DNA from: Pandoraea oxalativorans | Lineage (GTDB): Bacteria; Pseudomonadota; Gammaproteobacteria; Burkholderiales; Burkholderiaceae | Assembly: GCF_000972785.3 (NCBI RefSeq) | Contig: NZ_CP011253.3 | Coordinates: 248,001 to 312,000, forward strand | Direction of reading: 5' to 3' | DNA: 64,000 nucleotides | Shown: piece by piece, positions 1 through 64,000 of the stretch | How the letters are laid out: each line of letters begins with the position of its first letter | Position numbering within the stretch: position 1 is the first letter of the stretch | Notes under the pieces: model-generated | What the model was told of the DNA's origin: nothing | The model's input: only the letters and a program-made list of their open reading frames with translations | Database searches by the model: none | Position numbers and translations under genes: made by a program

Positions 1-60
1 GGATCCCGTAATTCGTAAACGCATCAGTAAATACCCTTGTTTATGCGAATACGGGATCCC
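1..60. repeat. Imperfect inverted repeat upstream of the aromatic dioxygenase operon
   Basis: Arms of about 20 bases at 1-20 and 39-60 are near-complementary: GGATCCCGTA at the left edge matches TACGGGATCC at the right, and both arms continue with small bulges towards GTAAAC/GTTTA. It lies about 85 bases before the dioxygenase start. It may be an operator or the terminator of a gene outside the window; nothing here decides between these. Confidence 0.45.
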
Positions 61-142
61 GGATAGACTCGGCCCTGCATAAATTCGGGCCGTTTCATTC
101 TGCGGCCCGGGCATGACAAGACAAGCAACGGAGACTTTCAGC

Positions 143-997
143 GTGGCAAAGATCATTGGAGGGATCGGGACGTCGCACGTGCCGACCATCGGTGTGGCGT
201 ACGACAAGGGCAAGCAGCAGGATCCCGCATGGGCGCCGCTGTTCCAGGGCTACGAGCCGGTGGCGAAGTGGCTCGCCGAGAAGCAGGCGGACGTGCTCGT
301 GTTCTTCTACAACGATCACGCCACGACGTTCTTCTTCGACATGTACCCGACGTTCGCGCTCGGCGTGGGCGAGTCGTTCCCGATTGCCGACGAGGGCGCG
401 GGTCTACGTCCGTTGCCGCCGATCCGGGGCGACGTGGCGTTGCAGGCGCATATCGCCGAGTCGCTCGTGAACGACGAGTTCGACATCACGGTGTTTCAGG
501 ACAAACCGATCGATCACGGCTGCGCGTCGCCGCTGCCGTTGCTCTGGCCGCACAAGCCGGACTGGCCGGGCACGGTCGTGCCCATCGCCATCAACGTGCT
601 GCAATACCCGCTGCCGACGGGCCGTCGCTGCTATCGCCTTGGACAGGCGGTGCGTCGCGCCATCGAGTCGTATCCGGAAGACCTGCGTGTGGTCGTCGTG
701 GGGACGGGCGGTCTCTCGCATCAGATCCACGGCGAGCGCGCGGGCTACAACGACGAATCGTGGGATCGCGAATTCCTCGATCTGCTGGAGCGTGAGCCGG
801 AGAAGCTGACCGAACTCAGGCACGTGGACTACGTCGAGCGTGGCGGCGCGGAGAGCGTCGAGCAAATCATGTGGCTGTCGATGCGTGGCGCGATGGGCCC
901 GCGCATCAAGCGTCTGCACCTGAACTACTACCTCGCGACGACGACCGCCATGACCGTCGCGCTGTATGAAAACGACGCAGAGGATGCCGCCGCATGA
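143..997 (+). CDS. ligB: Class III extradiol dioxygenase, LigB-type catalytic subunit (gallate or protocatechuate 4,5-dioxygenase)
   Basis: This is the catalytic beta subunit of a LigAB-type non-haem Fe(II) extradiol ring-cleavage dioxygenase, about 284 residues. The GTG at 143 is preferred because GGAG lies about 9 bases upstream. It also places the first iron ligand of the motif GTSHVP at His12 and the second, in YNDHATTFF, at His59, very close to LigB (His12, His61). The ATG at 113 has no ribosome site. The segment GTGGLSHQIHG carries the conserved catalytic His. The stop overlaps the start of the alpha-subunit gene by 4 bases. Downstream genes encode all the later gallate-pathway enzymes but no LigC or LigI, so gallate 4,5-cleavage is more likely than protocatechuate cleavage; the substrate is inferred. 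Confidence 0.88.
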   Translation: MAKIIGGIGTSHVPTIGVAYDKGKQQDPAWAPLFQGYEPVAKWLAEKQADVLVFFYNDHATTFFFDMYPTFALGVGESFPIADEGAGLRPLPPIRGDVALQAHIAESLVNDEFDITVFQDKPIDHGCASPLPLLWPHKPDWPGTVVPIAINVLQYPLPTGRRCYRLGQAVRRAIESYPEDLRVVVVGTGGLSHQIHGERAGYNDESWDREFLDLLEREPEKLTELRHVDYVERGGAESVEQIMWLSMRGAMGPRIKRLHLNYYLATTTAMTVALYENDAEDAAA

Positions 998-1353
998 ATC
1001 CGCAACTCGAAGGCATTGAAGCGATCACCGGCACGTACGCATTCGATCTGCGTGTGAGCAACCGCACGCTCAAGCTCAATCGCTTCTTCTGGCACATGAT
1101 TCGCGCCGAGCATCGCGAGACGTACCTGAACGATCCCGTCGCCGCCATGACCGCTGCGGGGCTCACGGCCGACGAGCAGGCGATGGTGCAGGCGCAGGAC
1201 TGGCTCGGCCTCGTGCGTCATGGCGTGAACTTCTTCGTGCTGGAGAAGTTTGCGCGCGTGGTGCGCAAGACGAACCTCGAAGTCTATGCGCTTATGCGCG
1301 GCGAATCGCTCGACGCGTTTATGGCCACGCGTCGCGTGCCGACCATGCGCTGA
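994..1353 (+). CDS. ligA: Protocatechuate/gallate 4,5-dioxygenase, LigA-type small subunit
   Basis: This 119-residue protein is the alpha subunit that caps the LigB active site in two-subunit type III extradiol dioxygenases. The conserved block around LNRFFWHM, then YLNDPVAAM, then the C-terminal helix around RHGVNFFVLEKFARV, is typical of LigA. The gene overlaps ligB by an ATGA junction, so the subunits are translationally coupled. In Pseudomonas putida GalA the two parts are fused in one chain; here they are separate and in the order B-A. Assignment to the family is firm; whether the natural substrate is gallate or protocatechuate is inferred from neighbours. Confidence 0.88.
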   Translation: MNPQLEGIEAITGTYAFDLRVSNRTLKLNRFFWHMIRAEHRETYLNDPVAAMTAAGLTADEQAMVQAQDWLGLVRHGVNFFVLEKFARVVRKTNLEVYALMRGESLDAFMATRRVPTMR

Positions 1354-1354
1354 C

Positions 1355-2695
1355 ATGGCGATCGATACCGCCATCAGTCTGACCACCGGGCGGCCCGCGC
1401 CCCGGCTCGCGTGTCACGAACGCGGCACGTGGAGCCGTGCGCCGCAGAGCAACGAGGCCACGCTGCTGGTTCGCAAGCTGCGCGGACTGCGCGCGATGGT
1501 CGCGGTGCTGGAGTGCGATTCCGTTGCACGTGCGGCCCGCATGCTGCATCTCTCGCAGTCGGCCGTTGCCCGTTCCATCTCGGACATCGAGGCGGAATTG
1601 GGTTTTCCGCTGTTTCATCGCAGCGCACGCGGGTTGATTCCGAACGCCGCCGGGCAACGGCTCGGCGTGCGCGCGACGCGTGCGCTCGCGGAGCTGGCGA
1701 ACGGCTATCGTGAAGCGTTCGCGGCCACCGCGTCGCAAGCGGACGGCGGCGCGCGTGCCGCAAGCCGGTTCGCGGCCGTGGTCGCGCCGCAGCAACTCAC
1801 GAGTTTCATCGCCGTTGCGGAACTGGGGAGCGGGCCGCTCGCGGCGACGCGTCTGCAATGCTCGCAGCCGACCATCCAGCGCAATCTCGATCAGCTTGAA
1901 GACCTCATCGGCATCAAGCTGTTCCGACGCACGCCGCGCGGCACGCGTCTGACCGACGAGGCCATTGCACTGCTCGGTCCCGTCAAACGCGCGCTCGCCG
2001 AACTGGCGATTGCCGAGGACGAACTCGCGCCGTTCGGCGGACGTCAGCAAGGCACGGTGATCGTGGCGGCCTTGCCGCTATCGAGCGGCTTTCTGCTGCC
2101 GAAGGCTATCGACAGCCTGCTGCACAAGTCGCCGTATCTCACGGTCACGGTCGTCGACGGCACCTACGAAGCGCTGGTGCGTCAGTTGCGCCAGGCGGAC
2201 GTGGACATGATCGTCGGCGCGCTGCGTGCGAACGACGTGCCGCCGGATATCCGTCAGGAAGCGCTTTTCGAAGATCACCTGTCGGTCGTCGCGCGCGCGG
2301 ACCATCCGTGCCTGACGTCCGGCAAGACGCCCACGCTCGCAGAACTCGCCGAGTACGGCTGGGTCAGCCCGCTGCCCTGCACACCGGCGCGCGGCGTGTT
2401 CGAGCGTGTGTTCCATGCCGAAGGCCTCGCGCTGCCGCACACGCAGGTGCACGCGAGCAGTTCGCCGGTGGTGCGCGGGTTGCTCTCGTCGAGCGAGCGT
2501 CTCGCGTTGCTCTCGCCGGTGCAGATCACGTCGGAGCTGCGCACGGGGGAACTGGCCGTGGTGCCGGTGCCGTTGCAACACGCGCGTCGTTCCATCGGTG
2601 TGGCCACGCGCCGCGACGGTTTGCTTTCACCGGCCGCAGAGCAGTTGCTCGACGAATTGCGTGCGCTTGCGCCGACGATGCAGCATCCGACGTAA
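1355..2695 (+). CDS. LysR-family regulator with two tandem HTH domains
   Basis: A 446-residue LysR-type regulator starting one base after the ligA stop codon. Ordinary LysR proteins are about 300 residues with one winged HTH. Here a first HTH lies at about residues 42-100 (SVARAARMLHLSQSAVARSI) and a second at about 145-205 (PLAATRLQCSQPTIQRNL). Each is followed by a wing of the form LF-RR/HRS-PRG, and a normal effector-binding domain follows (about 225-440). The duplicated DNA-binding region is diverged, so it is not a recent duplication. Position inside the aromatic operon makes it the likely regulator of the gal/lig genes and transporter, with ring-cleavage substrate or intermediate as effector; this is inference. 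Confidence 0.85.
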   Translation: MAIDTAISLTTGRPAPRLACHERGTWSRAPQSNEATLLVRKLRGLRAMVAVLECDSVARAARMLHLSQSAVARSISDIEAELGFPLFHRSARGLIPNAAGQRLGVRATRALAELANGYREAFAATASQADGGARAASRFAAVVAPQQLTSFIAVAELGSGPLAATRLQCSQPTIQRNLDQLEDLIGIKLFRRTPRGTRLTDEAIALLGPVKRALAELAIAEDELAPFGGRQQGTVIVAALPLSSGFLLPKAIDSLLHKSPYLTVTVVDGTYEALVRQLRQADVDMIVGALRANDVPPDIRQEALFEDHLSVVARADHPCLTSGKTPTLAELAEYGWVSPLPCTPARGVFERVFHAEGLALPHTQVHASSSPVVRGLLSSSERLALLSPVQITSELRTGELAVVPVPLQHARRSIGVATRRDGLLSPAAEQLLDELRALAPTMQHPT

Positions 2696-3087
2696 ATCCG
2701 TTGCAGGTCGCTCGCCGATGCCCCGGCGAGCGCGGCGAAAATCGCCGGATTCGCCATGACTTGCATGTCTCGCCTCACTCGCTCGCGCACGATTTTTCGA
2801 CGGCGCGACGCCTCCTGACGACTGCGCGTCGTGCCTTGTGCGGCGGGCGTTCCACCCGCGGAACGTCTCTCGTCCCGCAGCGCGAAATTCCCCTCGCAAA
2901 AAACGTCTCGCAACGTAGGGGAAATCTCGGGGATATACGAAAAACGCAACGCTCGACGCGAGAAGGTCGTTCGACGCGCTCATTTCGTCTGCCTAAGCTG
3001 TCCCGGTACCTAGAAAAGGCGCGCCAACCCCCGGCGCAGCTTTATGAAAACGGATCGGTGCTACGACGCCGACGAGGAGACGACACC
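2696..3087 (+). promoter_or_regulatory. Intergenic region upstream of the ABC importer operon
   Basis: About 390 bases without a supportable gene. It holds a perfect 6-base-arm dyad, CGTTCC-N6-GGAACG (2849-2866), and a run of purine-rich sequence before the binding-protein gene. This is the natural place for the importer promoter and an operator of the upstream LysR protein, but I could not identify a convincing -35/-10 pair. Confidence 0.35.
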
Positions 3088-4287
3088 ATGATGAAGCGCC
3101 ATCTCTGGCTCGCTGTGGCACTTGCGAGCGTTTGCCAATTCACCGCTGTTTCAGTCGCGCGTGCCGAGGAAATCAAGGTCGGCGTGCTGGGTCTGTTCTC
3201 GGGCTCCGCGTCGTGGTGGGGCACCGAATACCGTCGCGGCCTCAACCTGTGGATGGAGCAGAACAAGAGCAAAGTCGGCGACGACACAATCGTGCTGCTC
3301 GAGCGCGACGAGGGCGGCGTGAACCCGCAACGCACGCGTCAGCTCGCACAGGAACTCGTGGTGCGCGATCAGGTGCAGTATCTGTTCGGCGGCTCGTTCA
3401 CGCCGAACGTGCTGGCGATGGCCGACGTCGTGAACCAGACCAAGACGCCGCTCGTCATCGGTAACTCGGGCACGTCGAGCGTCACGCTCAAGTCGCCGTA
3501 CTTCGCGCGCACCGGCTTCACGCAGTGGGCGGTGAGCGTGCCGCTCGTCGAATACGCCGCGAAGAAAGGTGTGAAGAACGCGGCCATCGTGGTGGCCGAC
3601 TTTGCGACCGGCTATGACGCCATCGACGCCTACAGCGAGACGTTTAAGAAGGCTGGTGGCAAGGTGGCCGTCGAGGTGAAGGTGCCGCTGGGCACGACGG
3701 ATTTCTCCAGCTACCTGCAACGTGTGCGTGACGCCAAGCCGGACGCCGTCTTCATGTTCATGCCGGTCGGCCCGATGTCGGCAGGCTTCGTGAAGGCGTT
3801 CAAGGAGCGCGAACTCGACAAGGCAGGCATCCAGCTCTTCGCCACGACCGAGACGATGGAATCGGACCTGCCCGCGATTGGCGACAGCGCGCTGGGCACG
3901 ATCACCGCACTGCACTACTCGCCGTTCCTCACGACGCCGGAGAACACCGCGTTCGTGAAGGCCTACAAGGCGAAGTACGGCCCGGGCGCACTGCCGTCGA
4001 TTGCTTCGGTCTCGGCCTACGACTCGATGACGCTGATCGCCCAGATGATCAAGGCGACCAAGGGCAAGAAGGACGCCGACAAGGCGATTGCCGCCGTGAA
4101 GGGGTATTCGTGGATGAGCGCGCGCGGCCCGGTGTCCATCGATCCGAAGACGCGTGAAATCGTGCAGAACGTGTACATCCGTCGCGTGGAGTCCATCGAC
4201 GGCAAGCTCGGCAACAAGCCGATCGATACGTACAAGTCGGTGGTCGAGCCGTGGCACATCAGCCACCCGGAAGTGGCCGCGAAGTAA
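3088..4287 (+). CDS. ABC transporter periplasmic binding protein, branched-chain amino acid/aromatic acid type
   Basis: A 399-residue type I periplasmic binding protein (LivJ-like fold). The ATG at 3088 has GAGGAGA about 8 bases upstream. A signal peptide follows (MMKRHLWLAVALASVCQF to about residue 26, cleavage near ARA-EE). The mature protein starts with IKVGVLGLFSGSASWWG, the usual opening of urea/amide/branched-chain binding proteins. It heads a five-gene importer (binding protein, two permeases, two ATPases) between the ring-cleavage genes, so the ligand is probably an aromatic acid or a derivative rather than leucine. The ligand is inferred from position. Confidence 0.85.
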   Translation: MMKRHLWLAVALASVCQFTAVSVARAEEIKVGVLGLFSGSASWWGTEYRRGLNLWMEQNKSKVGDDTIVLLERDEGGVNPQRTRQLAQELVVRDQVQYLFGGSFTPNVLAMADVVNQTKTPLVIGNSGTSSVTLKSPYFARTGFTQWAVSVPLVEYAAKKGVKNAAIVVADFATGYDAIDAYSETFKKAGGKVAVEVKVPLGTTDFSSYLQRVRDAKPDAVFMFMPVGPMSAGFVKAFKERELDKAGIQLFATTETMESDLPAIGDSALGTITALHYSPFLTTPENTAFVKAYKAKYGPGALPSIASVSAYDSMTLIAQMIKATKGKKDADKAIAAVKGYSWMSARGPVSIDPKTREIVQNVYIRRVESIDGKLGNKPIDTYKSVVEPWHISHPEVAAK

Positions 4288-4341
4288 CGCAGGCGACGCC
4301 CCCCAAAGTCCGCTCTGTTCGTTAGGTTTCGGTAACTCCTC

Positions 4342-5214
4342 ATGACGCAATCGCTTGCCACTTTCCTGTCGTTGTCGATTGACGGTGTGGCCTACGGGAT
4401 GCTGCTGTTTCTCATCTCCGTGGGCCTCACGGTCACGCTCGGCGTGATGCGCGTGGTCAACCTCGCGCACTCCGCCTTTGCCATGGTCGGCGGTTATTTC
4501 ACCTTGTGGGCCATGCAGCGCGCCGGCCTCGATTTCTTCGTCGCTCTGCTCGTCGGCGTGCTCGGCACGATGGTGCTCGGCGCGATCCTCGAGCGCACGC
4601 TGTATCGCTGGGTCTACACGGCCAACGGTCTGGGGCAGTTGCTCATGACGATCGGCCTCGCTTTCATCATCTGCGCGATTGCCAAGCATTTTGCAGGCAC
4701 GGAGTTGCAGACGATTCCGGTGCCGCAGGGCCTGCGCGGCACGTGGGACTTCGGGGCCTTCTCGGTGTCCGTGTATCGCATCTTCGCGCTGGTGTGCAGC
4801 GCGGTCGTGGCCTTCGGCATCTGGCTGGGGCTGGAGCGCACGTCGTTCGGTGCGAAGCTGCGCGCCGCCGTCGACAACCCGCGCATGGCGCGTTGCGTCG
4901 GCATCGACGTGCCGCTCGTGTTCTCGATCACGTTCGCTATCGGTTGCGGCCTGTCGGGGTTGGGCGGCGCACTGTCGAGCCAGATCCTGCCGCTGGAGCC
5001 GTACTACGGCCTGAAGTATCTGGTGCTGGTGCTGATCGTGGTCGCCGCAGGCGGTCTGGGCAGCTTGCGTGGTTCGCTCTACGCCGGTCTGCTGCTCGGT
5101 CTGATCGACACGCTCGGCCGCTACTACGTGCCTGCGCTCGGCGCTTTCATGATCTATCTGGCCGTACTGGCCATTCTGCTGATCCGCCCGCAAGGGCTGG
5201 TCGGTCGTGCGTAA
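4342..5214 (+). CDS. livH: ABC transporter permease, LivH type
   Basis: A 290-residue inner-membrane permease with about eight hydrophobic segments. The N-terminus contains LLFLISVGLTVTLGVMRVVNLAHSAF, broken here as LLFLISVGLTV and VVNLAHSAF, the LivH signature. The C-terminal GGLGSLRGSLYAGLLLG loop is the expected ATPase-contact region. It is the second gene of the five-gene importer and ends 13 bases before the next permease gene. The LivH symbol indicates family only; the substrate is likely an aromatic acid given the surrounding catabolic genes. Confidence 0.85.
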   Translation: MTQSLATFLSLSIDGVAYGMLLFLISVGLTVTLGVMRVVNLAHSAFAMVGGYFTLWAMQRAGLDFFVALLVGVLGTMVLGAILERTLYRWVYTANGLGQLLMTIGLAFIICAIAKHFAGTELQTIPVPQGLRGTWDFGAFSVSVYRIFALVCSAVVAFGIWLGLERTSFGAKLRAAVDNPRMARCVGIDVPLVFSITFAIGCGLSGLGGALSSQILPLEPYYGLKYLVLVLIVVAAGGLGSLRGSLYAGLLLGLIDTLGRYYVPALGAFMIYLAVLAILLIRPQGLVGRA

Positions 5215-5227
5215 GCGGAGGGTGACG

Positions 5228-6325
5228 ATGTCTCATACGAAACCCTCGCAAGCGCTGAACGGCGCGGCACAGGTGGCACCGGCGCTGCGTCGCAAGCGCC
5301 TTGGCATGCTCGACGCGCTGCTGCTGCTCGCCGCCGTCGCGACATACTTCTTCGCCGATCTGTATCTGGCGCTCGCCACGAGCGTGCTGATCATGATCAT
5401 CTTCGCGCTCTCGCTCGATCTCGTGCAGGGCTACTGCGGCATCGAGACGCTGGGACACGCGGCATTCTTCGGCAGCGGCGCCTATGCGGCCGGTCTGTTC
5501 GCGCTGCATGTCTCGCCGAATCCGTTGCTGGGTCTGGCGGCCGGTGCCGTGGTGGCGGCGGTCGTCGGGCTGATCACCGGCATCGTGGTGCTGCGTGTGA
5601 GCGGGCTGACGCAGATCATGCTCACGCTGGTCTGCGCCACGCTACTGTTTGAGGCGGGCAACATCGCCAAGTCCATCACGATGGGCGACGACGGTCTGAC
5701 CGGCTACAGCATCGCGCCGGTACTCGGCATGTTCGAGTTCGACATCTACGGCCACACGGCGTATCTGTATGCGTTCGCGGTGCTGCTCGTTGTCTATCTG
5801 TTCACGCAACTCCTCGTGAACTCGCCGTTCGGCCTGACGGTGCAGGGCATTCGCGAGAACGCCATGCGCATGTCGCTGCTGGGCGTGCGCGTCGGCCTGC
5901 GTCGCCTGATGCTGTACACGATTGCCGCCGCCGTAGCGGGCGTCGCAGGTGCGTTGTCCGCACAGGTCAACAACATCGTCGCGCTCGACACGCTGTCGTT
6001 CACGCTCTCGGCGAACGTGCTCGTGATGCTCGCGCTCGGCGGCACCGGACGCCTCTACGGCGCGGTGCTCGGCGCGGTCGTCTTCATGGTGCTGTCCGAC
6101 CGGATTGCCGCCATCGACCCGACGAACTGGCTCGCCGCCCTCGGCGTGTTGCTGATCGTGGTGGTGCGCTTCGCACCGGACGGCCTCATCGGTCTGGTGG
6201 ACCGGGTCGCAGCGCGTCTGCGTCGTTCGGCATCGGCGTCGGCGTCGGCATCGGCACCCGCTGCTGCGCCTGCGGCGACGGAGAACACCCAGGCAACGTC
6301 CACGGACAAGGAGGTGACGCCGTGA
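5228..6325 (+). CDS. livM: ABC transporter permease, LivM type
   Basis: A 365-residue inner-membrane permease, partner of the LivH-type protein. The ATG at 5228 is preceded by GCGGAGG and is preferred to the upstream GTG at 5207. Typical LivM features are DLVQGYCGIETLGHAAFFG near residue 60 and a late LALGGTGRLYGAVLGA segment. An unusual Ser-Ala alternating and Ala/Pro-rich tail follows residue ~335, probably a disordered cytoplasmic end. The gene overlaps the downstream ATPase gene by 4 bases. Confidence 0.84.
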   Translation: MSHTKPSQALNGAAQVAPALRRKRLGMLDALLLLAAVATYFFADLYLALATSVLIMIIFALSLDLVQGYCGIETLGHAAFFGSGAYAAGLFALHVSPNPLLGLAAGAVVAAVVGLITGIVVLRVSGLTQIMLTLVCATLLFEAGNIAKSITMGDDGLTGYSIAPVLGMFEFDIYGHTAYLYAFAVLLVVYLFTQLLVNSPFGLTVQGIRENAMRMSLLGVRVGLRRLMLYTIAAAVAGVAGALSAQVNNIVALDTLSFTLSANVLVMLALGGTGRLYGAVLGAVVFMVLSDRIAAIDPTNWLAALGVLLIVVVRFAPDGLIGLVDRVAARLRRSASASASASAPAAAPAATENTQATSTDKEVTP

Positions 6326-7074
6326 GCGCTGCACTCGAAATTCAGGGACTGTCGAAGCGCTTCGGCCAACTCGACGTCACCCGTAACGTCACGCTATCGC
6401 TGCCGGTCGGCGCACGTCACGCACTGATCGGACCGAACGGCGCGGGCAAGAGCACGTTGATGAACCTGCTCACCGGCGTGCTCAAGCCGAATGCAGGCGT
6501 GGTGCGCGTGGGCGGTACCGACGTCACGTCGATGCCGTCGCACAAGCGCGTGAAGCTCGGTCTGGCGCGCACGTTCCAGCTCAACACACTGTTCGACACG
6601 CTCACCGTCGCCGAGAACGTGGGCCTCGCGCTCACGTCGCGACGCGGACTCGACGGTCGCATCGGCCGCCCGCTGGCGAATCGCCCGGCGGTGGTCGAGG
6701 AAGCGGCGGAGCGTCTGCGCGAACTCGGGATGATCGATCTGGCTGGCAAGCGCATCAACGAACTCGCTTACGGCCAGCGTCGTCAGGTGGAAATCGCGCT
6801 GGGTCTGGCGCTCGACCCGAAGGTGCTGCTGCTCGACGAGCCGGTCGCGGGCGTGCCGTCGGGACAGGGACGCAAGCTGTTCGAACTGCTGGAGCGTTTG
6901 CCCGAAGACGTCGCGGTGATGGTCATCGAACACGACATGGATCTGGTCTTCCGCTTCGCGCGCCGCATTACGGTGCTGGTCGAAGGTGCGGTGCTGATGG
7001 AAGGCGAGAAGGACGAAGTGCGCAGCGATCCGCGCGTGCGCGATATCTATCTGGGGCGTCGCCACCATGACTGA
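6322..7074 (+). CDS. livG: ABC transporter ATP-binding protein, LivG type
   Basis: A 250-residue cytoplasmic ATPase. It starts with GTG in a GTGA overlap with livM, with AAGGAGG just upstream. Walker A is GPNGAGKSTL; the signature is the LivG-type LAYGQRRQVEIAL; Walker B is VLLLDEP; and the switch His lies in VIEHDMDLVF. It lacks the usual GLN stretch after Walker B and reads AGVPSGQ instead, which does not touch catalytic residues. It should form the ATPase heterodimer with the next gene product. Confidence 0.86.
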   Translation: MSAALEIQGLSKRFGQLDVTRNVTLSLPVGARHALIGPNGAGKSTLMNLLTGVLKPNAGVVRVGGTDVTSMPSHKRVKLGLARTFQLNTLFDTLTVAENVGLALTSRRGLDGRIGRPLANRPAVVEEAAERLRELGMIDLAGKRINELAYGQRRQVEIALGLALDPKVLLLDEPVAGVPSGQGRKLFELLERLPEDVAVMVIEHDMDLVFRFARRITVLVEGAVLMEGEKDEVRSDPRVRDIYLGRRHHD

Positions 7075-7804
7075 CATTCTGCTCGAAGCCGGTGGGCTCA
7101 GTGCCGGGTATGGCGAAACCATCGTGCTCGAAGACCTGAGCCTGCGTGTGGCGGCTGGCGAAGCCGTCGCGATTCTCGGCCGCAACGGCGTGGGCAAGAG
7201 CACGTTGCTGTTGAGCCTGCTCGGCCTCACCACGCGTCACGGCGGCGTGCTGCGCTATCGCGACGACGACATCACCTCGTGGCCCGCCTACAAGCGCGCC
7301 CGCGCCGGACTGGCGCTGGTGCCGCAGGAGCGCGAGATCTTCAAGTCGCTCAGCGTCGAAGAGAACCTGCAGGTCTCGGCGATGGGCGATGGGGCCGGTG
7401 CCGCTCACGACACGGGCACATGGACGCTGGAGCGCGTCTACGACCTGTTCCCGCGTCTGAAGGAGCGCCATCGCAATCTGGGCAATCAACTCTCGGGCGG
7501 CGAGCAGCAGATGCTTGCCATCGGCCGAGCACTGATCGGCAACCCCCGCGTGATTCTGTTCGACGAGCCGTTCGAAGGGCTCGCGCCCGTCATCGTCGAC
7601 CAACTGGTCGATGCGTTCTGGAAGCTGCGGGCCGACGGCGGCATGGGCGTGGTGCTCGTGGAGCAGCACGCAGAACTGGGGCTGGAACTCACCGACCGCG
7701 CGCTGGTGCTCGACCGGGGCCGTCAGGTCTGGGCGGGACGCAGCAGCGATCTGGCCGCGTCGCCGGAATTGCTCGGCACGCTGGTCGGGCTGGAAAGCGC
7801 CTGA
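7067..7804 (+). CDS. livF: ABC transporter ATP-binding protein, LivF type
   Basis: A 245-residue ATPase overlapping livG by 8 bases. Walker A is GRNGVGKSTL, the family hallmark LVPQEREIFKSLSVEENL is present, the signature is LSGGEQQMLAIGRAL and Walker B is VILFDEP. It completes the importer that begins at 3088. The same transcript probably continues into galB 43 bases later, which links uptake directly to the catabolic enzymes. Confidence 0.86.
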   Translation: MTDILLEAGGLSAGYGETIVLEDLSLRVAAGEAVAILGRNGVGKSTLLLSLLGLTTRHGGVLRYRDDDITSWPAYKRARAGLALVPQEREIFKSLSVEENLQVSAMGDGAGAAHDTGTWTLERVYDLFPRLKERHRNLGNQLSGGEQQMLAIGRALIGNPRVILFDEPFEGLAPVIVDQLVDAFWKLRADGGMGVVLVEQHAELGLELTDRALVLDRGRQVWAGRSSDLAASPELLGTLVGLESA

Positions 7805-7847
7805 GCGAGTGTCGCCGGGCCGCGCAACACGAATCAGAGTCAAACAC

Positions 7848-8603
7848 ATGAGCACAACACAGCACAGCAGCAACTCGGGATTGGCGGGCCTCGTGGTCAG
7901 CGCCCACTCGGCGGACTTCGTCTGGCGCGCAGCGGGCACGATTGCCACGCACGTCGCGCAAGGCTATCGCATGAAGATCGTCTGCCTGTCGTTCGGCGAG
8001 CGCGGCGAGTCGGCGAAGCTCTGGCGTAAGGGCGCCGAGATGACGGAAGCGAAGGTTAAGACCGCGCGCCGTGAAGAGGCGCAAAGCGCGGCCGACATTC
8101 TCGGTGCAGAGATCGAGTTCCTCGATATCGGCGACTACCCGATGCGCGTGTCCGACGAAACGCTGTTCCAGCTCGTCGACATCTATCGCGACGTGCAGCC
8201 CGCGTTCGTGCTGAGCCATTCGGAGAAGGATCCGTACAACTTCGATCACCCGCTGGCGATGCACGTCACGCAGGAAGCGCGCGTGATCGCGCAGGCCGAA
8301 GGCCACAAGCCGGGCGAGAAGATCATCGGCGCGCCCGCCGTGCTCGCGTTCGAGCCGCACCAGACCGAGCAGTGCGAGTGGATTCCGAACACCTTCGTCG
8401 ACATCACGCCGGTGTGGGACAAGAAGCGCGCCGCCATCGAATGCATGGCCGGTCAGGAACACCTCTGGGATTACTACACACGCGTGGCGCTGCAGCGCGG
8501 TGTGCAGGCCAAACGCAATATCGGCATCACCGCGTCGCGCGACATCAAGTACGCGGAAGGACTGATGCGTCTCACGCCGGTCGTGACGGAGCAACTGTCA
8601 TGA
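7848..8603 (+). CDS. galB: 4-oxalomesaconate hydratase, PIG-L/LmbE type (GalB-like)
   Basis: A 251-residue PIG-L-family protein. The zinc-binding motif usually written AHPDD appears as [13 protein letters not shown], and the second metal site as [12 protein letters not shown]. GalB of Pseudomonas putida is a PIG-L-type hydratase that converts 4-oxalomesaconate to 4-carboxy-4-hydroxy-2-oxoadipate, and the neighbours here are the tautomerase and the aldolase of that route. The stop codon overlaps the next start (ATGA). The family is read from sequence; the exact reaction follows from the gene set. Confidence 0.82.
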
Positions 8604-9304
8604 TTCGCGGCGTCGTCGTTCGTCAGATTCCTCGTGTCGATGCCGCGACGCTCGACATTCTGCGTAGCGCAGGTAGCGCCACGGTGCATGAGGCACAAAG
8701 CCGTCTCGGTCTGATGGCCACCTATCTGCGTCCGATCTACGCCGGGGCTGCGGTGGCCGGTAGCGCCGTCACCGTGCTTGCACCGCCATCCGACAACTGG
8801 ATGCTGCATGTGGCCGTCGAGCAGGCGCAGCCGGGCGACATCGTCGTGGTCGGCGTGACGTCGCCGTGCGACGACGGTTACTTCGGCGATCTGCTCGCCA
8901 CGTCGATGAAAGCGCGCGGCGTGGCCGGGCTGATCATCGACGCCGGTTGTCGCGACATCGGCACGCTCACGGAGATGCAGTTCCCCGTGTGGTCGAAGGC
9001 CATCTCGTCGCAAGGCACCGTTAAGGAAACACTCGGCTCGGTGAACGTGCCGGTCGTGTGCGCGAACCAGATCGTCAATCCGGGCGACGTGATCGTCGCC
9101 GATGACGACGGTGTCGTCGTGGTGCCGTTTGCCACCGCGCAGGCCGTCGCGAAAGCGGCCGCCGCGCGCGGTGCAGACGAAGCTTACAAGCGCGGTGTAC
9201 TCGCGGGTGGCACGCTCGGCCTCGATTACTACAAGATGCGCGAACGTCTGGCCGCGAAGGGCCTGCGCTACGTCGACTCGCTCGACGAGTTGCAAGGCGG
9301 GTGA
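8600..9304 (+). CDS. galC: 4-carboxy-4-hydroxy-2-oxoadipate aldolase, RraA-like (GalC/LigK type)
   Basis: A 234-residue class II pyruvate aldolase of the RraA/HMG aldolase fold. Diagnostic stretches are [15 protein letters not shown] near the N-terminus, [25 protein letters not shown] and [10 protein letters not shown], which carries the Arg-Asp pair needed for metal and pyruvate-enolate binding. It should split 4-carboxy-4-hydroxy-2-oxoadipate to pyruvate and oxaloacetate, the last step of gallate degradation. The start overlaps galB by 4 bases, and galD starts 10 bases downstream. Confidence 0.86.
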
Positions 9305-9314
9305 GGGGCGCGAC

Positions 9315-10442
9315 TTGGGCGAGCTAAAGCATTCTCAGACGCGCATTCGCGCCGCCGTCATGCGGGGAGGCACCTCGAAGGGGCTGTACTTCCTCGCGGA
9401 CGACCTGCCCACGGACGCTGCCACGCGCGACGCCGTGTTGCTCGCCGCGATGGGGTCGCCCGATGCACGTCAGATCGACGGCATGGGGGGCGCGAACCCG
9501 CTCACGAGCAAGGTCGCCATCGTTTCGCGCGCTACGCGTGCGGACGCCAACGTCGACTATCTCTTTGCGCAAGTGGTGGTCGACGAAGCGCGGGTCGACT
9601 ACGGGCAGAACTGCGGCAATCTCCTTGCGGGCGTCGGACCGTTTGCGATCGAGCGCGGACTCGTGACGGCAACGGGCGATATGACCGACGTGGGCATTCA
9701 CATGGTCAACACGGGACAGGTAGCGGTCGCCACCGTGCAGACCCCGGGCGGACTGGCGAAGTACGACGGCGACGTGGCCATCGACGGCGTGCCCGGCACG
9801 GCAGCCCCCGTTCCGCTGATGTTTCGCGACACCGCCGGGTCGTCGTGCGGTGCGCTGTTTCCGACGGGCCAGCGTCAGGACGTCGTCGAAGGCGTCGCCG
9901 TCACTTGTATCGATAACGGCATGCCGCTCGTGCTGATGCGCGCTGCGGATCTGGGGTGCACAGGGGCCGAGTCCTGGCAACAACTGGAAGCGGATGCGCA
10001 GTTCCAGCCGATGCGCGAGCGCATCGAAGCGATTCGTCTTGCTGTTGGCCCGCGCATGAATCTCGGCGACGTGCGTTCGCGCACGGTGCCGAAGATGTGT
10101 CTCGTCGCGACTCCCCGGGCGGGTGGAGCGCTTGCGACGCGTTGCTTCATTCCACATCGCTGCCACTCGTCCATCGGTGTGCTGGCGGCCGTGAGCGTGG
10201 CGACGGCGGCGGCGTTGCCGGGCACTGTCTGTCACGAGATGGCCGTGGTGCCCGATGGCGATGCGCCGCTCGTGTCCATCGAGCATCCGACGGGTGAATT
10301 CACTGTGCGCCTGACACTCGGTCTCGATGCCGAAGGGCAGACCGACGTGACGGGGGCAGGCCTGCTACGGACGGCGCGTTGGCTGTTCGACGGCGACGTG
10401 TGCATCCCCACGCGCGTGTGGGCACAAGGGGAGGCGTCATGA
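9315..10442 (+). CDS. galD: 4-oxalomesaconate tautomerase, PrpF family (GalD-like)
   Basis: A 375-residue PrpF-family isomerase. The family opening AAVMRGGTSKGLYF is near residue 15, and the conserved DGMGGANPLTSKVAI and DYGQNCGNLLAGVGPFAI motifs follow. I chose the TTG at 9315, with GAGGGG about 6 bases upstream, because the N-terminal strand before the RGGTSKG motif is needed; an ATG at 9360 would remove it. GalD interconverts the keto and enol forms of 4-oxalomesaconate produced by ring cleavage. It overlaps the next gene by 4 bases. Confidence 0.84.
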   Translation: MGELKHSQTRIRAAVMRGGTSKGLYFLADDLPTDAATRDAVLLAAMGSPDARQIDGMGGANPLTSKVAIVSRATRADANVDYLFAQVVVDEARVDYGQNCGNLLAGVGPFAIERGLVTATGDMTDVGIHMVNTGQVAVATVQTPGGLAKYDGDVAIDGVPGTAAPVPLMFRDTAGSSCGALFPTGQRQDVVEGVAVTCIDNGMPLVLMRAADLGCTGAESWQQLEADAQFQPMRERIEAIRLAVGPRMNLGDVRSRTVPKMCLVATPRAGGALATRCFIPHRCHSSIGVLAAVSVATAAALPGTVCHEMAVVPDGDAPLVSIEHPTGEFTVRLTLGLDAEGQTDVTGAGLLRTARWLFDGDVCIPTRVWAQGEAS

Positions 10443-11179
10443 GCCAGGCACGTCCTCCGTTGTTGTTGCTCCCCGGCCTGCTCTGCGATCAGGCGGCGTG
10501 GGCCGCTACTGCCGCGTTGCTGCCGGAATTCGATTGCCGCGTGCCCGCATGGGGCGCGCTCGACACCATCGGCGCGATGGCCGAGCACGTGCTGGCCACC
10601 ACGCCGGAGCCGCGCTTCGCGCTAGCCGGACATTCGATGGGCGGGCGCGTCGCGCTCGAAGTCGTGCGCCGTGCGCCGCAGCGCGTGAGCCATCTCGCAT
10701 TGCTCGACACCGGCTATCAGGCGTTGCCCGACGGTGAAGCCGCCGAGAAGGAGCGCAGCGGTCGCGCTGCGTTGCTCGCCCATGCGCGTGAAGCGGGCAT
10801 GCGCGCGATGGGGCAGGTCTGGGCAACGGGCATGGTGCATCCCGACCAGATCGGCGCGCCGCTGTTCGACGCCATTCTCGACATGATCGAGCGCAGCAAC
10901 CCCGATCAGTTCGCAGCGCAGATCCATGCGCTGCTGGGCCGTCCGGAGGCCACCGCGCAACTGAGCGACGTGCATTGCCCGACGCTTGTGTTGTGTGGAC
11001 GACAAGACACGTGGAGCCCGCTCGCGCGTCACGAAATCATGGCCGGGCTGATCCCGGGCGCGGTGCTGAACGTGGCGGAGCACAGCGGCCATATGAGTCC
11101 GATGGAACGTCCTGAAGCCGTAGCCGCCGCCATGCGCGCGTGGTTGTCGTTGCCGTCGACCGAAGGGGTCACGTCATGA
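10439..11179 (+). CDS. Alpha/beta hydrolase of unknown substrate in the aromatic operon
   Basis: A 246-residue alpha/beta-hydrolase-fold protein. The nucleophile elbow is AGHSMGGRVAL (Ser), with the acid in GRQDTWSP and the catalytic His in HSGHMSPMERP; all three are present. No signal peptide is seen. It overlaps galD and the next gene by 4 bases each, so it is a fixed member of the operon, yet the gallate pathway as described needs no hydrolase. It could be an esterase releasing the aromatic acid from an ester or could act on a side product; I cannot tell which. Confidence 0.8.
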   Translation: MSQARPPLLLLPGLLCDQAAWAATAALLPEFDCRVPAWGALDTIGAMAEHVLATTPEPRFALAGHSMGGRVALEVVRRAPQRVSHLALLDTGYQALPDGEAAEKERSGRAALLAHAREAGMRAMGQVWATGMVHPDQIGAPLFDAILDMIERSNPDQFAAQIHALLGRPEATAQLSDVHCPTLVLCGRQDTWSPLARHEIMAGLIPGAVLNVAEHSGHMSPMERPEAVAAAMRAWLSLPSTEGVTS

Positions 11180-11670
11180 CGCAGAACACGCAAACCACGC
11201 CAACACCCGACGCCGTCGACCAGCAAACGCTCGACGCGTTGCTCGCCAAGCAAGCGTGTCACGACCTCGTGATGCGCTTTGTCATGTGCAACGACCGTCG
11301 CGATCCGCAGGGACTGGCGGCATTGTTCGCGGAGAAGGGCGTGCTGGTGCGCCCGAACGGCGAGACGCTCGTCGGTCCGGCGGCGATTGCGGCGGCGTAC
11401 GCCGAGCGTCCGGCAGATCGGTTGACGCGGCGTCTCGTCGGCAATGTGCTGATCGAGGTGACGTCTGCAACGGGCGCGATGGGCAGCAGCACCGTGCTGC
11501 TCTGGAGCGGGTCGGCGCAGGACGTGCCGGGACCGTTCGGACGTCCGGCACAGGGGCGTCAGGTGATGGGTGAATTCGAGGACACGTTCGTGCGCACGGC
11601 GCAGGGATGGCGCATCGCCCGGCGCGAAGCGCGTTTCACTTTCGTACGCGAGGCACAAAGCACGACGTGA
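11176..11670 (+). CDS. SnoaL-like (NTF2-fold) protein
   Basis: A 164-residue protein with the SnoaL/NTF2-like pattern: an N-terminal helix (LVMRFVMCNDRRDPQGLAALF), a LVGPAAIAAAY helix and C-terminal beta strands ending in GWRIARREARFTFV. Such proteins are small isomerases, hydrolases, dioxygenase helpers or binding proteins. The last gene of the operon, it overlaps the hydrolase gene by 4 bases. No catalytic assignment is possible from sequence alone; a role on the same aromatic substrate is inferred. Confidence 0.72.
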   Translation: MTQNTQTTPTPDAVDQQTLDALLAKQACHDLVMRFVMCNDRRDPQGLAALFAEKGVLVRPNGETLVGPAAIAAAYAERPADRLTRRLVGNVLIEVTSATGAMGSSTVLLWSGSAQDVPGPFGRPAQGRQVMGEFEDTFVRTAQGWRIARREARFTFVREAQSTT

Positions 11671-11895
11671 AGCATGGCGTGAGGCAAAAACAGCACCTCA
11701 CGCCGCGCCATAAAACAACGGGGACCGAGGCCGGAGTGCTGCACAGGAGGCGGCAGCGGTGACCCGAAAGCGCAAGCGAGGCAGTACCGGAGGCGGCCGC
11801 AGTGCCGTCCCGACAAAGGCCGGAGCGTCGACGCCGTCGATGCGCCGGAGATTGAGGTTTGGAGTAGCTGTGTATTCAAAAACAAGGGGACAGAA

Positions 11896-12975
11896 GTGAA
11901 AGTGAAACACGCATTGGCCGCTGGCCTGCTGCTGGGTGCAGGCCTGGCGCACGCGCAAAGCAACGTGACGCTGTACGGGATCATCGATACCGGCATCGCC
12001 TATTACAACAATGCTGCCAATGGCGGCAGCTTCGTCGGCGAACCGACCCTCACGGGCAAGGTGCCGTCGCGCTTCGGTTTCAAGGGTGTCGAAGACCTGG
12101 GCGGCGGTCTCAAGGCCGTCTTCACGTTGGAAAACGGCTTTCAGCCGGGCACCGGCGGTCTGAACTACGGCGGACGTCTGTTCGGTCGTCAGGCCAATGT
12201 GGGTCTGTCGAGTTCGTGGGGCACCGTGCTCATCGGCCGTCAGAACAACATGACGTTCTACGTGACGGGCAATGCGGACGTGATGGGACCGTCGATCTTC
12301 TCGCTTGCCAGTATCGACCCGTACATCGCCAACGCACGCAGCGACAGCGCCATCGGGTACATGGGCAAGTTCTCCGGCGTGACCGTCGGCGCGACGTACA
12401 GCTTCGGGCGCGATGCATCGTCCGCGGGCGGACCATCGGCCACGAACTGCGCGGGTAACGTCGCGGGCAACTATCAAGCTTGTAAGCAATTCACGGGCCT
12501 GCTCGGTTACGACTACGAGAACTTCGGCATTTCGGCGTCTTACGACCAGATGCGCGGCAACACCGGCGCCGCCGCACCGCTGACCAGCTCGAACTACACC
12601 GATTCGCACTCGGTCATCAACGCGTACTACAAGTGGTCGACGGGGCGCGTGGGTGGTGGCTGGATTCACCGCAACGTGAGCGCCGACGCCGCATCGCTGC
12701 GCTCGGACATCTACTTCATCGGCTTCACCTACCTGCCGACGATCACCTGGGCGTTCGACGCACAGGCCATCCGTTACCAGTTGAAGAGTAAGGCTAACGC
12801 TACGATGCTCATCGGCCGCGCCACGTACTCGCTCTCCAAGCGTACGTCGCTGTATGGCATGGCGGGCTGGGTGGCGAACAGCCAGAACGGTGCCGTGGCG
12901 ATTGCTGCAGGCGGGTCGGTGGTCACCGGTGGCAACCAGTTCGGTACGATGCTGGGCATTCAGCACACGTTCTAA
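11896..12975 (+). CDS. Outer-membrane porin, Gram-negative general/aromatic type
   Basis: A 359-residue 16-stranded porin of the Burkholderiales type. The GTG at 11896 has AAGGGGA 6 bases upstream. The signal peptide is KHALAAGLLLGAGLAHA, then QSNVTLYGIIDTGIAYY, the standard first strand. Later typical blocks are SRFGFKGVEDLGGGLKAVF and the C-terminal GIQHTF ending in Phe, required for outer-membrane assembly. Position after the catabolic operon suggests it lets the aromatic substrate enter the periplasm; this is inference. Confidence 0.88.
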   Translation: MKVKHALAAGLLLGAGLAHAQSNVTLYGIIDTGIAYYNNAANGGSFVGEPTLTGKVPSRFGFKGVEDLGGGLKAVFTLENGFQPGTGGLNYGGRLFGRQANVGLSSSWGTVLIGRQNNMTFYVTGNADVMGPSIFSLASIDPYIANARSDSAIGYMGKFSGVTVGATYSFGRDASSAGGPSATNCAGNVAGNYQACKQFTGLLGYDYENFGISASYDQMRGNTGAAAPLTSSNYTDSHSVINAYYKWSTGRVGGGWIHRNVSADAASLRSDIYFIGFTYLPTITWAFDAQAIRYQLKSKANATMLIGRATYSLSKRTSLYGMAGWVANSQNGAVAIAAGGSVVTGGNQFGTMLGIQHTF

Positions 12976-13283
12976 CGCCTGAGTGGCTTTCGTAAGCGCG
13001 GCACCGCGTAGCGAGCACGTGTGGGGCGTCCGGGGGGGCGAATCGCACGTGACGCGGTGCCGCGTCACTCCCTGTTGCGCGGCGGCGTCGTGGTGGCGTG
13101 CCGCGCATATCCAGCGAGTGATCCGGCAGACGTCGTGCGGCGTGACCGTGTGCAGCCGAACATTCCTCGAGCGGCACCATTGCGCATGATTTTCCTGCCC
13201 GGCCCGGGCTATGATGCCAGGCAGGCATTGGCGAGCGAGAAGCCAATCCCGGGCCGAGATTTTTTCCTGATGAATTGCGCCGT
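12976..13283. other. Intergenic region between porin and MFS genes, with a large inverted repeat
   Basis: No supportable gene. It contains a perfect 13-base inverted repeat (12997-13009 and 13052-13064), listed separately. Near the right end an in-frame five-codon reading frame, ATG at 13270 to TGA at 13287, overlaps the MFS start; I consider it probably meaningless. Confidence 0.5.
12997..13064 (+). terminator. Large stem-loop after the porin gene
   Basis: CGCGGCACCGCGT at 12997-13009 is perfectly complementary to ACGCGGTGCCGCG at 13052-13064, with a 42-base loop that itself holds two copies of CACGTG. It begins 21 bases after the porin stop. There is no U-tract, so it may act by RNA protection or as a weak terminator rather than a classic intrinsic terminator. 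Confidence 0.45.
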
Positions 13284-14669
13284 ATGACCCAACCGATGGC
13301 ACCCTCCGCGACGCTGGCCGAAGGCCTTGGCGTGCGCGCGCGCCGTATTGCCGTGCCATCCATTCTGCTGGGCACCTTTCTCGGCAATCTCGATGCGTCG
13401 ATCGCCAATGTGGCATTGCCGACCATCGCGCGCGATCTTGTCGCCGATCCCGCCTCGACGGTGTGGGTCGTCAACGCTTACCAACTCATTTTTGCGATGG
13501 CCGTGCTGCCGCTGGCAGCGCTGGGCGAAAAGCTCGGCTATCGGCGTGTGTTCCTGTTCGGCGTGGCTGGCTTCACGCTGGCGTCGCTTGGCTGTGCGCT
13601 CGCGCCCTCGCTTTCGTGGCTCGTCGCGGCGCGTGTGGCGCAGGGGCTCTGCGGTGCGTGTATGTCGACCATCGTCCCCGCCTTGCTGCGTATGGTGTTT
13701 CCGCCGCACATGGGCGGCCGCGCGATCTCGCTACTGGCGCTGACCGTCGCACTGTCGACGGCGGCCGGGCCGAGCGTGGCAGCGGTCATTCTCACCCTGG
13801 GCGACTGGCGCTGGCTGTTCGCCATCAATCTGCCCATCGGGCTGGTCGCGCTGGGCGCGTCGTACCGGTTCCTGCCCCGCACGCCGGGGGCCGAGCGTCG
13901 CATCGACGTGCCCGGCGCGTTGCTCAACGCCGCGACGCTCGCGCTCATCATCATCGGACTCGGTCATGTGGGTGAGGCGGGGCACCACGGTGTCGCCGCG
14001 TTGCAGATCGTGTTGGGGCTGGGCGTGGCGACGGTGCTTGTGCGGCATCAGCGCAGTCGTCGGACACCCCTGCTGCCGCTCGATCTCATGCGGGTGCCGG
14101 TGCTGGCGTTGTCGTCGCTGACATCCGTCGCCTGTTATATGGCCCAGACGCTGGCGTACGTCGGCATGCCGTTTCTGTTGCAGCACACGTTCGCGCGCAG
14201 TGAGGCGGCGACCGGCTTGTTGATTACGCCGTGGCCGCTGGTGATCGTGTTCATCGCGCCGCTCGCGGGTCGGCTGTCGGATCGCTTCGACAGCGCGCGC
14301 CTGAGTGCGCTGGGACTGGGGGTGTTCGCGGTGGGGCTGGCGTCGCTGGCGTGGCTGCCTGCGCACGCCAGCGACTGGGGCATCGCCTGGCGCATGGTGA
14401 TCTGCGGGGTGGGCTTCGGCTTCTTCCAGACGCCCAACAACCGCATCATCATGATGGGCGCGCCGCGCGAGCGCAGCGGCGCGGCGAGCGGTTTGATGAC
14501 GATTGCCCGGACTGTCGGGATGACGCTCGGGGCGGCCGTGGTGGCGCTGCTGTTCGACCTCTATGGCGAGCGCGGTGCGCACGCGGCGATGGTGAGCGCG
14601 ACGATACTCGCGGCACTGGGCGGTGGCGTCAGCCTGCTGCGGGTGCGGGCGAAGGCGCGCGCGGGCTGA
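13284..14669 (+). CDS. MFS drug exporter, DHA2 (14-helix EmrB/QacA) type
   Basis: A 461-residue inner-membrane protein with about 14 hydrophobic segments. The first helix contains LGNLDASIANVALPTIARDL, the DHA2 motif D1. The segment TVWVVNAYQLIFAMAVLPLA, then GEKLGYRRVFLFG (motif A), and VAQGLCGACMSTIVPALLR follow. No strong ribosome site is visible before the ATG at 13284. It stands alone between the porin and a phosphatase gene, without an adjacent membrane-fusion protein, so it probably works as a single-component proton-driven exporter of unknown substrate. Confidence 0.84.
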   Translation: MTQPMAPSATLAEGLGVRARRIAVPSILLGTFLGNLDASIANVALPTIARDLVADPASTVWVVNAYQLIFAMAVLPLAALGEKLGYRRVFLFGVAGFTLASLGCALAPSLSWLVAARVAQGLCGACMSTIVPALLRMVFPPHMGGRAISLLALTVALSTAAGPSVAAVILTLGDWRWLFAINLPIGLVALGASYRFLPRTPGAERRIDVPGALLNAATLALIIIGLGHVGEAGHHGVAALQIVLGLGVATVLVRHQRSRRTPLLPLDLMRVPVLALSSLTSVACYMAQTLAYVGMPFLLQHTFARSEAATGLLITPWPLVIVFIAPLAGRLSDRFDSARLSALGLGVFAVGLASLAWLPAHASDWGIAWRMVICGVGFGFFQTPNNRIIMMGAPRERSGAASGLMTIARTVGMTLGAAVVALLFDLYGERGAHAAMVSATILAALGGGVSLLRVRAKARAG

Positions 14670-14814
14670 CCGTGCGGCGCATGGCGAGATAAGGCAGGCT
14701 GAGCCGATTTGTCAAAGTGGGCGTCGCACGCTAGCATCTTGCCTTGCTGAGACCCCGTCGCGTTTGCGACGACGGTCATGTTCACGTATCTCCTCGCAAG
14801 TATCCGCTATCTTC

Positions 14815-15594
14815 GTGTCTTCTTCTCACGTTCTGAGCCGGCGACGCCGGGCGCAACGCGCTCGTAGCGAGCACGGCACGCGCGGTCCGGTCTGGCTGTT
14901 CGATCTGGACAACACGCTGCATCGCGCGTCTCACGCGATCTTTCCGCGCATCAACCGCGCGATGACCGCCTATATCGTCGAGAAGCTGGGCGTGCCGCAC
15001 GACGAAGCAAACCTCTTGCGCTCGACGTACACCGAGCGCTATGGCGCCGTGCTGCTCGGGCTGATCCGGCATCACGCCATCGACCCGCACGAATTTCTCG
15101 CGCAGGTCCACGACCTGCCGCCGCTGGCCGAGGTGCTGAGCGCCGAGCGCGGCATCGCGCGTCTGGTGGCGGGGCTGCCGGGTCGCAAGATATTGCTGAC
15201 CAACGCGCCGACGCATTACGCCATGCCGATCGTCGAGGCGTTGGGAATCGGCCGTCATTTCGAGCGGTTCGTGAGCATCGAAGACATGGCGGACCGGCGC
15301 GGGTGGCGCGCCAAACCCGACCCGACGATGCTGCGCCGTCTGCTCGTGCGCGAGGGGCTCGCGCCCGCGAACACATGGCTTGTCGAGGATACGCGCTCGC
15401 ACCTGAAGCACCTGCGGCATTTCGGCATCAAGACGGTCTGGATCACGGGGCATCTGCCGGTGAGAAACAGTCTTGGCAAGGTCATGGCGCGAAGTGGCCG
15501 CCCACACTTCGTAGATATCAAAGTACAATCTCTGCGCGAGTTAAGGGCGTACCTGGCGACCGGGGCAGGTGCCAGGCATGTGAGGGGCAAGTGA
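14815..15594 (+). CDS. Pyrimidine 5'-nucleotidase, HAD superfamily
   Basis: A HAD hydrolase of about 259 residues from the GTG at 14815. Motif I is FDLDNTLH (nucleophile Asp), motif II is LLTNAP, motif III Lys lies in AKPDPTM and motif IV is WLVEDT. The pattern matches the SDT1/pyrimidine 5'-nucleotidase subgroup, which dephosphorylates UMP/CMP and modified pyrimidine nucleotides. The start is uncertain because the N-terminal 25 residues are basic and unconserved. It lies directly before slmA, an arrangement common in Burkholderiales. Confidence 0.8.
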   Translation: MSSSHVLSRRRRAQRARSEHGTRGPVWLFDLDNTLHRASHAIFPRINRAMTAYIVEKLGVPHDEANLLRSTYTERYGAVLLGLIRHHAIDPHEFLAQVHDLPPLAEVLSAERGIARLVAGLPGRKILLTNAPTHYAMPIVEALGIGRHFERFVSIEDMADRRGWRAKPDPTMLRRLLVREGLAPANTWLVEDTRSHLKHLRHFGIKTVWITGHLPVRNSLGKVMARSGRPHFVDIKVQSLRELRAYLATGAGARHVRGK

Positions 15595-15679
15595 CGGGCC
15601 GGTGAGGGCTCAGTCAGGTTCCCCCGCGAGCCCCTGACCGCGCGACGATTACATAATCCCAACTGATAACGACCAGACG

Positions 15680-16342
15680 ATGCAGCAGGAAAACTCTTCG
15701 AACGGCGCCGGTTTCGGCACCGCCGACGCGCTGGAGGCCATGCCCACGCCCGCGCCGGTGAAGACCACCCGTCCCAAACCGGGCGAGCGCCGCGTGCAGG
15801 TGTTGCAGACCCTCGCGGCCATGCTTGAGACGCCCAAGGGCGAGAAGATCACCACGGCCGCCCTCGCGGCGCGCCTCGATGTCTCCGAAGCGGCGCTCTA
15901 TCGCCACTTCGCGAGCAAGGCCCAGATGTTCGAAGGCCTGATCGAATTCATCGAGCAGACCATCTTCGGCCTGATCAACCAGATTTCCGCACAGGATCAG
16001 GACGGCGTGACGCAAGCGCGCGCCATCGTGCTGATGCTGCTCGGTTTCGCCGAGAAGAACCCCGGCATGACGCGTGTGCTGACCGGTGAAGCACTGGTTG
16101 GCGAACACGAACGTCTGCAAGAGCGCATGAACCAGTTGCTCGACCGCATCGAAGCGTCGCTGCGTCAGGTGCTGCGTCTGGCGGCGGCGCAAGGCACGCT
16201 GCCCGAGACGTTCGACGCGAACTCGCGCGCCAACCTGCTCGTCTCGTACGTGCTCGGCCGCTGGCATCGTTTCGCCAAGAGCGGCTTCAAGCGCTCGCCG
16301 GCCGAAGGCGCCGAGCCGCAAGTGGCCGCATTGCTGCGCTGA
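15680..16342 (+). CDS. slmA: Nucleoid occlusion factor SlmA (TetR family)
   Basis: A 220-residue TetR-fold DNA-binding protein. After a disordered 35-residue N-terminus the HTH is ITTAALAARLDVSEAALYRH, followed by FASKAQMFEGLIEFIEQTIF, the SlmA hallmark. SlmA binds specific chromosomal sites and blocks FtsZ ring assembly over unsegregated DNA. The sequence fits SlmA better than ligand-responsive TetR repressors because of the conserved region after the HTH. Confidence 0.86.
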   Translation: MQQENSSNGAGFGTADALEAMPTPAPVKTTRPKPGERRVQVLQTLAAMLETPKGEKITTAALAARLDVSEAALYRHFASKAQMFEGLIEFIEQTIFGLINQISAQDQDGVTQARAIVLMLLGFAEKNPGMTRVLTGEALVGEHERLQERMNQLLDRIEASLRQVLRLAAAQGTLPETFDANSRANLLVSYVLGRWHRFAKSGFKRSPAEGAEPQVAALLR

Positions 16343-16446
16343 TACCGGCGGCAGTGGCTCGTCTGCGCCGAGTGCGCAGATTACGTTATACTTTTGCAAC
16401 GCGTGACAGGGCTGACGACACATCGTCCGGCTTTGTCGCGATGACT

Positions 16447-16543
16447 GGCGCGCCGATTTGGTGACTCGCTTGCGGGCGCGCGAATGACTCTGACGGAGGA
16501 TCTCCGTCGTGAGACGTTCAATAAAAATGCGGCTAAAGAGGTC
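16447..16543 (+). ncRNA. SAM-II-type riboswitch upstream of metX, with an inserted hairpin
   Basis: A perfect 7-bp stem GCGCGCC (16448-16454) with GGCGCGC (16475-16481) encloses a loop starting GAUUU and ending CUUGC. About 40 bases later comes AUAAAAAUGCGGCUAAAGAG (16521-16540). This reproduces the order and conserved bases of SAM-II (P1, GAUUU, UUGC, then AAAUG--GCUAAA-AGG). Between the parts lies an extra hairpin, GACGGAG-GAU-CUCCGUC (16492-16508), absent from minimal SAM-II. It sits about 120 bases before the metX start, farther than usual, so the control mechanism is uncertain. Confidence 0.74.
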
Positions 16544-16662
16544 GTTCGCGCACCCCGCCGTTTTTCCGTCGACCCCTTTTCCCGCACAGAACGCTTCAGG
16601 CCATCGTCCGTCGATCCATATTGACGAAGACGCTGAGCCAGGCATGTTTCGGACAGGGATTT

Positions 16663-17859
16663 ATGGAATCTTCAATCGGAATCGTCACGCCGCAGCGGAT
16701 GCATTTCGCTGAGCCGTTGGCACTGCAAAACGGCAGTACTCTCGCGGGCTACGACCTGATGGTCGAGACCTATGGCGAGCTCAATGCCGATCGCAGCAAT
16801 GCCGTGCTGGTGTGTCACGCGCTCAACGCGTCGCATCACGTGGCAGGCATTGCCGCCGACAACCCCAAGGACATCGGCTGGTGGGACAACATGGTCGGTC
16901 CGGGCAAGCCGCTCGATACCAATCGTTTCTTCGTCATCGGTGTGAACAATCTCGGCTCGTGCTTCGGCTCGACAGGGCCGATGAGCCTCGACGAAGCCAC
17001 CGGCACGCCGTACGGCGCACGCTTCCCTGTCGTGACGGTCGAAGACTGGGTCAATGCACAGGCCCGCGTGGCCGACGCCTTCGGCATCCGCAAGTTCGCC
17101 GCCGTGATGGGCGGCAGTCTGGGCGGCATGCAGGCGCTGGCGTGGAGCATCATGTACCCCGATCGCGTGGGGCACTGTCTGGTGATTGCCTCCACGCCCA
17201 AGCTCTCGGCACAGAACATCGCTTTCAACGAGGTCGCACGCTCGGCCATCCTCTCCGATCCCGATTTCCACGGCGGCGACTATTACGCGCACGGTGTGGT
17301 GCCGCGTCGCGGCTTGCGCGTGGCGCGCATGATCGGGCACATCACCTATCTGTCCGACGAGGACATGGCGACCAAGTTCGGCCGCGCGCTGCGCCGCGCC
17401 GAAGCGCTGGTCGACGAGGTGAAAGACGGCAGCGGCAGCAGCAATGGCAACGGTAAGGACGACGGCTACCGCTTCAGCTTCGACGTGGAGTTCGAAGTGG
17501 AGTCGTACCTGCGGTATCAGGGCGACAAGTTCGCCGAGTACTTCGACGCCAACACCTACTTGCTGATCACGCGCGCGCTCGATTACTTCGACCCGGCGCG
17601 CACGGTCGGTGGCGATCTGGCGAAGGCGTTGTCGCACACGTCCGCCAAGTATCTGATCGTGTCCTTCGCGACCGACTGGCGTTTCGCCCCGGCGCGCTCG
17701 CGCGAGATCGTCAAGGCGTTGCTCGACACGCGTCGCACCGTGAGCTATGCCGAGATCGACGCCCCGCACGGTCACGACGCCTTCCTGCTTACCGATGCGC
17801 GCTATCACAATCTGGTGCGCGCCTACTACGAACGTATCGCTCAGGAGGTCGGCGTATGA
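16663..17859 (+). CDS. metX: Homoserine O-acyltransferase MetX
   Basis: A 398-residue alpha/beta-hydrolase-fold acyltransferase, first step of methionine synthesis. The ATG at 16663 with AGGGA upstream gives the familiar start [15 protein letters not shown]. The nucleophile is in [13 protein letters not shown] (Ser near 152), the catalytic Asp in [12 protein letters not shown] and His in [11 protein letters not shown]. Many proteobacterial MetX enzymes use succinyl-CoA rather than acetyl-CoA; sequence reading alone does not settle the acyl donor. A Ser/Asn/Gly-rich loop near residues 250-264 looks like a lineage insertion. metW overlaps by 4 bases. Confidence 0.9.
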
Positions 17860-18530
17860 GCCAGTCCACCGCACCGGCCAATCACGTGACCAACAGTGCG
17901 CAAGCCGCGCAACTGGCGGCGTCGCGTCATCGCATTTCAGCCTCGCTCGCGGATCGTCCCGACTTTCGTGTCATTGCGCGATGGATCGAACCGTCCTCGC
18001 AAGTGCTCGATCTCGGTTGTAGCGATGGGTCGTTGCTGCGTCTGCTGACCGACGAACTCGACGTGAGCGGCTATGGTGTCGAGATCGACGACGCGGGCGT
18101 ACTTGCGTCTGCGCAGCGCGGCATCAATGTCATTCAGCAGAATATGGAAGACGGACTGAAGCTGTTCGAAGATCAGAGCTTCGATACCGTCATTCTGTCG
18201 CAGACGTTGCAGACCATTCACCGCACGGCGGACATTCTGCGTGAGACGGTGCGTGTCGGGCGCGAAGCCATCGTGTCGTTCCCGAACTTCGGTTACTGGC
18301 CGCACCGGCTGTCGGTGTTGCAGGGACGCATGCCGGTGTCGAAGAGCCTGCCGTTCCAGTGGCACAACACGCCGAACGTGCGTGTGCTGACGATCAGGGA
18401 CTTCGAAGCGCTGGCGCCGGACGTCGGTGTGAAGATTCTGGATCGCGCGGTCCTGCACAATGGGCGATTGGTCTCGGTGGGCGCGAACTGGCGTGGTAGT
18501 CTTGCGGTCTATCGCGTCAAGCGTTCCTGA
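17856..18530 (+). CDS. metW: Methionine biosynthesis protein MetW (methyltransferase fold)
   Basis: A 224-residue class I SAM-dependent-methyltransferase-fold protein. The nucleotide motif [12 protein letters not shown] is at about residue 49, and the [13 protein letters not shown] and [13 protein letters not shown] blocks are typical of MetW. metX-metW is a conserved pair in proteobacteria; MetW supports MetX activity in homoserine acylation. About 35 N-terminal residues upstream of the conserved domain are low in similarity. It probably shares SAM-II control with metX. Confidence 0.87.
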
Positions 18531-18636
18531 ACCGACGGCAGCTTGCGGGGCAGCGTAGCGCCGGACCCCACACGGCAGCAGACGTCGGGGGCCGGGCGCC
18601 GTGCATCGCAGGCGGCTGGCCCCAATTGTCCTTTCC

Positions 18637-19929
18637 ATGACCGATTCGCTGCGGCCCGACGACGGGCGCGTCTTCCACCCCACGCGGATGCTTATCTGCG
18701 TGATTCTCGGTTTTACCTCGGGCTTGCCGCTCTTCATCCTGCTCAATCTGGTGCAGGCATGGTTGCGCAGCGAGCACGTGGACCTCAAGTCGATCGGCCT
18801 GTTTGCGCTGATCCAGTTCCCCTACACGTGGAAATTTCTGTGGGCGCCGCTCATGGACCGCTTCGCGCCCAATTTTCTGGGATGGAAGCCGGGGCGGCGT
18901 CGTGGGTGGATGTTCGTCACGCAACTGCTGGTGGCGGGTGCGGTTGCGATCATGGGGACGTATTCGCCGCAGCGCGATCTGATGACGATTGCCGCGCTGG
19001 CGGCGGCGCTGGCGTTTTTCAGCGCGAGTCTGGACATTTGTCTGGATGCCTATCGACGCGAGTTGCTCTCCGATCGCGAGCAGGGCCTGGGCACGGCGAT
19101 GCACGTGAATGCGTACAAGGTGGCGGGTCTGGTGCCGGGATCGCTGGCGCTGATCATGGCGGATCACTTGCCGTGGTCGCAGGTGTTCTTCGCGACGGCG
19201 GCGTTCATGCTGCCGGGCATCGTGATGACGCTGCTGGTGAAGGAGCCGGAGATTCGCGGCACGCCGCCGAAGACCTTGCGCGAGGCGGTCGTGGAGCCGT
19301 TCCACGAATTCGTGATGCGCGGCGGCTGGTCGCAGGCGTTGCTCGTGCTGGCGTTCATCTTTCTATACAAGCTGGGCGATTCGATGGCGACGTCGCTGGC
19401 CACGTCGTTCTATCTGGATCTGGGCTTCACGAAGACGCAGATCGGCGTGGTGGCGAAGGCGACGAGTTTGTGGGCGAGCGTGGCGGGCGGCATCATCGGC
19501 GGGATCTGGCTGATCAAGCTGGGCATCAACCGTGGGTTGTGGGTGTTCGGGGTGTTGCAACTGGTGTCGGTGCTGGGCTTCGCGTGGCTGGCCGAGGCCG
19601 GTGCGGTGGTCGCGGGACTGGGCGCGGTGATCGCGTTCGAGGCGTTCACGGCGGGGCTGGGAACGGCGGCGTTCACGGCTTACATTGCACGCACGACGGA
19701 CCCGCGCTACACGGCGACGCAGTTCGCGCTGTTCACGAGTCTGGCGTCCGTGCCGCGCACGTTCGCGAACGCGGGGACGGGCTACATCGTGGACGGCGTC
19801 GGCTGGCTGACGTTCTTCCTGATCTGCACGGCGCTCGCGATTCCGGGCATGCTGCTCCTGCCCAAAGTCGCGCCGTGGGGCGCCGACGACGACGGTGGCG
19901 ATGGCGTGCCTGCGGCGAGCAGAATGTGA
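18637..19929 (+). CDS. ampG: AmpG-family muropeptide permease (MFS)
   Basis: A 430-residue inner-membrane protein with about 12-14 helices. The opening LICVILGFTSGLPLFILLN, then FALIQFPYTWKFLWAPLMDR and GRRRGWMFVTQL, is the AmpG signature. AmpG imports anhydromuropeptides from the periplasm for cell-wall recycling and can influence beta-lactamase induction. I use the ATG at 18637 rather than the GTG at 18601 because the latter adds only a short basic stretch. It stands alone, downstream of metW by about 106 bases. Confidence 0.85.
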   Translation: MTDSLRPDDGRVFHPTRMLICVILGFTSGLPLFILLNLVQAWLRSEHVDLKSIGLFALIQFPYTWKFLWAPLMDRFAPNFLGWKPGRRRGWMFVTQLLVAGAVAIMGTYSPQRDLMTIAALAAALAFFSASLDICLDAYRRELLSDREQGLGTAMHVNAYKVAGLVPGSLALIMADHLPWSQVFFATAAFMLPGIVMTLLVKEPEIRGTPPKTLREAVVEPFHEFVMRGGWSQALLVLAFIFLYKLGDSMATSLATSFYLDLGFTKTQIGVVAKATSLWASVAGGIIGGIWLIKLGINRGLWVFGVLQLVSVLGFAWLAEAGAVVAGLGAVIAFEAFTAGLGTAAFTAYIARTTDPRYTATQFALFTSLASVPRTFANAGTGYIVDGVGWLTFFLICTALAIPGMLLLPKVAPWGADDDGGDGVPAASRM

Positions 19930-20010
19930 GGTAGCGGGCGCTCGGCGAGCGGTGCCGAAGGCGTTCGCCGCCTTCGTGTGTGCCATGCCTGCCGTGTTGC
20001 TCGCCGCCGT

Positions 20011-20763
20011 TTATCGTGACGTTGCGCCCGAGTGGCGCACCGCGAGCTTCTGTCGTTTGACGACCTGAGTCGCGAAGTCCGCGTCGGGCGGAATCGGTTC
20101 CCAGAAAAAGTCGTGCTGGAAGATCGGAATGAAGTCGAATTTCCTGGACCGAAAAATGCCCCGACGGCGTTTGAACTCGCTGTAACGATCGCCTTTGAAA
20201 TGTCGGTTCACCGATGTGAACGGCAAGAGACGTTCGGCGATATCCGTGAAATTCAGATCGGGGTGCGCGTTCTTGAACGCTTCGAGCGCGTCGAACTGGT
20301 CGCGGCAAATGATCTGAACGGCGGTTTCGGGAAGTTCGTAACGCTGCGCCCACATGACATGCCAGCCGGTGTGGGTTTCATTGACGAAGTCCACGAGCGC
20401 CTGACTCAGTAGGTAGGCATCGGATTCGATGTGAACGATCTTGTCCGCGCCCATAGCCGCGGCGATGGTGTGCGCGTGCAGGAAACTGCGCCACCAGCCG
20501 GGATAGCGGGTCATGCTTTGCCGTCCGAGATTCTGTTCGAAGCGAACGATGCCCACGGCGTGGTCATGTTCTCTGATATCGCGGCTCGCGGGCACCGTCG
20601 GAATAATCTCGGCGGGCGGCAGGTAGGGCGACCCGTCGTCGATCATGAGGGTCTTGTCGGCGTGGATCGGCCCGTTGCAATAGAAGTCCAGCCAACGCTG
20701 ATATCGCGTTTGCCAGGCGTCGGCATCGCGGATGTAGCTCGTGCAGAATAGAAGCGTTTTCAT
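20011..20763 (-). CDS. Uncharacterised protein with GT-A-like glycosyltransferase features
   Basis: A 250-residue cytoplasmic protein I do not recognise with certainty. It starts with a beta strand (KTLLFCTSYIRD), contains LMIDDGSPYLPP, then a helix and MGADKIVHIESDAYLLS. The order of a DDGS-type turn and a later acidic ESDAYL resembles the nucleotide-sugar and DxD regions of GT-A glycosyltransferases. The residue pattern is not classical, so the function is open. It is convergent with ampG and lies 23 bases downstream of the exonuclease gene on the same strand. Confidence 0.6.
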   Translation of the reverse strand: MKTLLFCTSYIRDADAWQTRYQRWLDFYCNGPIHADKTLMIDDGSPYLPPAEIIPTVPASRDIREHDHAVGIVRFEQNLGRQSMTRYPGWWRSFLHAHTIAAAMGADKIVHIESDAYLLSQALVDFVNETHTGWHVMWAQRYELPETAVQIICRDQFDALEAFKNAHPDLNFTDIAERLLPFTSVNRHFKGDRYSEFKRRRGIFRSRKFDFIPIFQHDFFWEPIPPDADFATQVVKRQKLAVRHSGATSR

Positions 20764-20786
20764 GGTTCGCTTCGACTGCGTATTGC

Positions 20787-21560
20787 TCACAGCGCGTGAT
20801 CGTAGTCGACCGTCAGCGGCGCATGATCGCTGAACTTGATGTCGCGGAACACCGAGGTCGTCTTCGCCTTGCCCGCGATGCCCGGTGTGGCGATCTGATA
20901 GTCGATGCGCCAGCCGACGTTCTTCGCATAGGCCTGCCCGCGATTGCTCCACCACGTGTACTGCTCCGCACGCTGATCCAGCGTGCGGAAAACGTCCACG
21001 TAGCCGTGGTCGTCGAACAACTGCGTGAGCCACGCGCGCTCTTCCGGCAGGAAGCCCGAGTTCTTCAGGTTGCCCTTCCAGTTCTTGATGTCGATTTCCT
21101 TATGCGCGATGTTCACGTCGCCGCACAGCACGACTTCGCGTCCCTCGGCCTTGAGCGCCAGCAAGTGCGGCATGAAGTCGGCCATGAAGCGGAACTTGGC
21201 CGCCTGACGCTCCTCGCCGCTCGACCCCGACGGGATGTACACCGAGATCACCGACAGATTGCCGTACCGTACCTCGACATAACGACCCTCGGCGTCGAAC
21301 TCCGAGTTGTTCCAGCCGATGACGATGTCGTCGGGCTCGCGTCGCACGTACACGCCGGCGCCGCTGTAACCCTTCTTCTGCGCATAGTGAAAGTAGCCCT
21401 GATAGTCGTGCGGCTTGAGGAAGTCCGGCGTCATGTCAGGCAATTGGGCCTTGATTTCCTGAACGCAGAGGATGTCGGCGTCCTGATTGCCGAACCACTC
21501 GAAAAAGCCCTTCTTGGAGGCGGATCGCACGCCGTTCAGATTCGCGGTAATGATGCGCAT
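20787..21560 (-). CDS. xth: Exodeoxyribonuclease III / AP endonuclease
   Basis: A 257-residue Mg-dependent exonuclease III-family protein (endonuclease/exonuclease/phosphatase fold) of base-excision repair. The start is the ATG giving MRIITANLNGVRSASKKGF. Active-site blocks are DILCVQEIK (metal Glu), SGAGVYVR, VVLCGDVNIAHKEID and the C-terminal GWRIDYQIATP and SDHAPLTVDYD (catalytic His). Length and motifs are complete. The downstream unknown gene on the same strand may be co-transcribed. Confidence 0.9.
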   Translation of the reverse strand: MRIITANLNGVRSASKKGFFEWFGNQDADILCVQEIKAQLPDMTPDFLKPHDYQGYFHYAQKKGYSGAGVYVRREPDDIVIGWNNSEFDAEGRYVEVRYGNLSVISVYIPSGSSGEERQAAKFRFMADFMPHLLALKAEGREVVLCGDVNIAHKEIDIKNWKGNLKNSGFLPEERAWLTQLFDDHGYVDVFRTLDQRAEQYTWWSNRGQAYAKNVGWRIDYQIATPGIAGKAKTTSVFRDIKFSDHAPLTVDYDHAL

Positions 21561-21728
21561 GAGTCTCGATGTATCGCGCCGCGCTCGCGTCCATGGAACG
21601 CGATGCAACGGCAAAGGGGGAAAATTTGTCAGCGGCAAGGATACCGCAATCGCCCATTTCCGTCGGACGACGCTCACGCGTGCACGGGCGGACGCGCCAG
21701 GCCTCGGATCGTGCGCTAAACCCCCCGG

Positions 21729-22673
21729 TTACTTGCGTCGCGCGCCGCCTGCGATCGCCGCCTTCGCGTCGCCGTCGCCGCCCGGCCCGAGGATGTCGCG
21801 CGCCAACGCGAGCCAGCGTCGTGCCGCATGCGACAGATACGAGTCGCGTCGCCACGCCATCGCCAGATCCCACGGAATTTCCGGGTCGCGGATGTCGGTT
21901 ATCACGAAACGCTTCGGATCCAGGCGCGCGCAGAACGGCTCCGGCAGCAACGCAATGCCCACGCCGTTGTCCACCATCGACGCGATGAAATCCCATTGAC
22001 TTGAGCGCCCCGCGATCTTCGGTGTGAAGCCCGCGCGTCGACACGCGGCGATTACCAGCTCCGACAACGCAAACCCTTCGCCATAGAAGACGAAGGGCTC
22101 GTCGCGCAGTTCGCCGAGGCCGACGGAGGCGCGCCCCTCCCAGCGCGACTCCCGGGGCGCGATCAGGCGCAACTGGTAATGACAGACGGGCAGCACATCC
22201 AGCACGCTCGGGTCGATGGGCAACAGCACCGCCCCCAGCTCGATCTCGCCCGCCAGCAAGGCCTGCTCGATCGCCCGCGAGCCGGTCTCGAACAGCTTCA
22301 TTTCGATATCCGGATAGTGCTGATGGAACGCACCGATCACCGGGATGAAGAGGTCGCCGCCCAACGGCGGGATGCCGATCGACAACTCGCCGCGCGAGAC
22401 CGTCTCCAGATCGGCCAGCTCCTGTTGCAAACGGGCATGGGCGGCGAGCACGTCCTGGCCGCGCTCGAAGACGACGCGGCCCGCATCGGTCAGTTGGAGC
22501 CGTCGACCCATGCCGCGCTCCTCGCGCAACATGAGCGGGGTGCCCAGTTCGTCTTCGAGCGCCTTGACCATTTTGCTCACCGTCGGCTGGGTGACAAACA
22601 ACGCTTCGGCCGCCGCCGTGAAGCTCTGCTGTCGCACAACCTCCACAAATCCTCGCAATGCGCGCAGTTCCAT
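21729..22673 (-). CDS. cidR: LysR-family regulator, CidR-like
   Basis: A 314-residue LysR regulator with one HTH (SFTAAAEALFVTQPTVSKMV, residues about 17-36) and a normal effector domain. It is divergent from cidA-lrgB with a 198-base A+T-rich intergenic region that holds a perfect T-N11-A palindrome. CidR proteins activate cidAB in response to acetate and overflow metabolism. The name rests on this arrangement and general similarity. Confidence 0.75.
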   Translation of the reverse strand: MELRALRGFVEVVRQQSFTAAAEALFVTQPTVSKMVKALEDELGTPLMLREERGMGRRLQLTDAGRVVFERGQDVLAAHARLQQELADLETVSRGELSIGIPPLGGDLFIPVIGAFHQHYPDIEMKLFETGSRAIEQALLAGEIELGAVLLPIDPSVLDVLPVCHYQLRLIAPRESRWEGRASVGLGELRDEPFVFYGEGFALSELVIAACRRAGFTPKIAGRSSQWDFIASMVDNGVGIALLPEPFCARLDPKRFVITDIRDPEIPWDLAMAWRRDSYLSHAARRWLALARDILGPGGDGDAKAAIAGGARRK

Positions 22674-22768
22674 TTTGGTTCTCTCATCTGCACCGCAATG
22701 GTGCAATTCGACGGAAAGCCCCGTCCCGTAAGGCGACCGTATGCACGATTAGGGTTAATACTTAAATT

Positions 22769-22783
22769 ATTCCAATTTGGAAT
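22769..22783. promoter_or_regulatory. Perfect 15-bp palindrome, likely LysR operator
   Basis: ATTCCAATTTGGAAT is a perfect dyad with 7-base arms and one central base, and fits the LysR T-N11-A rule. It lies 96 bases from the divergent LysR start and 89 bases before cidA, in the only strongly A+T-rich intergenic stretch of the area. The likely ligand is the CidR-like protein; this is inference. Confidence 0.6.
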
Positions 22784-22871
22784 CGATTTGATACGGCTAA
22801 TTCATTATATTTATGTTGCGCTGCTTCCTATACTCCATTCCATATTCAGGAAAACCCTTAGGGAGTCAGCC

Positions 22872-23327
22872 ATGACCAAGATGATCGCTAACCGTCTGTA
22901 CAGCCGTAGCAAGGGCGTTGTCGGTGTACTTTGGCAAATCGCGCTCCTGACGGGTATCTATCTGGCAGCCGATGCTGCATCGCGTCATTTTCATCTGCCC
23001 CTGCCGGGCGGCGTGTTGGGCTTGCTCGTCGTCGTCGCGCTGCTCATGAGCGGCGTGCTGAAGACGGAGAAGATCAAGCGTGGCGCAGACTGGTTTCTGG
23101 CCGAGATGATCCTCTTCTTCGTGCCGCTGGTCGCCGCCGTCATGCAATACACCGACCTGCTGCGTCAGGAAGGCCTGCAACTGCTGGCCGTGATCGGTGT
23201 CGGCACGACGCTCGTGATGGTCTCGACCGCGTTGGCCGTCGACTTCGCCTGCCGCGCCGAGCGCCGTCTGAAGCTGGCATTTGCCCGCATTCCGGCCCGC
23301 CGCGCGCATGCGCACGATGGTCGCTGA
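22872..23327 (+). CDS. cidA: CidA/LrgA holin-like membrane protein
   Basis: A 151-residue inner-membrane protein with four hydrophobic segments. The family motif LPLPGGVLGLLVVVALLMSG is near residue 42, followed by KRGADWFLAEMILFFVPLVA. The ATG at 22872 has TTAGGGAG upstream. CidA/LrgA proteins act with LrgB/CidB partners in murein hydrolase control and in export of pyruvate-type metabolites. The partner gene lies 64 bases downstream. The basic C-terminal tail (RRAHAHDGR) is unremarkable. Confidence 0.86.
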   Translation: MTKMIANRLYSRSKGVVGVLWQIALLTGIYLAADAASRHFHLPLPGGVLGLLVVVALLMSGVLKTEKIKRGADWFLAEMILFFVPLVAAVMQYTDLLRQEGLQLLAVIGVGTTLVMVSTALAVDFACRAERRLKLAFARIPARRAHAHDGR

Positions 23328-23391
23328 TGTATTGCGCACCGGACGCCGTTCGCACCGCCATTCAAGCTGATCGCATTCGCAGGGAATTGTC

Positions 23392-24075
23392 ATGAATCAT
23401 ACGGCGCTCCTGCTGCTCGTTCTCACCGTCTTCTTCTATTACGTGTCGAAGCGTCTTTATGCGCGCTTTGGCAAGGTGTGGCTCGGTCCGGCGATCCTCG
23501 CGCCGATCCTCGTCATCGGCGTGATGATCGGCGGCGATATTTCGTATTCGACGTACATCGCCGATTCTCGCTGGCTCGTATGGCTGCTGGGGCCGACCAC
23601 CATCGCGTTTGCAGTGCCGATTTACGAGCATCGCGACATCATTCGCCGCCATGCCTTTGCGCTGACGTTCGGCGTACTGGTCGCCATGGTCGTGGCCGTC
23701 GGTAGTTCGTATGTCCTCGCGCGATTGTTCGAATTGCCGCCGGAGATGGCGCGCAGCCTGCTTGCGCGTTCGATTTCGACGCCGTTCGCGCTCGTCGTGT
23801 CGGATCAGGTGGGCGGTTCGCGCGATCTGGTCGGCCTCTTCGTCATCATCACCGGACTGATCGGTATGTTGCTCGGCGAGGCGTTGCTGTCGTGGCTGCC
23901 GCTGCGTACCCGTATGGCGCGCGGTGCCCCGTTCGGCGCAGGCGCCCACGGCTTCGGCACGGCCAAGGCCCGCCAGATCGGTGGCGAAGAGGGTGTCGTC
24001 GCCAGCCTCGTCATGATGATCAACGGTGTGCTCATGGTACTTGCCGCCCCGCTCATCGCCCATCTTCCCGTCTGA
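23392..24075 (+). CDS. lrgB: LrgB/CidB-family membrane protein
   Basis: A 227-residue inner-membrane protein with six to seven hydrophobic segments. LGPTTIAFAVPIYEHRDIIRRH and the late GAHGFGTAKARQIGGEEG are LrgB signatures. It pairs with the upstream CidA/LrgA protein, and the two probably form one transcript under the divergent LysR regulator. It ends about 68 bases before the SAH riboswitch. Confidence 0.87.
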   Translation: MNHTALLLLVLTVFFYYVSKRLYARFGKVWLGPAILAPILVIGVMIGGDISYSTYIADSRWLVWLLGPTTIAFAVPIYEHRDIIRRHAFALTFGVLVAMVVAVGSSYVLARLFELPPEMARSLLARSISTPFALVVSDQVGGSRDLVGLFVIITGLIGMLLGEALLSWLPLRTRMARGAPFGAGAHGFGTAKARQIGGEEGVVASLVMMINGVLMVLAAPLIAHLPV

Positions 24076-24129
24076 TAAAAATAACCCTTCGGACGTCGCT
24101 CCCGACGTAACTTCGCGCATCAGTTTTGT

Positions 24130-24135
24130 TACAAT
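24130..24135 (+). promoter_or_regulatory. -10-like box before the SAH riboswitch
   Basis: TACAAT lies 8 bases before the riboswitch stem and is close to the sigma70 -10 consensus. No clear -35 box is seen at 16-18 bases upstream. The position is right for a transcript that starts with the riboswitch. Confidence 0.4.
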
Positions 24136-24142
24136 GCCGGGG

Positions 24143-24262
24143 TCTTGAGGAGCGTTGCGACAGCCGAAGTGCTGCCAGGCTCAAGATCCTTCCTATTGGC
24201 CCCGCCGGCCGCCGGACGACCTCCGGATCGTTGGCGCGTGGGCCCCAAGAACGGCGCTCACG
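24143..24262 (+). ncRNA. S-adenosylhomocysteine (SAH) riboswitch
   Basis: TCTTGAG (24143-24149) pairs with CTCAAGA (24180-24186). The aptamer core GAGGAGCGUUGCGAC follows the first arm, and GCCAGGCUC precedes the second. Further down, AACGGCGCUCACG (24250-24262) supplies CGCUC to pair with GAGCG (24150-24154), the pseudoknot-type P4. These are the conserved elements of the SAH riboswitch, which turns on ahcY-type genes when SAH accumulates. It precedes ahcY by about 35 bases. Confidence 0.92.
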
Positions 24263-24297
24263 TCCCAACTATCTAGACTTTAGAGAAAGGAGGCGTG

Positions 24298-25713
24298 ATG
24301 AACGCCGTAGTCGATTCGAAATTCTCCGATTTCCACGTTGCCGATATCAATCTGGCGGCATGGGGCCGTAAAGAGCTGACCATTGCCGAGAGCGAAATGC
24401 CCGGTCTGGTCGCTACGCGTGCCGAATTCAAGGCCAGCCAGCCGCTCAAGGGCGCGCGCATTGCCGGCTCGCTGCACATGACCATCCAGACGGGCGTGCT
24501 CATCGAGACGCTGACCGCGCTGGGCGCCGAAGTCCGCTGGGCTTCGTGCAACATCTTCTCGACGCAGGACCACGCCGCCGCCGCCATCGCTGCCGCAGGC
24601 ATCCCGGTCTTCGCGTTCAAGGGCGAATCGCTCGACGAGTACTGGGAATACAGTCACCGCATCTTCGAATGGCCGAACGGCGAGTTCGCCAACATGATTC
24701 TCGACGACGGCGGCGACGCCACCCTGCTGCTGATTCTGGGCAGCAAGGCCGAGAAGGATCTGTCGGTCGTAGCCAACCCGACCAACGAAGAAGAAGTCGC
24801 GCTGTACGCCGCCATCAAGCGTCACATCGAGATCGATCCGCAGTGGTACAGCAAGCGCCTCTCGCAGATCAAGGGTGTGACCGAAGAGACGACCACCGGC
24901 GTGCATCGCCTGTACCAGATGGAAAAGGACGGCACGCTGCCGTTCCCGGCCATCAACGTGAACGACTCGGTCACCAAGTCGAAGTTCGACAACCTGTACG
25001 GCTGCCGTGAGTCGCTGGTCGACGGTATCAAGCGCGCCGCCGACGTGATGATCGCGGGCAAGATCGCCCTCGTGGCCGGTTACGGCGACGTGGGCAAGGG
25101 CTGCGCGCAAAGCCTGCGCGGTCTTGGCGCGACGGTGTGGGTGACGGAAATCGATCCGATCTGCGCACTGCAAGCGGCGATGGAAGGCTACCGTGTCGTG
25201 ACGATGGAATACGCCGCCGACAAGGCCGACATCTTCGTGACGGCAACGGGCAACTTCCACGTGATCGATCACGACCACATGGCTGCGATGAAGCATCAGG
25301 CCATCGTCTGCAACATCGGTCACTTCGACTCGGAAATCAACGTGGCGTCGACCCGCAAGTACGAGTGGGAAAACATCAAGCCGCAAGTCGATCACATCAT
25401 CTTCCCGGACGGCAAGCGCATCATCCTGCTGGCCGAAGGTCGCCTCGTGAACCTGGGTTGCGCCACGGGCCACCCGTCGTTCGTGATGAGCAACTCGTTC
25501 ACGAACCAGACGCTCGCCCAGATCGAATTGTTCGTGCATGGCGCCAAGTACAAGAACAGCGTGTACGTGCTGCCGAAGCATCTGGACGAGAAGGTCGCGC
25601 GCCTGCACCTGGGCCGCATCGGTGCCGAACTGACCGTGCTGAGCGACGATCAGGCGAAGTACATCAGCGTCGACAAGAACGGTCCGTTCAAGCCGTCGCA
25701 CTACCGTTATTGA
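24298..25713 (+). CDS. ahcY: Adenosylhomocysteinase (S-adenosylhomocysteine hydrolase)
   Basis: A 471-residue NAD-dependent enzyme that hydrolyses SAH to adenosine and homocysteine, relieving methyltransferase inhibition. The ribosome site AAAGGAGG is four bases before the ATG at 24298. Recognisable blocks are [29 protein letters not shown], the NAD-binding [36 protein letters not shown] and the C-terminal [18 protein letters not shown], needed for the tetramer. It is full length and under the SAH riboswitch. Confidence 0.95.
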
Positions 25714-25743
25714 TCGGTTGACGTCGCCGCGCCGCGCGTCGGC

Positions 25744-25767
25744 ACGTCGCATGGAGGAATGCGACGT
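25744..25767 (+). terminator. Perfect 9-bp hairpin after ahcY
   Basis: ACGTCGCAT (25744-25752) and ATGCGACGT (25759-25767) are perfectly complementary with a six-base loop GGAGGA. It lies 31 bases after ahcY. No U-tract follows, so it may attenuate or protect RNA 3' ends between ahcY and the membrane-protein gene rather than stop transcription fully. Confidence 0.5.
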
Positions 25768-25915
25768 ACCGACCCGGCGCGGTAACGCGTGGTGAAGCCA
25801 CGGCGGTGCGATGGCGTCAGTTGCCGTTGTGTCCGTCGGGGCTTGCTGGACTCGAATTTCCCACCGCCGGTGCGGGCATGACTGCCCCGCGTCGGCAAGT
25901 TTTACGGAGCTTGCC

Positions 25916-26272
25916 ATGCGTCTGCTGCTGATTTGGCTCATCAATGCCATCGCGCTTCTGGTTTTGCCGTACATCGTGTCGGGCGTTCAGCTCAAGGGCA
26001 TCGGCACGGCGCTGATCGTCGCGGTCGTGCTTGGCCTGATCAACGCGTTCCTGCGTCCGCTGCTCGTCGTGCTCACCCTGCCGGTCACGGTGGTGACGCT
26101 GGGCCTGTTCATCTTCGTCATCAACGCATTGTTGTTCTGGCTCGCGTCGCATGTCGTCAAGGGCTTCGAAGTCTCCGGCTTCTGGGCGGCGCTCTTCGGC
26201 TCGCTGCTGTACAGCCTGATTTCGTGGATTCTCTCGGCGTTGGTGTTCGGCGACCGCGTGTCCAACGTGTAA
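25916..26272 (+). CDS. Small membrane protein, phage holin family 4 (PF04020-like)
   Basis: A 118-residue membrane protein with four hydrophobic helices and few charged residues. Blocks such as LLIWLINAIALLVLPYIVSG, VLGLINAFLRPLL and LPVTVVTLGLFIFVINALLF match the widespread PF04020-type family. The family is called holin-like for its topology, and a lytic function is not established. ACGGAG lies 7 bases before the ATG. It is wedged between ahcY and tlyA and probably shares their transcript. Confidence 0.8.
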   Translation: MRLLLIWLINAIALLVLPYIVSGVQLKGIGTALIVAVVLGLINAFLRPLLVVLTLPVTVVTLGLFIFVINALLFWLASHVVKGFEVSGFWAALFGSLLYSLISWILSALVFGDRVSNV

Positions 26273-26319
26273 GCGTTTACGGCTCGCCGTCGACGGTTCT
26301 TTGCAGGAAATAGGTAGTC

Positions 26320-27135
26320 ATGTCGCAAGCTCTTCGTGCCGATCAGGCCCTCGTCTCCCGAGGGCTGGCGGCGTCGCGCACTGTCGCTCAACGTCTGATC
26401 GATGCCGGACGCGTGTATTACACCGGCACCGAGACGGCGCTCAAGAAAGCCAGCCAGCCGGTGGCGAGCGACGAGGAACTGGAAGTGCGTGCGGCGGCCG
26501 ACGGATTGCCGGACGAGGACCGCTACGTGTCGCGCGGCGGCCTCAAGCTGGCTGGCGCGTTGACCACGACAGGACTCGACGTGACGGGCCGCGTGGTGCT
26601 CGACGTCGGCCTGTCGACCGGTGGCTTTGCGGACTGCCTGTTGCAGGCGGGCGCGGCGCAGATCGTCGGCGTCGACGTAGGGCGCGGACAACTGCATCCG
26701 CGTTTGATGGGCGAGCCTCGGCTCGCGTCGCTCGAAGGGATCAATGCGCGGCACTTGTCGCGTGAGATGCTCGATGAGCGTTTGACGGTAGTCATAACGG
26801 ATGGCGGACCGAATGCTGTCCCCGAGGCAGGTTTCGATCTGATCGTGGGCGACGTGTCGTTCATCTCGCTCACGCTGGTGTTGCCCGCTGTGGCGCCGTT
26901 GCTTGCGCCGGGTGGCGACCTGCTGATGTTGGTGAAGCCGCAATTCGAAGTGGGACGGGAGCACATCGCACGCGGTGGCCTCGTGAAAGACACCGCGCAG
27001 TATGCGCAAGTGGAGACAAAAATCCGCACCGCCTGTGAAGCGCTCGGACTGACGGTGGCCGCATGGCTCGACAGTCCCATCGCCGGCGGCGACGGCAACC
27101 GGGAGTTCTTCGTGCACGCCAGATGTGCAACATGA
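26320..27135 (+). CDS. tlyA: TlyA-family rRNA methyltransferase/haemolysin
   Basis: A 271-residue protein with an N-terminal S4 RNA-binding domain (ALVSRGLAASRTVAQRLIDAG, shown in parts RADQALVSRGLAASRTVA) and an FtsJ-like methyltransferase domain. The SAM motif is VVLDVGLSTGGFADCLL and motif IV is LIVGDVSFISL. TlyA proteins 2'-O-methylate ribosomal RNA and were first named haemolysins. Its stop overlaps the metF start (ATGA). Placement in a SAM-cycle operon under SAH control is sensible for a SAM-consuming enzyme. Confidence 0.88.
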   Translation: MSQALRADQALVSRGLAASRTVAQRLIDAGRVYYTGTETALKKASQPVASDEELEVRAAADGLPDEDRYVSRGGLKLAGALTTTGLDVTGRVVLDVGLSTGGFADCLLQAGAAQIVGVDVGRGQLHPRLMGEPRLASLEGINARHLSREMLDERLTVVITDGGPNAVPEAGFDLIVGDVSFISLTLVLPAVAPLLAPGGDLLMLVKPQFEVGREHIARGGLVKDTAQYAQVETKIRTACEALGLTVAAWLDSPIAGGDGNREFFVHARCAT

Positions 27136-27992
27136 ACAGCTCCCCCGATAACAAGACGATCATGACGCAACCTTCCTTCAGTTTCGAATTCTTCCCGCCC
27201 AAGACTGCCGACGGCGCGGAGAAGCTGCGCGCGACGCGTGCGCAACTGTTCCCGCTTGGCCCGAAGTTCGTCTCCGTGACGTTCGGCGCGGGCGGATCGA
27301 CGCAGCAGGGCACGCTCGACACCGTCATCGAAATCCAGCGCGAAGGCGTGGACGCCGCACCGCACTTGTCGTGCGTCGGCTCGACCCGAGAGAATATCCG
27401 CGACATTCTCACGACCTACCGCGATCACGGCATCCGTCACATCGTGGCGCTGCGTGGCGACCTGCCGTCGGGCATGGGCGAGATCGGCGAGTTTCGCTAC
27501 GCGTGCGAACTGGTCGAGTTCATTCGCGCCGAGACGGGCGACTGGTTCCACATCGAAGTCGCGGCTTACCCCGAATACCATCCGCAGGCGAAATCGCCGC
27601 GTCACGATCTCGAACACTTCGCCAACAAGGTGAAGGCGGGCGCGAACGCGGCCATCACCCAGTACTTCTTCAATGCGGACGCCTACTTCCGCTTTGTCGA
27701 CGACGTCGCCCGCCTCGGCGTGGACGTGCCGATCGTGCCGGGCATCATGCCGATCACGAACTACTCGCAGATGATGCGGTTCTCGGAAATGTGCGGCGCC
27801 GAAGTGCCGCGCTGGATCGCCAAGCGTCTGGAAGGCTTCGGCGACGACCGCGAAGCCATCCGCTCCTTCGGACTCGACGTGGTGTCGGCACTGTGTGAGC
27901 GTTTGCTCAAGGAAGGCGCGCCGGGCCTGCACTTCTACACGCTCAATGCGGCGGCAGCGACCAAGGCCATGTGGCAGCGCCTCGGCCTGTAA
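27132..27992 (+). CDS. metF: 5,10-methylenetetrahydrofolate reductase
   Basis: A 286-residue FAD-dependent (beta/alpha)8-barrel enzyme that makes 5-methyltetrahydrofolate for homocysteine remethylation. Family blocks are FSFEFFPPKTADGAEKL, VSVTFGAGGSTQ, HLSCVGSTR, IVALRGDLP, EVAAYPEYHP and the C-terminal GLHFYTLNAAAATKAMW. The ATG at 27132 overlaps tlyA; the ATG at 27162 is an equally possible start ten codons later. It completes an ahcY-membrane protein-tlyA-metF unit devoted to the methyl cycle. Confidence 0.92.
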   Translation: MNSSPDNKTIMTQPSFSFEFFPPKTADGAEKLRATRAQLFPLGPKFVSVTFGAGGSTQQGTLDTVIEIQREGVDAAPHLSCVGSTRENIRDILTTYRDHGIRHIVALRGDLPSGMGEIGEFRYACELVEFIRAETGDWFHIEVAAYPEYHPQAKSPRHDLEHFANKVKAGANAAITQYFFNADAYFRFVDDVARLGVDVPIVPGIMPITNYSQMMRFSEMCGAEVPRWIAKRLEGFGDDREAIRSFGLDVVSALCERLLKEGAPGLHFYTLNAAAATKAMWQRLGL

Positions 27993-28076
27993 GGACGAAC
28001 GGCACGGGGGGGCACGGGCAGGAATGGACTAAGGCGCGCGCAATCTTTTCTGCCCGATGACCGCTCGGGAAGTCAA

Positions 28077-28108
28077 TCCTAATCAATATTGGGTGATTTC
28101 CTAATCAA
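28077..28108 (+). repeat. Two direct repeats upstream of the dipeptide importer promoter
   Basis: TCCTAATCAA occurs at 28077-28086 and 28099-28108. The copies are 22 bases apart, two helical turns, on the same DNA face. They lie 40-71 bases before a good sigma70-like -35 box. This spacing is typical of an activator or repressor binding as a dimer; the protein is unknown. Confidence 0.5.
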
Positions 28109-28147
28109 AAACGCCGCAAATGGGCGGTTTAGTAGGGATTTGGCTTG

Positions 28148-28176
28148 TTGTTACGTAGGTGAAGGTTAAGTAATAT
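28148..28176 (+). promoter_or_regulatory. Sigma70-like promoter for dppA
   Basis: TTGTTA (28148-28153) and TAATAT (28171-28176) are separated by 17 bases. They lie about 59 bases before the dppA start, in the A+T-rich intergenic region after metF. Confidence 0.55.
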
Positions 28177-28234
28177 CCCTCGTGGGCTCGGCGGCCGATC
28201 GTCGCCGGGCGTCAACTCAAAATACGAGGAGCCT

Positions 28235-29875
28235 ATGAAACAGACTCACACCCTGCGTTTGCTGTTGGCTGCAACCGTGCTCGCCGGAGCGGCAGTGATC
28301 CCGCCCGCGGCAGCCGTCGAGCTCCCGAACAAGACCCTCGTCTACTGCTCCGAGGGCAGCCCTGCCGGTTTCGATCCGGGGCAACTGACCACCGGCACCG
28401 ACTTCGATCCCGCCGACGCCATTTACAACCGCCTCGTCGCCTTCGTGCCGGGCGAGACGGGCACGATGCCGTCGCTGGCCGAGAAGTGGGACATTTCGCC
28501 GGACAACAAGATCTACACCTTCCACCTGCGCAAGGGTGTGAAGTTCCACACCACCGAATACTTCAAGCCCACGCGCGACTTCAACGCCGAAGACGTGAAG
28601 TTCACGTTCGAGCGCATGGGCGATCGCGAGATGCCGTTCCGCAAGGCCTATCCGGCGGAATTCCCGTACTACGTGGACATGGGCCTGCAGGCCGACATCG
28701 AGCGCATCGAGGTCGTCGATCCGTACACCGTGCGCTTCGTGCTCAAGAAGGTCGATGCGCCGTTCATCCAGAATCTGGCCATGTCGTTCGCGTCGATCCT
28801 CTCGAAGGAATACGCAGACAAGCTGTTGGCAGCGAATAACCCGCGCGATATCGCACTCAAGCCGGTCGGCACCGGCCCGTTCATCTTCCGCAGCTACACG
28901 AAGGACGCCACGCTGCGTATGGACGGCAACAAGGAGTATTGGAATACGAACCTGCCGCCGAAGGTGGGCAAGCTGGTGTTCGCCATCACGACGGACGCCA
29001 ACGTGCGTATCCAGAAGCTCAAGCGCAACGAATGCCAGGTGGTGACGTATCCGCGCCCGGCGGACGTCGATGCGCTCAAGGCCGACATTCAGGCACAGGG
29101 CAAGGCGTCGAAGATCAAGATGCCGGATCAGGTGGGCTTCAACCTCGGCTACGTGGCGTACAACGTCAAGAAGGCGCCGCTCGATCGCGTGGAAGTGCGT
29201 CAGGCGCTCGACATGGCCATCAACAAGCCGGCGATCCTCCAGTCCGTGTACGGTTCGGCAGGACAGTTGTCGAACGGCGCGCCGATGCCGCCGACGCAAT
29301 GGTCCTACGACAAGAACATCAAGTCGGCCAGCTACGATCCCGAGAAGGCCAGGGCACTGCTCGACAAGGCGGGCGTGAAGGGTATCGAGATCACGCTGTG
29401 GGCTATGCCGGTGCAACGTCCGTACAACCCGAACGGCAAGCTGATGGCCGAGATGATTCAGGCCGACTGGGCCAAGATCGGCGTGAAGGCGAACATCGTC
29501 ACGTACGAATGGGGTGAGTACATCAAGCGCGCCAAGGCGGGTGAACACGACGCCATGCTGATTGGCTGGACCGGCGACAACGGCGATCCGGACAACTGGC
29601 TCGGCGTGCTGCTCGGCTGCGACTCCATGAACGGCAACAACTTCTCGAAGTGGTGCTACAAGCCGTTCGACGATCTCATCAAGCAGGCGCGTCAGACGAC
29701 CGACGTCAAGGAGCGCACCAGGCTCTACACGCAGGCGCAGGACATCTTCGCGCAGCAACTGCCGTTCTCGCCTATCGCGCACTCGACGCAGTACAAGCCG
29801 ATGGCCACGAACGTGAAGGGCTTCAAGCTCAGCCCGTTCAGCCGTAACAGCTTCGCGGGCGTGTCGCTCGACTAA
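28235..29875 (+). CDS. dppA: Dipeptide/oligopeptide ABC transporter periplasmic binding protein
   Basis: A 546-residue family 5 solute-binding protein. GAGGAG precedes the ATG at 28235. The signal peptide runs MKQTHTLRLLLAATVLAGAA to about residue 28. Family landmarks are LVYCSEGSPAGFDPGQLTTG, the HLRKGVKFH segment and the central GFNLGYVAYN. Close resemblance to DppA suggests dipeptides, but haem, nickel chelates or other ligands are possible in this family. A strong hairpin separates it from the permease genes, a common way to express the binding protein in excess. Confidence 0.86.
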   Translation: MKQTHTLRLLLAATVLAGAAVIPPAAAVELPNKTLVYCSEGSPAGFDPGQLTTGTDFDPADAIYNRLVAFVPGETGTMPSLAEKWDISPDNKIYTFHLRKGVKFHTTEYFKPTRDFNAEDVKFTFERMGDREMPFRKAYPAEFPYYVDMGLQADIERIEVVDPYTVRFVLKKVDAPFIQNLAMSFASILSKEYADKLLAANNPRDIALKPVGTGPFIFRSYTKDATLRMDGNKEYWNTNLPPKVGKLVFAITTDANVRIQKLKRNECQVVTYPRPADVDALKADIQAQGKASKIKMPDQVGFNLGYVAYNVKKAPLDRVEVRQALDMAINKPAILQSVYGSAGQLSNGAPMPPTQWSYDKNIKSASYDPEKARALLDKAGVKGIEITLWAMPVQRPYNPNGKLMAEMIQADWAKIGVKANIVTYEWGEYIKRAKAGEHDAMLIGWTGDNGDPDNWLGVLLGCDSMNGNNFSKWCYKPFDDLIKQARQTTDVKERTRLYTQAQDIFAQQLPFSPIAHSTQYKPMATNVKGFKLSPFSRNSFAGVSLD

Positions 29876-29909
29876 GCCAGATAACGTTTTAGCGATAAGA
29901 AGAAAGCCG

Positions 29910-29938
29910 ACTGGCCCGGCCGCCGCGCCCGGGCCAGT
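29910..29938 (+). terminator. Perfect 10-bp hairpin between dppA and dppB
   Basis: ACTGGCCCGG (29910-29919) and CCGGGCCAGT (29929-29938) form a perfect stem with a 9-base GC-rich loop, 35 bases after the dppA stop. Without a U-tract it is more likely an RNA-stabilising or partial-termination element that raises binding protein over permease. Confidence 0.6.
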
Positions 29939-30053
29939 TCGCAGCACCCGGACGGAAAATCGTCCACGACTGACAGATTCACTAACGCGGCATGGCGCCA
30001 CTTGTCCCTGCGCCGGGGACTGGCGGCGCGCGACGCCCCCACGGAACATTCCT

Positions 30054-31058
30054 ATGCTGAGATTCGTCCTGAGACGACTAGGCATGGTGATCCCGACGTT
30101 CATCGGCATCACCGTCCTCGCGTTCGCGCTCATTCACCTCATTCCCGGCGATCCGATCGAAGTGCTGGTAGGCGAGCGCAATCTCGACCCCGTCATGCAC
30201 GCCGAAGCGATGAAGCGGCTCGGACTCGACCAGCCGCTCACCACGCAGTATTTCGTCTATCTGAAACATGCCGCACAAGGCGACCTCGGCCGCTCCATCG
30301 TTACCAACGAAGGCGTGCTGCACGAGTTCTTCGCCCGCTTCCCTGCCACGCTGGAACTCGCCCTCTGCGCAATGATTTTCGCGCTCGTCGTCGGTTTGCC
30401 AGCAGGCGTCGCCGCTTCGCTGCGGCGGGGGAAGATGCTCGACCACACCACCATGGGCGCTGCGCTGACCGGCTACTCCATGCCGATCTTCTGGTGGGGG
30501 CTGCTGCTCATCATGCTGTTCTCCGTCGATCTGCAATGGACACCCGTGTCGGGGCGCATCGGCGTGGAATACGACGTGCCGGGCGTGACCGGCTTCATGC
30601 TCATCGACACCTTGCTCTCGGGAGACGAAGGCGCGTTTGCGTCGGCGGTTAGCCACCTGATTCTGCCCACCATCGTGCTCGGCACCGTGCCGCTCGCGGT
30701 GATTGCCCGCATGACGCGCTCTGCGATGCTCGAAGTGCTGCGTGAGGACTACATCCGCACGGCGCGCGCGAAGGGGTTGTCGCCGTGGCGCGTAATCGTC
30801 GTGCACGCGCTGCGCAATGCGCTGATTCCCGTCATCACGGTGATCGGTCTGCAAGTCGGCACGCTGCTCGCGGGGGCAGTGCTGACCGAGAACGTCTTCT
30901 CGTGGCCCGGCATCGGCAAATGGCTGATCGATGCGATTCTCCGACGCGACTATCCGGTGGTGCAAGGCGGCATTCTGCTCATCGCGACGGGCGTGATTCT
31001 GGTCAACCTGCTGGTCGACGTGCTTTACGGCGTCGTCAACCCGCGCATCCGGCACTGA
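30054..31058 (+). CDS. dppB: Dipeptide ABC transporter permease DppB
   Basis: A 334-residue inner-membrane permease with about six helices. The opening MLRFVLRRLGMVIPTFIGIT is the DppB/OppB hallmark, and the EAA loop (RTARAKGLSPWRVIVVHALR) and the final GVVNPRIRH are typical. It is followed 12 bases later by dppC. The 178-base gap after dppA holds the hairpin only. Confidence 0.89.
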   Translation: MLRFVLRRLGMVIPTFIGITVLAFALIHLIPGDPIEVLVGERNLDPVMHAEAMKRLGLDQPLTTQYFVYLKHAAQGDLGRSIVTNEGVLHEFFARFPATLELALCAMIFALVVGLPAGVAASLRRGKMLDHTTMGAALTGYSMPIFWWGLLLIMLFSVDLQWTPVSGRIGVEYDVPGVTGFMLIDTLLSGDEGAFASAVSHLILPTIVLGTVPLAVIARMTRSAMLEVLREDYIRTARAKGLSPWRVIVVHALRNALIPVITVIGLQVGTLLAGAVLTENVFSWPGIGKWLIDAILRRDYPVVQGGILLIATGVILVNLLVDVLYGVVNPRIRH

Positions 31059-31070
31059 AGGAGGTCAACA

Positions 31071-31991
31071 ATGAGTGACACGCCTGCTACGCTGCCGCCT
31101 CCCGACGCCGTCACGGCCACGCCGCGCGCGCGCCTGATCCGGGAGTTCCTGCGCAGCTTTACCGCCAACCGCGGCGCAACCGTCGCGGCCATCATCCTGT
31201 TGCTGATGTTTGCGGCCGCGCTGCTCGCGCCGCTCATCGCCCCGCACAGTCCCATCGAGCAATACCGCGACTTCGTGAAGATTCCGCCGGCGTGGTTCGA
31301 GGGCGGCAATGCGCGCTTCCTGCTCGGTACCGACGAAGCCGGACGCGACATTCTTTCGCGGCTGATCTTCGGCGCGCGGTTGTCGTTCTGGATCGGTCTG
31401 TCGTCGGTGGTGCTGTCGCTGATTCCGGGCATTCTGCTCGGGCTGCTGGCGGCGTTTTTCCCGCGCTGGCTCGACACGCCGATCATGCGTCTGATGGACA
31501 TGATGATGGCGCTGCCCTCGCTGCTGCTGGCGGTGGCTGTGGTGGCCGTGATCGGCCCGGGCCTGGCCAACACGACCATCGCGATTGCGATCGTGACGTT
31601 GCCCGCGTACGTGCGCCTGACGCGCGCGGCGGCCATCGGCGAATTGCAGCGCGAATACGTCGTCGCCTCGCGCATGGCGGGGGCGGGCACGCTGCGGCTG
31701 ATGTTCTCCACCGTGCTGCCGAACTGCGCGGCACCGCTCATCGTGCAGGCGACGCTGAGCTTCTCGGTGGCCATTCTCGATGCAGCGGCACTCGGCTTTC
31801 TCGGCCTTGGCGTGCAACCCCCGCTCGCGGAGTGGGGCTCGATGCTCGCGTCCGCACGCGACTATATGGAAAGTGCCTGGTGGATTGTGACGCTGCCGGG
31901 ACTTGCGATCGTCATCTCGGTCCTTGCCATCAATCTGGTCGGCGACGGCCTGCGCGATGCCCTCGACCCCAAACTGAAACGCATCGCATGA
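31071..31991 (+). CDS. dppC: Dipeptide ABC transporter permease DppC
   Basis: A 306-residue permease. An N-terminal cytoplasmic stretch precedes FRANRG-like and [38 protein letters not shown] is the DppC/OppC signature and [17 protein letters not shown] the EAA loop. A good GGAGG lies 8 bases before the ATG. It overlaps dppD by 4 bases. It pairs with DppB to form the membrane channel. Confidence 0.89.
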
Positions 31992-33001
31992 GCCTGCTCT
32001 CCATTCGAAATCTATCGGTCGACTTCGACGGCGCACGCGCTGTCGACGCCATCGACCTCGACGTCGGCCAGGGCGAAATCCTCGGCGTGGTCGGCGAATC
32101 CGGGTCCGGCAAGAGCGTGACGATGCTCGCGCTCATGGGCCTTATCGACGCCCCCGGTCACGTCACCGCCGACGAAGTGCGTTTCGACGGTCGCGACTTG
32201 CTCCATGCGTCCAGACGCGAGCGCCGCAATATCGTCGGGCGCGACGTCTCGATGATCTTCCAGGACGCGCTCACCAGCCTGAATCCGAGCTTCACCATCG
32301 GCTATCAGATCGGCGAGGTGCTGCGCCGCCACATGGGATTGCGCGGACGGGCGCTGCGTGAGCGGATCGTCGAACTGCTGGAGCAGGTCGAGATTCCCGA
32401 CGCTGCCAACCGGCTCGGTGCCTATCCGCACCAGCTTTCGGGCGGGATGAACCAGCGCGTCATGATCGCGATGGCGATTGCGTGCCGTCCCAAACTGCTG
32501 ATTGCCGACGAGCCGACGACTGCGCTGGACGTCACGATCCAGGCGCAGATCATGGCCTTGTTGCTGCAACTGCAGAAGGACTACGGCATGTCGCTCGTGC
32601 TGATTTCCCACGATCTCGCGGTCGTGGCGGAAGTCGCGCACAAGGTGGCCGTCATGTATGCGGGGCAGGTCATCGAAGTCCAGCAGGTGCCGGCGCTATT
32701 CGACGCGCCGCATCACCCTTACACGGAGGCGCTGCTATCCGCGATTCCGGAACATAACCGGGGGGGGCGTCGCTTGCGCACGCTGCCGGGCGTGGTGCCG
32801 GGGCGCGACGACCGGCCGGCGGGCTGTCTGCTGTCGCCGCGCTGTCCCTATGCCGACGATCATTGCTGCGAAGTGCAGCCCGCGCTGACGCCCTATGTCG
32901 GGCCGGGCGCGGTGGGTTCGCCGATGGTGCGGTGTTTCAAGCCGTTGCCGCATGGCATGGGCGATGTGGCGATTGGACAGTCGACGGGAGGGGCGCAATG
33001 A
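31988..33001 (+). CDS. dppD: Dipeptide ABC transporter ATP-binding protein DppD
   Basis: A 337-residue ATPase. Walker A is [11 protein letters not shown], the Q-loop [16 protein letters not shown], the signature [16 protein letters not shown] and Walker [14 protein letters not shown]. The C-terminal oligopeptide/dipeptide extension has a Cys cluster ([17 protein letters not shown]) that in relatives binds an iron-sulphur cluster. It overlaps both neighbours by 4 bases. Confidence 0.89.
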
Positions 33002-34026
33002 GCGAAACGGTATTTGCGACGCCTCCGGCCAGTCCGCAGGCGAGTGCGCCGGACAACCGCGTGGTGCTGGCCGCGCAGGATCTGACGCGTTTTTACACCG
33101 TCAACCGCGGGTTGCTGCGCGGGCAGGCGAGCGTCAAGGCGCTGAACGGCGTGTCGTTCGAGCTGAAAGCGGGACGTACGCTCGCCGTGGTCGGCGAGTC
33201 GGGGTGCGGCAAATCGACGCTGGCGCGGGTGCTGACGTTGATCGAAACACCTACGTCCGGCAGGCTCTTCGTCGACGCGACCGAGACCACGGCGGCGTCG
33301 GCTGGCGAGCTGGCGCCGTTGCGCACGCGCATCCAGATGGTGTTCCAGAACCCGTACGCGTCGCTCAATCCGCGCAAGACGGTGGGACAGGCGCTCGACG
33401 AGCCGCTGGCCATCAACACGTCGCTTAGCCGCGCCGAGCGGGGCGAGAAGATCGCCGCGATGATGCGCACCGTGGGACTGCGCCCGGAGCATGTGGCGCG
33501 TTATCCGCACATGTTCTCGGGCGGCCAGCGTCAGCGGGTGGCGATTGCCCGGGCGATGATCCTGTCGCCGGCGATTGTGGTCGCCGACGAGCCTGTTTCG
33601 GCCCTGGATGTCTCAATTCAGGCACAGATCCTGAATCTTTTCATGGATTTGCAGGACCGATACGCGACGAGTTACGTATTCGTGTCGCATAATCTCGCGG
33701 TGGTCGAGCATGTGGCCGACGACGTCATGGTGATGTACCTCGGCCGCGCGGTCGAACACGGTCCCAAGGCCGCCGTGTTCGGCAAACCGCTGCATCCGTA
33801 CACGAAGGCGTTGATGTCGGCGACCCCGGCGATCAAGGCGTCCGAGCGGCGGGTGAAAATTCCGCTGATCGGCGAGTTGCCGTCGCCGCTGCGCCCGCCG
33901 CCTGGGTGTGCGTTTGCGCCGCGCTGTCCGTATGCGGTCGACCGATGCCGTCAGAAAGTGCCGCAATTGCGAGAGCTCGAAGGACGCCGGGTAGCGTGCC
34001 ATCGGGTCGAAGAGATAGAGGGATAA
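32998..34026 (+). CDS. dppF: Dipeptide ABC transporter ATP-binding protein DppF
   Basis: A 342-residue ATPase forming a heterodimer with DppD. Walker A is [13 protein letters not shown], the Q-loop region [17 protein letters not shown], the signature [15 protein letters not shown] and Walker [15 protein letters not shown]. The C-terminal tail [17 protein letters not shown] again carries the conserved Cys pattern. It is the last gene of dppABCDF; the next gene starts about six bases downstream. Confidence 0.89.
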
Positions 34027-34031
34027 CGAGA

Positions 34032-35024
34032 TTGGGTGGACCACCACGCGCGACGCATGTGCGCCGGGGCGTTGCATTGACCGGCTGGCTGCTGGGTTGC
34101 TTGCTGATGACGCTGGCCGTCACGCTGGACGCGGCGACGACCGCCGTTCCGCGCGCGGTGGCGCCGCGAACGTTCCCGTTGGTGGTGCCTGAGCCGGGGG
34201 AACCGCCGCCGGGCGCCAATCTCCCGTTCTACGAAGCGCGCAAGGGTGACATGACCATCTACGTGATGGGCACGTTGCATGTGGGCAAACCCGACGACTA
34301 TCCGTTCCGCAAAGTGGTGGTCGATGCGCTGCGCGTGTCGAAGGTGGTGGCGTTCGAGCTGTCGCCCGACGACCTGACGATGTCGCAGGACGACGTTCAG
34401 AAATACGGCATGTGTTCGCGCGCGTGCCTGCCGAGGCTGATTCCGGCGCCGCTCTGGCGTCAGTTGCGCGACCGTCTCAAGGGCAACCCGGCGATGCTCG
34501 CCGAGATTCGCCACATGCGCCCGTGGCTGGCGGCGCTGCTCGTCGAGACGCTGGATTCGATGGGCGCCGACCTCCAGACCGAGTACGGCACGGAAAACCA
34601 GTTGGAGAACATCTATCGTGGCCGCATCGTCGGCCTCGAGTCGCTTGCCGAGCAGACGGACGCCTTCACCGGCCTGACGGCGGCGCAGCAAAACGAGCTG
34701 CTGGCGCAGGAGCTGGTGCTCACACCTAAGAAGGCGACGGCGCAGGTGGAGGAGTTGCACCGCTTGTGGCGCGCGGGCGATGCCGAACTGGTATTCGACT
34801 GGTCGCAGAGCAAGGCGCTGCAAGTGCGACGCAATGCGACGTTGGCCGACGCGATCGACGAGCGCATTCTCTACTCGCGCAACCGTCGCTTTCTGGCACG
34901 GATGCTGTTCCTGGCGGACCCGGGCAAGCCGGTGTTCGTTGCGGTCGGCACGTTGCATCTGGGCGGCCCGCACGGGATTCTCCAACTGCTTCGCGAACAC
35001 GGGTTTTCGGTCGCCCAGCGGTAA
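34032..35024 (+). CDS. TraB/GumN-family (TIKI-like) protein, exported
   Basis: A protein of about 330 residues with an N-terminal hydrophobic stretch (ALTGWLLGCLLMTLAVTLDAA) that looks like a signal peptide or anchor. Two family motifs are seen: YVMGTLHVGKPDDYP near the start and AVGTLHLGGPHGIL near the end, the paired Thr-Leu-His motifs of TraB/PrgY/GumN proteins. Eukaryotic TIKI relatives are metalloproteases; the bacterial role is unclear. The start is uncertain: TTG at 34032 or GTG at 34059. It directly follows dppF but need not be functionally linked. Confidence 0.76.
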   Translation: MGGPPRATHVRRGVALTGWLLGCLLMTLAVTLDAATTAVPRAVAPRTFPLVVPEPGEPPPGANLPFYEARKGDMTIYVMGTLHVGKPDDYPFRKVVVDALRVSKVVAFELSPDDLTMSQDDVQKYGMCSRACLPRLIPAPLWRQLRDRLKGNPAMLAEIRHMRPWLAALLVETLDSMGADLQTEYGTENQLENIYRGRIVGLESLAEQTDAFTGLTAAQQNELLAQELVLTPKKATAQVEELHRLWRAGDAELVFDWSQSKALQVRRNATLADAIDERILYSRNRRFLARMLFLADPGKPVFVAVGTLHLGGPHGILQLLREHGFSVAQR

Positions 35025-35171
35025 TTCGGTCGGCACATAAGAAGCATGGGCGATCCGCATGGGAATCGCCCGAGAAATCTCCCGACCCGATTGACTCGCC
35101 CCCTTCCTGACGATTAATTTGGCAACACTCGCGTGAGTGGCCCCCCGCCCAAATCCTGGTCAGGAATCACG

Positions 35172-35363
35172 ATGCAGATTGTTGAACAATTCCCACACCG
35201 TCCGACGGTGCAGCCGTTTCCTTCCAACCAAACGGCCTTTTCCGGCACCGACGAAGCGCGGATCATCCACGAGAAAGTGTTGCGAGGCCTGGCCGATGTC
35301 GCAGCTGGCCGTGTACTTTCCGCCGAAATTGTAGAAGCCGAGTGTGAAGCCCTATTCGGATGA
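35172..35363 (+). CDS. ParD-like antitoxin of a ParDE/RelE-type module
   Basis: A 63-residue protein directly upstream of a ParE/RelE-type toxin gene (14-base gap). It is acidic, with a helical centre DEARIIHEKVLRGLADVAAG and an acidic C-terminus EIVEAECEALFG expected to contact the toxin. The N-terminus does not show an obvious ribbon-helix-helix, so DNA binding is uncertain. The pair is visibly less GC-rich than its surroundings, consistent with acquisition. Confidence 0.7.
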   Translation: MQIVEQFPHRPTVQPFPSNQTAFSGTDEARIIHEKVLRGLADVAAGRVLSAEIVEAECEALFG

Positions 35364-35377
35364 AGTGAGTCTGCGTA

Positions 35378-35668
35378 ATGAACTATCGACGGATCCAGTG
35401 GACCGTCGAAGCGGCAGGCGAACGAAAGCGGATATTGAGAGATATCGCCGAGCGGGACGGAAATGCGGTGCGGCGGCTGAATCAGTTGTTCAGGAAGTCT
35501 GTCGACCGGTTGGAGATTTTCCCGGAATTCGGCCCGCAAGGCGATATTCCGGGAACCCGCCATCTAACGGTCCACAAAAACTACCGAGTTATATACAAAG
35601 TTGAGGAGGAGTACGTAGAGGTCCTCGCCGTACATCATGTCAGACGGCAGGACATCCCCATGTCGTAG
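35378..35668 (+). CDS. ParE/RelE-family toxin
   Basis: A 96-residue type II toxin of the RelE/ParE superfamily. It begins MNYRRIQWTVEAAGERKRIL (helix hairpin), has the family strand PGTRHLTVHKNYRVIYKVEE and ends VLAVHHVRRQDIP, the typical C-terminal block with His and Arg. Such toxins inhibit DNA gyrase or cleave mRNA. The upstream small acidic gene is its likely antitoxin. It lies between the dpp and ure loci and points toward ureG. Confidence 0.83.
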   Translation: MNYRRIQWTVEAAGERKRILRDIAERDGNAVRRLNQLFRKSVDRLEIFPEFGPQGDIPGTRHLTVHKNYRVIYKVEEEYVEVLAVHHVRRQDIPMS

Positions 35669-35694
35669 CAACACCCGGCGGCCCGCGCCTCACC

Positions 35695-36333
35695 TCACGC
35701 CAGCATCCCTCGCGCTTCGATGAAGCTGATGATTTCCTGAAGGCCTTTGCCTTCTTTCATGTTCCCCATCACGAACGGACGCATGCCGCGCATCTTCTGG
35801 GTGTCGGAGCGCATGATGTCGAGCGACGCGCCGACGTACGGTGCAAGGTCGGTCTTGTTGATCACCAGCAAGTCCGACTTCGTGATGCCCGGGCCGCCTT
35901 TGCGGGGGATTTTCTCGCCGCCAGCCACGTCGATCACGTAAATCGTCAGGTCCGATAACTCGGGGCTGAACGTTGCCGCAAGGTTGTCGCCGCCGGACTC
36001 GATGAACACCACGTCCGCATCCGGAAAACGATCCAGCATGCGCTCCACGGCTTCGAGATTGATTGATGCATCCTCGCGAATCGCGGTGTGCGGACAGCCA
36101 CCGGTCTCCACGCCGAGAATCCGCTCAGGTTCCAGCGCGCCAGCGACGGTGAGCAGACGCTGATCTTCCTTCGTGTAGATGTCGTTGGTGATGACGACGA
36201 GATCGTAGCGATCGCGCATCGCTTTGCAGAGCATCTCGGTCAATGTGGTCTTGCCGGAGCCGACCGGGCCTCCGATGCCCACACGCAGCGGCGGATTTTT
36301 CTTGGTGCGACGGGCGTTAGCGGATGTCGTCAT
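35695..36333 (-). CDS. ureG: Urease accessory GTPase UreG
   Basis: A 212-residue GTPase that supplies nickel to the urease active site through the UreDFG complex. P-loop [17 protein letters not shown], metal-binding CPH in [26 protein letters not shown] and the [10 protein letters not shown] guanine motif are all present. The start at 36333 is used; 36345 is possible. It is the last gene of the minus-strand urea locus, 74 bases after ureF. Confidence 0.93.
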
Positions 36334-37101
36334 GGCGAATGTCATGGTGGCGGTGAGTGAAAAATGACGCAGGAAATGACGAATTAGGTGACGCGAAAAC
36401 TCGCGTCCTACGAACGGAACAGCCGTGAATACTGTGTTTCGTGGCGCGATGCCAGAATGGCGAGCGCCGGGGAAAACGTGTTGATCTGATCGTCCGGGAG
36501 CGACGCGGCTCGATTGGCGGCGTCGACCACCCGCGGGCGCAGCGAGACGATGACGCGCTGTGCCGCCAACTGCCCGAGTGGCACCGCCTTGAGCGCCCCG
36601 GCGACCTGATTCTCCAGCCAACTGAACGCGTAAGCGACGAGCGTGTCGGGCAGCGGGGCGCCGTGCGTCAGCGCGGCGAAGGCGAAGGCCGTCGGCAGCG
36701 CAATCGGTTTGAGCGACGACAGTTGCTCGCGTTGCTCGGCATCGCCCCATTCGAGCGATACCGCGAGTTGGGTGAGCGACCAGCCCATCTGTTCGGTCTC
36801 GGCGCGCAGCTCTGCCGTCTCACGCGTGGCGAGCAACCAGTCGTTGATGTGGCGTAACGCCGAGATATCCCGCGCTTGCCAGTGACGCCATTGACGCGCC
36901 AGCAGTGCCATTTCGCCGGTGGTGAAGACGCCGTCGAGCTGACTGGCGATCCAGCGCTCGGCGCTGGGGGCGTCGTGGATGATGCCGTGCTCGACGGCTG
37001 CTTCGAGGCCCTGGGAATAGCTGAAGGCACCGATGGGCAGCGCAGGCGAGGCGAGATGAAGCAGCGCCGCGAGCGATTGCAGCGACGCCGCCGCGACAGG
37101 C

Positions 37102-37941
<840 letters not shown>

Positions 37942-37953
37942 GGCTCGGCGAGG

Positions 37954-39654
37954 TCAGAAAAGAAAGTAGCGTTGGGCCATGGGCAACACGGTGGCGGGCT
38001 CGCACGTCAGCACTTGCCCGTCTGCGATGACCTGATAGGTCTCGGGGTCGACGCTGATGTTCGGCAACCAGTCGTTATTGATCATGTTGGCCTTGGTCAC
38101 CTGCCGGATATTGCGCACCGGCACGATGCGTTTGGCCAGCCCGAAGCGACCGGCCACGTCGCCATCGTACGCTGCTTGCGAGACGAACGTCAGCGACGTC
38201 CGCGCCAGTGCCCCCGCCCGTGCGCCGAACATCTCGCGGTAATGCACCGGCTGCGGCGTCGGAATCGACGCGTTCGGGTCACCCATCAGCGCCGTCGTGA
38301 TCATGCCGCCCTTGAGAATCAGCGACGGCTTCACGCCGAAGAACGCCGGTTCCCACAACACCAGATCGGCCCACTTCCCGACTTCGATGGACCCGATTTC
38401 GTGCGCCATGCCGTGCGTGATCGCCGGGTTGATGGTGTACTTCGCCACGTACCGCTTCACGCGAAAGTTGTCCGACGCCGACGGGTCCGTACCCAGCGCG
38501 CCACGCTGCACCTTCATCTTGTGCGCCGTCTGCCAGGTGCGCATCACCACTTCCCCGACGCGCCCCATGGCCTGCGAATCCGACGAGATCATCGACAGCG
38601 CGCCGAGATCGTGGAGGATGTCTTCGGCCGCAATCGTCTCGCGACGAATGCGCGACTCGGCAAACGCAATGTCCTCTGCAATCGCCGGATCGAGGTGATG
38701 GCAGACCATCAGCATGTCGAGATGCTCGTCGAGCGTGTTGACGGTGTAAGGCCGTGTCGGATTGGTGGACGACGGCAGCACGTTCGGCTCACCGCACACC
38801 TTCAGAATGTCCGGCGCGTGACCGCCACCCGCCCCCTCGGTGTGATACGTGTGGATCGTGCGCCCGTTGATGGCCGCGACCGTCGCTTCGACGAAGCCGC
38901 CTTCGTTCAGCGTGTCCGTGTGAATCGCGACCTGCGTGTCGGTCGCGTCGGCCACCGAGAGGCAGGCGTCGATGGCCGCAGGCGTCGACCCCCAGTCCTC
39001 GTGCAACTTCAGCCCGATCGCCCCGGCTTCGATCTGTTCCATCAACGGTGCGGGCTGACTGACGTTGCCCTTGCCGAGAAAGCCGAGGTTGATGGGCCAG
39101 CCGTCGGCGGCCTGCAACATGCGCTCCATGTGCCACGGCCCCGGCGTGCAGGTGGTCGCATTGGTGCCTGTTGCGGGACCGGTGCCGCCGCCGAGCAGTG
39201 TCGTCACACCCGAGGACAACGCTTCCTCGATCTGCTGCGGGCAGATGAAGTGAATATGCGAATCGATGCCGCCTGCCGTGACGATCATGCCTTCACCGGC
39301 GATGACTTCCGTCGCGCCCCCGAGCGGGATCGTCACGCCGGGCTGGATGTCGGGGTTGCCGGCCTTGCCGATGCCCCAGATACGTCCGTCCTTCAGGCCG
39401 ATGTCCGCCTTGACGATGCCCCAATGGTCGATGATGACGGCATTGGTAATGACGGTGTCGACCACGTCCGCACGGGTGCGTTGCGATTGCCCCATGCCGT
39501 CGCGAATCACCTTGCCGCCGCCGAACTTCACTTCTTCGCCGTAGATCGTGTAATCGCGTTCGATTTCGACGATGAGTTCCGTATCGGCCAGACGTAACCG
39601 GTCGCCCGTGGTCGGGCCGAACATTTCCGCGTAGGCGCGGCGAGAGATCTTCAT
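37954..39654 (-). CDS. ureC: Urease alpha subunit UreC
   Basis: A 566-residue catalytic subunit of nickel urease. The nickel ligands are visible: His pair in [12 protein letters not shown], carbamylated Lys in GLKLHEDWG, His in [12 protein letters not shown] and [14 protein letters not shown], and Asp in [12 protein letters not shown]. The flap VCHHLDP carries the mobile Cys and His. Length is that of normal UreC. The gene overlaps ureB by 4 bases and is followed 12 bases later by ureE. Confidence 0.96.
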
Positions 39655-39956
39655 AGCGCCCCCATGACGCGACCCGCGAAACCATAAACGCGGCGGTCCC
39701 CCGCCAGCGCGACGAGTTCTACCGTGCGTTGTTGCCCCGGTTCGAAGCGGACCGCAGTACCGGCGGCGATGTTCAGCCGAAAGCCGCGCGCCGCTTCGCG
39801 GTCGAATTGCAGGGCGTCGTTGACTTCGTAGAAGTGGAAATGCGAGCCGATCTGGATCGGACGGTCGCCGGTGTTGGCCACAGTCACGCTGAGGGTCTCA
39901 CGCCCCTCGTTGAGCGTGATGTCGCCAGCGGCGGGGAGCAGTTCTCCGGGAATCAT
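39651..39956 (-). CDS. ureB: Urease beta subunit UreB
   Basis: A 101-residue structural subunit of the urease trimer. [41 protein letters not shown] and the [17 protein letters not shown] strand are diagnostic. It lies between the HupE/UreJ-like gene and ureC and overlaps ureC by 4 bases. Confidence 0.95.
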
Positions 39957-39984
39957 GGGCGTCTCCTGGCGGCAGCAACCGACG

Positions 39985-40680
39985 TCAGGCTGCTGCTGCG
40001 AGCAGCGTTACGCCATAGGCGAGCACCCCTGCACCCAGCACGCGCGGTACCCACACCGTGCGATGGCGCAGCGCCACACCGGCAGCGATGCCGAGGCAGT
40101 GCAGCATGCCGGTCGCGACGAGGAAACCGGCCATGTAATGCGTCGCGCTGGCCTCCGTGGGCAACTCCGCGCCGTGCGCGAAACCGTGGAAGACGGCAAA
40201 CGTGCCGACGACCGCTGCGCCCGCCCATCCCGGCAGTTGCGCGCGCGTCGCGAGCATGAGGCCGAGGACGAGCAGCGAAACGGCGATCATCGGCTCCACG
40301 CCGGGCAACGCGAACCAGTGCATCATCCCGAGCAGGCCACCGGCTGCCAGCATGGCAACGAAGGCGAGCGGTGCCGCCCAGACGCGTTTGGACGTCAGCG
40401 AACTCCATAGCCCCACGACGATCATTGCGCAGAGGTGATCCGCGCCGGTCAGCGGGTGCAGGAAACCGGCGGCGAAGCTGCTCACGGCGTCGTGACCCGG
40501 ATGCCCCGGGTGGGCCAGCGCGACACCCGACGTGGCAAGCAGCGCAAGGCCGGTCGCCACGCGGGCGCGGGCCGTGAGGGCTGTATGGGCCGTATGGCGG
40601 CGAGGACGACCCGCGTCGGTAGAGCGGGCAGAGACGGCAAGCGCGATGTGCGCGTCAATCGTGTTTTCGAGGCGGGCCAT
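39985..40680 (-). CDS. ureJ: HupE/UreJ-family membrane protein, likely nickel transporter
   Basis: A 231-residue inner-membrane protein with six to seven helices. [27 protein letters not shown], seen in part as [15 protein letters not shown], is the HupE/UreJ metal motif, with a second His motif in [11 protein letters not shown]. About 60 unconserved residues precede the first conserved helix. The start at 40680 has AAGGA 8 bases upstream and is preferred to 40689. Its place between ureA and ureB points to nickel supply to urease. Confidence 0.88.
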
Positions 40681-40757
40681 GGGGGGCATCCTTAAAGTGC
40701 AGCGAAGTGTTGTTGTCGATGGTGATCGATGACAGGCGATGCTTGCGTACTGTCACA

Positions 40758-41060
40758 TTACGGAATCGGGTGATGCACGGTGACGAGCTTGGTGCCGTCG
40801 GGAAACGTGGCTTCGACCTGAATGTCGGGAATCATTTCGGGCACCCCTTCCATGACGTCGTCACGTGTGAGCAGCGTCGTGCCGTAGTGCATGAGATCGG
40901 CGACGGTGCGTCCGTCGCGCGCGCCCTCCATCAGTGCGGCGCTGATGAACGCCACGGCCTCCGGATAGTTCAGCTTCAGGCCGCGCGCGCGCCTGCGCTC
41001 GGCCAGCAGGGCGGCGGTGAAGATGAGCAGCTTGTCTTTTTCGCGGGGAGTGAGCTTCAT
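40758..41060 (-). CDS. ureA: Urease gamma subunit UreA
   Basis: A 100-residue structural subunit. [40 protein letters not shown] and the central [20 protein letters not shown] block are diagnostic. It is the first urease structural gene on the minus strand and follows the amino-acid importer ATPase gene by about 46 bases, so the importer and urease genes may be on one transcript. Confidence 0.96.
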
Positions 41061-41106
41061 CGTGACGAGTGAATTTCGGTGCGAAGGGTGAGCAAAGGGT
41101 GAAATG

Positions 41107-41829
41107 TCATTGCGCGATGAACCGCTGCAATTCCGGCGTTGCGGGTTGCGTGAAGAGCTGTTCCGGGTCGCCGGACTCCCAGATCTTCCCCTGATGCATG
41201 AACACCACACGATCCGATACATGACGTGCAAAGCGCATCTCGTGCGTGACGAGAATCAGCGTCATGCCTTCGGCGGCGAGGTCTTCCAACACTTTGAGCA
41301 CTTCCGCGACGAGTTCGGGATCGAGCGCCGAGGTGATCTCGTCGCACAATAGCACCGAAGGGTGCATCGCGAGCGAACGCGCAATCGCCACGCGTTGTTG
41401 CTGACCGCCCGAGAGTTGCGACGGGTAGCTGTCGAACTTGTCGGCCAGCCCCACTTTGGCGAGCATCGTGCGGGCGACTTCGCGGGCGTCGTGCTTCGCG
41501 GTCTTCTTGACGACCTTCTGCGCGAGCATCACGTTCTCGCCCGCCGTCAGATGCGGAAAAAGGTTGTACTGCTGGAACACCATACCGACCTTCAGACGCA
41601 GCGCGCGAAGATCGGTGTCGCGTGCGCCGACCAGTACGCCGTCCACGTCCACGCTACCCGCCTCGAACCGTTCCAGACCGTTGAGCGTGCGCAGCAGCGT
41701 GCTCTTACCCGAGCCGCTCTTGCCGATGATCGATACAACCTGACCGCGCTCGACTTCCATGTCGATGCCGCGCAGCACGGGGTTCTCGCCGAAGCGCTTT
41801 TGCATGCCCCGGACTTTAATTAGCGGCAT
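41107..41829 (-). CDS. Polar amino acid ABC transporter ATP-binding protein
   Basis: A 240-residue GlnQ/HisP-type ATPase. Walker A is [18 protein letters not shown], the Q-loop region [20 protein letters not shown] is typical of amino-acid importers, the signature is [16 protein letters not shown] and Walker B is [14 protein letters not shown]. It overlaps the upstream permease gene by 14 bases. No binding-protein gene lies in this operon, so a binding protein from elsewhere is needed. Confidence 0.9.
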
Positions 41830-42466
41830 GGAGTTTCCTTTCGAGATGACGCGCCCACAGCGACAGCGGATAGCAGGCAGCGAAGTAGAGCAGCGCGACA
41901 AGGCCGTACACGGTGAACGGCTGGAACGTCGCATTGGTGAGCATGGTGCCGGTCTTGGTGAGTTCGTTGAAGCCGATGATCGAGGCGAGTGCTGTGCTCT
42001 TGACGACCTGCACCGAGAAGCCGACCGTCGGCGCAATCGCGATGCGCAGCGCCTGCGGCAGGATCACGTGACGCAACTGTTCGCCGTAACGCATCGCCAG
42101 GCTGGACGACGCTTCCCACTGACCGTGCGGGATGGCGTCGACGCAGCCGCGCCAGATTTCGGTGAGGTAAGCGCTCGTGTAGAGCGTGAGACACACGGCC
42201 GCCGCGACCCACGGCGACACTTCCAGACCGAGCAGCGGCAGCCCGAAGAACACCAGGAAGAGCTGCATGAGCAGCGGCGTGCCCTGAAACACTTCGATGT
42301 ACAGCGCCACGGCGCGCGCGGCCCACTGCACACGTCCGACGCGAATCACCAGAAGCAGCAGCGCGACCAGTCCCCCGCACACGAAGGCGATGGCTGAGAG
42401 CGCGAGCGTCCAGCGTCCGGCGAGAATCAGCCCGCGCAACATGTCCGCTATTGAAAACTCGATCAT
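41816..42466 (-). CDS. Amino acid ABC transporter permease 2
   Basis: A 216-residue HisMQ/GlnP-family permease with about five helices. IEVFQGTPLLMQLFLVFFGL is the family block near the centre and MRYGEQLRHVILPQALRIAI the EAA loop. It overlaps both neighbours. With the next permease it should form the heterodimeric channel of a polar amino-acid importer. Confidence 0.88.
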   Translation of the reverse strand: MIEFSIADMLRGLILAGRWTLALSAIAFVCGGLVALLLLVIRVGRVQWAARAVALYIEVFQGTPLLMQLFLVFFGLPLLGLEVSPWVAAAVCLTLYTSAYLTEIWRGCVDAIPHGQWEASSSLAMRYGEQLRHVILPQALRIAIAPTVGFSVQVVKSTALASIIGFNELTKTGTMLTNATFQPFTVYGLVALLYFAACYPLSLWARHLERKLHAAN

Positions 42467-43143
42467 CGCGCGCCTCCCTTAACCATGCCGCGAAACAGTC
42501 GGCGTGCGGCGCGCATCAGCACACGACGAAGCGCGATGGCGAGCACCAGATACAGCGCGGTGACGATCAGATAACTCTCGAAGGCGCGGAACGTGCGCGA
42601 CTGCACGAAGTTGGCCGCATACGACAGATCGGGGACCGAGATTTGCGAGACGACGGCCGAGCCGAGCATCACGATGACGATCTGGCTGGCGAGCGCCGGG
42701 AACACCTTGGCGAACGCTTGCGGCAGGATTACGTGACGCAGGATTTGCCCGCGCGTCATGGCGAGTGAGAGACCGGCTTCGGATAGCCCGCGCGGTACGG
42801 CACGCATGCCGGCGCGAATGATCTCGGTCGCGTACGCGCCGAGGTTGAGACTCATGGCGATGATGGCGGCGCTCGTCTCGTCGATATGAACGCCGACGCT
42901 GGGCAGCCCGAAAAAGATGAAGAACAGTTGAACGATGAACGGCGTATTACGGAACAGTTCGACATACAGTCCGGCGAAAAACCTGAGCGCGTTCGAGCCT
43001 TCCTCGCGCGCAGCGGCGCACAGCGCACCGATGGCCACGCCGATGACCGTGGAGACGGCCGTGAGCGCAATCGTCAGCGCGGCGCCGCGCACGAACAGCG
43101 CGAAGTACTGCCGCAGGTCGGCGAAATCAAGGACGTAGTGCAT
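42463..43143 (-). CDS. Amino acid ABC transporter permease 1
   Basis: A 226-residue HisMQ/GlnP-family permease. VELFRNTPFIVQLFFIFFGL and LAMTRGQILRHVILPQAFAK are the family and EAA-loop motifs. It is the first gene of the importer cassette inserted between ureD and ureA. A 19-base motif about 70 bases upstream also occurs before urtA. The substrate is unknown; glutamate, cystine or another amino acid are all possible. Confidence 0.88.
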   Translation of the reverse strand: MHYVLDFADLRQYFALFVRGAALTIALTAVSTVIGVAIGALCAAAREEGSNALRFFAGLYVELFRNTPFIVQLFFIFFGLPSVGVHIDETSAAIIAMSLNLGAYATEIIRAGMRAVPRGLSEAGLSLAMTRGQILRHVILPQAFAKVFPALASQIVIVMLGSAVVSQISVPDLSYAANFVQSRTFRAFESYLIVTALYLVLAIALRRVLMRAARRLFRGMVKGGAR

Positions 43144-43153
43144 TAGGCGGCAT

Positions 43154-43188
43154 GGGGGCGAAAAGGGAGCGAAAAGGGAGCGAAAAGG
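43154..43188. repeat. Tandem 11-base repeats upstream of the importer genes
   Basis: Three copies of GGGAGCGAAAA (the first is GGGGGCGAAAA) lie back to back, ending in GGGGG, beginning 11 bases before the permease start codon. On the coding strand this is TTTTCGCTCCC. The repeats cover the place of the ribosome site, so copy-number change could alter expression. Confidence 0.6.
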
Positions 43189-43211
43189 GGGATGCAAAGG
43201 ATCGGCGCGTC

Positions 43212-43230
43212 TGGTCAGACCGGTCGATAC
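43212..43230 (-). promoter_or_regulatory. 19-bp shared motif, importer copy
   Basis: TGGTCAGACCGGTCGATAC, differing at 2 of 19 positions from the copy at 50017-50035 before urtA. The TGGT-N3-ACC core resembles operators of FadR/GntR-type regulators. It lies about 70 bases upstream of the first permease gene. Confidence 0.5.
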
Positions 43231-43443
43231 AGTGGGGTAGCAGGATTCGTGCCTGACGCTGCCGAGTGGTGCGCAGGTGGGCGGGAAATCGCGGCGGGGT
43301 ACGTCGGTCAATGCGGCGGGCGATGGGCTGACCGATCGGCGATTTTTCGGTTTGCCCTATGTTGGTGCGCATTCGTCCGAATGGGGTGGGTATCGAAGGC
43401 AGGATGCCGACGCATTCACCGTATTGGTGCGTCGGCAACGCCC

Positions 43444-44286
43444 TCACGTCGCCCAGATCCGAAGCGGTTCCGCCGGTACCTGATGCACGACCGGACGGAG
43501 CTTGAGCCAATGGGCGATCAGCAATTGGCGTACCGCCTCCATCTCGCGACCGAGCACGCGCAGGACGAGGACGTTGCCGGGCAGGCACGTGATACCGGCA
43601 CGAATGTCCTCGCTGAACGGCAGTCCCTCGGCCAAGGTCTCGGCCAACTCACGTGTACACGCCGGTCCGACCGCCCAGAGCGCCGCGAAGACGGGGAAGC
43701 TCGCAAGGCCGGTCGCGCCGGTGCGCTGCGGATCGTCCGCCCCGAGCACCGCCTGTTCCGCCCACAGCAGGCGATCCTGCGCGTCGCGCAGGGCGAAGTT
43801 CGAGCGCCAGCGGCCTTGCGTCCACTGTTCCCCCGCCGCCTGACGACCAAGTAGCGTCGCGTCCCAGCCGATGACGGTCGCGTTCTCGCCCAGCCGCACG
43901 GTCACGCGCTGACGCGCATCCGCGTGCTCGAACACGATGTTCTCCAGCGGCAGCCAGTCGAGCTTCGCGCCGTCGTGCACCGTCAGCGTAATGTCCTGCG
44001 TGCCGAAGCGGCCTTGCGACTTGTACCACTTCGTCGCGCCGGGCGTCGTCAGCACAGCGTGGCTATCGCGGCCGACGTCGATATCGATGGACAACGCATC
44101 GCCACCCGCGATGCCGCCAGGCGGATGCACGACGACCGCATGGCAGATGCCGGGGCCTTCCGGATGCAACGACTTCTGCACGACGAGCGGCCCCTGATGA
44201 CGGCGCGTCGCGAGCACCGTGCGGGCGTCATGGCGCTCGAAGCCGAGCGTCAGCTCGGCGTGCCAGCCGGTTTCCGTCGACGCCAT
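43444..44286 (-). CDS. ureD: Urease accessory protein UreD
   Basis: A 280-residue scaffold that binds apo-urease with UreF and UreG and carries nickel through a tunnel. Blocks are VVHPPGGIAGGDALSIDIDV, LTTPGATKWYKS and LDWLPLENIVFEHA, all UreD landmarks. Its start overlaps the urtE stop (TGATG), so ureD is translated from the urea-transporter transcript. It is separated from the other ure genes by the amino-acid importer. Confidence 0.92.
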   Translation of the reverse strand: MASTETGWHAELTLGFERHDARTVLATRRHQGPLVVQKSLHPEGPGICHAVVVHPPGGIAGGDALSIDIDVGRDSHAVLTTPGATKWYKSQGRFGTQDITLTVHDGAKLDWLPLENIVFEHADARQRVTVRLGENATVIGWDATLLGRQAAGEQWTQGRWRSNFALRDAQDRLLWAEQAVLGADDPQRTGATGLASFPVFAALWAVGPACTRELAETLAEGLPFSEDIRAGITCLPGNVLVLRVLGREMEAVRQLLIAHWLKLRPVVHQVPAEPLRIWAT

Positions 44287-44987
44287 CACACCGCCACCAT
44301 GTGCCGCACGCCGTCGGCTTCCATGTCCTTGCCCAGCCCGCTTGCGACGATGGCGCCGCGGCTCATCACGCGATAGTGGTCCGCAAGTTCGAGCGCGAAG
44401 TCGTAGTACTGCTCGACCAGCAGCACCGTCATGCCACGCTCGTCCACCAGACGTCGCAGCGTGCGACCGATGTCCTTGATGATCGACGGTTGTATGCCTT
44501 CCGTCGGCTCGTCCAGAATCAGCAGTTGCGGCTCGCTCATGAGCGCGCGTCCGATGGCGAGTTGCTGCTGCTGCCCGCCGGACAGATCGCCGCCGCGTCG
44601 CTGCTTCATGTCGCGCAGCACGGGGAATAGTTCGTAGATGTCGTCCGGCACGCCACGCTTCGCTTCGCGCGACGGACGGCTTGCGGCGCCGATCAGCAGG
44701 TTCTCTTCGACGCTCAGACGCGGAAAGATCTCGCGCCCTTGCGGCACGTACGCCATGCCGCTCGATACGCGCGCATAGGACGGGGCCGACGTCAGCGTTT
44801 TGCCCCGCCACGCGATGCTGCCCGACTTCACCGGCACCACGCCCATAAGGCATTTGAGGAGCGTGGTCTTGCCCACGCCATTGCGTCCGAGCAGTACGGT
44901 GAGTTGTGCGTCGGGCACCGTGAACTCCACGTTGCGCAGGATGTGACTGCCGCTGTAGAACTGATTGAGTGCGTGAATTTCCAGCAT
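44286..44987 (-). CDS. urtE: Urea ABC transporter ATP-binding protein UrtE
   Basis: A 233-residue LivF-type ATPase. Walker A is GRNGVGKTTLLKCLMG, the UrtE-typical GMAYVPQGREIFPRLSVEEN is present, the signature is LSGGQQQQLAIGRAL and Walker B is LLILDEPTEGIQPS. It is the last transporter gene and is coupled to ureD by an overlapping stop-start. Confidence 0.92.
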   Translation of the reverse strand: MLEIHALNQFYSGSHILRNVEFTVPDAQLTVLLGRNGVGKTTLLKCLMGVVPVKSGSIAWRGKTLTSAPSYARVSSGMAYVPQGREIFPRLSVEENLLIGAASRPSREAKRGVPDDIYELFPVLRDMKQRRGGDLSGGQQQQLAIGRALMSEPQLLILDEPTEGIQPSIIKDIGRTLRRLVDERGMTVLLVEQYYDFALELADHYRVMSRGAIVASGLGKDMEADGVRHMVAV

Positions 44988-44989
44988 GG

Positions 44990-45856
44990 TCAGCGTCCCA
45001 GATACGATTCGATCACGCGCTCGTCGCGTTGCACGGCGTCGAGCGTGCCTTCGGCGAGCACCCGCCCTTCGGCCATCACCGTCACGACGCCGGTCTGCCC
45101 CGCGAGCGCGGCGACGAACGCCATGTCGTGCTCGACCACCATCATCGAGCAATGTCCACGCAGACGGTTGAGCAGCTCGGCCAGTTGCGCGGTCTCTTCG
45201 TCGGTCATGCCTGCGGCAGGTTCGTCGAGCAACAGCAACTGCGGCTGCTGCATCAGCAACATGCCGATCTCCAGCCGCTGCTTCTGACCGTGCGACAACT
45301 GACCCGCACGCACATGCGCCTGATGTTCCAGATGCGTGAGCGCCAGCACTTCCTCGACACGACGTTTGATGGTCGGCGTCAGCATGGCCCACAGCGCGCG
45401 GAACCAACGCTTGTCTCCGGCGCATGCGAGTTCGAGATTCTCCCAGACGCTGTGATGCTCGAACACGGTCGGCTTCTGGAACTTGCGCCCAACGCCTGCC
45501 TGCGCGATGGCCGGTTCGTCCAGACGCGTGAGGTCCAGCGTCTGACCGAGGAAGGCGCGTCCCGAGTCGGGGCGCGTCTTGCCCGTGATCACGTCCATCA
45601 TCGTCGTTTTGCCTGCGCCATTGGGGCCGATGATGCAGCGCAGTTCGTCGGTCTTGATGGACAGCGACAGATCGTTCAGCGCGCGAAAGCCGTCGAACGA
45701 CACGCAAATGTTTTCAAGATACAGGATCAGGCCGTGCGACGTGTCGATTTCGCCGGGCACCACGAGGTGCGACATGCCCGTCGCGTCGCCGCTGACCGAG
45801 ACGGAAGCCTCCGGCGCATCGGCCTGCTGCCATCTGATGTCGTAATCGGGTCTCAT
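44990..45856 (-). CDS. urtD: Urea ABC transporter ATP-binding protein UrtD
   Basis: A 288-residue LivG-type ATPase. Walker A is GPNGAGKTTMMDVITGKTRP, the UrtD block VGRKFQKPTVFEHHSVWENL is clear, the signature is LSHGQKQRLEIGML and Walker B LLLLDEPAAGMTDEE. The first 45 residues are a nonconserved extension before LILYLENICVSFDGF. It overlaps urtC by 4 bases. Confidence 0.92.
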   Translation of the reverse strand: MRPDYDIRWQQADAPEASVSVSGDATGMSHLVVPGEIDTSHGLILYLENICVSFDGFRALNDLSLSIKTDELRCIIGPNGAGKTTMMDVITGKTRPDSGRAFLGQTLDLTRLDEPAIAQAGVGRKFQKPTVFEHHSVWENLELACAGDKRWFRALWAMLTPTIKRRVEEVLALTHLEHQAHVRAGQLSHGQKQRLEIGMLLMQQPQLLLLDEPAAGMTDEETAQLAELLNRLRGHCSMMVVEHDMAFVAALAGQTGVVTVMAEGRVLAEGTLDAVQRDERVIESYLGR

Positions 45857-47055
45857 GCGCGGTCTCCGGAAACGGGATGGGGCACGTCGCCTTCGGCAGC
45901 GAGCGGGGCTTGGCGGTCGCGCCTGTGCGTGAGTTGCGTGACCAGACCCATCACGCCCTGCGGCAGCAGCAGCGGCACCAGCACGAACATTGCGCCGAGG
46001 AAAAACAGCCAGTATTCGGCGAAGTATGCAGTGAAGAAGCTCTTCGCACCGTTGACGATGAATGCACCGGCAATCGCACCGATGAGCGAGCCGCGTCCGC
46101 CGATGGCGACCCAGATCGCCATTTCGATGGAGTTGACCGGGGCCATCTCGCTCGGGTTGATGATGCCGACCTGCGGAACATACAGCGCACCGGCAATGCC
46201 GCACAGCATGGCCGACAGCGTCCAGACGAACAGCTTGTAGCTGAGCGGGCGATAGCCGAGGAACATGGCGCGGGACTCGCCGTCGCGAATGGCGGTGACG
46301 ACGCGTCCGAACTTCGAGACCACCAGCGCGCGACACAGCAGGAACGCGCCGACCAGCACGGCGAACGTCACCAGAAACAGCACGGTGCGCGTGTTCGCCG
46401 AAGTGATCGAGTAGCCCAGAATACGCTTGAAGTCGGTGAAGCCGTTGTTGCCGCCGAAGCCGGTCTCGTTGCGATAGAACAGCAGCATGGCGGCGAACGT
46501 GAGCGCTTGGGTGATGATCGACAGATAGACGCCCTTCACGCGCGAGCGGAACGCCAGATACCCGAAGATCCACGCCACCACGCCCGGCAGCGCCACCACG
46601 AGGAACATCGCCCAGGCGAAGTGCTCGGTGCCGGTCCAGTACCAGGGCAGTTCCTTCCAGTCCAGAAACACCATGAAGTCGGGCAGATCGCTGTGATACA
46701 CGCCGTCACGTCCGATGCCGCGCATGAGATACATCCCCATCGCATAGCCGCCGAGCGCGAAGAACAGGCCGTGCCCGAGGCTCAGAATGCCGCAGTACCC
46801 CCACACGAGATCGAGCGCCAGCGCAGCAATCGCGTAGCACATGATCTTGCCGACGAGCGTCATGGCATAAGCCGACAGATGCAACGGATGCGTAGCGGGC
46901 AGCACCAGCGCACACACCGGCACGATCACCATCACGGCCAGCACGAAGGCCAGCAGCACCGGGGCGACGTGTCTGGGCAGCAGACGGGCGCGCGCGGGCA
47001 CGTCCAGTGGCGTCGTCGGGGCGACACCTTCGGGAAGAAAGTTCGACGTCTGCAT
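45853..47055 (-). CDS. urtC: Urea ABC transporter permease UrtC
   Basis: A 400-residue LivM-type inner-membrane permease with about ten helices. YCGILSLGHGLFFALGGYAMGMYLMR, seen in part as WGYCGILSLGHGLFFALGG, and the NETGFGGNNGFTDFKRILG loop are UrtC landmarks. AIGGRGSLIGAIAGA near the end is the ATPase-facing loop. It follows urtB with no gap. Confidence 0.92.
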   Translation of the reverse strand: MQTSNFLPEGVAPTTPLDVPARARLLPRHVAPVLLAFVLAVMVIVPVCALVLPATHPLHLSAYAMTLVGKIMCYAIAALALDLVWGYCGILSLGHGLFFALGGYAMGMYLMRGIGRDGVYHSDLPDFMVFLDWKELPWYWTGTEHFAWAMFLVVALPGVVAWIFGYLAFRSRVKGVYLSIITQALTFAAMLLFYRNETGFGGNNGFTDFKRILGYSITSANTRTVLFLVTFAVLVGAFLLCRALVVSKFGRVVTAIRDGESRAMFLGYRPLSYKLFVWTLSAMLCGIAGALYVPQVGIINPSEMAPVNSIEMAIWVAIGGRGSLIGAIAGAFIVNGAKSFFTAYFAEYWLFFLGAMFVLVPLLLPQGVMGLVTQLTHRRDRQAPLAAEGDVPHPVSGDRA

Positions 47056-48678
47056 TCAGGCCTCCGCACTGCGCCCTTTGAGCGCAAACATGCCCTGCGG
47101 GCGTTTCTGGATGAACAGCACGATCAGGATCAGCACGGCGATCTTCGCAAGCACGGCGCCCCACACGGGTTCGAGCAGCTTGTTGGCGATGCCCAGGCCG
47201 AATGCGCCGACGATCGTCCCCGCGAGTTGACCCACACCGCCCAGCACCACGGCCATGAACGAATCGATGATGTAGCTCTGACCGAGGTCCGGGCCGACGT
47301 TGCCGATCTGTGAGAGTGCGCAGCCGCCGAGACCGGCGATGCCTGCGCCGAAGGCGAAGGCGTAGCTGTCCACGCGACCCGTTTTCACGCCCACGCACGC
47401 GGCCATCGAACGGTTCTGCGTCACAGCGCGAATGAACAGGCCGAGGCGCGTGAGATTGAGTACCGACCACGTGAGCGCCACCACGACCAGCGCGAACGCC
47501 AGAATCACGATTCGGTTGTACGGCAGCATCAGATTCGGCAGCACGGCGACGCCGCCGCTCATCCAGGAGGGATTGATGACCTCGACGTTCTGCGCGCCGA
47601 ACAGCGTGCGCACCGCCTGAATCAGCAACAGGCTGATACCGAACGTGGTGAGCAGCGTCTCCAGCGGACGTCCGTACAAATGCTTGATGACGGTGCGCTC
47701 CAGCACGAAACCGAGCGCGGCCGCGACGACGAACGCAGCGGGCACGGCGGCGACGAGATAGAAGTCGAACGCCCCCGGCAGGAAGCGCTGGAACAGCGTC
47801 TGCACGACATAGGTGGCATACGCGCCGACCATCAGAAACTCGCCGTGCGCCATGTTGATGACGCCAATCAGGCCGTAGGTGATCGCCAGCCCGAGTGCTG
47901 CCAGTAGCAGCACGCTGCCGAGCGACAGACCGGCGAACACCGTGCCGAAGAACTCGCTGCGCCGCTGTGCGGCGGCGAGTTGCGTGAGCGCGATGTCGGC
48001 GGCGCTGCGCACGGTGGCGTCCGGTTCGGCGTACGTGCCGTCGGCCTGCTTCGCGACGATGGGCAGCAGCAGATCGCGCATCTGCGGATCGCCGGCGGCA
48101 GCAATCAGATCGATGGCTTCACGACGCTTCTTCGGATCGGTGTCGTGCAGGGACGATTGCGCCCAGAGTTGATCGAGACGTTTGCGCAATGCCGGATCGG
48201 TTTCCTTCTGACGGGCTTGTTCGATCAGCGTCTTGAATGCGGGCGACGGGTTCTGCAACATCGTGTCGATGGCTTGCGCACGGGCGTCGCGATCGCTCGA
48301 GAGCAGCGCACCGGCGGCAGCAGCCGTCGCAACCTTGGCGCGCAGCACGTTGTTCAGCGTGAGCGACCCGGCGTCGTCGGCCTTGACCGGCGCACCCGTG
48401 ATCGGATCGACGTACTTGTCGTCCTTCTGAATGGCGAGGCGCTCTCCCACGGTCACGGCCGAGTCGTCGGCCAGTGCCTGGAGGAGGGCGGCCGCCTGCG
48501 GCGAACCGTCGGCGGCGAGATGATCGATGGCTTGTGCCTTGGCGTCGAAGTCGTCGCCCGCGAGGGCGGTGAGGTCGGCGTCGGTGACGGCGGCACGTGC
48601 GGGGTGGGAGAGAGTCAGCGCGGCGCCCAGCGAAACCAGGACAAGGGCGGCAGCGGTCCAGCGTCTTATCGTTATCAT
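47056..48678 (-). CDS. urtB: Urea ABC transporter permease UrtB
   Basis: A 540-residue permease with a signal peptide (RRWTAAALVLVSLGAALTL), an exported helical-repeat region of about 200 residues as found in UrtB, then LivH-type helices. ALGLAITYGLIGVINMAHGE and RTLFGAQNVEVINPSWM are diagnostic. The ATG at 48678 has AGAGG 8 bases upstream and is preferred to 48693. Confidence 0.92.
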   Translation of the reverse strand: MITIRRWTAAALVLVSLGAALTLSHPARAAVTDADLTALAGDDFDAKAQAIDHLAADGSPQAAALLQALADDSAVTVGERLAIQKDDKYVDPITGAPVKADDAGSLTLNNVLRAKVATAAAAGALLSSDRDARAQAIDTMLQNPSPAFKTLIEQARQKETDPALRKRLDQLWAQSSLHDTDPKKRREAIDLIAAAGDPQMRDLLLPIVAKQADGTYAEPDATVRSAADIALTQLAAAQRRSEFFGTVFAGLSLGSVLLLAALGLAITYGLIGVINMAHGEFLMVGAYATYVVQTLFQRFLPGAFDFYLVAAVPAAFVVAAALGFVLERTVIKHLYGRPLETLLTTFGISLLLIQAVRTLFGAQNVEVINPSWMSGGVAVLPNLMLPYNRIVILAFALVVVALTWSVLNLTRLGLFIRAVTQNRSMAACVGVKTGRVDSYAFAFGAGIAGLGGCALSQIGNVGPDLGQSYIIDSFMAVVLGGVGQLAGTIVGAFGLGIANKLLEPVWGAVLAKIAVLILIVLFIQKRPQGMFALKGRSAEA

Positions 48679-48740
48679 GCGAAACCTCTGCATGCGCCGG
48701 AGGGCGGTGGGCGGCTCCGGCGCAAGGAATGGAAGGAAGA

Positions 48741-49997
48741 TCAGACCTTGTCGGGCTTGCCTTCGTTACCCGCGATGAACGGGCTCCACGGCTGGGCACG
48801 CACCGGCGCCTTCGTCTTCCACACCACGTTGAACTGACCGTCCGGGCGGATTTCGCCGATCATCACCGGCTTGTGCAGGTGGTGATTGCCGTCCATGACC
48901 ATGTCGAAGCCGTCCGGCGACTTGTACGTCTGGCCGATCATGGCGGTGCGCACCTTGTCGACATCGACGCTGCCCGCCTTCTCGACGGCCTGCTTCCACA
49001 TATGCATGCCCACGAACGTCGCTTCCATCGGATCGTTCGTCACGCGCTTGTCGCCGCCGGGCAGGCCCTTGGCCTTCACGTACGCGAACCATTCCTTCTT
49101 GAACGCTTCGTTGGTCGGATTCTTGACCGACATGAAGTAGTTCCACGCGGCCAGATGCCCCACGAGCGGCTTGGTGTCGATGCCACGCAGTTCCTCTTCG
49201 CCCACGGAGAATGCGACGACCGGCACGTCCGTCGCCTTGATGCCCTGATTGCCGAGTTCCTTGTAGAACGGCACGTTCGAATCGCCGTTGATCGTGGAGA
49301 TGACGGTGGTCTTGCCGCCCTGCGCGAACTGTTTGATGTTCGCGACGATGGTCTGGTAGTCGCTATGACCGAACGGCGTGTAGACCTCCTGAATGTCCTT
49401 GTCGGCGACGCCCTTCGAGTGCAGGAAAGCACGCAGGATCTTGTTGGTCGTGCGCGGATAGACGTAATCGGTGCCGAGCAGGAAGAAGCGTTTGGCGCTG
49501 CCGCCCTCCTTGCCCATCAGATACTCGACTGCCGGGATCGCCTGCTGATTCGGAGCAGCGCCCGTATAGAAGACGTTCTTCGACATCTCTTCGCCTTCGT
49601 ACTGCACGGGGTAATAGAGCAGGCCGTTGAGTTCTTCGAAGACAGGCAGCACCGACTTGCGCGACACCGACGTCCAGCAGCCGAAGACGGCGGCGACTTT
49701 GTCCTTGGTGAGCAACTGGCGGGCTTTCTCGGCGAAGAGCGGCCAGTTCGAGGCGGGGTCGACGACCACGGCTTCGAGCGGTCGGCCCATCACGCCGCCT
49801 TTGGCGTTGATGTCGGCAATGGTCATGAGGGCGACGTCCTTGAGCGACGTCTCCGAGATGGCCATCGTGCCCGAGAGCGAATGCAGGATACCGATCTTGA
49901 TGGGCTGCTTGCTCTGCGCGAACAAGTTGGGCGCCATGCCGGTGAGCGATGCGGCGCCCGAGAGGGCCGCCATCTGGAGTAGCGTGCGTCGTTTCAT
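48741..49997 (-). CDS. urtA: Urea ABC transporter periplasmic binding protein UrtA
   Basis: A 418-residue urea-binding protein. MKRRTLLQMAALSGAASLTG has a twin-arginine and hydrophobic stretch, so Tat export is possible. IKIGILHSLSGTMAISETSL, FGCWTSVSRKSVLPVFEE, GLLYYPVQYEGEEMSKN and NDPMEATFVGMHMWKQAVE are UrtA landmarks. It heads urtABCDE-ureD. A ribosome site AAAGGGGAAG and the 19-base shared motif lie directly upstream. Confidence 0.94.
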   Translation of the reverse strand: MKRRTLLQMAALSGAASLTGMAPNLFAQSKQPIKIGILHSLSGTMAISETSLKDVALMTIADINAKGGVMGRPLEAVVVDPASNWPLFAEKARQLLTKDKVAAVFGCWTSVSRKSVLPVFEELNGLLYYPVQYEGEEMSKNVFYTGAAPNQQAIPAVEYLMGKEGGSAKRFFLLGTDYVYPRTTNKILRAFLHSKGVADKDIQEVYTPFGHSDYQTIVANIKQFAQGGKTTVISTINGDSNVPFYKELGNQGIKATDVPVVAFSVGEEELRGIDTKPLVGHLAAWNYFMSVKNPTNEAFKKEWFAYVKAKGLPGGDKRVTNDPMEATFVGMHMWKQAVEKAGSVDVDKVRTAMIGQTYKSPDGFDMVMDGNHHLHKPVMIGEIRPDGQFNVVWKTKAPVRAQPWSPFIAGNEGKPDKV

Positions 49998-50016
49998 GGT
50001 ACGTCTTCCCCTTTCC

Positions 50017-50035
50017 TGGTTAGACCGGTCGATCC
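50017..50035 (-). promoter_or_regulatory. 19-bp shared motif, urtA copy
   Basis: TGGTTAGACCGGTCGATCC, 20-38 bases upstream of the urtA start and matching the motif at 43212-43230 in 17 of 19 positions. Overlapping it is the dyad ACCGG-N5-CCGGT on the minus strand. So near the start codon it would fit a repressor or a site overlapping the leader. Confidence 0.5.
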
Positions 50036-50047
50036 GGTATCGGGGAA

Positions 50048-50467
50048 TTAACGCAAGGGTCGTGCCAGCGCCCTGCCACTATGTGCCATCACGTGCCGAA
50101 GCGTGCGGATGGCGGGCGGATGGCGTGGGCACGGGAGACGGAAGATAGATGCGCAGAAGGCCCGCTGTGAGCGCGAGACACAGTGGTGCGACGGCGCGCC
50201 GTATTGGTGCGCACCGATTTGGCGCGCGAACATGTCCGTTCGCGCGCCGGGGGGGCAGGCTTTGCGTGGCGACGCTACTGGTGGTGTGCCGTCATGAAAA
50301 AGGGATGTCAGAAGCGATCGAAGTTCTGCCGAATCGGCGTGCTTGTGAACCGTGACCGCATGCTGCACGGCCGCCTCCAGCAATTCGCTTTCGGAGTCTG
50401 CGCAAAGCGCGACCGAACAGTTCATTTCGCTGGGGAATTCCCGGCAATCGATGAATTTGCGAGCCAT
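50048..50467 (-). CDS. DUF1059-type small protein with an atypical C-terminal extension
   Basis: A 139-residue reading frame whose first 64 residues are a DUF1059-type domain: MARKFIDCREFPSEMNCSVA, then DSESELLEAAVQHAVTVHK. Such proteins are usually about 60-70 residues, function unknown. Here the frame continues for about 70 further residues rich in Pro, Arg and Cys that look like read-through of noncoding sequence. The natural stop may have been lost, or the annotated end may be wrong. GAGAGC lies a few bases before the ATG. Confidence 0.65.
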   Translation of the reverse strand: MARKFIDCREFPSEMNCSVALCADSESELLEAAVQHAVTVHKHADSAELRSLLTSLFHDGTPPVASPRKACPPGARTDMFARQIGAHQYGAPSHHCVSRSQRAFCASIFRLPCPRHPPAIRTLRHVMAHSGRALARPLR

Positions 50468-50728
50468 GATGCTCTCCTCGCACAAACGGACCGATGACGC
50501 ATGCATGAACCACCGCGTGCGCTGAACGCCACCCGAAGGGGTTAAAAAAGTATAGGCCGCAGGCAGTGAGATGACAGTAACGAGACCTGTTCTCGGGGGG
50601 GCGAGTCGCGTGTCAGGTACGCACGGCAGATCGATGCGCGGGAATGCCCCGCCGGAGGGCGTCCGGCATGCCGCTCTGGCATTTTTTGATGCATGATTGG
50701 CATTCGTGCCAAATAGGCTGACGGCAAG

Positions 50729-52030
50729 ATGACGGCGACTGAAGACTTCTCACTCACTCGACATCACACCATGACCGATACCGTTGCCGGGCGCTCCGCG
50801 CCACCTTCCGACCCTGCCGAGCACCAGCGCCGTCGACTGGGCCGACGCTACGCGGCCGTACTCGCGGCCTGTCAGGCGCTCTATACGGCGGCGTTGTCCG
50901 TCGACCTGACGCTGACCGGCCTCGTCGGCTACATGCTGGCGTCCGACAAGGGGTATGCGACGCTGCCGTTCTCGCTCATTACCGTCGCGTCGGCGATCAC
51001 GACGATCTTCGCGTCGATGCTGATTCAGCGCTTCGGCCAGCGGCTCGGCTTCGCGCTTGGCGCGTTGTTCGGCACTGTGGGGGGGCTTGTGTCGGTCATG
51101 GCGATTTACGAGAAGCACTTCGCGATGTTCTGCGCGGGGACGGCTTGCGTGGGCGTGTTTCAGGCGTTTGCGCGTTACTACCGGCTGGCGGCGGCGGACG
51201 TCGTGCCGGTCGAAGACAAACCGCGCGCCATCTCCGTCGTGCTCACGGGCGGCGTGTTGGCTGCCGTGATCGGACCGGCGCTCGCAGCGGGCAGCAAAGA
51301 CTGGCTCGCACCGGTGACGTTCGCCGGTTCGTATCTCGTCGTGACGATTCTCTCGGGCATCTCGTTGCTGCTACTCGTCGGCTTCCTGCGCGACTTGCCG
51401 GTGCACGCAGCGGGCGGTGGGGCGGAGCTTCCGGCGCGCGCGCTCGGCGAAATCATGCGGCAGCCGATTTATGTGGCGGCGCTGGCCAACAATCTGATCG
51501 GCTTCATGGTGATGATGTTCGTGATGACGGCGACACCGATTGCCGCCGTCGCGTGCGGCCACAGCATCGACGACGGCGCACACATCATCGAGTGGCATCT
51601 GGTCGGCATGTACGCGCCGTCGTTCTTCTCGGGTCATCTCGTGAAGCGTTGGGGCGTGGTGCCGGTACTGCTGCTCGGTATCGGTATGTCGGCGCTGTGC
51701 GGTGTGCTCGCGTTGATGTCGACGAGTCTCGCGTACTTCTATGCGGCGCTGGCGTTTCTCGGCGTCGGCTGGAACTTCATGTTCGTGGGCGGCACTACGT
51801 TGCTCACGATGTCGTACCGTCCGGCCGAGCGCGCGCGTGCGCAGGCGGCGAACGAGTTCATCACCTTTGCGGGCACTGCGCTGGCGAGTCTGTTCGCGGG
51901 GCAATTGCTGGCGCGTTTCGGCTGGGCCACGATCAATCAGGCGACGTTCCCGTTGCTCGCGATCGCGGCGCTTGCGACCGTGTGGTACGCCGTCGATGCG
52001 AAGCGCCGTCCGGCGCATGCGACGGCTTGA
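50729..52030 (+). CDS. MFS transporter
   Basis: A 12-helix MFS permease of 433 residues from the ATG at 50729 (419 from 50771, which is equally likely; neither has a strong ribosome site). An N-terminal cytoplasmic tail precedes AACQALYTAALSVDLTLTGLV; motif A appears as LIQRFGQRLGFALGALFG. Two final helices follow AQAANEFITFAGTALASL. The substrate is unknown. The next gene, a GlxA-type regulator, starts 27 bases downstream on the same strand and may control it. Confidence 0.8.
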   Translation: MTATEDFSLTRHHTMTDTVAGRSAPPSDPAEHQRRRLGRRYAAVLAACQALYTAALSVDLTLTGLVGYMLASDKGYATLPFSLITVASAITTIFASMLIQRFGQRLGFALGALFGTVGGLVSVMAIYEKHFAMFCAGTACVGVFQAFARYYRLAAADVVPVEDKPRAISVVLTGGVLAAVIGPALAAGSKDWLAPVTFAGSYLVVTILSGISLLLLVGFLRDLPVHAAGGGAELPARALGEIMRQPIYVAALANNLIGFMVMMFVMTATPIAAVACGHSIDDGAHIIEWHLVGMYAPSFFSGHLVKRWGVVPVLLLGIGMSALCGVLALMSTSLAYFYAALAFLGVGWNFMFVGGTTLLTMSYRPAERARAQAANEFITFAGTALASLFAGQLLARFGWATINQATFPLLAIAALATVWYAVDAKRRPAHATA

Positions 52031-52057
52031 TGTTGAGATATCGACTGACCGTTCATC

Positions 52058-53038
52058 ATGAGCCAACCTCGCCTCGTCGCCTTTCTTCTCGTGCCGCCGT
52101 TCGTTCTGCTGGATCTGGCGGGACCGCTCGACGCGTTTCACGCCGTCATCCGCAACTTCACGGAGCGGGGGCAGGACGCGCCCTACAAGACGGTGGTCGT
52201 GTCGGAGCACGGCGGACCGGTGGAGACGGGGTCGGGCATTACGCTGCACACGGAGCCGATGCGGGCGTTGGACGCGATGCACGTCGACACGCTGGTGGCA
52301 GTAGGCGGTGCGGTGGCGCATCGTCCGGCGGTGCCGGGGCCGGTGGGTGACTGGTTACGTGATTACGCACCGCGCGTGAGGCGCGTGTGTTCGGTGTGCG
52401 TGGGCGCGTTCGTACTGGCTTCGGCGGGGCTGCTCAATGGACGGCGTGCTACGACGCACTGGCTGGATACGGCGATGTTGCAGGCGTGCTATCCGGAGGT
52501 GCTGGTCGAGTCCGATCCGATATATGTGCGTGAGGATCCGGTGTGGACGTCGGCCGGGATTACGGCGGGCATCGATCTCGGACTGGCGTTGATCGAAGAC
52601 GATTGCGGCGTGGATGTGGCGTTACAAGCGGCGCGTCGGCTGGTGGTGTTTCTCAAGCGTGCGGGCGGGCAGTCGCAGTTCAGTCCGCCGTTGCAGGAGC
52701 AGGTGGCGGCAGGCGCGCCGTTCGGCGATCTGCATGCGTGGATGTCCGAGCGGCTGGACGGCGATCTGTCGGTGATGCGGCTGGCGGAGCAGGCGAACAT
52801 GAGCCCCCGGACGTTCGCCCGAAGCTATCTCGCGCGCACGGGATCGACACCTGCGAAGGCGGTGGAGCGCATGCGTCTGGAGGCGGCGCGCTTCGCGTTG
52901 CTCGATTCGGATGCGTCGCTCAAACGCATCGCCGCACGCGTCGGTTTCGGCGACGAACAGAACCTGCGCCGCGCGTTTCAACGTCAGTATGGTGTGACGC
53001 CTGTGGCGTATCGGGAGCGGTTTGGGCTTAGCGTCTGA
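52058..53038 (+). CDS. GlxA-family transcriptional regulator (DJ-1/PfpI plus AraC HTH)
   Basis: A 326-residue regulator. The N-terminal half is a DJ-1/PfpI-type domain with the nucleophile-like Cys in SVCVGAFVLASAG near residue 114; the C-terminal third is an AraC-type double HTH (LAEQANMSPRTFARSYLARTG and IAARVGFGDEQNLRRAFQRQ). Members such as GlxA and GbdR-like proteins sense small nitrogen compounds. The gene follows the MFS gene closely. It marks the left edge of the RiPP cluster. Confidence 0.84.
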   Translation: MSQPRLVAFLLVPPFVLLDLAGPLDAFHAVIRNFTERGQDAPYKTVVVSEHGGPVETGSGITLHTEPMRALDAMHVDTLVAVGGAVAHRPAVPGPVGDWLRDYAPRVRRVCSVCVGAFVLASAGLLNGRRATTHWLDTAMLQACYPEVLVESDPIYVREDPVWTSAGITAGIDLGLALIEDDCGVDVALQAARRLVVFLKRAGGQSQFSPPLQEQVAAGAPFGDLHAWMSERLDGDLSVMRLAEQANMSPRTFARSYLARTGSTPAKAVERMRLEAARFALLDSDASLKRIAARVGFGDEQNLRRAFQRQYGVTPVAYRERFGLSV

Positions 53039-53126
53039 CCTCCCCGCATTCCGTCTTTTCTCTTCCTCCCTTGCCATGCGAAGCAACGTGCTTCGCGCTG
53101 CGCTAGCATTTTTCGGAATTCTCTGA

Positions 53127-53155
53127 TTTCAATCTAAACCTCTCTCGGTTAATAC
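53127..53155 (+). promoter_or_regulatory. Possible promoter of the RiPP cluster
   Basis: TTTCAA (53127-53132) and TAATAC (53150-53155) with a 17-base gap form a moderate sigma70-like promoter in the A+T-rich gap after the GlxA gene. A transcript would start about 110 bases before the precursor gene. Confidence 0.4.
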
Positions 53156-53274
53156 TCTTCGTCACCCGCACGTCATGCCAATCTGGCTCATCTGCACGGC
53201 GAGACGTGGGGCGTCTTGTTGACGTCCCCGCCATCAACGAGACGAATTTCCGGCGGGATTCAAGGAGATTTCTC

Positions 53275-53433
53275 ATGACTACGAAGGCATTCATCGAGCA
53301 ACTGGCCAAAAAGCAGAAGGCCGCGAATGAAGCAGGTTCGATCAAGGAAATTCCGGCCAGCGAACTTGAACGGATCTCAGGCGCACGCGGTGGCAACGTG
53401 TTCGTGAATGCGACATGGAGCCGCGCCATGTAA
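53275..53433 (+). CDS. RiPP precursor peptide, XyeA/triceptide-like
   Basis: A 52-residue peptide. AAGGAGA six bases upstream of the ATG at 53275 makes it a real gene. The leader is a charged helix (FIEQLAKKQKAANEAG) ending in the classic export signal ELERISGARGG. The 12 residues after GG, NVFVNATWSRAM, hold two aromatic-X-X triads, Phe-Val-Asn (43-45) and Trp-Ser-Arg (48-50). These are the positions joined by radical SAM enzymes as three-residue cyclophanes in the XYE/triceptide families. Either GG (39-40) or Gly-Ala (36-37) may be the cleavage site. The cognate modifying enzyme starts 72 bases downstream. Confidence 0.85.
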   Translation: MTTKAFIEQLAKKQKAANEAGSIKEIPASELERISGARGGNVFVNATWSRAM

Positions 53434-53457
53434 GGCGACGGTCTGATTCGTTCGAAA

Positions 53458-53489
53458 CGGGGCGCGCGCCCATTGGCGCGTGCCCGTTT
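53458..53489 (+). terminator. Hairpin with T-tract between the precursor and radical SAM genes
   Basis: CGGG and CGCGCC in the 5' arm (from 53458) pair with GGCGCG and CCCG in the 3' arm, giving an interrupted stem of about 10 bp, followed by TTTT (53487-53490). It is 25 bases after the precursor stop. It looks like a partial terminator that would give more precursor mRNA than enzyme mRNA, common in RiPP operons. Confidence 0.6.
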
Positions 53490-53504
53490 TCAGGGGGAGG
53501 AGGT

Positions 53505-54674
53505 ATGAAACAGTACGTCGAAGTGATCTTGAAGGTCTCGGAGCGCTGCAATATCGATTGCAAGTATTGCTACTTCTTCAACAAGGAAAACAAGGACTAC
53601 GCGTCGAATCCGCCCTATATGACGCAACAGACGGCGGAGGACTTCGTCACGTTCCTGAGGTCGTCTCCGAACCTTCGTGAGACTACATTCCAGATCGACC
53701 TTCACGGAGGCGAGCCGTTGATGATGAAGCGTGAACGTTTCGAAGCCCTCGTGACGACCCTGAAGAATGGATTGAGCGACGCCGAGTCGGTGCAGTTCAC
53801 CGTGCAGACCAATGCCATGCTCGTCGACGAAGCGTGGCTCGACTTATTCTCGCGACTGGGGGTATACATCGGTGTGAGCATCGACGGCCCGAAGATCTAT
53901 CACGACGAGAATCGCGTCGATAAGCAGGGAATGGGGACCTATGACCGTACTGTGGAGAAGATCGCGTTGATCAAGGCTGCTGCCGATACGGGACTCATTT
54001 CGGGATTTGGAGCAATCTGCGTCATGAATCCCAAGTTCGATGCGCGGCTGGTCTACGACACGTTGACACGCACGTTGGGAATCTACAATCTTCAGTTTCT
54101 GTTGCCGGACGAGTCGCACGATTCTGTCCGCACCGCCGATGTGATGGCGCTCAAATGGTTCACGCAGGCGCTCTTCGATTGCTGGGCGGACGATCCCCGG
54201 GGGACTGTTCGCATTCGCTCAATCGATCGGATGCTCGATGCGATTCTCGCCGACGAACCGCGCAAGGATGTCATCTGGCGGGACGCGAGAAGCAGCGTTG
54301 TGTTCACGTTGTCGAGCGGTGGCGACATCGGACATGACGATACGTTGAGAAACGTCATTCCGGACGTTTTCTACGCACGCATGAACGTCGCATCGTCCAC
54401 GTTCTCAGAATTCCTGGCCTGGCACGCGACCGTCAGCGCGATGCTCGCACGCCGAACCACGGCCGTGGCCTGCCGTACGTGCCTGTGGCGTGAAATCTGC
54501 GAAATCGCCACCCGTTCCGACACGCCCCTGCATCGCTGCAAGAATGGGGTTGCAGACCAGCACACCGTCTATTGCGAATGCCTGAAGGCGAACTACGAGA
54601 AGGGCGCGGAATATCTTGCACTGAGCGGGGTTGCGATTGAGGAGATCAGCCGAAATTTCGTGGAGGTCGACTGA
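53505..54674 (+). CDS. Radical SAM/SPASM peptide maturase, XyeB-like cyclophane synthase
   Basis: A 389-residue radical SAM enzyme. GGGGGAGGAGG precedes the ATG at 53505. The cluster-binding Cys are C15, C19 and C22 in RCNIDCKYCYFF, and the SAM motif is DLHGGEPLMM. A SPASM-type C-terminus carries Cys at about 323, 326, 332, 345, 357 and 359 (ACRTCLWREIC and YCEC), for auxiliary iron-sulphur clusters. The size, the start VEVILKVSERCNIDC and the small GG-leader precursor next door fit the cyclophane-forming maturases. Predicted reaction: aryl-carbon to beta-carbon bonds within FVN and WSR. The protease gene starts directly after the stop. Confidence 0.86.
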   Translation: MKQYVEVILKVSERCNIDCKYCYFFNKENKDYASNPPYMTQQTAEDFVTFLRSSPNLRETTFQIDLHGGEPLMMKRERFEALVTTLKNGLSDAESVQFTVQTNAMLVDEAWLDLFSRLGVYIGVSIDGPKIYHDENRVDKQGMGTYDRTVEKIALIKAAADTGLISGFGAICVMNPKFDARLVYDTLTRTLGIYNLQFLLPDESHDSVRTADVMALKWFTQALFDCWADDPRGTVRIRSIDRMLDAILADEPRKDVIWRDARSSVVFTLSSGGDIGHDDTLRNVIPDVFYARMNVASSTFSEFLAWHATVSAMLARRTTAVACRTCLWREICEIATRSDTPLHRCKNGVADQHTVYCECLKANYEKGAEYLALSGVAIEEISRNFVEVD

Positions 54675-55627
54675 ATGAAGGCACTTCATCGCATCAGACG
54701 CATTGTTTGGGTGGCCGTTGCGGCGTTGGCAATTTTCGGCGCGGCACGCGCTCACGCCCGGGTACATCAGTGCAGCGCCGCGTGGCCGGAAGTTGCACCG
54801 GTGTTCGCTGCGACGGTTCAGTACGGCGATCCAGAACAGAAGACTGACCCGTATATCGACGTGCTGGTGAACGATAGGTCGGCGAAGATGTTGCTCGATA
54901 CCGGCTCCAATGCCCATGTATTGTGGGACACACGCCTGCTGGATAGCGCCTCCCTGCCGACTGGCGAATCATTGCAAACGCTCGACGCCATTGCATCGGC
55001 CACAAAGGCGAGCAACGTCATGCTTTCGCTTACCGACGGGGCGAATCGACAGCATCTCCAGAGGTTCTATGTGATCGACGAAACGCCGTTGATGGCACTG
55101 GGTTACTCGGGCATTGTCAGTCCACAGTTTCTGGCGCAAGAAAAAGTTTCGCTCATCGACTTCAAGGACGACTGCTTCTTCGTCAGCGAGCGGTTCGATC
55201 CCGGCGGCGCAGGCCGATACCGGCTCGATGTGCTTGGCGAAATCCCCAATCCTCACCGTGTCATGGCGATTCCGCTCGGCGTTCGGGGGGACGGGTTCCC
55301 GTAGTTGTCGATTCCGGAGCCTTTCGGACGACTCTGCTCGAAAGTCTCGTGTTGAAGGCCCCTCTGGGGGCGCAACGTACGAAACAACTGGATTTGCTGG
55401 GAAACATCGTGCCGAACGCAGGGCAAACCCGTCTGGTGGACCTTACGGTGAACGGGCGACACATTGATGCGCATCCGGTTGTCCCCGTGCCTGCAATGTC
55501 GGAGAAAGGCGTCGTGACGTTCGGCGCTATCGGCATGGACGTGCTCCGGGAGCGTGTCATTTTTCACGACGGAGATCGCCATCGCTTTGTGTTCATCGAG
55601 AAGGCGACGGAAACGGAGTTGAATTGA
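54675..55627 (+). CDS. Two-lobed aspartyl protease-like protein, frame broken at a G6 tract
   Basis: An exported protein (signal peptide VWVAVAALAIFGAARAHA) with the retropepsin/pepsin motif MLLDTGSNAHV (Asp75) in the first frame, which stops at 55304. A second frame, shifted by -1 and entered at GGGGGG (55285-55290), continues with VVVDSGAFRTTLLESLV, a second catalytic D-S-G motif, and runs to 55627. Together they make about 317 residues with two Asp motifs, a complete pepsin-like pair. Either one G is missing (mutation or read error) or ribosomes slip. A pepsin-like or XyeC-type role in peptide maturation is inferred. The gene starts directly after the radical SAM stop. Confidence 0.75.
55285..55290 (+). 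other. G6 homopolymer at the frame break
   Basis: Six consecutive G followed by A. In the zero frame the codons are CGG GGG GAC and a stop follows four codons later (TAG 55302-55304). A -1 shift at GGG restores VVVDSGAF. The tract is short for phase variation but is a common place for both homopolymer read errors and ribosomal slippage. Confidence 0.7.
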
Positions 55628-55675
55628 TGTCGCTCGCATGTCTCCGTCTCGTTCACTTCCTTTGCCCCCGCTGCC

Positions 55676-56926
55676 ATGTTTCGTGACGAAGCGTTGGCGG
55701 CGGGACATCCCAGATGGTTGGGGGACGTTCTGCTCGTGCAGCCTTTGCCCATCAAAGTGGGCGCGGTCGGTGCGGCGCTGGCGGCTTGCGTTGTCGTTGC
55801 CTTTCTGGCATTCGGTACCTACACGCATCGGGTCGCGGTCGTCGGACGGCTCATGCCAGCGTCCGGTGTGGCGAAAATCTACGCACCTCAGTCGGGAGTT
55901 GTGACCTCGCGTCTTGTCAGCGAAGGGCAACGGGTGAGTCGGGGTGATGTGCTGTACGTGGTTTCGTCCGAGCGTCAGCAGCGCGCGGGTGAGGGGGTTC
56001 ACGCCTCGGTGACGGGACAGATTGCGGCTCGGGCGGCATCGCTGAAGGCGGATATCGAAGAGATGCAGCGTGTACATTCCATCACCCGCCACGCGCAGCA
56101 GACGACTGTCGATACGTGCAAGGACGAAATCGTCAAACTTGACGCGCTAATTCGTCATCAAACGCATCGCGTCGCACTCGCGAAGGAGAACCACGAGCGA
56201 TACACCCGATTGCTTGCACAGGACTTCGTGTCACGCGAGCGTGCACAAGAGAAGCACGCGCAATATCTGGAGCAGAACGCGCGGCTGAGCGCACTTCAGC
56301 GCGAGCGGGTCGTGGCCGTACGCGCCTTATCCGAGGCGCGCCGTGTGTTTGAGTCGATGCCGTTGGCGCAGCATCGCGAACTTACAAACAGTCTGCGCGA
56401 ATTGGCCAAGGTGGAGCAGGAGCGGGTCGAGAGTGAAGGAAAGCGGGAGTTCTCCGTCGTGTCTCCCGTCAGCGGGGTTGCTACGGCTATTGTTGCAGAA
56501 ACTGGACAGAACGTTTCCACATCGACGCCGGTCGCTTCGATCCTACCCGCCGATGTGTCGCTCGAAGCCCATTTGTACGTGCGCAGCCAAGCGGTGGGGT
56601 TTTTGAGGCGGGGCGACCGCGTGCATCTGCGTTACCGTGCGTTCGCCTATCAGCAGTACGGGCATTTTGTCGGCGTCGTCACGTCGGTATCTGAAGCCGC
56701 GCTGCCGCATTCGGAGCTCGCCGACGTCGACGCTTACGAGGGGCGATATGGGGCACAGGTGCCGGTCTATCTCGTGAAGGTCGGCATCGGCGATGCGCTG
56801 TCGTCTCGAAGTCGGCAGCTCCCCTTGCGCGCGGGAATGATGCTCGACGCCGACATCATGCGTGAGACGCGCCGACTCTATGAGTGGGCATTGCATCCGC
56901 TGAGGAGTCTCGGGGAGCGGATTTAA
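55676..56926 (+). CDS. HlyD-family membrane-fusion protein of the RiPP exporter
   Basis: A 416-residue type I secretion adaptor (CvaA/HlyD-like). One membrane helix (AVGAALAACVVVAFLAFGTY) is near residue 30-50, then a biotinyl-lipoyl half-domain (IYAPQSGVVTSRLVSEGQRV), a long coiled-coil hairpin (about 120-250) and the returning lipoyl half (FSVVSPVSGVATAIVAETGQ). It bridges the inner-membrane ABC exporter encoded 13 bases downstream and the TolC-like protein. No strong ribosome site is seen. Confidence 0.87.
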   Translation: MFRDEALAAGHPRWLGDVLLVQPLPIKVGAVGAALAACVVVAFLAFGTYTHRVAVVGRLMPASGVAKIYAPQSGVVTSRLVSEGQRVSRGDVLYVVSSERQQRAGEGVHASVTGQIAARAASLKADIEEMQRVHSITRHAQQTTVDTCKDEIVKLDALIRHQTHRVALAKENHERYTRLLAQDFVSRERAQEKHAQYLEQNARLSALQRERVVAVRALSEARRVFESMPLAQHRELTNSLRELAKVEQERVESEGKREFSVVSPVSGVATAIVAETGQNVSTSTPVASILPADVSLEAHLYVRSQAVGFLRRGDRVHLRYRAFAYQQYGHFVGVVTSVSEAALPHSELADVDAYEGRYGAQVPVYLVKVGIGDALSSRSRQLPLRAGMMLDADIMRETRRLYEWALHPLRSLGERI

Positions 56927-56939
56927 GCCAGGTGACAAT

Positions 56940-59081
56940 ATGACGAAATGGAATTACCTCGACGCATTGTTCCAGGATCGTATTCCCACGGTGCTCCAGA
57001 CGGAAGCGGCAGAATGCGGGCTTGCATGTCTCGTCATGATCGGAAGTTTTCACGGCTATCACGCCGATCTTCGTTCGCTGCGTAGCCGCTTTCCGATCTC
57101 CCAGATGGGTGCGACGCTCGCAAGCCTAGTGAAAATCGCGCAGCAGATGCGTCTCGCGAGCCGCGCCGTGAGTCTGGAGTTGGCAGCAATTGGGCAACTT
57201 CGCCTGCCCTGCGTTCTGCACTGGAATTTCGATCATTTCGTGGTGCTGGTCAGTGTCGATGGAAAAGGTGCCGTGATTCACGATCCGGCGCGCGGACGGC
57301 GGCATGTGGCTCACGGTGAACTCTCCGATGCATTCACAGGTGTGGCGCTGGAGCTTTGGCCCGACCACGATTTCGCGACGCGCGACGAACGGCGAAAGAT
57401 CCACGTCTCGCACGTGCTTGGCACGATCACGGGCTTGAAAGCATCGGTCGCGCAGCTCTTCGTGCTCGCGATCTCGCTGGAGATTTTCGTGCTCGTCTCC
57501 CCGTTCTATCTGCAATGGGTGATCGACCACGCACTGCTGTCGGCCGACAGAAATCTACTCGCGACACTCGCCCTGGGATTCGGATTTATGCTCCTTTTGC
57601 AGCATGCCATCGGCGTGCTGCGCGGCTGGTTGGTCATGCGGCTCGGCGTCGCCTGGAATGTACAGTGGCGGGCCAACCTCTTCGCGCATATGGTCCGTCT
57701 GCCGGTGAGCTACTTCGTCAAACGGCATCTTGGCGATGTTTTGTCGCGTTTTGGGGCGGTCGATGAAATTCAGCGTACATTGACGACCTCCTTCGTCGAG
57801 GCATGGCTGGACGGCATGCTGGCGGCTCTGACTCTCATCCTGATCTTCGCCTATAGCCCGATGTTGGGCGTGCTGGTTGCGGGGTTCGTCGTGGTCTACG
57901 CAATGCAGCGAATGGTGTCTTACCGGCCGCTGTTCCGCGCGACGGAGGAACATCTCGTACAGGCGTCGCTTCAGCAAAGCCATTTTTTGGAGACGCTGCG
58001 CGGTATCAAAACCATCAAACTCTTTTCCCGCGAAGACGAACGGCAATTGGCGTGGCTGGCGCTGCTGGTGCAGCAGGCCAATGCAGATGTTCGCATTCAG
58101 AAACTCACGCTATTGAATCGGCATACCAACGCGTTCCTGACAGGAGCGGAGAACATTGTAGTCATCTGGGCCGCCGCCACGTCGGTCATCGAGGGTGGGC
58201 TGAGCGTTGGGGCGCTCATCGCGCTGCTGGCTTATAAGACGCAGTTTCAAGCGCGTGTGACGTCGTTGATCGACAAATTGGCTGAGTTCAAGATGCTGGG
58301 TGTGCAGGCTGGGCGACTCGCTGACATCGCTCTGCATGCACCGGAGGTCGACGCGCAGACGCCGCCGCGACGAGCGACGAACGATGGAGTGGCGCTGGCC
58401 GTCGACGGGCTGGCGTTTCGCCATAGCGAGCATGAAGCGAATGTGCTGGAGGACGTCACGTTTTGCGTGCGTGCGGGCGAGTCGGTGGAGATCGTCGGGC
58501 CATCTGGCAGCGGAAAGTCGACTCTGGCCCATCTGCTCCTAGGCGTGTTCGCTCCCTCGGCAGGGACCATCACGCTCGCCGGTCGTGCGGTGAAGAAGTC
58601 GGATATCTCTCAACTTCGGCGCGAGATCGGCGCAGTCATGCAAGACGACGTGCTGTTTGCAGGTTCGCTCGCAGAAAACATCAGCCTCTTCGACACTAAG
58701 GCGGACGTGCCGTGGATCCATGAGTGTGCCCGTCAGGCGTGTGTGGACGACGACATTGAGGCCATGCCGATGGGATACAACACCCTCGTCGGCGATATGG
58801 GGAGCGTGCTCTCTGGCGGTCAGAAGCAGCGAATCCTGCTTGCGCGCGCTCTCTATAAGCGTCCCACCATCCTATTGCTCGACGAGGCGACGAGTCACCT
58901 TGACGTCGACAATGAGCAGCGCGTCAACGCGGCCATCCGGTCGCTTCGCATGACGCGCATCATCATCGCGCATCGTCCTCAGACCATTGCCAGTGCCGAC
59001 CGGGTGATTCAATTGCTCGACGGCAAGGTGGTAGGAGATGGGTGCGCTGGCGCCGAATCTCAGTCCGGCCTGAGACGGTGA
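56940..59081 (+). CDS. Peptidase-containing ABC exporter (PCAT, C39 peptidase)
   Basis: A 713-residue exporter for double-glycine leader peptides. The N-terminal C39 peptidase has the catalytic Cys in QTEAAECGLACLVMIG, His in LHWNFDHFVVLV and Asp in IHDPARGRR, so it should be active. A six-helix membrane domain follows (about 155-430). The ATPase has Walker [11 protein letters not shown], signature LSGGQKQRILLARAL and Walker B ILLLDEATSHLD. It should cut the precursor leader and export the mature core. It overlaps the start region of the TolC-like gene, which makes translation coupled. Confidence 0.92.
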   Translation: MTKWNYLDALFQDRIPTVLQTEAAECGLACLVMIGSFHGYHADLRSLRSRFPISQMGATLASLVKIAQQMRLASRAVSLELAAIGQLRLPCVLHWNFDHFVVLVSVDGKGAVIHDPARGRRHVAHGELSDAFTGVALELWPDHDFATRDERRKIHVSHVLGTITGLKASVAQLFVLAISLEIFVLVSPFYLQWVIDHALLSADRNLLATLALGFGFMLLLQHAIGVLRGWLVMRLGVAWNVQWRANLFAHMVRLPVSYFVKRHLGDVLSRFGAVDEIQRTLTTSFVEAWLDGMLAALTLILIFAYSPMLGVLVAGFVVVYAMQRMVSYRPLFRATEEHLVQASLQQSHFLETLRGIKTIKLFSREDERQLAWLALLVQQANADVRIQKLTLLNRHTNAFLTGAENIVVIWAAATSVIEGGLSVGALIALLAYKTQFQARVTSLIDKLAEFKMLGVQAGRLADIALHAPEVDAQTPPRRATNDGVALAVDGLAFRHSEHEANVLEDVTFCVRAGESVEIVGPSGSGKSTLAHLLLGVFAPSAGTITLAGRAVKKSDISQLRREIGAVMQDDVLFAGSLAENISLFDTKADVPWIHECARQACVDDDIEAMPMGYNTLVGDMGSVLSGGQKQRILLARALYKRPTILLLDEATSHLDVDNEQRVNAAIRSLRMTRIIIAHRPQTIASADRVIQLLDGKVVGDGCAGAESQSGLRR

Positions 59082-59092
59082 GGGGCAGGAAC

Positions 59093-60667
59093 GTGCGAGC
59101 CACTCGCCGTCTTGCCGCGTCGGTCGCCGCGCTCGCTGTGGGGGCGCTGAGCCCGATGTTGCAGGCCCAATGTGTGCCAGACGATAGCCCCGCCGGGATG
59201 TCGACACGCGCTTCGACCGATTTTCCAGTCAACGTTCGGGCAGTCGGTGCGGCTGACGCTGCGGTCGAGTTCTCGGGAGACGGAACAGTAGCGAGCGTCG
59301 ATAGGCACGACGCGCAAGTGCCGTTATCTCTGACGCAGGCGATCCGTCTAGGGTTGCAGCGCGATCCTCAGATTGCGCAGTCGTGGGCGGAAGTGAGGGC
59401 GCGAGCAGCACGCGTCACGGTCGCGCGGGCCGCCTACTTGCCATCGGCCAGCGCTGGCGCGGACGTGTCGATGACGAGTGACGCGTTAGCGACACCGGGT
59501 GGCGTTTCCCGGCGTGCCGGTTCGGGGCGCGAGGCTTCCGGGGAAGTCGGCGCAAGCTGGCTGTTGTTCGATGTTGGCGAGCGCGACGCGCTCCTGGACC
59601 GCGAGAAGTATCGTCTGGAAATTGCCGAAGCATTGACCGACGTGAGTCTTCAACAGGCGATTTTCGACGTCGCCAAGGCGCACTACCTGGCGCGTGACGC
59701 GTACGCAAGATTGCGCATTGCGCGCGACGGCGAGCTATTCTCGCAGCAGATCCTCAAGGCGGCCTGCGCCAGATTCGACGCGGGTGCTGGGGCACTGGTC
59801 GAGGTGCTGCGTGCCCGCACGGCACACGGCAAATACGTATTGCTGCGTCTGGACGCGGTGGCCGACGTCGTCGCACGGAGTAGCGAACTCGCCTCGCTTG
59901 TCGGCGCACCGCTGGATACGATTTTCACGCTTGGCGATGACGGGGCGGAAGGCGCTGCCGGAACCTCGCCACCCGCACCGGTCGACGTGATGATGGCGGA
60001 TCTGGAGCGCCGCCATCCGCTGTTGCGCAAAGCGAATGCCGAGATCCTTGCCGAGAAGGCGGCAGCAGATGCTGCGCGCCATGCGTGGGGGCCGACATTG
60101 ACGCTGGTGGCCGGCGTCGATGGTTCGGAATCGTTCGGCACGTCATACGATGTCCGTCCCGGATTGCGCGCGAGCATCGGCATTCGGATTCGCATTCCGC
60201 TTTTCGACGGAGGCCTCCGAAAGCACCGCGCGCGGGAAGCGGAGGCGCGTGTCGATCTGGCCGCCGAGCGCAAACGAGGCGTATTGCGTGAGGTGACGTC
60301 ACAAATCTGGCGGCGTCATCGCGCGCTGCTTTCGTTGTCACGGCGACGAAGTGTCGAGGTTCGTTTGTCTGGCGATGCCAGACAATCGCGCGACATCGCC
60401 CGTGAGCGCTATCGGGAAGGCGTGGGCAGCATCGAGGAGATCATCAGCGCTCAAACAGCGCTGGCCGACGCACAAGACACATTGCGGGCCTCGCGCACGC
60501 GTTGGCATCTTGAAAGGTTGGCGCTGGCGGCAAGTCTCGGCGCACTGGACAGTGCGGCAGGGGAAACGCTGACGATACGGGAGGGCGTCGAACAACGGGC
60601 TCACGCCGCCAACTTCCCCGCCGCAGCCTTATCCAGAAACCGGAACAGACGTGCATCGTCCGAGTAG
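59093..60667 (+). CDS. TolC-like outer-membrane efflux protein
   Basis: About 524 residues. The GTG at 59093 has AGGGGCAGGA upstream and gives a proper signal peptide (RRLAASVAALAVGALSPMLQAQ); GTG at 59042 would overlap the exporter gene by 40 bases. The central part has the two-repeat outer-membrane-factor pattern: LTQAIRLGLQRDPQIAQSWA and a later repeat starting EILAEKAAADAARHAWGPTL, RERYREGVGSIEEIISAQTA near the end. It completes the three-part secretion line. Its last 67 bases overlap the convergent MocR gene. Confidence 0.86.
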   Translation: MRATRRLAASVAALAVGALSPMLQAQCVPDDSPAGMSTRASTDFPVNVRAVGAADAAVEFSGDGTVASVDRHDAQVPLSLTQAIRLGLQRDPQIAQSWAEVRARAARVTVARAAYLPSASAGADVSMTSDALATPGGVSRRAGSGREASGEVGASWLLFDVGERDALLDREKYRLEIAEALTDVSLQQAIFDVAKAHYLARDAYARLRIARDGELFSQQILKAACARFDAGAGALVEVLRARTAHGKYVLLRLDAVADVVARSSELASLVGAPLDTIFTLGDDGAEGAAGTSPPAPVDVMMADLERRHPLLRKANAEILAEKAAADAARHAWGPTLTLVAGVDGSESFGTSYDVRPGLRASIGIRIRIPLFDGGLRKHRAREAEARVDLAAERKRGVLREVTSQIWRRHRALLSLSRRRSVEVRLSGDARQSRDIARERYREGVGSIEEIISAQTALADAQDTLRASRTRWHLERLALAASLGALDSAAGETLTIREGVEQRAHAANFPAAALSRNRNRRASSE

Positions 60668-62049
60668 GCGACGTTGAAGCGGAACCAGTGGCAGGGTTCG
60701 TTGTGGGCGAGGAAGAACTCGCCTGGCGCGAGCATGATGCTCTCCAGTAGCGCCGCTTCTGCCAGCTCGCGTGCAGGTTGCGTGGCGTCCGGCAGGCTGC
60801 CGCACACGAACATGCCGCCTTCCGGCTGCGCCAGCAGCGTCACGCCATGCGATTGCAACTGGGCGATGAGGCGTGCACGGGAGCGCGTCAGGCGATCCGA
60901 CAGACGTTCGATGTGTTTGCGGTGACGTCCTTCGGTCAGGATCGCGTGGACGATGCGCTCGTTGATCTCGGACGACGTCAGCCCCGCCACCATCTTGCTG
61001 CGCGCAATCTCATGCGCCAGATCGCGCGAACACGTCAGATACCCCACGCGCACCGATGGCGAGATCGTCTTCGAAAAACTGGAGACGTAGATTACGCGCG
61101 ACAAGCCATCCATCGCCGCCAGGGACGGCGTACCCGGTGGCGCAAGCTCGCGATAGATGTCGTCTTCGACGATCCAGAACCCATGCTGCTCCGCGCACTG
61201 CAAGATACGATGCGCCGACGCCGGTGTGAGCGACGTCCCCAACGGATTCTGCAACGCCGGATTCATGAACAGTGCGCGCGGGCGATGCGTCTGCGCCGCC
61301 TGCTCCAGCGCAGCGAGGTCCAGCCCCGCTTCCGTGCGGGGGATGCCCACGACGTTCAGTCCCGCCAGACGCAACACCGCCAGCAAATTGCAATACGCCG
61401 GGGCTTCGACCAGCACCGTGTCGCCCGGCTTGAGCAACGTGCGCACCACGAGATCCAGTGCCTGCGTGGCGCCGTGCGTGAGTACGATCTGCTCGGGCGG
61501 CGCGTCGATGGATAACTCGCCAAGGCGGCGCGTGAGCCACTGACGCAACGGTCCGTAACCGTGCGGATGCCCGTAGTGCGCGAAATGCGCGCCGGGGCCC
61601 TTGGACAGCGAGCGTAGCGCGCCATGCAGACCGTCCTCGTCGAGCCAACTGTCGGGGAGCCAGCCGCAACCGCTTTTCACTGCGATGGAGTCGTCCGCGA
61701 AGATTTCGGAGAGCAACCAGGCATTGGTGACTTCGCTCGCGGCGGCCCCCATCGACAGACGCCCGCCGAGGTTGGCCGAACCGGCCTCGCGCGCATCCGC
61801 CGCCCCCGCCACGAAAAACCCCGCACCGCGCCGGGCCACGAGCGTGCCGTGCGCGACCAGCCGGTCATACGCCTCCACCACCGTGAACGTACTGATGCCG
61901 TGCGCCTTCGCGAGCGATCGGATCGACGGCATGCGCATACCCGCGTGTAACGTCTGACGCTGTAACGCCCGCTCGACCTCCCGCACGATCTGGTCGACGA
62001 GCGCTTCGGGTTGCGCGCGGTTCAGGGTAAAGGCGAGCGGCTGGACCAT
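60601..62049 (-). CDS. MocR/GntR-type regulator (GntR HTH plus aminotransferase-like domain)
   Basis: A 482-residue PLP-dependent regulator. The start is the ATG at 62049, MVQPLAFTLNRAQPEALVDQ. An N-terminal GntR HTH (MRMPSIRSLAKAHGISTFTV) is followed by a class I aminotransferase-like domain with the PLP Lys in YVSSFSKTISPSVRVGYL. It is divergent from an omega-amino-acid transaminase gene with a 329-base gap that holds four copies of a TACAG motif. It likely senses a PLP-amino acid adduct and controls the transaminase/dehydrogenase operon. Confidence 0.87.
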   Translation of the reverse strand: MVQPLAFTLNRAQPEALVDQIVREVERALQRQTLHAGMRMPSIRSLAKAHGISTFTVVEAYDRLVAHGTLVARRGAGFFVAGAADAREAGSANLGGRLSMGAAASEVTNAWLLSEIFADDSIAVKSGCGWLPDSWLDEDGLHGALRSLSKGPGAHFAHYGHPHGYGPLRQWLTRRLGELSIDAPPEQIVLTHGATQALDLVVRTLLKPGDTVLVEAPAYCNLLAVLRLAGLNVVGIPRTEAGLDLAALEQAAQTHRPRALFMNPALQNPLGTSLTPASAHRILQCAEQHGFWIVEDDIYRELAPPGTPSLAAMDGLSRVIYVSSFSKTISPSVRVGYLTCSRDLAHEIARSKMVAGLTSSEINERIVHAILTEGRHRKHIERLSDRLTRSRARLIAQLQSHGVTLLAQPEGGMFVCGSLPDATQPARELAEAALLESIMLAPGEFFLAHNEPCHWFRFNVAYSDDARLFRFLDKAAAGKLAA

Positions 62050-62378
62050 GGTTTGACGAAAGTATGGGTAAGAACGACGAGCGAGCGTGCGCAATACGCA
62101 CTCCGTTGAACACTCAATCTGCGGTGTACGGGTAAATCCCGAGCGGCATCGTATTCGGCCCCGGCCCACGTGGCGCGGGGCGGGCGGGTGTCCGCTCCAT
62201 CGGCTGTTGCCAATACAGTTGAGACGATTGACCGATACAGAATAACCATTTTCCGAGTGACTGTACATGTCTGTACCGGTTCGCCTCTCGTAGCATCGAT
62301 CCCATCCACCCGAGGAGCGGCTTTGCGTCGCCAACCCGGGACCTCCTGATCGTGACATGCCCCTGGGGAGACCCCGCG
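62050..62378. promoter_or_regulatory. Divergent promoter region with repeated TACAG half-sites
   Basis: Between the MocR gene and the transaminase gene. ATACAG occurs at 62213 and 62235 (22 bases apart) and the complement CTGTAC at 62261 and 62271 (10 bases apart). MocR proteins bind direct and inverted short repeats, so these are good operator candidates. I see no other gene in the stretch. Confidence 0.55.
62213..62276. repeat. Four R-TACAG half-sites (candidate MocR operator)
   Basis: ATACAG at 62213-62218 and 62235-62240, and CTGTAC (GTACAG on the minus strand) at 62261-62266 and 62271-62276. Helical spacing of 22 and 10 bases places each pair on one face. Confidence 0.5.
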
Positions 62379-63707
62379 ATGAACATGAAAGACCTGAATC
62401 TCGATATGACGGCATTCTGGATGCCGTTCACCAACAACCGTCAGTTCAAAAGCTCGCCGCGCCTGTTGGTCAAGGCCGAAGGCATGCACTACACGTCGTC
62501 GGACAATCGTCAGATTCTCGACGGCACCGCCGGTCTCTGGTGCGTGAACGCCGGACATTGCCGCACCGAGATCGTCGAAGCGATCCGCCAGCAGGCCGGT
62601 GAGATGGACTTCGCACCGACGTTCCAGATGGGGCACCCGAAAGCGTTCGAAGCGGCCGCCAAGATCGCCGAGATCACGCCGCAGGGCCTTGACCGTGTGT
62701 TCTTCACGAACTCGGGTTCGGAGTCCGTGGACACCGCCCTCAAGATCGCGCTCGCTTATCACCGCGCGCGCGGCGAAGGCCAGCGCACGCGCCTCATCGG
62801 ACGTGAGCGCGGCTATCACGGCGTGGGCTTCGGCGGCATCTCGGTCGGCGGCATCTCGCCGAACCGCAAGGCGTATTCCGGCCAACTGCTGCCTGCCGTC
62901 GACCATCTGCCGCACACGCTCAACATCAAGGAAGCCGCCTTCACCAAGGGGCAGCCGACGTGGGGCGCGCATCTGGCCGACGAACTGGAGCGCATCGTCA
63001 CGCTGCACGACGCGTCGACCATCGCCGCCGTGATCGTCGAGCCGCTGGCAGGCTCCACCGGCGTGCTGGTGCCGCCGCAGGGCTATCTGCAAAAGCTGCG
63101 CGAGATCTGCGACAAACACGGCATTCTGCTGATTTTCGACGAAGTGATTACGGGCCTGGGCCGCCTCGGCAAGCCGTTCGCCGCGCAGTACTTCGGCGTG
63201 ACGCCGGACATCATCACGATGGCCAAGGGCGTGAACAATGCCGCTGTGCCGATGGGGGCCGTCGCTGTGAAGACGAGCGTGCACGACACCATCGTCGACG
63301 CCGGTAACACGGGCGCCATCGAGTTCTTCCACGGCTACACGTACTCGGGTCACCCGCTGGCCGCCGCCGCTGCCTGCGCTGCGCTCGACGTCTACAAGAA
63401 CGACGGCCTGTTCGAGCGTGCCGCCAAGCTCGCCCCGCACTTCGAAAAGTCGATCCACGCGCTGCGCGACCTGCCGAACGTCGTGGACATTCGCAACCTC
63501 GGGATGGTCGGCGGTATCGAGCTGTCGACGCGCGACGGCAAGCCCGGCGCACGTGCGCACGAGATCTTCGTCAAGTGCTTCGAGAAGGGTGCGCTGATCC
63601 GTTACACCGGCGACATCCTTGCGTTCTCGCCGCCGCTCATCATCAGCGAAGCGCAGATCGACGAGTTGTTCGGCATCGTCTCGGAAGCCATTCGCGAGAC
63701 CGCATAA
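62379..63707 (+). CDS. Omega-amino acid (beta-alanine):pyruvate aminotransferase
   Basis: A 442-residue class III PLP aminotransferase. The ATG at 62379 has GGGGAG upstream and gives MNMKDLNLDMTAFWMPFTNN, the standard start of beta-alanine:pyruvate transaminases. LIFDEVITGLGRLGKPF (PLP Asp), DIITMAKGVNNAAVPMGAV (PLP Lys) and FFHGYTYSGHPLAAAAA are clear. It transfers the amino group of beta-alanine or related omega-amino acids to pyruvate, making malonate semialdehyde, the substrate of the next enzyme. Confidence 0.9.
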   Translation: MNMKDLNLDMTAFWMPFTNNRQFKSSPRLLVKAEGMHYTSSDNRQILDGTAGLWCVNAGHCRTEIVEAIRQQAGEMDFAPTFQMGHPKAFEAAAKIAEITPQGLDRVFFTNSGSESVDTALKIALAYHRARGEGQRTRLIGRERGYHGVGFGGISVGGISPNRKAYSGQLLPAVDHLPHTLNIKEAAFTKGQPTWGAHLADELERIVTLHDASTIAAVIVEPLAGSTGVLVPPQGYLQKLREICDKHGILLIFDEVITGLGRLGKPFAAQYFGVTPDIITMAKGVNNAAVPMGAVAVKTSVHDTIVDAGNTGAIEFFHGYTYSGHPLAAAAACAALDVYKNDGLFERAAKLAPHFEKSIHALRDLPNVVDIRNLGMVGGIELSTRDGKPGARAHEIFVKCFEKGALIRYTGDILAFSPPLIISEAQIDELFGIVSEAIRETA

Positions 63708-63746
63708 GCGGGCATCCGCATTCACACAGTATTCACGGAAATCGAC

Positions 63747-64000
63747 ATGAACCAACGAGTCAGCACCGAACGTATCGAGCATTGGATTGGCGGCGCAAGC
63801 GTCGCGTCGGGCGAAGCCGAATTGCGCTTTGGCGAAGTGACGAACCCCGCCACCGGCGAAGTGATTCGTCAGGTAGCGCTGGGCGGTGCGAAGGACGTCG
63901 CTGCGGCAGTGGCTGCCGCGCGTGCCGCGCTGCCGGGCTGGCGCGCCACGCCGCCGATGAAGCGCGCTCGCGTGATGATGAAGTACCGCGAGTTGCTTGA
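63747..64000 (+). CDS. mmsA: Methylmalonate-semialdehyde dehydrogenase (CoA-acylating), partial
   Basis: The first 84 residues of an aldehyde dehydrogenase, cut off by the window end. HWIGGASVASGEAELRFGEV and NPATGEVIRQVALGGAKDV, then PGWRATPPMKRARVMMKYRE, match the N-terminus of CoA-acylating methylmalonate/malonate-semialdehyde dehydrogenases. It lies 39 bases after the transaminase gene. Together they convert beta-alanine to acetyl-CoA through malonate semialdehyde. Confidence 0.86.
   Translation, partial: MNQRVSTERIEHWIGGASVASGEAELRFGEVTNPATGEVIRQVALGGAKDVAAAVAAARAALPGWRATPPMKRARVMMKYRELL

What the first reader, a model, noticed from the sequence alone, without database searches (positions are those of the whole stretch)
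53127..60667. A complete candidate triceptide (cyclophane RiPP) cluster: precursor, radical SAM/SPASM enzyme, aspartyl protease, HlyD, C39 exporter and TolC
Seen: six adjacent genes on one strand, the first a 52-residue GG-leader peptide, the second a radical SAM enzyme with CxxxCxxC and a Cys-rich SPASM end, and the last three a whole type I secretion line with an intact C39 Cys-His-Asp triad. Known: this gene order (A, B, protease, HlyD, PCAT) is like the Xenorhabdus/Yersinia/Erwinia (XYE) maturase systems that make three-residue cyclophanes. Inferred: the product is a secreted bicyclic peptide, possibly antibacterial. No immunity gene is visible, and the cluster is flanked by ordinary chromosome genes in a Burkholderiales-like background. 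I cannot tell from sequence alone whether this particular cluster has been described.
Basis: partly seen in the sequence, partly recalled or inferred. Interest (0 to 1): 0.92.

Follow-up and report, generated by a model that had tools for sequence, protein, structure and literature searches.

The report
Pandoraea cyclophane peptide cluster, protease broken
A Pandoraea bacterium carries a gene set for making and exporting a small ring-closed peptide, probably an antibacterial, but one gene of the set is broken here, and some relatives without the rest of the set keep that same gene alone, which hints that it may protect cells from the peptide.

Summary
But the cluster is not complete: the protease is split between two reading frames near 55,285-55,305 and loses its second catalytic motif. 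Eleven relatives compared (six in clusters, five alone) have it intact.

The enzyme scores best against XyeB (233 bits), far below the curated cut-off (450); the precursor misses XyeA. So this is a sister of the Xenorhabdus XYE triceptides, not a curated member. Gene order and core logic match. The invariant FVN and the WSR triad fit reported XncB chemistry, predicting a bicyclic peptide (-4.03 Da). Its tail resembles darobactin's; BamA is a plausible, untested target.

The new part is the site. Among 28 Pandoraea genomes with the flanking regulator it holds a cluster (6), an intact lone protease (5), remnants (4), nothing (10) or something else (3). Lone proteases form one clade, carry both catalytic motifs and evolve under constraint; two producers have further lone copies elsewhere. 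BamA does not separate producers from others. I propose, unproven, that the protease protects against the peptide.

The parts
53275..53433 (+). Precursor peptide A, 52 aa; leader motif ELERISGA, core RGGNVFVNATWSRAM
   Evidence: 9 hits in the protein search (the window itself, 4 named Pandoraea, 1 named Robbsia, 3 unnamed); FVNATW invariant in 7 of 7 aligned precursors
53401..53424 (+). Codons of the two predicted crosslink triads F43-V44-N45 and W48-S49-R50
   Evidence: for coordinates; chemistry inferred from XncB as described in PMC11002830
53460..53485 (+). Hairpin between A and B, 11-bp stem and 4-nt loop, then GTTTTC: likely attenuator
   Evidence: MFE -35.5, z -2.70; 6 of 7 regions folded (window included) have z below -2, the seventh (L016) -0.94
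53505..54674 (+). Radical SAM/SPASM maturase B, 389 aa
54675..55304 (+). Protease C, first part: signal peptide (by eye) and first catalytic motif (LLDTGS)
55301..55627 (+). Protease C, second part, in another frame: VVVDSGA and second lobe; first start codon in this frame at 55349
55676..56926 (+). HlyD-type periplasmic adaptor D, 416 aa
56940..59081 (+). C39 peptidase ABC exporter (PCAT) E, 713 aa
59093..60667 (+). TolC-like outer membrane protein F (likely GTG start at 59093, judged by eye; longest ORF from 59042)
52058..53038 (+). Flanking AraC/PfpI-type regulator that marks the site; not shown to belong to the cluster
60601..62415 (-). Flanking MocR-type regulator (GntR plus aminotransferase domains; this longest ORF probably begins upstream of the true start)

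Best explanation
This is a cyclophane-forming RiPP cluster of XYE-like type, in a Burkholderiaceae clade distinct from XyeA/XyeB. B, a radical SAM enzyme, binds the leader of A and joins the Phe43 ring to the beta-carbon of Asn45 and the Trp48 ring to the beta-carbon of Arg50 (inferred). E cuts behind the GA of the leader and, with D and F, exports a bicyclic peptide of at most 15 residues (inferred). C is a Sec-exported, two-lobed pepsin-like protease. It acts in the periplasm either to trim the peptide or, as the lone copies suggest, to protect the cell from it. In this assembly C is frame-broken, so the strain is probably impaired in that step, unless the base call is wrong. The target may be BamA (weak inference).
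Against: B scores about half the curated XyeB cut-off and A has no XyeA hit. No crosslink, product or activity has been measured. The window's protease is broken. B has only four invariant C-terminal cysteines, fewer than the seven I recall for a full SPASM domain; the X. bovienii XyeB in the same alignment shares these four. The model of C is weak (best of five models pLDDT 60.7, the others 35-47). The resemblance to darobactin's tail is short.
Confidence: 0.8

Rival explanations
1. Protease C is only a maturation protease. It removes residues left between the C39 cut and the first ring; lone copies are decaying leftovers or process something else.
For: C lies between B and D in the seven clusters seen that have it with both neighbours recognisable (window, L013-L017, L019) and in Xenorhabdus. 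Extra residues sit between the GA cut and the first Phe. Lone copies show higher pN/pS (0.275-0.39) than three closely related cluster copies (0.115-0.145) and than the flanking gene (0.03-0.14), and 2 of 7 lone copies at the site are decayed.
Against: Five lone copies are intact, with pN/pS well below 1 (Fisher p 2e-9 to 9e-20 for the four close pairs), and in three of these species they diverged in step with the flanking gene. Two producers carry a further lone copy at a different site. Export through HlyD and TolC should bypass the periplasm (recalled).
Confidence: 0.45
2. B belongs to an unrelated SPASM family with different chemistry (thioether, epimerisation, sulfatase maturation).
Against: The top three families are all cyclophane formers. 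The core has no Cys for a thioether. The triads match XncB's reported substrates.
Confidence: 0.08
3. The frame break is a sequencing error at a homopolymer and the cluster is functional.
For: It coincides with the only homopolymer of six or more in the gene. The other cluster genes are open. The first part of C has pN/pS 0.40-0.47 against relatives, only slightly above that between relatives (0.31-0.43).
Against: No read data and no second strain of this species were available (one contig holds this precursor). Decayed clusters in G222, G245 and G198 show that real loss occurs in this genus.
Confidence: 0.45
4. The peptide has another target or role (signalling, a non-BamA target).
For: BamA is not distinct in producers (0 of 739 columns separate 5 producers from 23 others), so no target-based self-protection is visible. 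Pandoraea tails end in M, L or I instead of the F of darobactin.
Against: The tail pattern W-x-[KR]-[AS]-hydrophobic is close to those of XyeA and darobactins. Xenorceptides are reported as BamA inhibitors (PMC12971899, passages).
Confidence: 0.55

Closest known systems
XYE triceptide systems (xyeA/xyeB; xenorceptides), e.g. Xenorhabdus bovienii CS03 megaplasmid
   Same: Gene order A-B-protease-HlyD-PCAT; short GG/GA leader; aromatic-x-N and aromatic-x-R/K triads; two-lobed aspartyl protease with signal peptide (by eye)
   Different: B 32% identical and below the XyeB cut-off; A not recognised by TIGR04495; two triads with a two-residue spacer instead of three possible ones (WVN, FAR, WDK); own TolC; protease about 20% identical, weak profile match (probability 22%, E 0.001)
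Darobactins (DarA/DarE)
   Same: C-terminal WSKSF, WTKRF, WTRSF compared with WSRAM here and WNKSF in Robbsia
   Different: DarE family only 77 bits, cut-off 650; no WNW ether motif; different transporter set (recalled)
Dynobactin (DynA), YhhB, FxsB and GrrM/OscB cyclophane families
   Same: Same enzyme superfamily, cyclophane formers
   Different: Lower scores (YhhB 220, FxsB 161, DynA 121.5, GrrM 85.6 bits; all below cut-offs)
Other Burkholderiaceae clusters L020, L021, L022
   Same: B 33-36% identical, related HlyD/PCAT/TolC, cores FANASFSKRF, FANSSFSKRF, FANATWSKAWR
   Different: L020 and L022 have a different, probably secreted protein of 372-375 aa without Pfam match in place of the aspartyl protease; no protease C match in L021

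Membership tests
XyeB (TIGR04496) | Score at or above the curated cut-off of 450 bits | tested here: not met
   233 bits; X. bovienii XyeB scores 558.8 in the same test
XyeA (TIGR04495) | Precursor matches the family model (cut-off 33 bits) | tested here: not met
   0 families at E up to 1; X. bovienii XyeA 69.3 bits
XYE-type gene cluster | Order precursor, maturase, aspartyl protease, HlyD, C39 exporter | tested here: met
   the protease is frame-broken in the window
Triceptides | Aromatic-X-X triads in the core | tested here: met
   FVN in 7 of 7; WSR in 6 of 7, WNK in Robbsia
Triceptides | Three-residue cyclophane C-C crosslink in the product | not testable with these tools
   Needs co-expression, mass spectrometry and NMR
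YhhB (NF041707) | Score at or above 445 bits | tested here: not met
   220 bits
Bamabactins (BamA inhibitors) | Binding to BamA | not testable with these tools
   Only tail resemblance; BamA sequence does not separate producers
Aspartyl proteases, two-lobed pepsin-like | Two D[ST]G motifs and a pepsin-like fold | tested here: met
Bacteriocin immunity genes | Gene protects against the cluster's product | not testable with these tools
   Only the pattern of lone copies

The most novel reading that the evidence does not exclude
The cluster's periplasmic aspartyl protease is an immunity or resistance enzyme that destroys the cyclophane peptide. Non-producing Pandoraea keep it as an orphan immunity gene at the site of the lost or absent cluster, and some producers keep an extra copy elsewhere. 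This would be proteolytic self-protection in a triceptide system, and the swap cluster / lone protease / empty among sister species would be the footprint of peptide warfare.
Probability: 0.35. Interest if true: 0.75.

Novelty: new variant of a known kind. Interest (0 to 1): 0.55.

Why it matters
Cyclophane RiPPs such as darobactin and the xenorceptides are leads against Gram-negative bacteria. This clade offers intact relatives of the window's cluster in several Pandoraea and in Robbsia. How producers protect themselves is not stated for XYE systems in any passage I read; a lone, constrained protease gives a directly testable answer. A resistance enzyme would also matter for the drug class.

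Tried and rejected
Considered and dropped: (1) 'complete cluster': rejected, protease frame-broken. (2) Filing as XyeA/XyeB: curated cut-offs not met. (3) Protease C as a widespread housekeeping enzyme: found in 14 of 398 family genomes at E up to 1e-12, 13 Pandoraea (the window's included) and 1 of another genus, and in 17 proteins of the 5.8-billion set at E up to 1e-5; one is the window's own first part, and each one that a source named is Pandoraea (that search reaches only relatives sharing short words, and missed the Robbsia copy). (4) Producers protected by a changed BamA: no column separates them; searches put some rows in the wrong strand and are discarded. (6) Programmed frameshift: not supported, since 11 of 11 relatives compared have one open frame. 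(7) TIGR04496 over the class: 6 of 369 genomes, the window's included, matched at 1e-40, 0 over the cut-off; fetched L046-L050 added little. (8) Murein lipoprotein search for an Enterobacterales centre: 0 of 274 at 1e-15. (9) Literature: no paper holds 'Pandoraea', 'radical SAM' and 'RiPP' together. The listings for 'aspartyl protease/RiPP/immunity/cyclophane' (12 of 24 papers listed) and 'retropepsin/RiPP/precursor peptide' (12 of 584 listed, none of the 12 holding 'retropepsin') showed nothing on such a protease as immunity. A review of RiPP leader proteases (PMC10885120) holds 'aspartyl protease' and 'aspartic protease' 0 times in its main text. The two key triceptide papers (Nguyen 2020, Sugiyama 2022) were seen only in reference lists, so I cannot exclude that this clade was mapped there.

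Limits: the genome set holds one genome per species, so within-species variation was not seen. The G genomes are counted without names. dN/dS values are simple pairwise estimates and several are saturated. The two extra lone copies (L100, L101) are not in the protease tree.

Full report
What is there. Six genes run on the + strand from 53275 to 60667 between an AraC/PfpI regulator (52058-53038) and a convergent MocR-type gene. A is a 52-residue peptide with the leader motif ELERISGA and core RGGNVFVNATWSRAM. B (53505-54674) is a radical SAM enzyme. C should be an aspartyl protease, D is HlyD, E a C39-ABC exporter, F TolC-like. The window lies in a 6.5-Mb genome of five contigs. The genus is Pandoraea: same-genus genomes G062 and G204 have the contig lengths of the P. 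terrigena and P. iniqua records.

C is broken. One frame gives 54675-55304 with the first catalytic motif; the remainder, with VVVDSGA and the second lobe, is open in another frame whose first start codon (55349) lies beyond that motif. A relative's intact C hits this genome as two pieces. In all 11 relatives compared (six in clusters, five alone) the gene is one open frame. The change sits at or near the six-G run 55285-55290. Whether it is a mutation or a base-call error cannot be told without reads. No other copy of C was found in this genome at E up to 1e-10.

The precursor. Nine proteins in 5.8 billion match the profile of A: the window's own, four named Pandoraea, one named Robbsia and three unnamed. 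FVNATW is invariant in 7 of 7 aligned. A decayed locus in G198 keeps FVNATWSRAM, and a diverged copy in G245 reads FANATWTKSI. The only Pfam match of A is sub-threshold, to type-A lantibiotic leaders (14 bits, cut-off 21.7). XncB is reported to join Trp to Arg or Asn and Phe to Asn (PMC11002830, passages), which is what FVN and WSR would need. The X. bovienii core is WVNVFARWDKAI, with three possible triads. The tails compare as WSRAM/L/I (Pandoraea), WTKSI (G245), WNKSF (Robbsia), FSKRF (L020, L021), WSKAWR (L022), WDKAI (Xenorhabdus) and WSKSF, WTKRF, WTRSF in darobactins A, B and D (PMC10107326, passages). In darobactin D9 the last aromatic residue reaches into a hydrophobic BamA pocket (same paper, passages). 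This makes BamA a reasonable guess and no more.

The A-B gap holds a strong hairpin in the window (z -2.70). Six of seven such gaps folded have z below -2 (L016: -0.94), although the stem sequence differs between the two Pandoraea groups. This fits an attenuator that keeps precursor transcripts above enzyme transcripts (inference).

The site. The flanking AraC gene was found in 28 of 32 Pandoraea genomes at E up to 1e-120. Reading the sequence beside it gives: full cluster in 6 (the window with C broken; in G249 F is cut by the contig end); intact lone C in 5 (G082, G140, G125, G210, G147); decayed C in 2 (G117, G233); a B remnant in 1 (G222); A plus TolC fragments in 1 (G198); AraC followed by MocR with no A-E match in 10; other sequence within the 1.5 kb seen in 2 (G161, G109); and G245, where only a 70% AraC matched and the cluster, with B internally deleted, lies on another contig. 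The other four of the 32 had no such AraC.

The lone proteases. All five are full length (316-322 codons), have no stops and carry both D[ST]G motifs. They form one clade (99/99) apart from cluster-bound copies. On the AraC tree the states are scattered: next to the window (cluster) stand G082, G125 and G140 (lone C) and G180 (empty). In G082, G140 and G125 synonymous divergence of lone C (pS 0.28-0.33) matches that of the flanking gene (0.26-0.31), so it was probably inherited in place; for G210-G147 it is higher (0.44 against 0.34). pN/pS of lone C is 0.275-0.39 in these four pairs (Fisher p 2e-9 to 9e-20), and 0.29 between the two extra copies (p 1e-5). This is constraint, but weaker than in three closely related cluster copies (0.115-0.145) and than in the flanking gene (0.03-0.14). 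G204 and G216, both producers, have a further lone C at another site, next to PpiD- and Lon-like genes (named by eye), with no A, B, D or F match beside it and only an ABC ATPase hit for E. Cluster genes of the window, G249 and G062 are more diverged (B pS 0.62-0.71) than their flanks (0.37-0.45), which fits exchange of the cluster between species (inference); in G204, G168 and G216 the two agree (0.24-0.27 and 0.26-0.28).

What C may do. C has a signal peptide by eye and should sit in the periplasm. A pure maturation role explains its place in the cluster but not why non-producers keep it. A protective role explains lone copies, extra copies and why BamA need not differ between producers and others (0 of 739 columns, 5 against 23 genomes; G233 and G228 left out because contig ends cut the register, G010 not fetched, G249 without a match). 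Orphan immunity genes kept without their toxin are documented for E. coli bacteriocins (PMC12546727, passages). Against it: cyclophanes are thought to resist proteases (recalled), C sits mid-operon, lone copies are under weaker constraint and 2 of 7 at the site are decayed, and L020 and L022 have an unrelated, probably secreted protein in its place. I put protection at about 0.35, maturation at 0.45, and both or other at the rest.

Novelty. The chemistry predicted is known; the clade, the two-triad core, the lone protease pattern and the exchange site are new to me. I found no paper on them in the searches (listings, some capped), but the library lacks the main triceptide papers.

Noticed in passing
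window 53110-53132: Block around TTTTCGGAATT upstream of A is conserved in 6 of 6 aligned Pandoraea clusters; possible regulatory site.
   Followed up: no
window 60601-60667: The 3' end of the TolC gene overlaps the end of the convergent MocR-type gene; its last about 20 codons therefore match even genomes without the cluster.
   Followed up: yes
L100 and L101, about 6300-7750 (L100 in reverse complement): Further lone copy of the aspartyl protease in two producers, beside PpiD- and Lon-like genes.
   Followed up: partly
L020 10278-11396, L022 7622-8749: Probably secreted 372-375 aa protein without Pfam match in the place of the protease in related clusters.
   Followed up: no
L036 8893-14007: Diverged cluster in Pandoraea G245 on another contig with an internal deletion in the maturase gene.
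   Followed up: partly
L046 3495-3740: Another gammaproteobacterial XyeB-like locus with a candidate precursor ending SIEVFGKWSRS.
   Followed up: no
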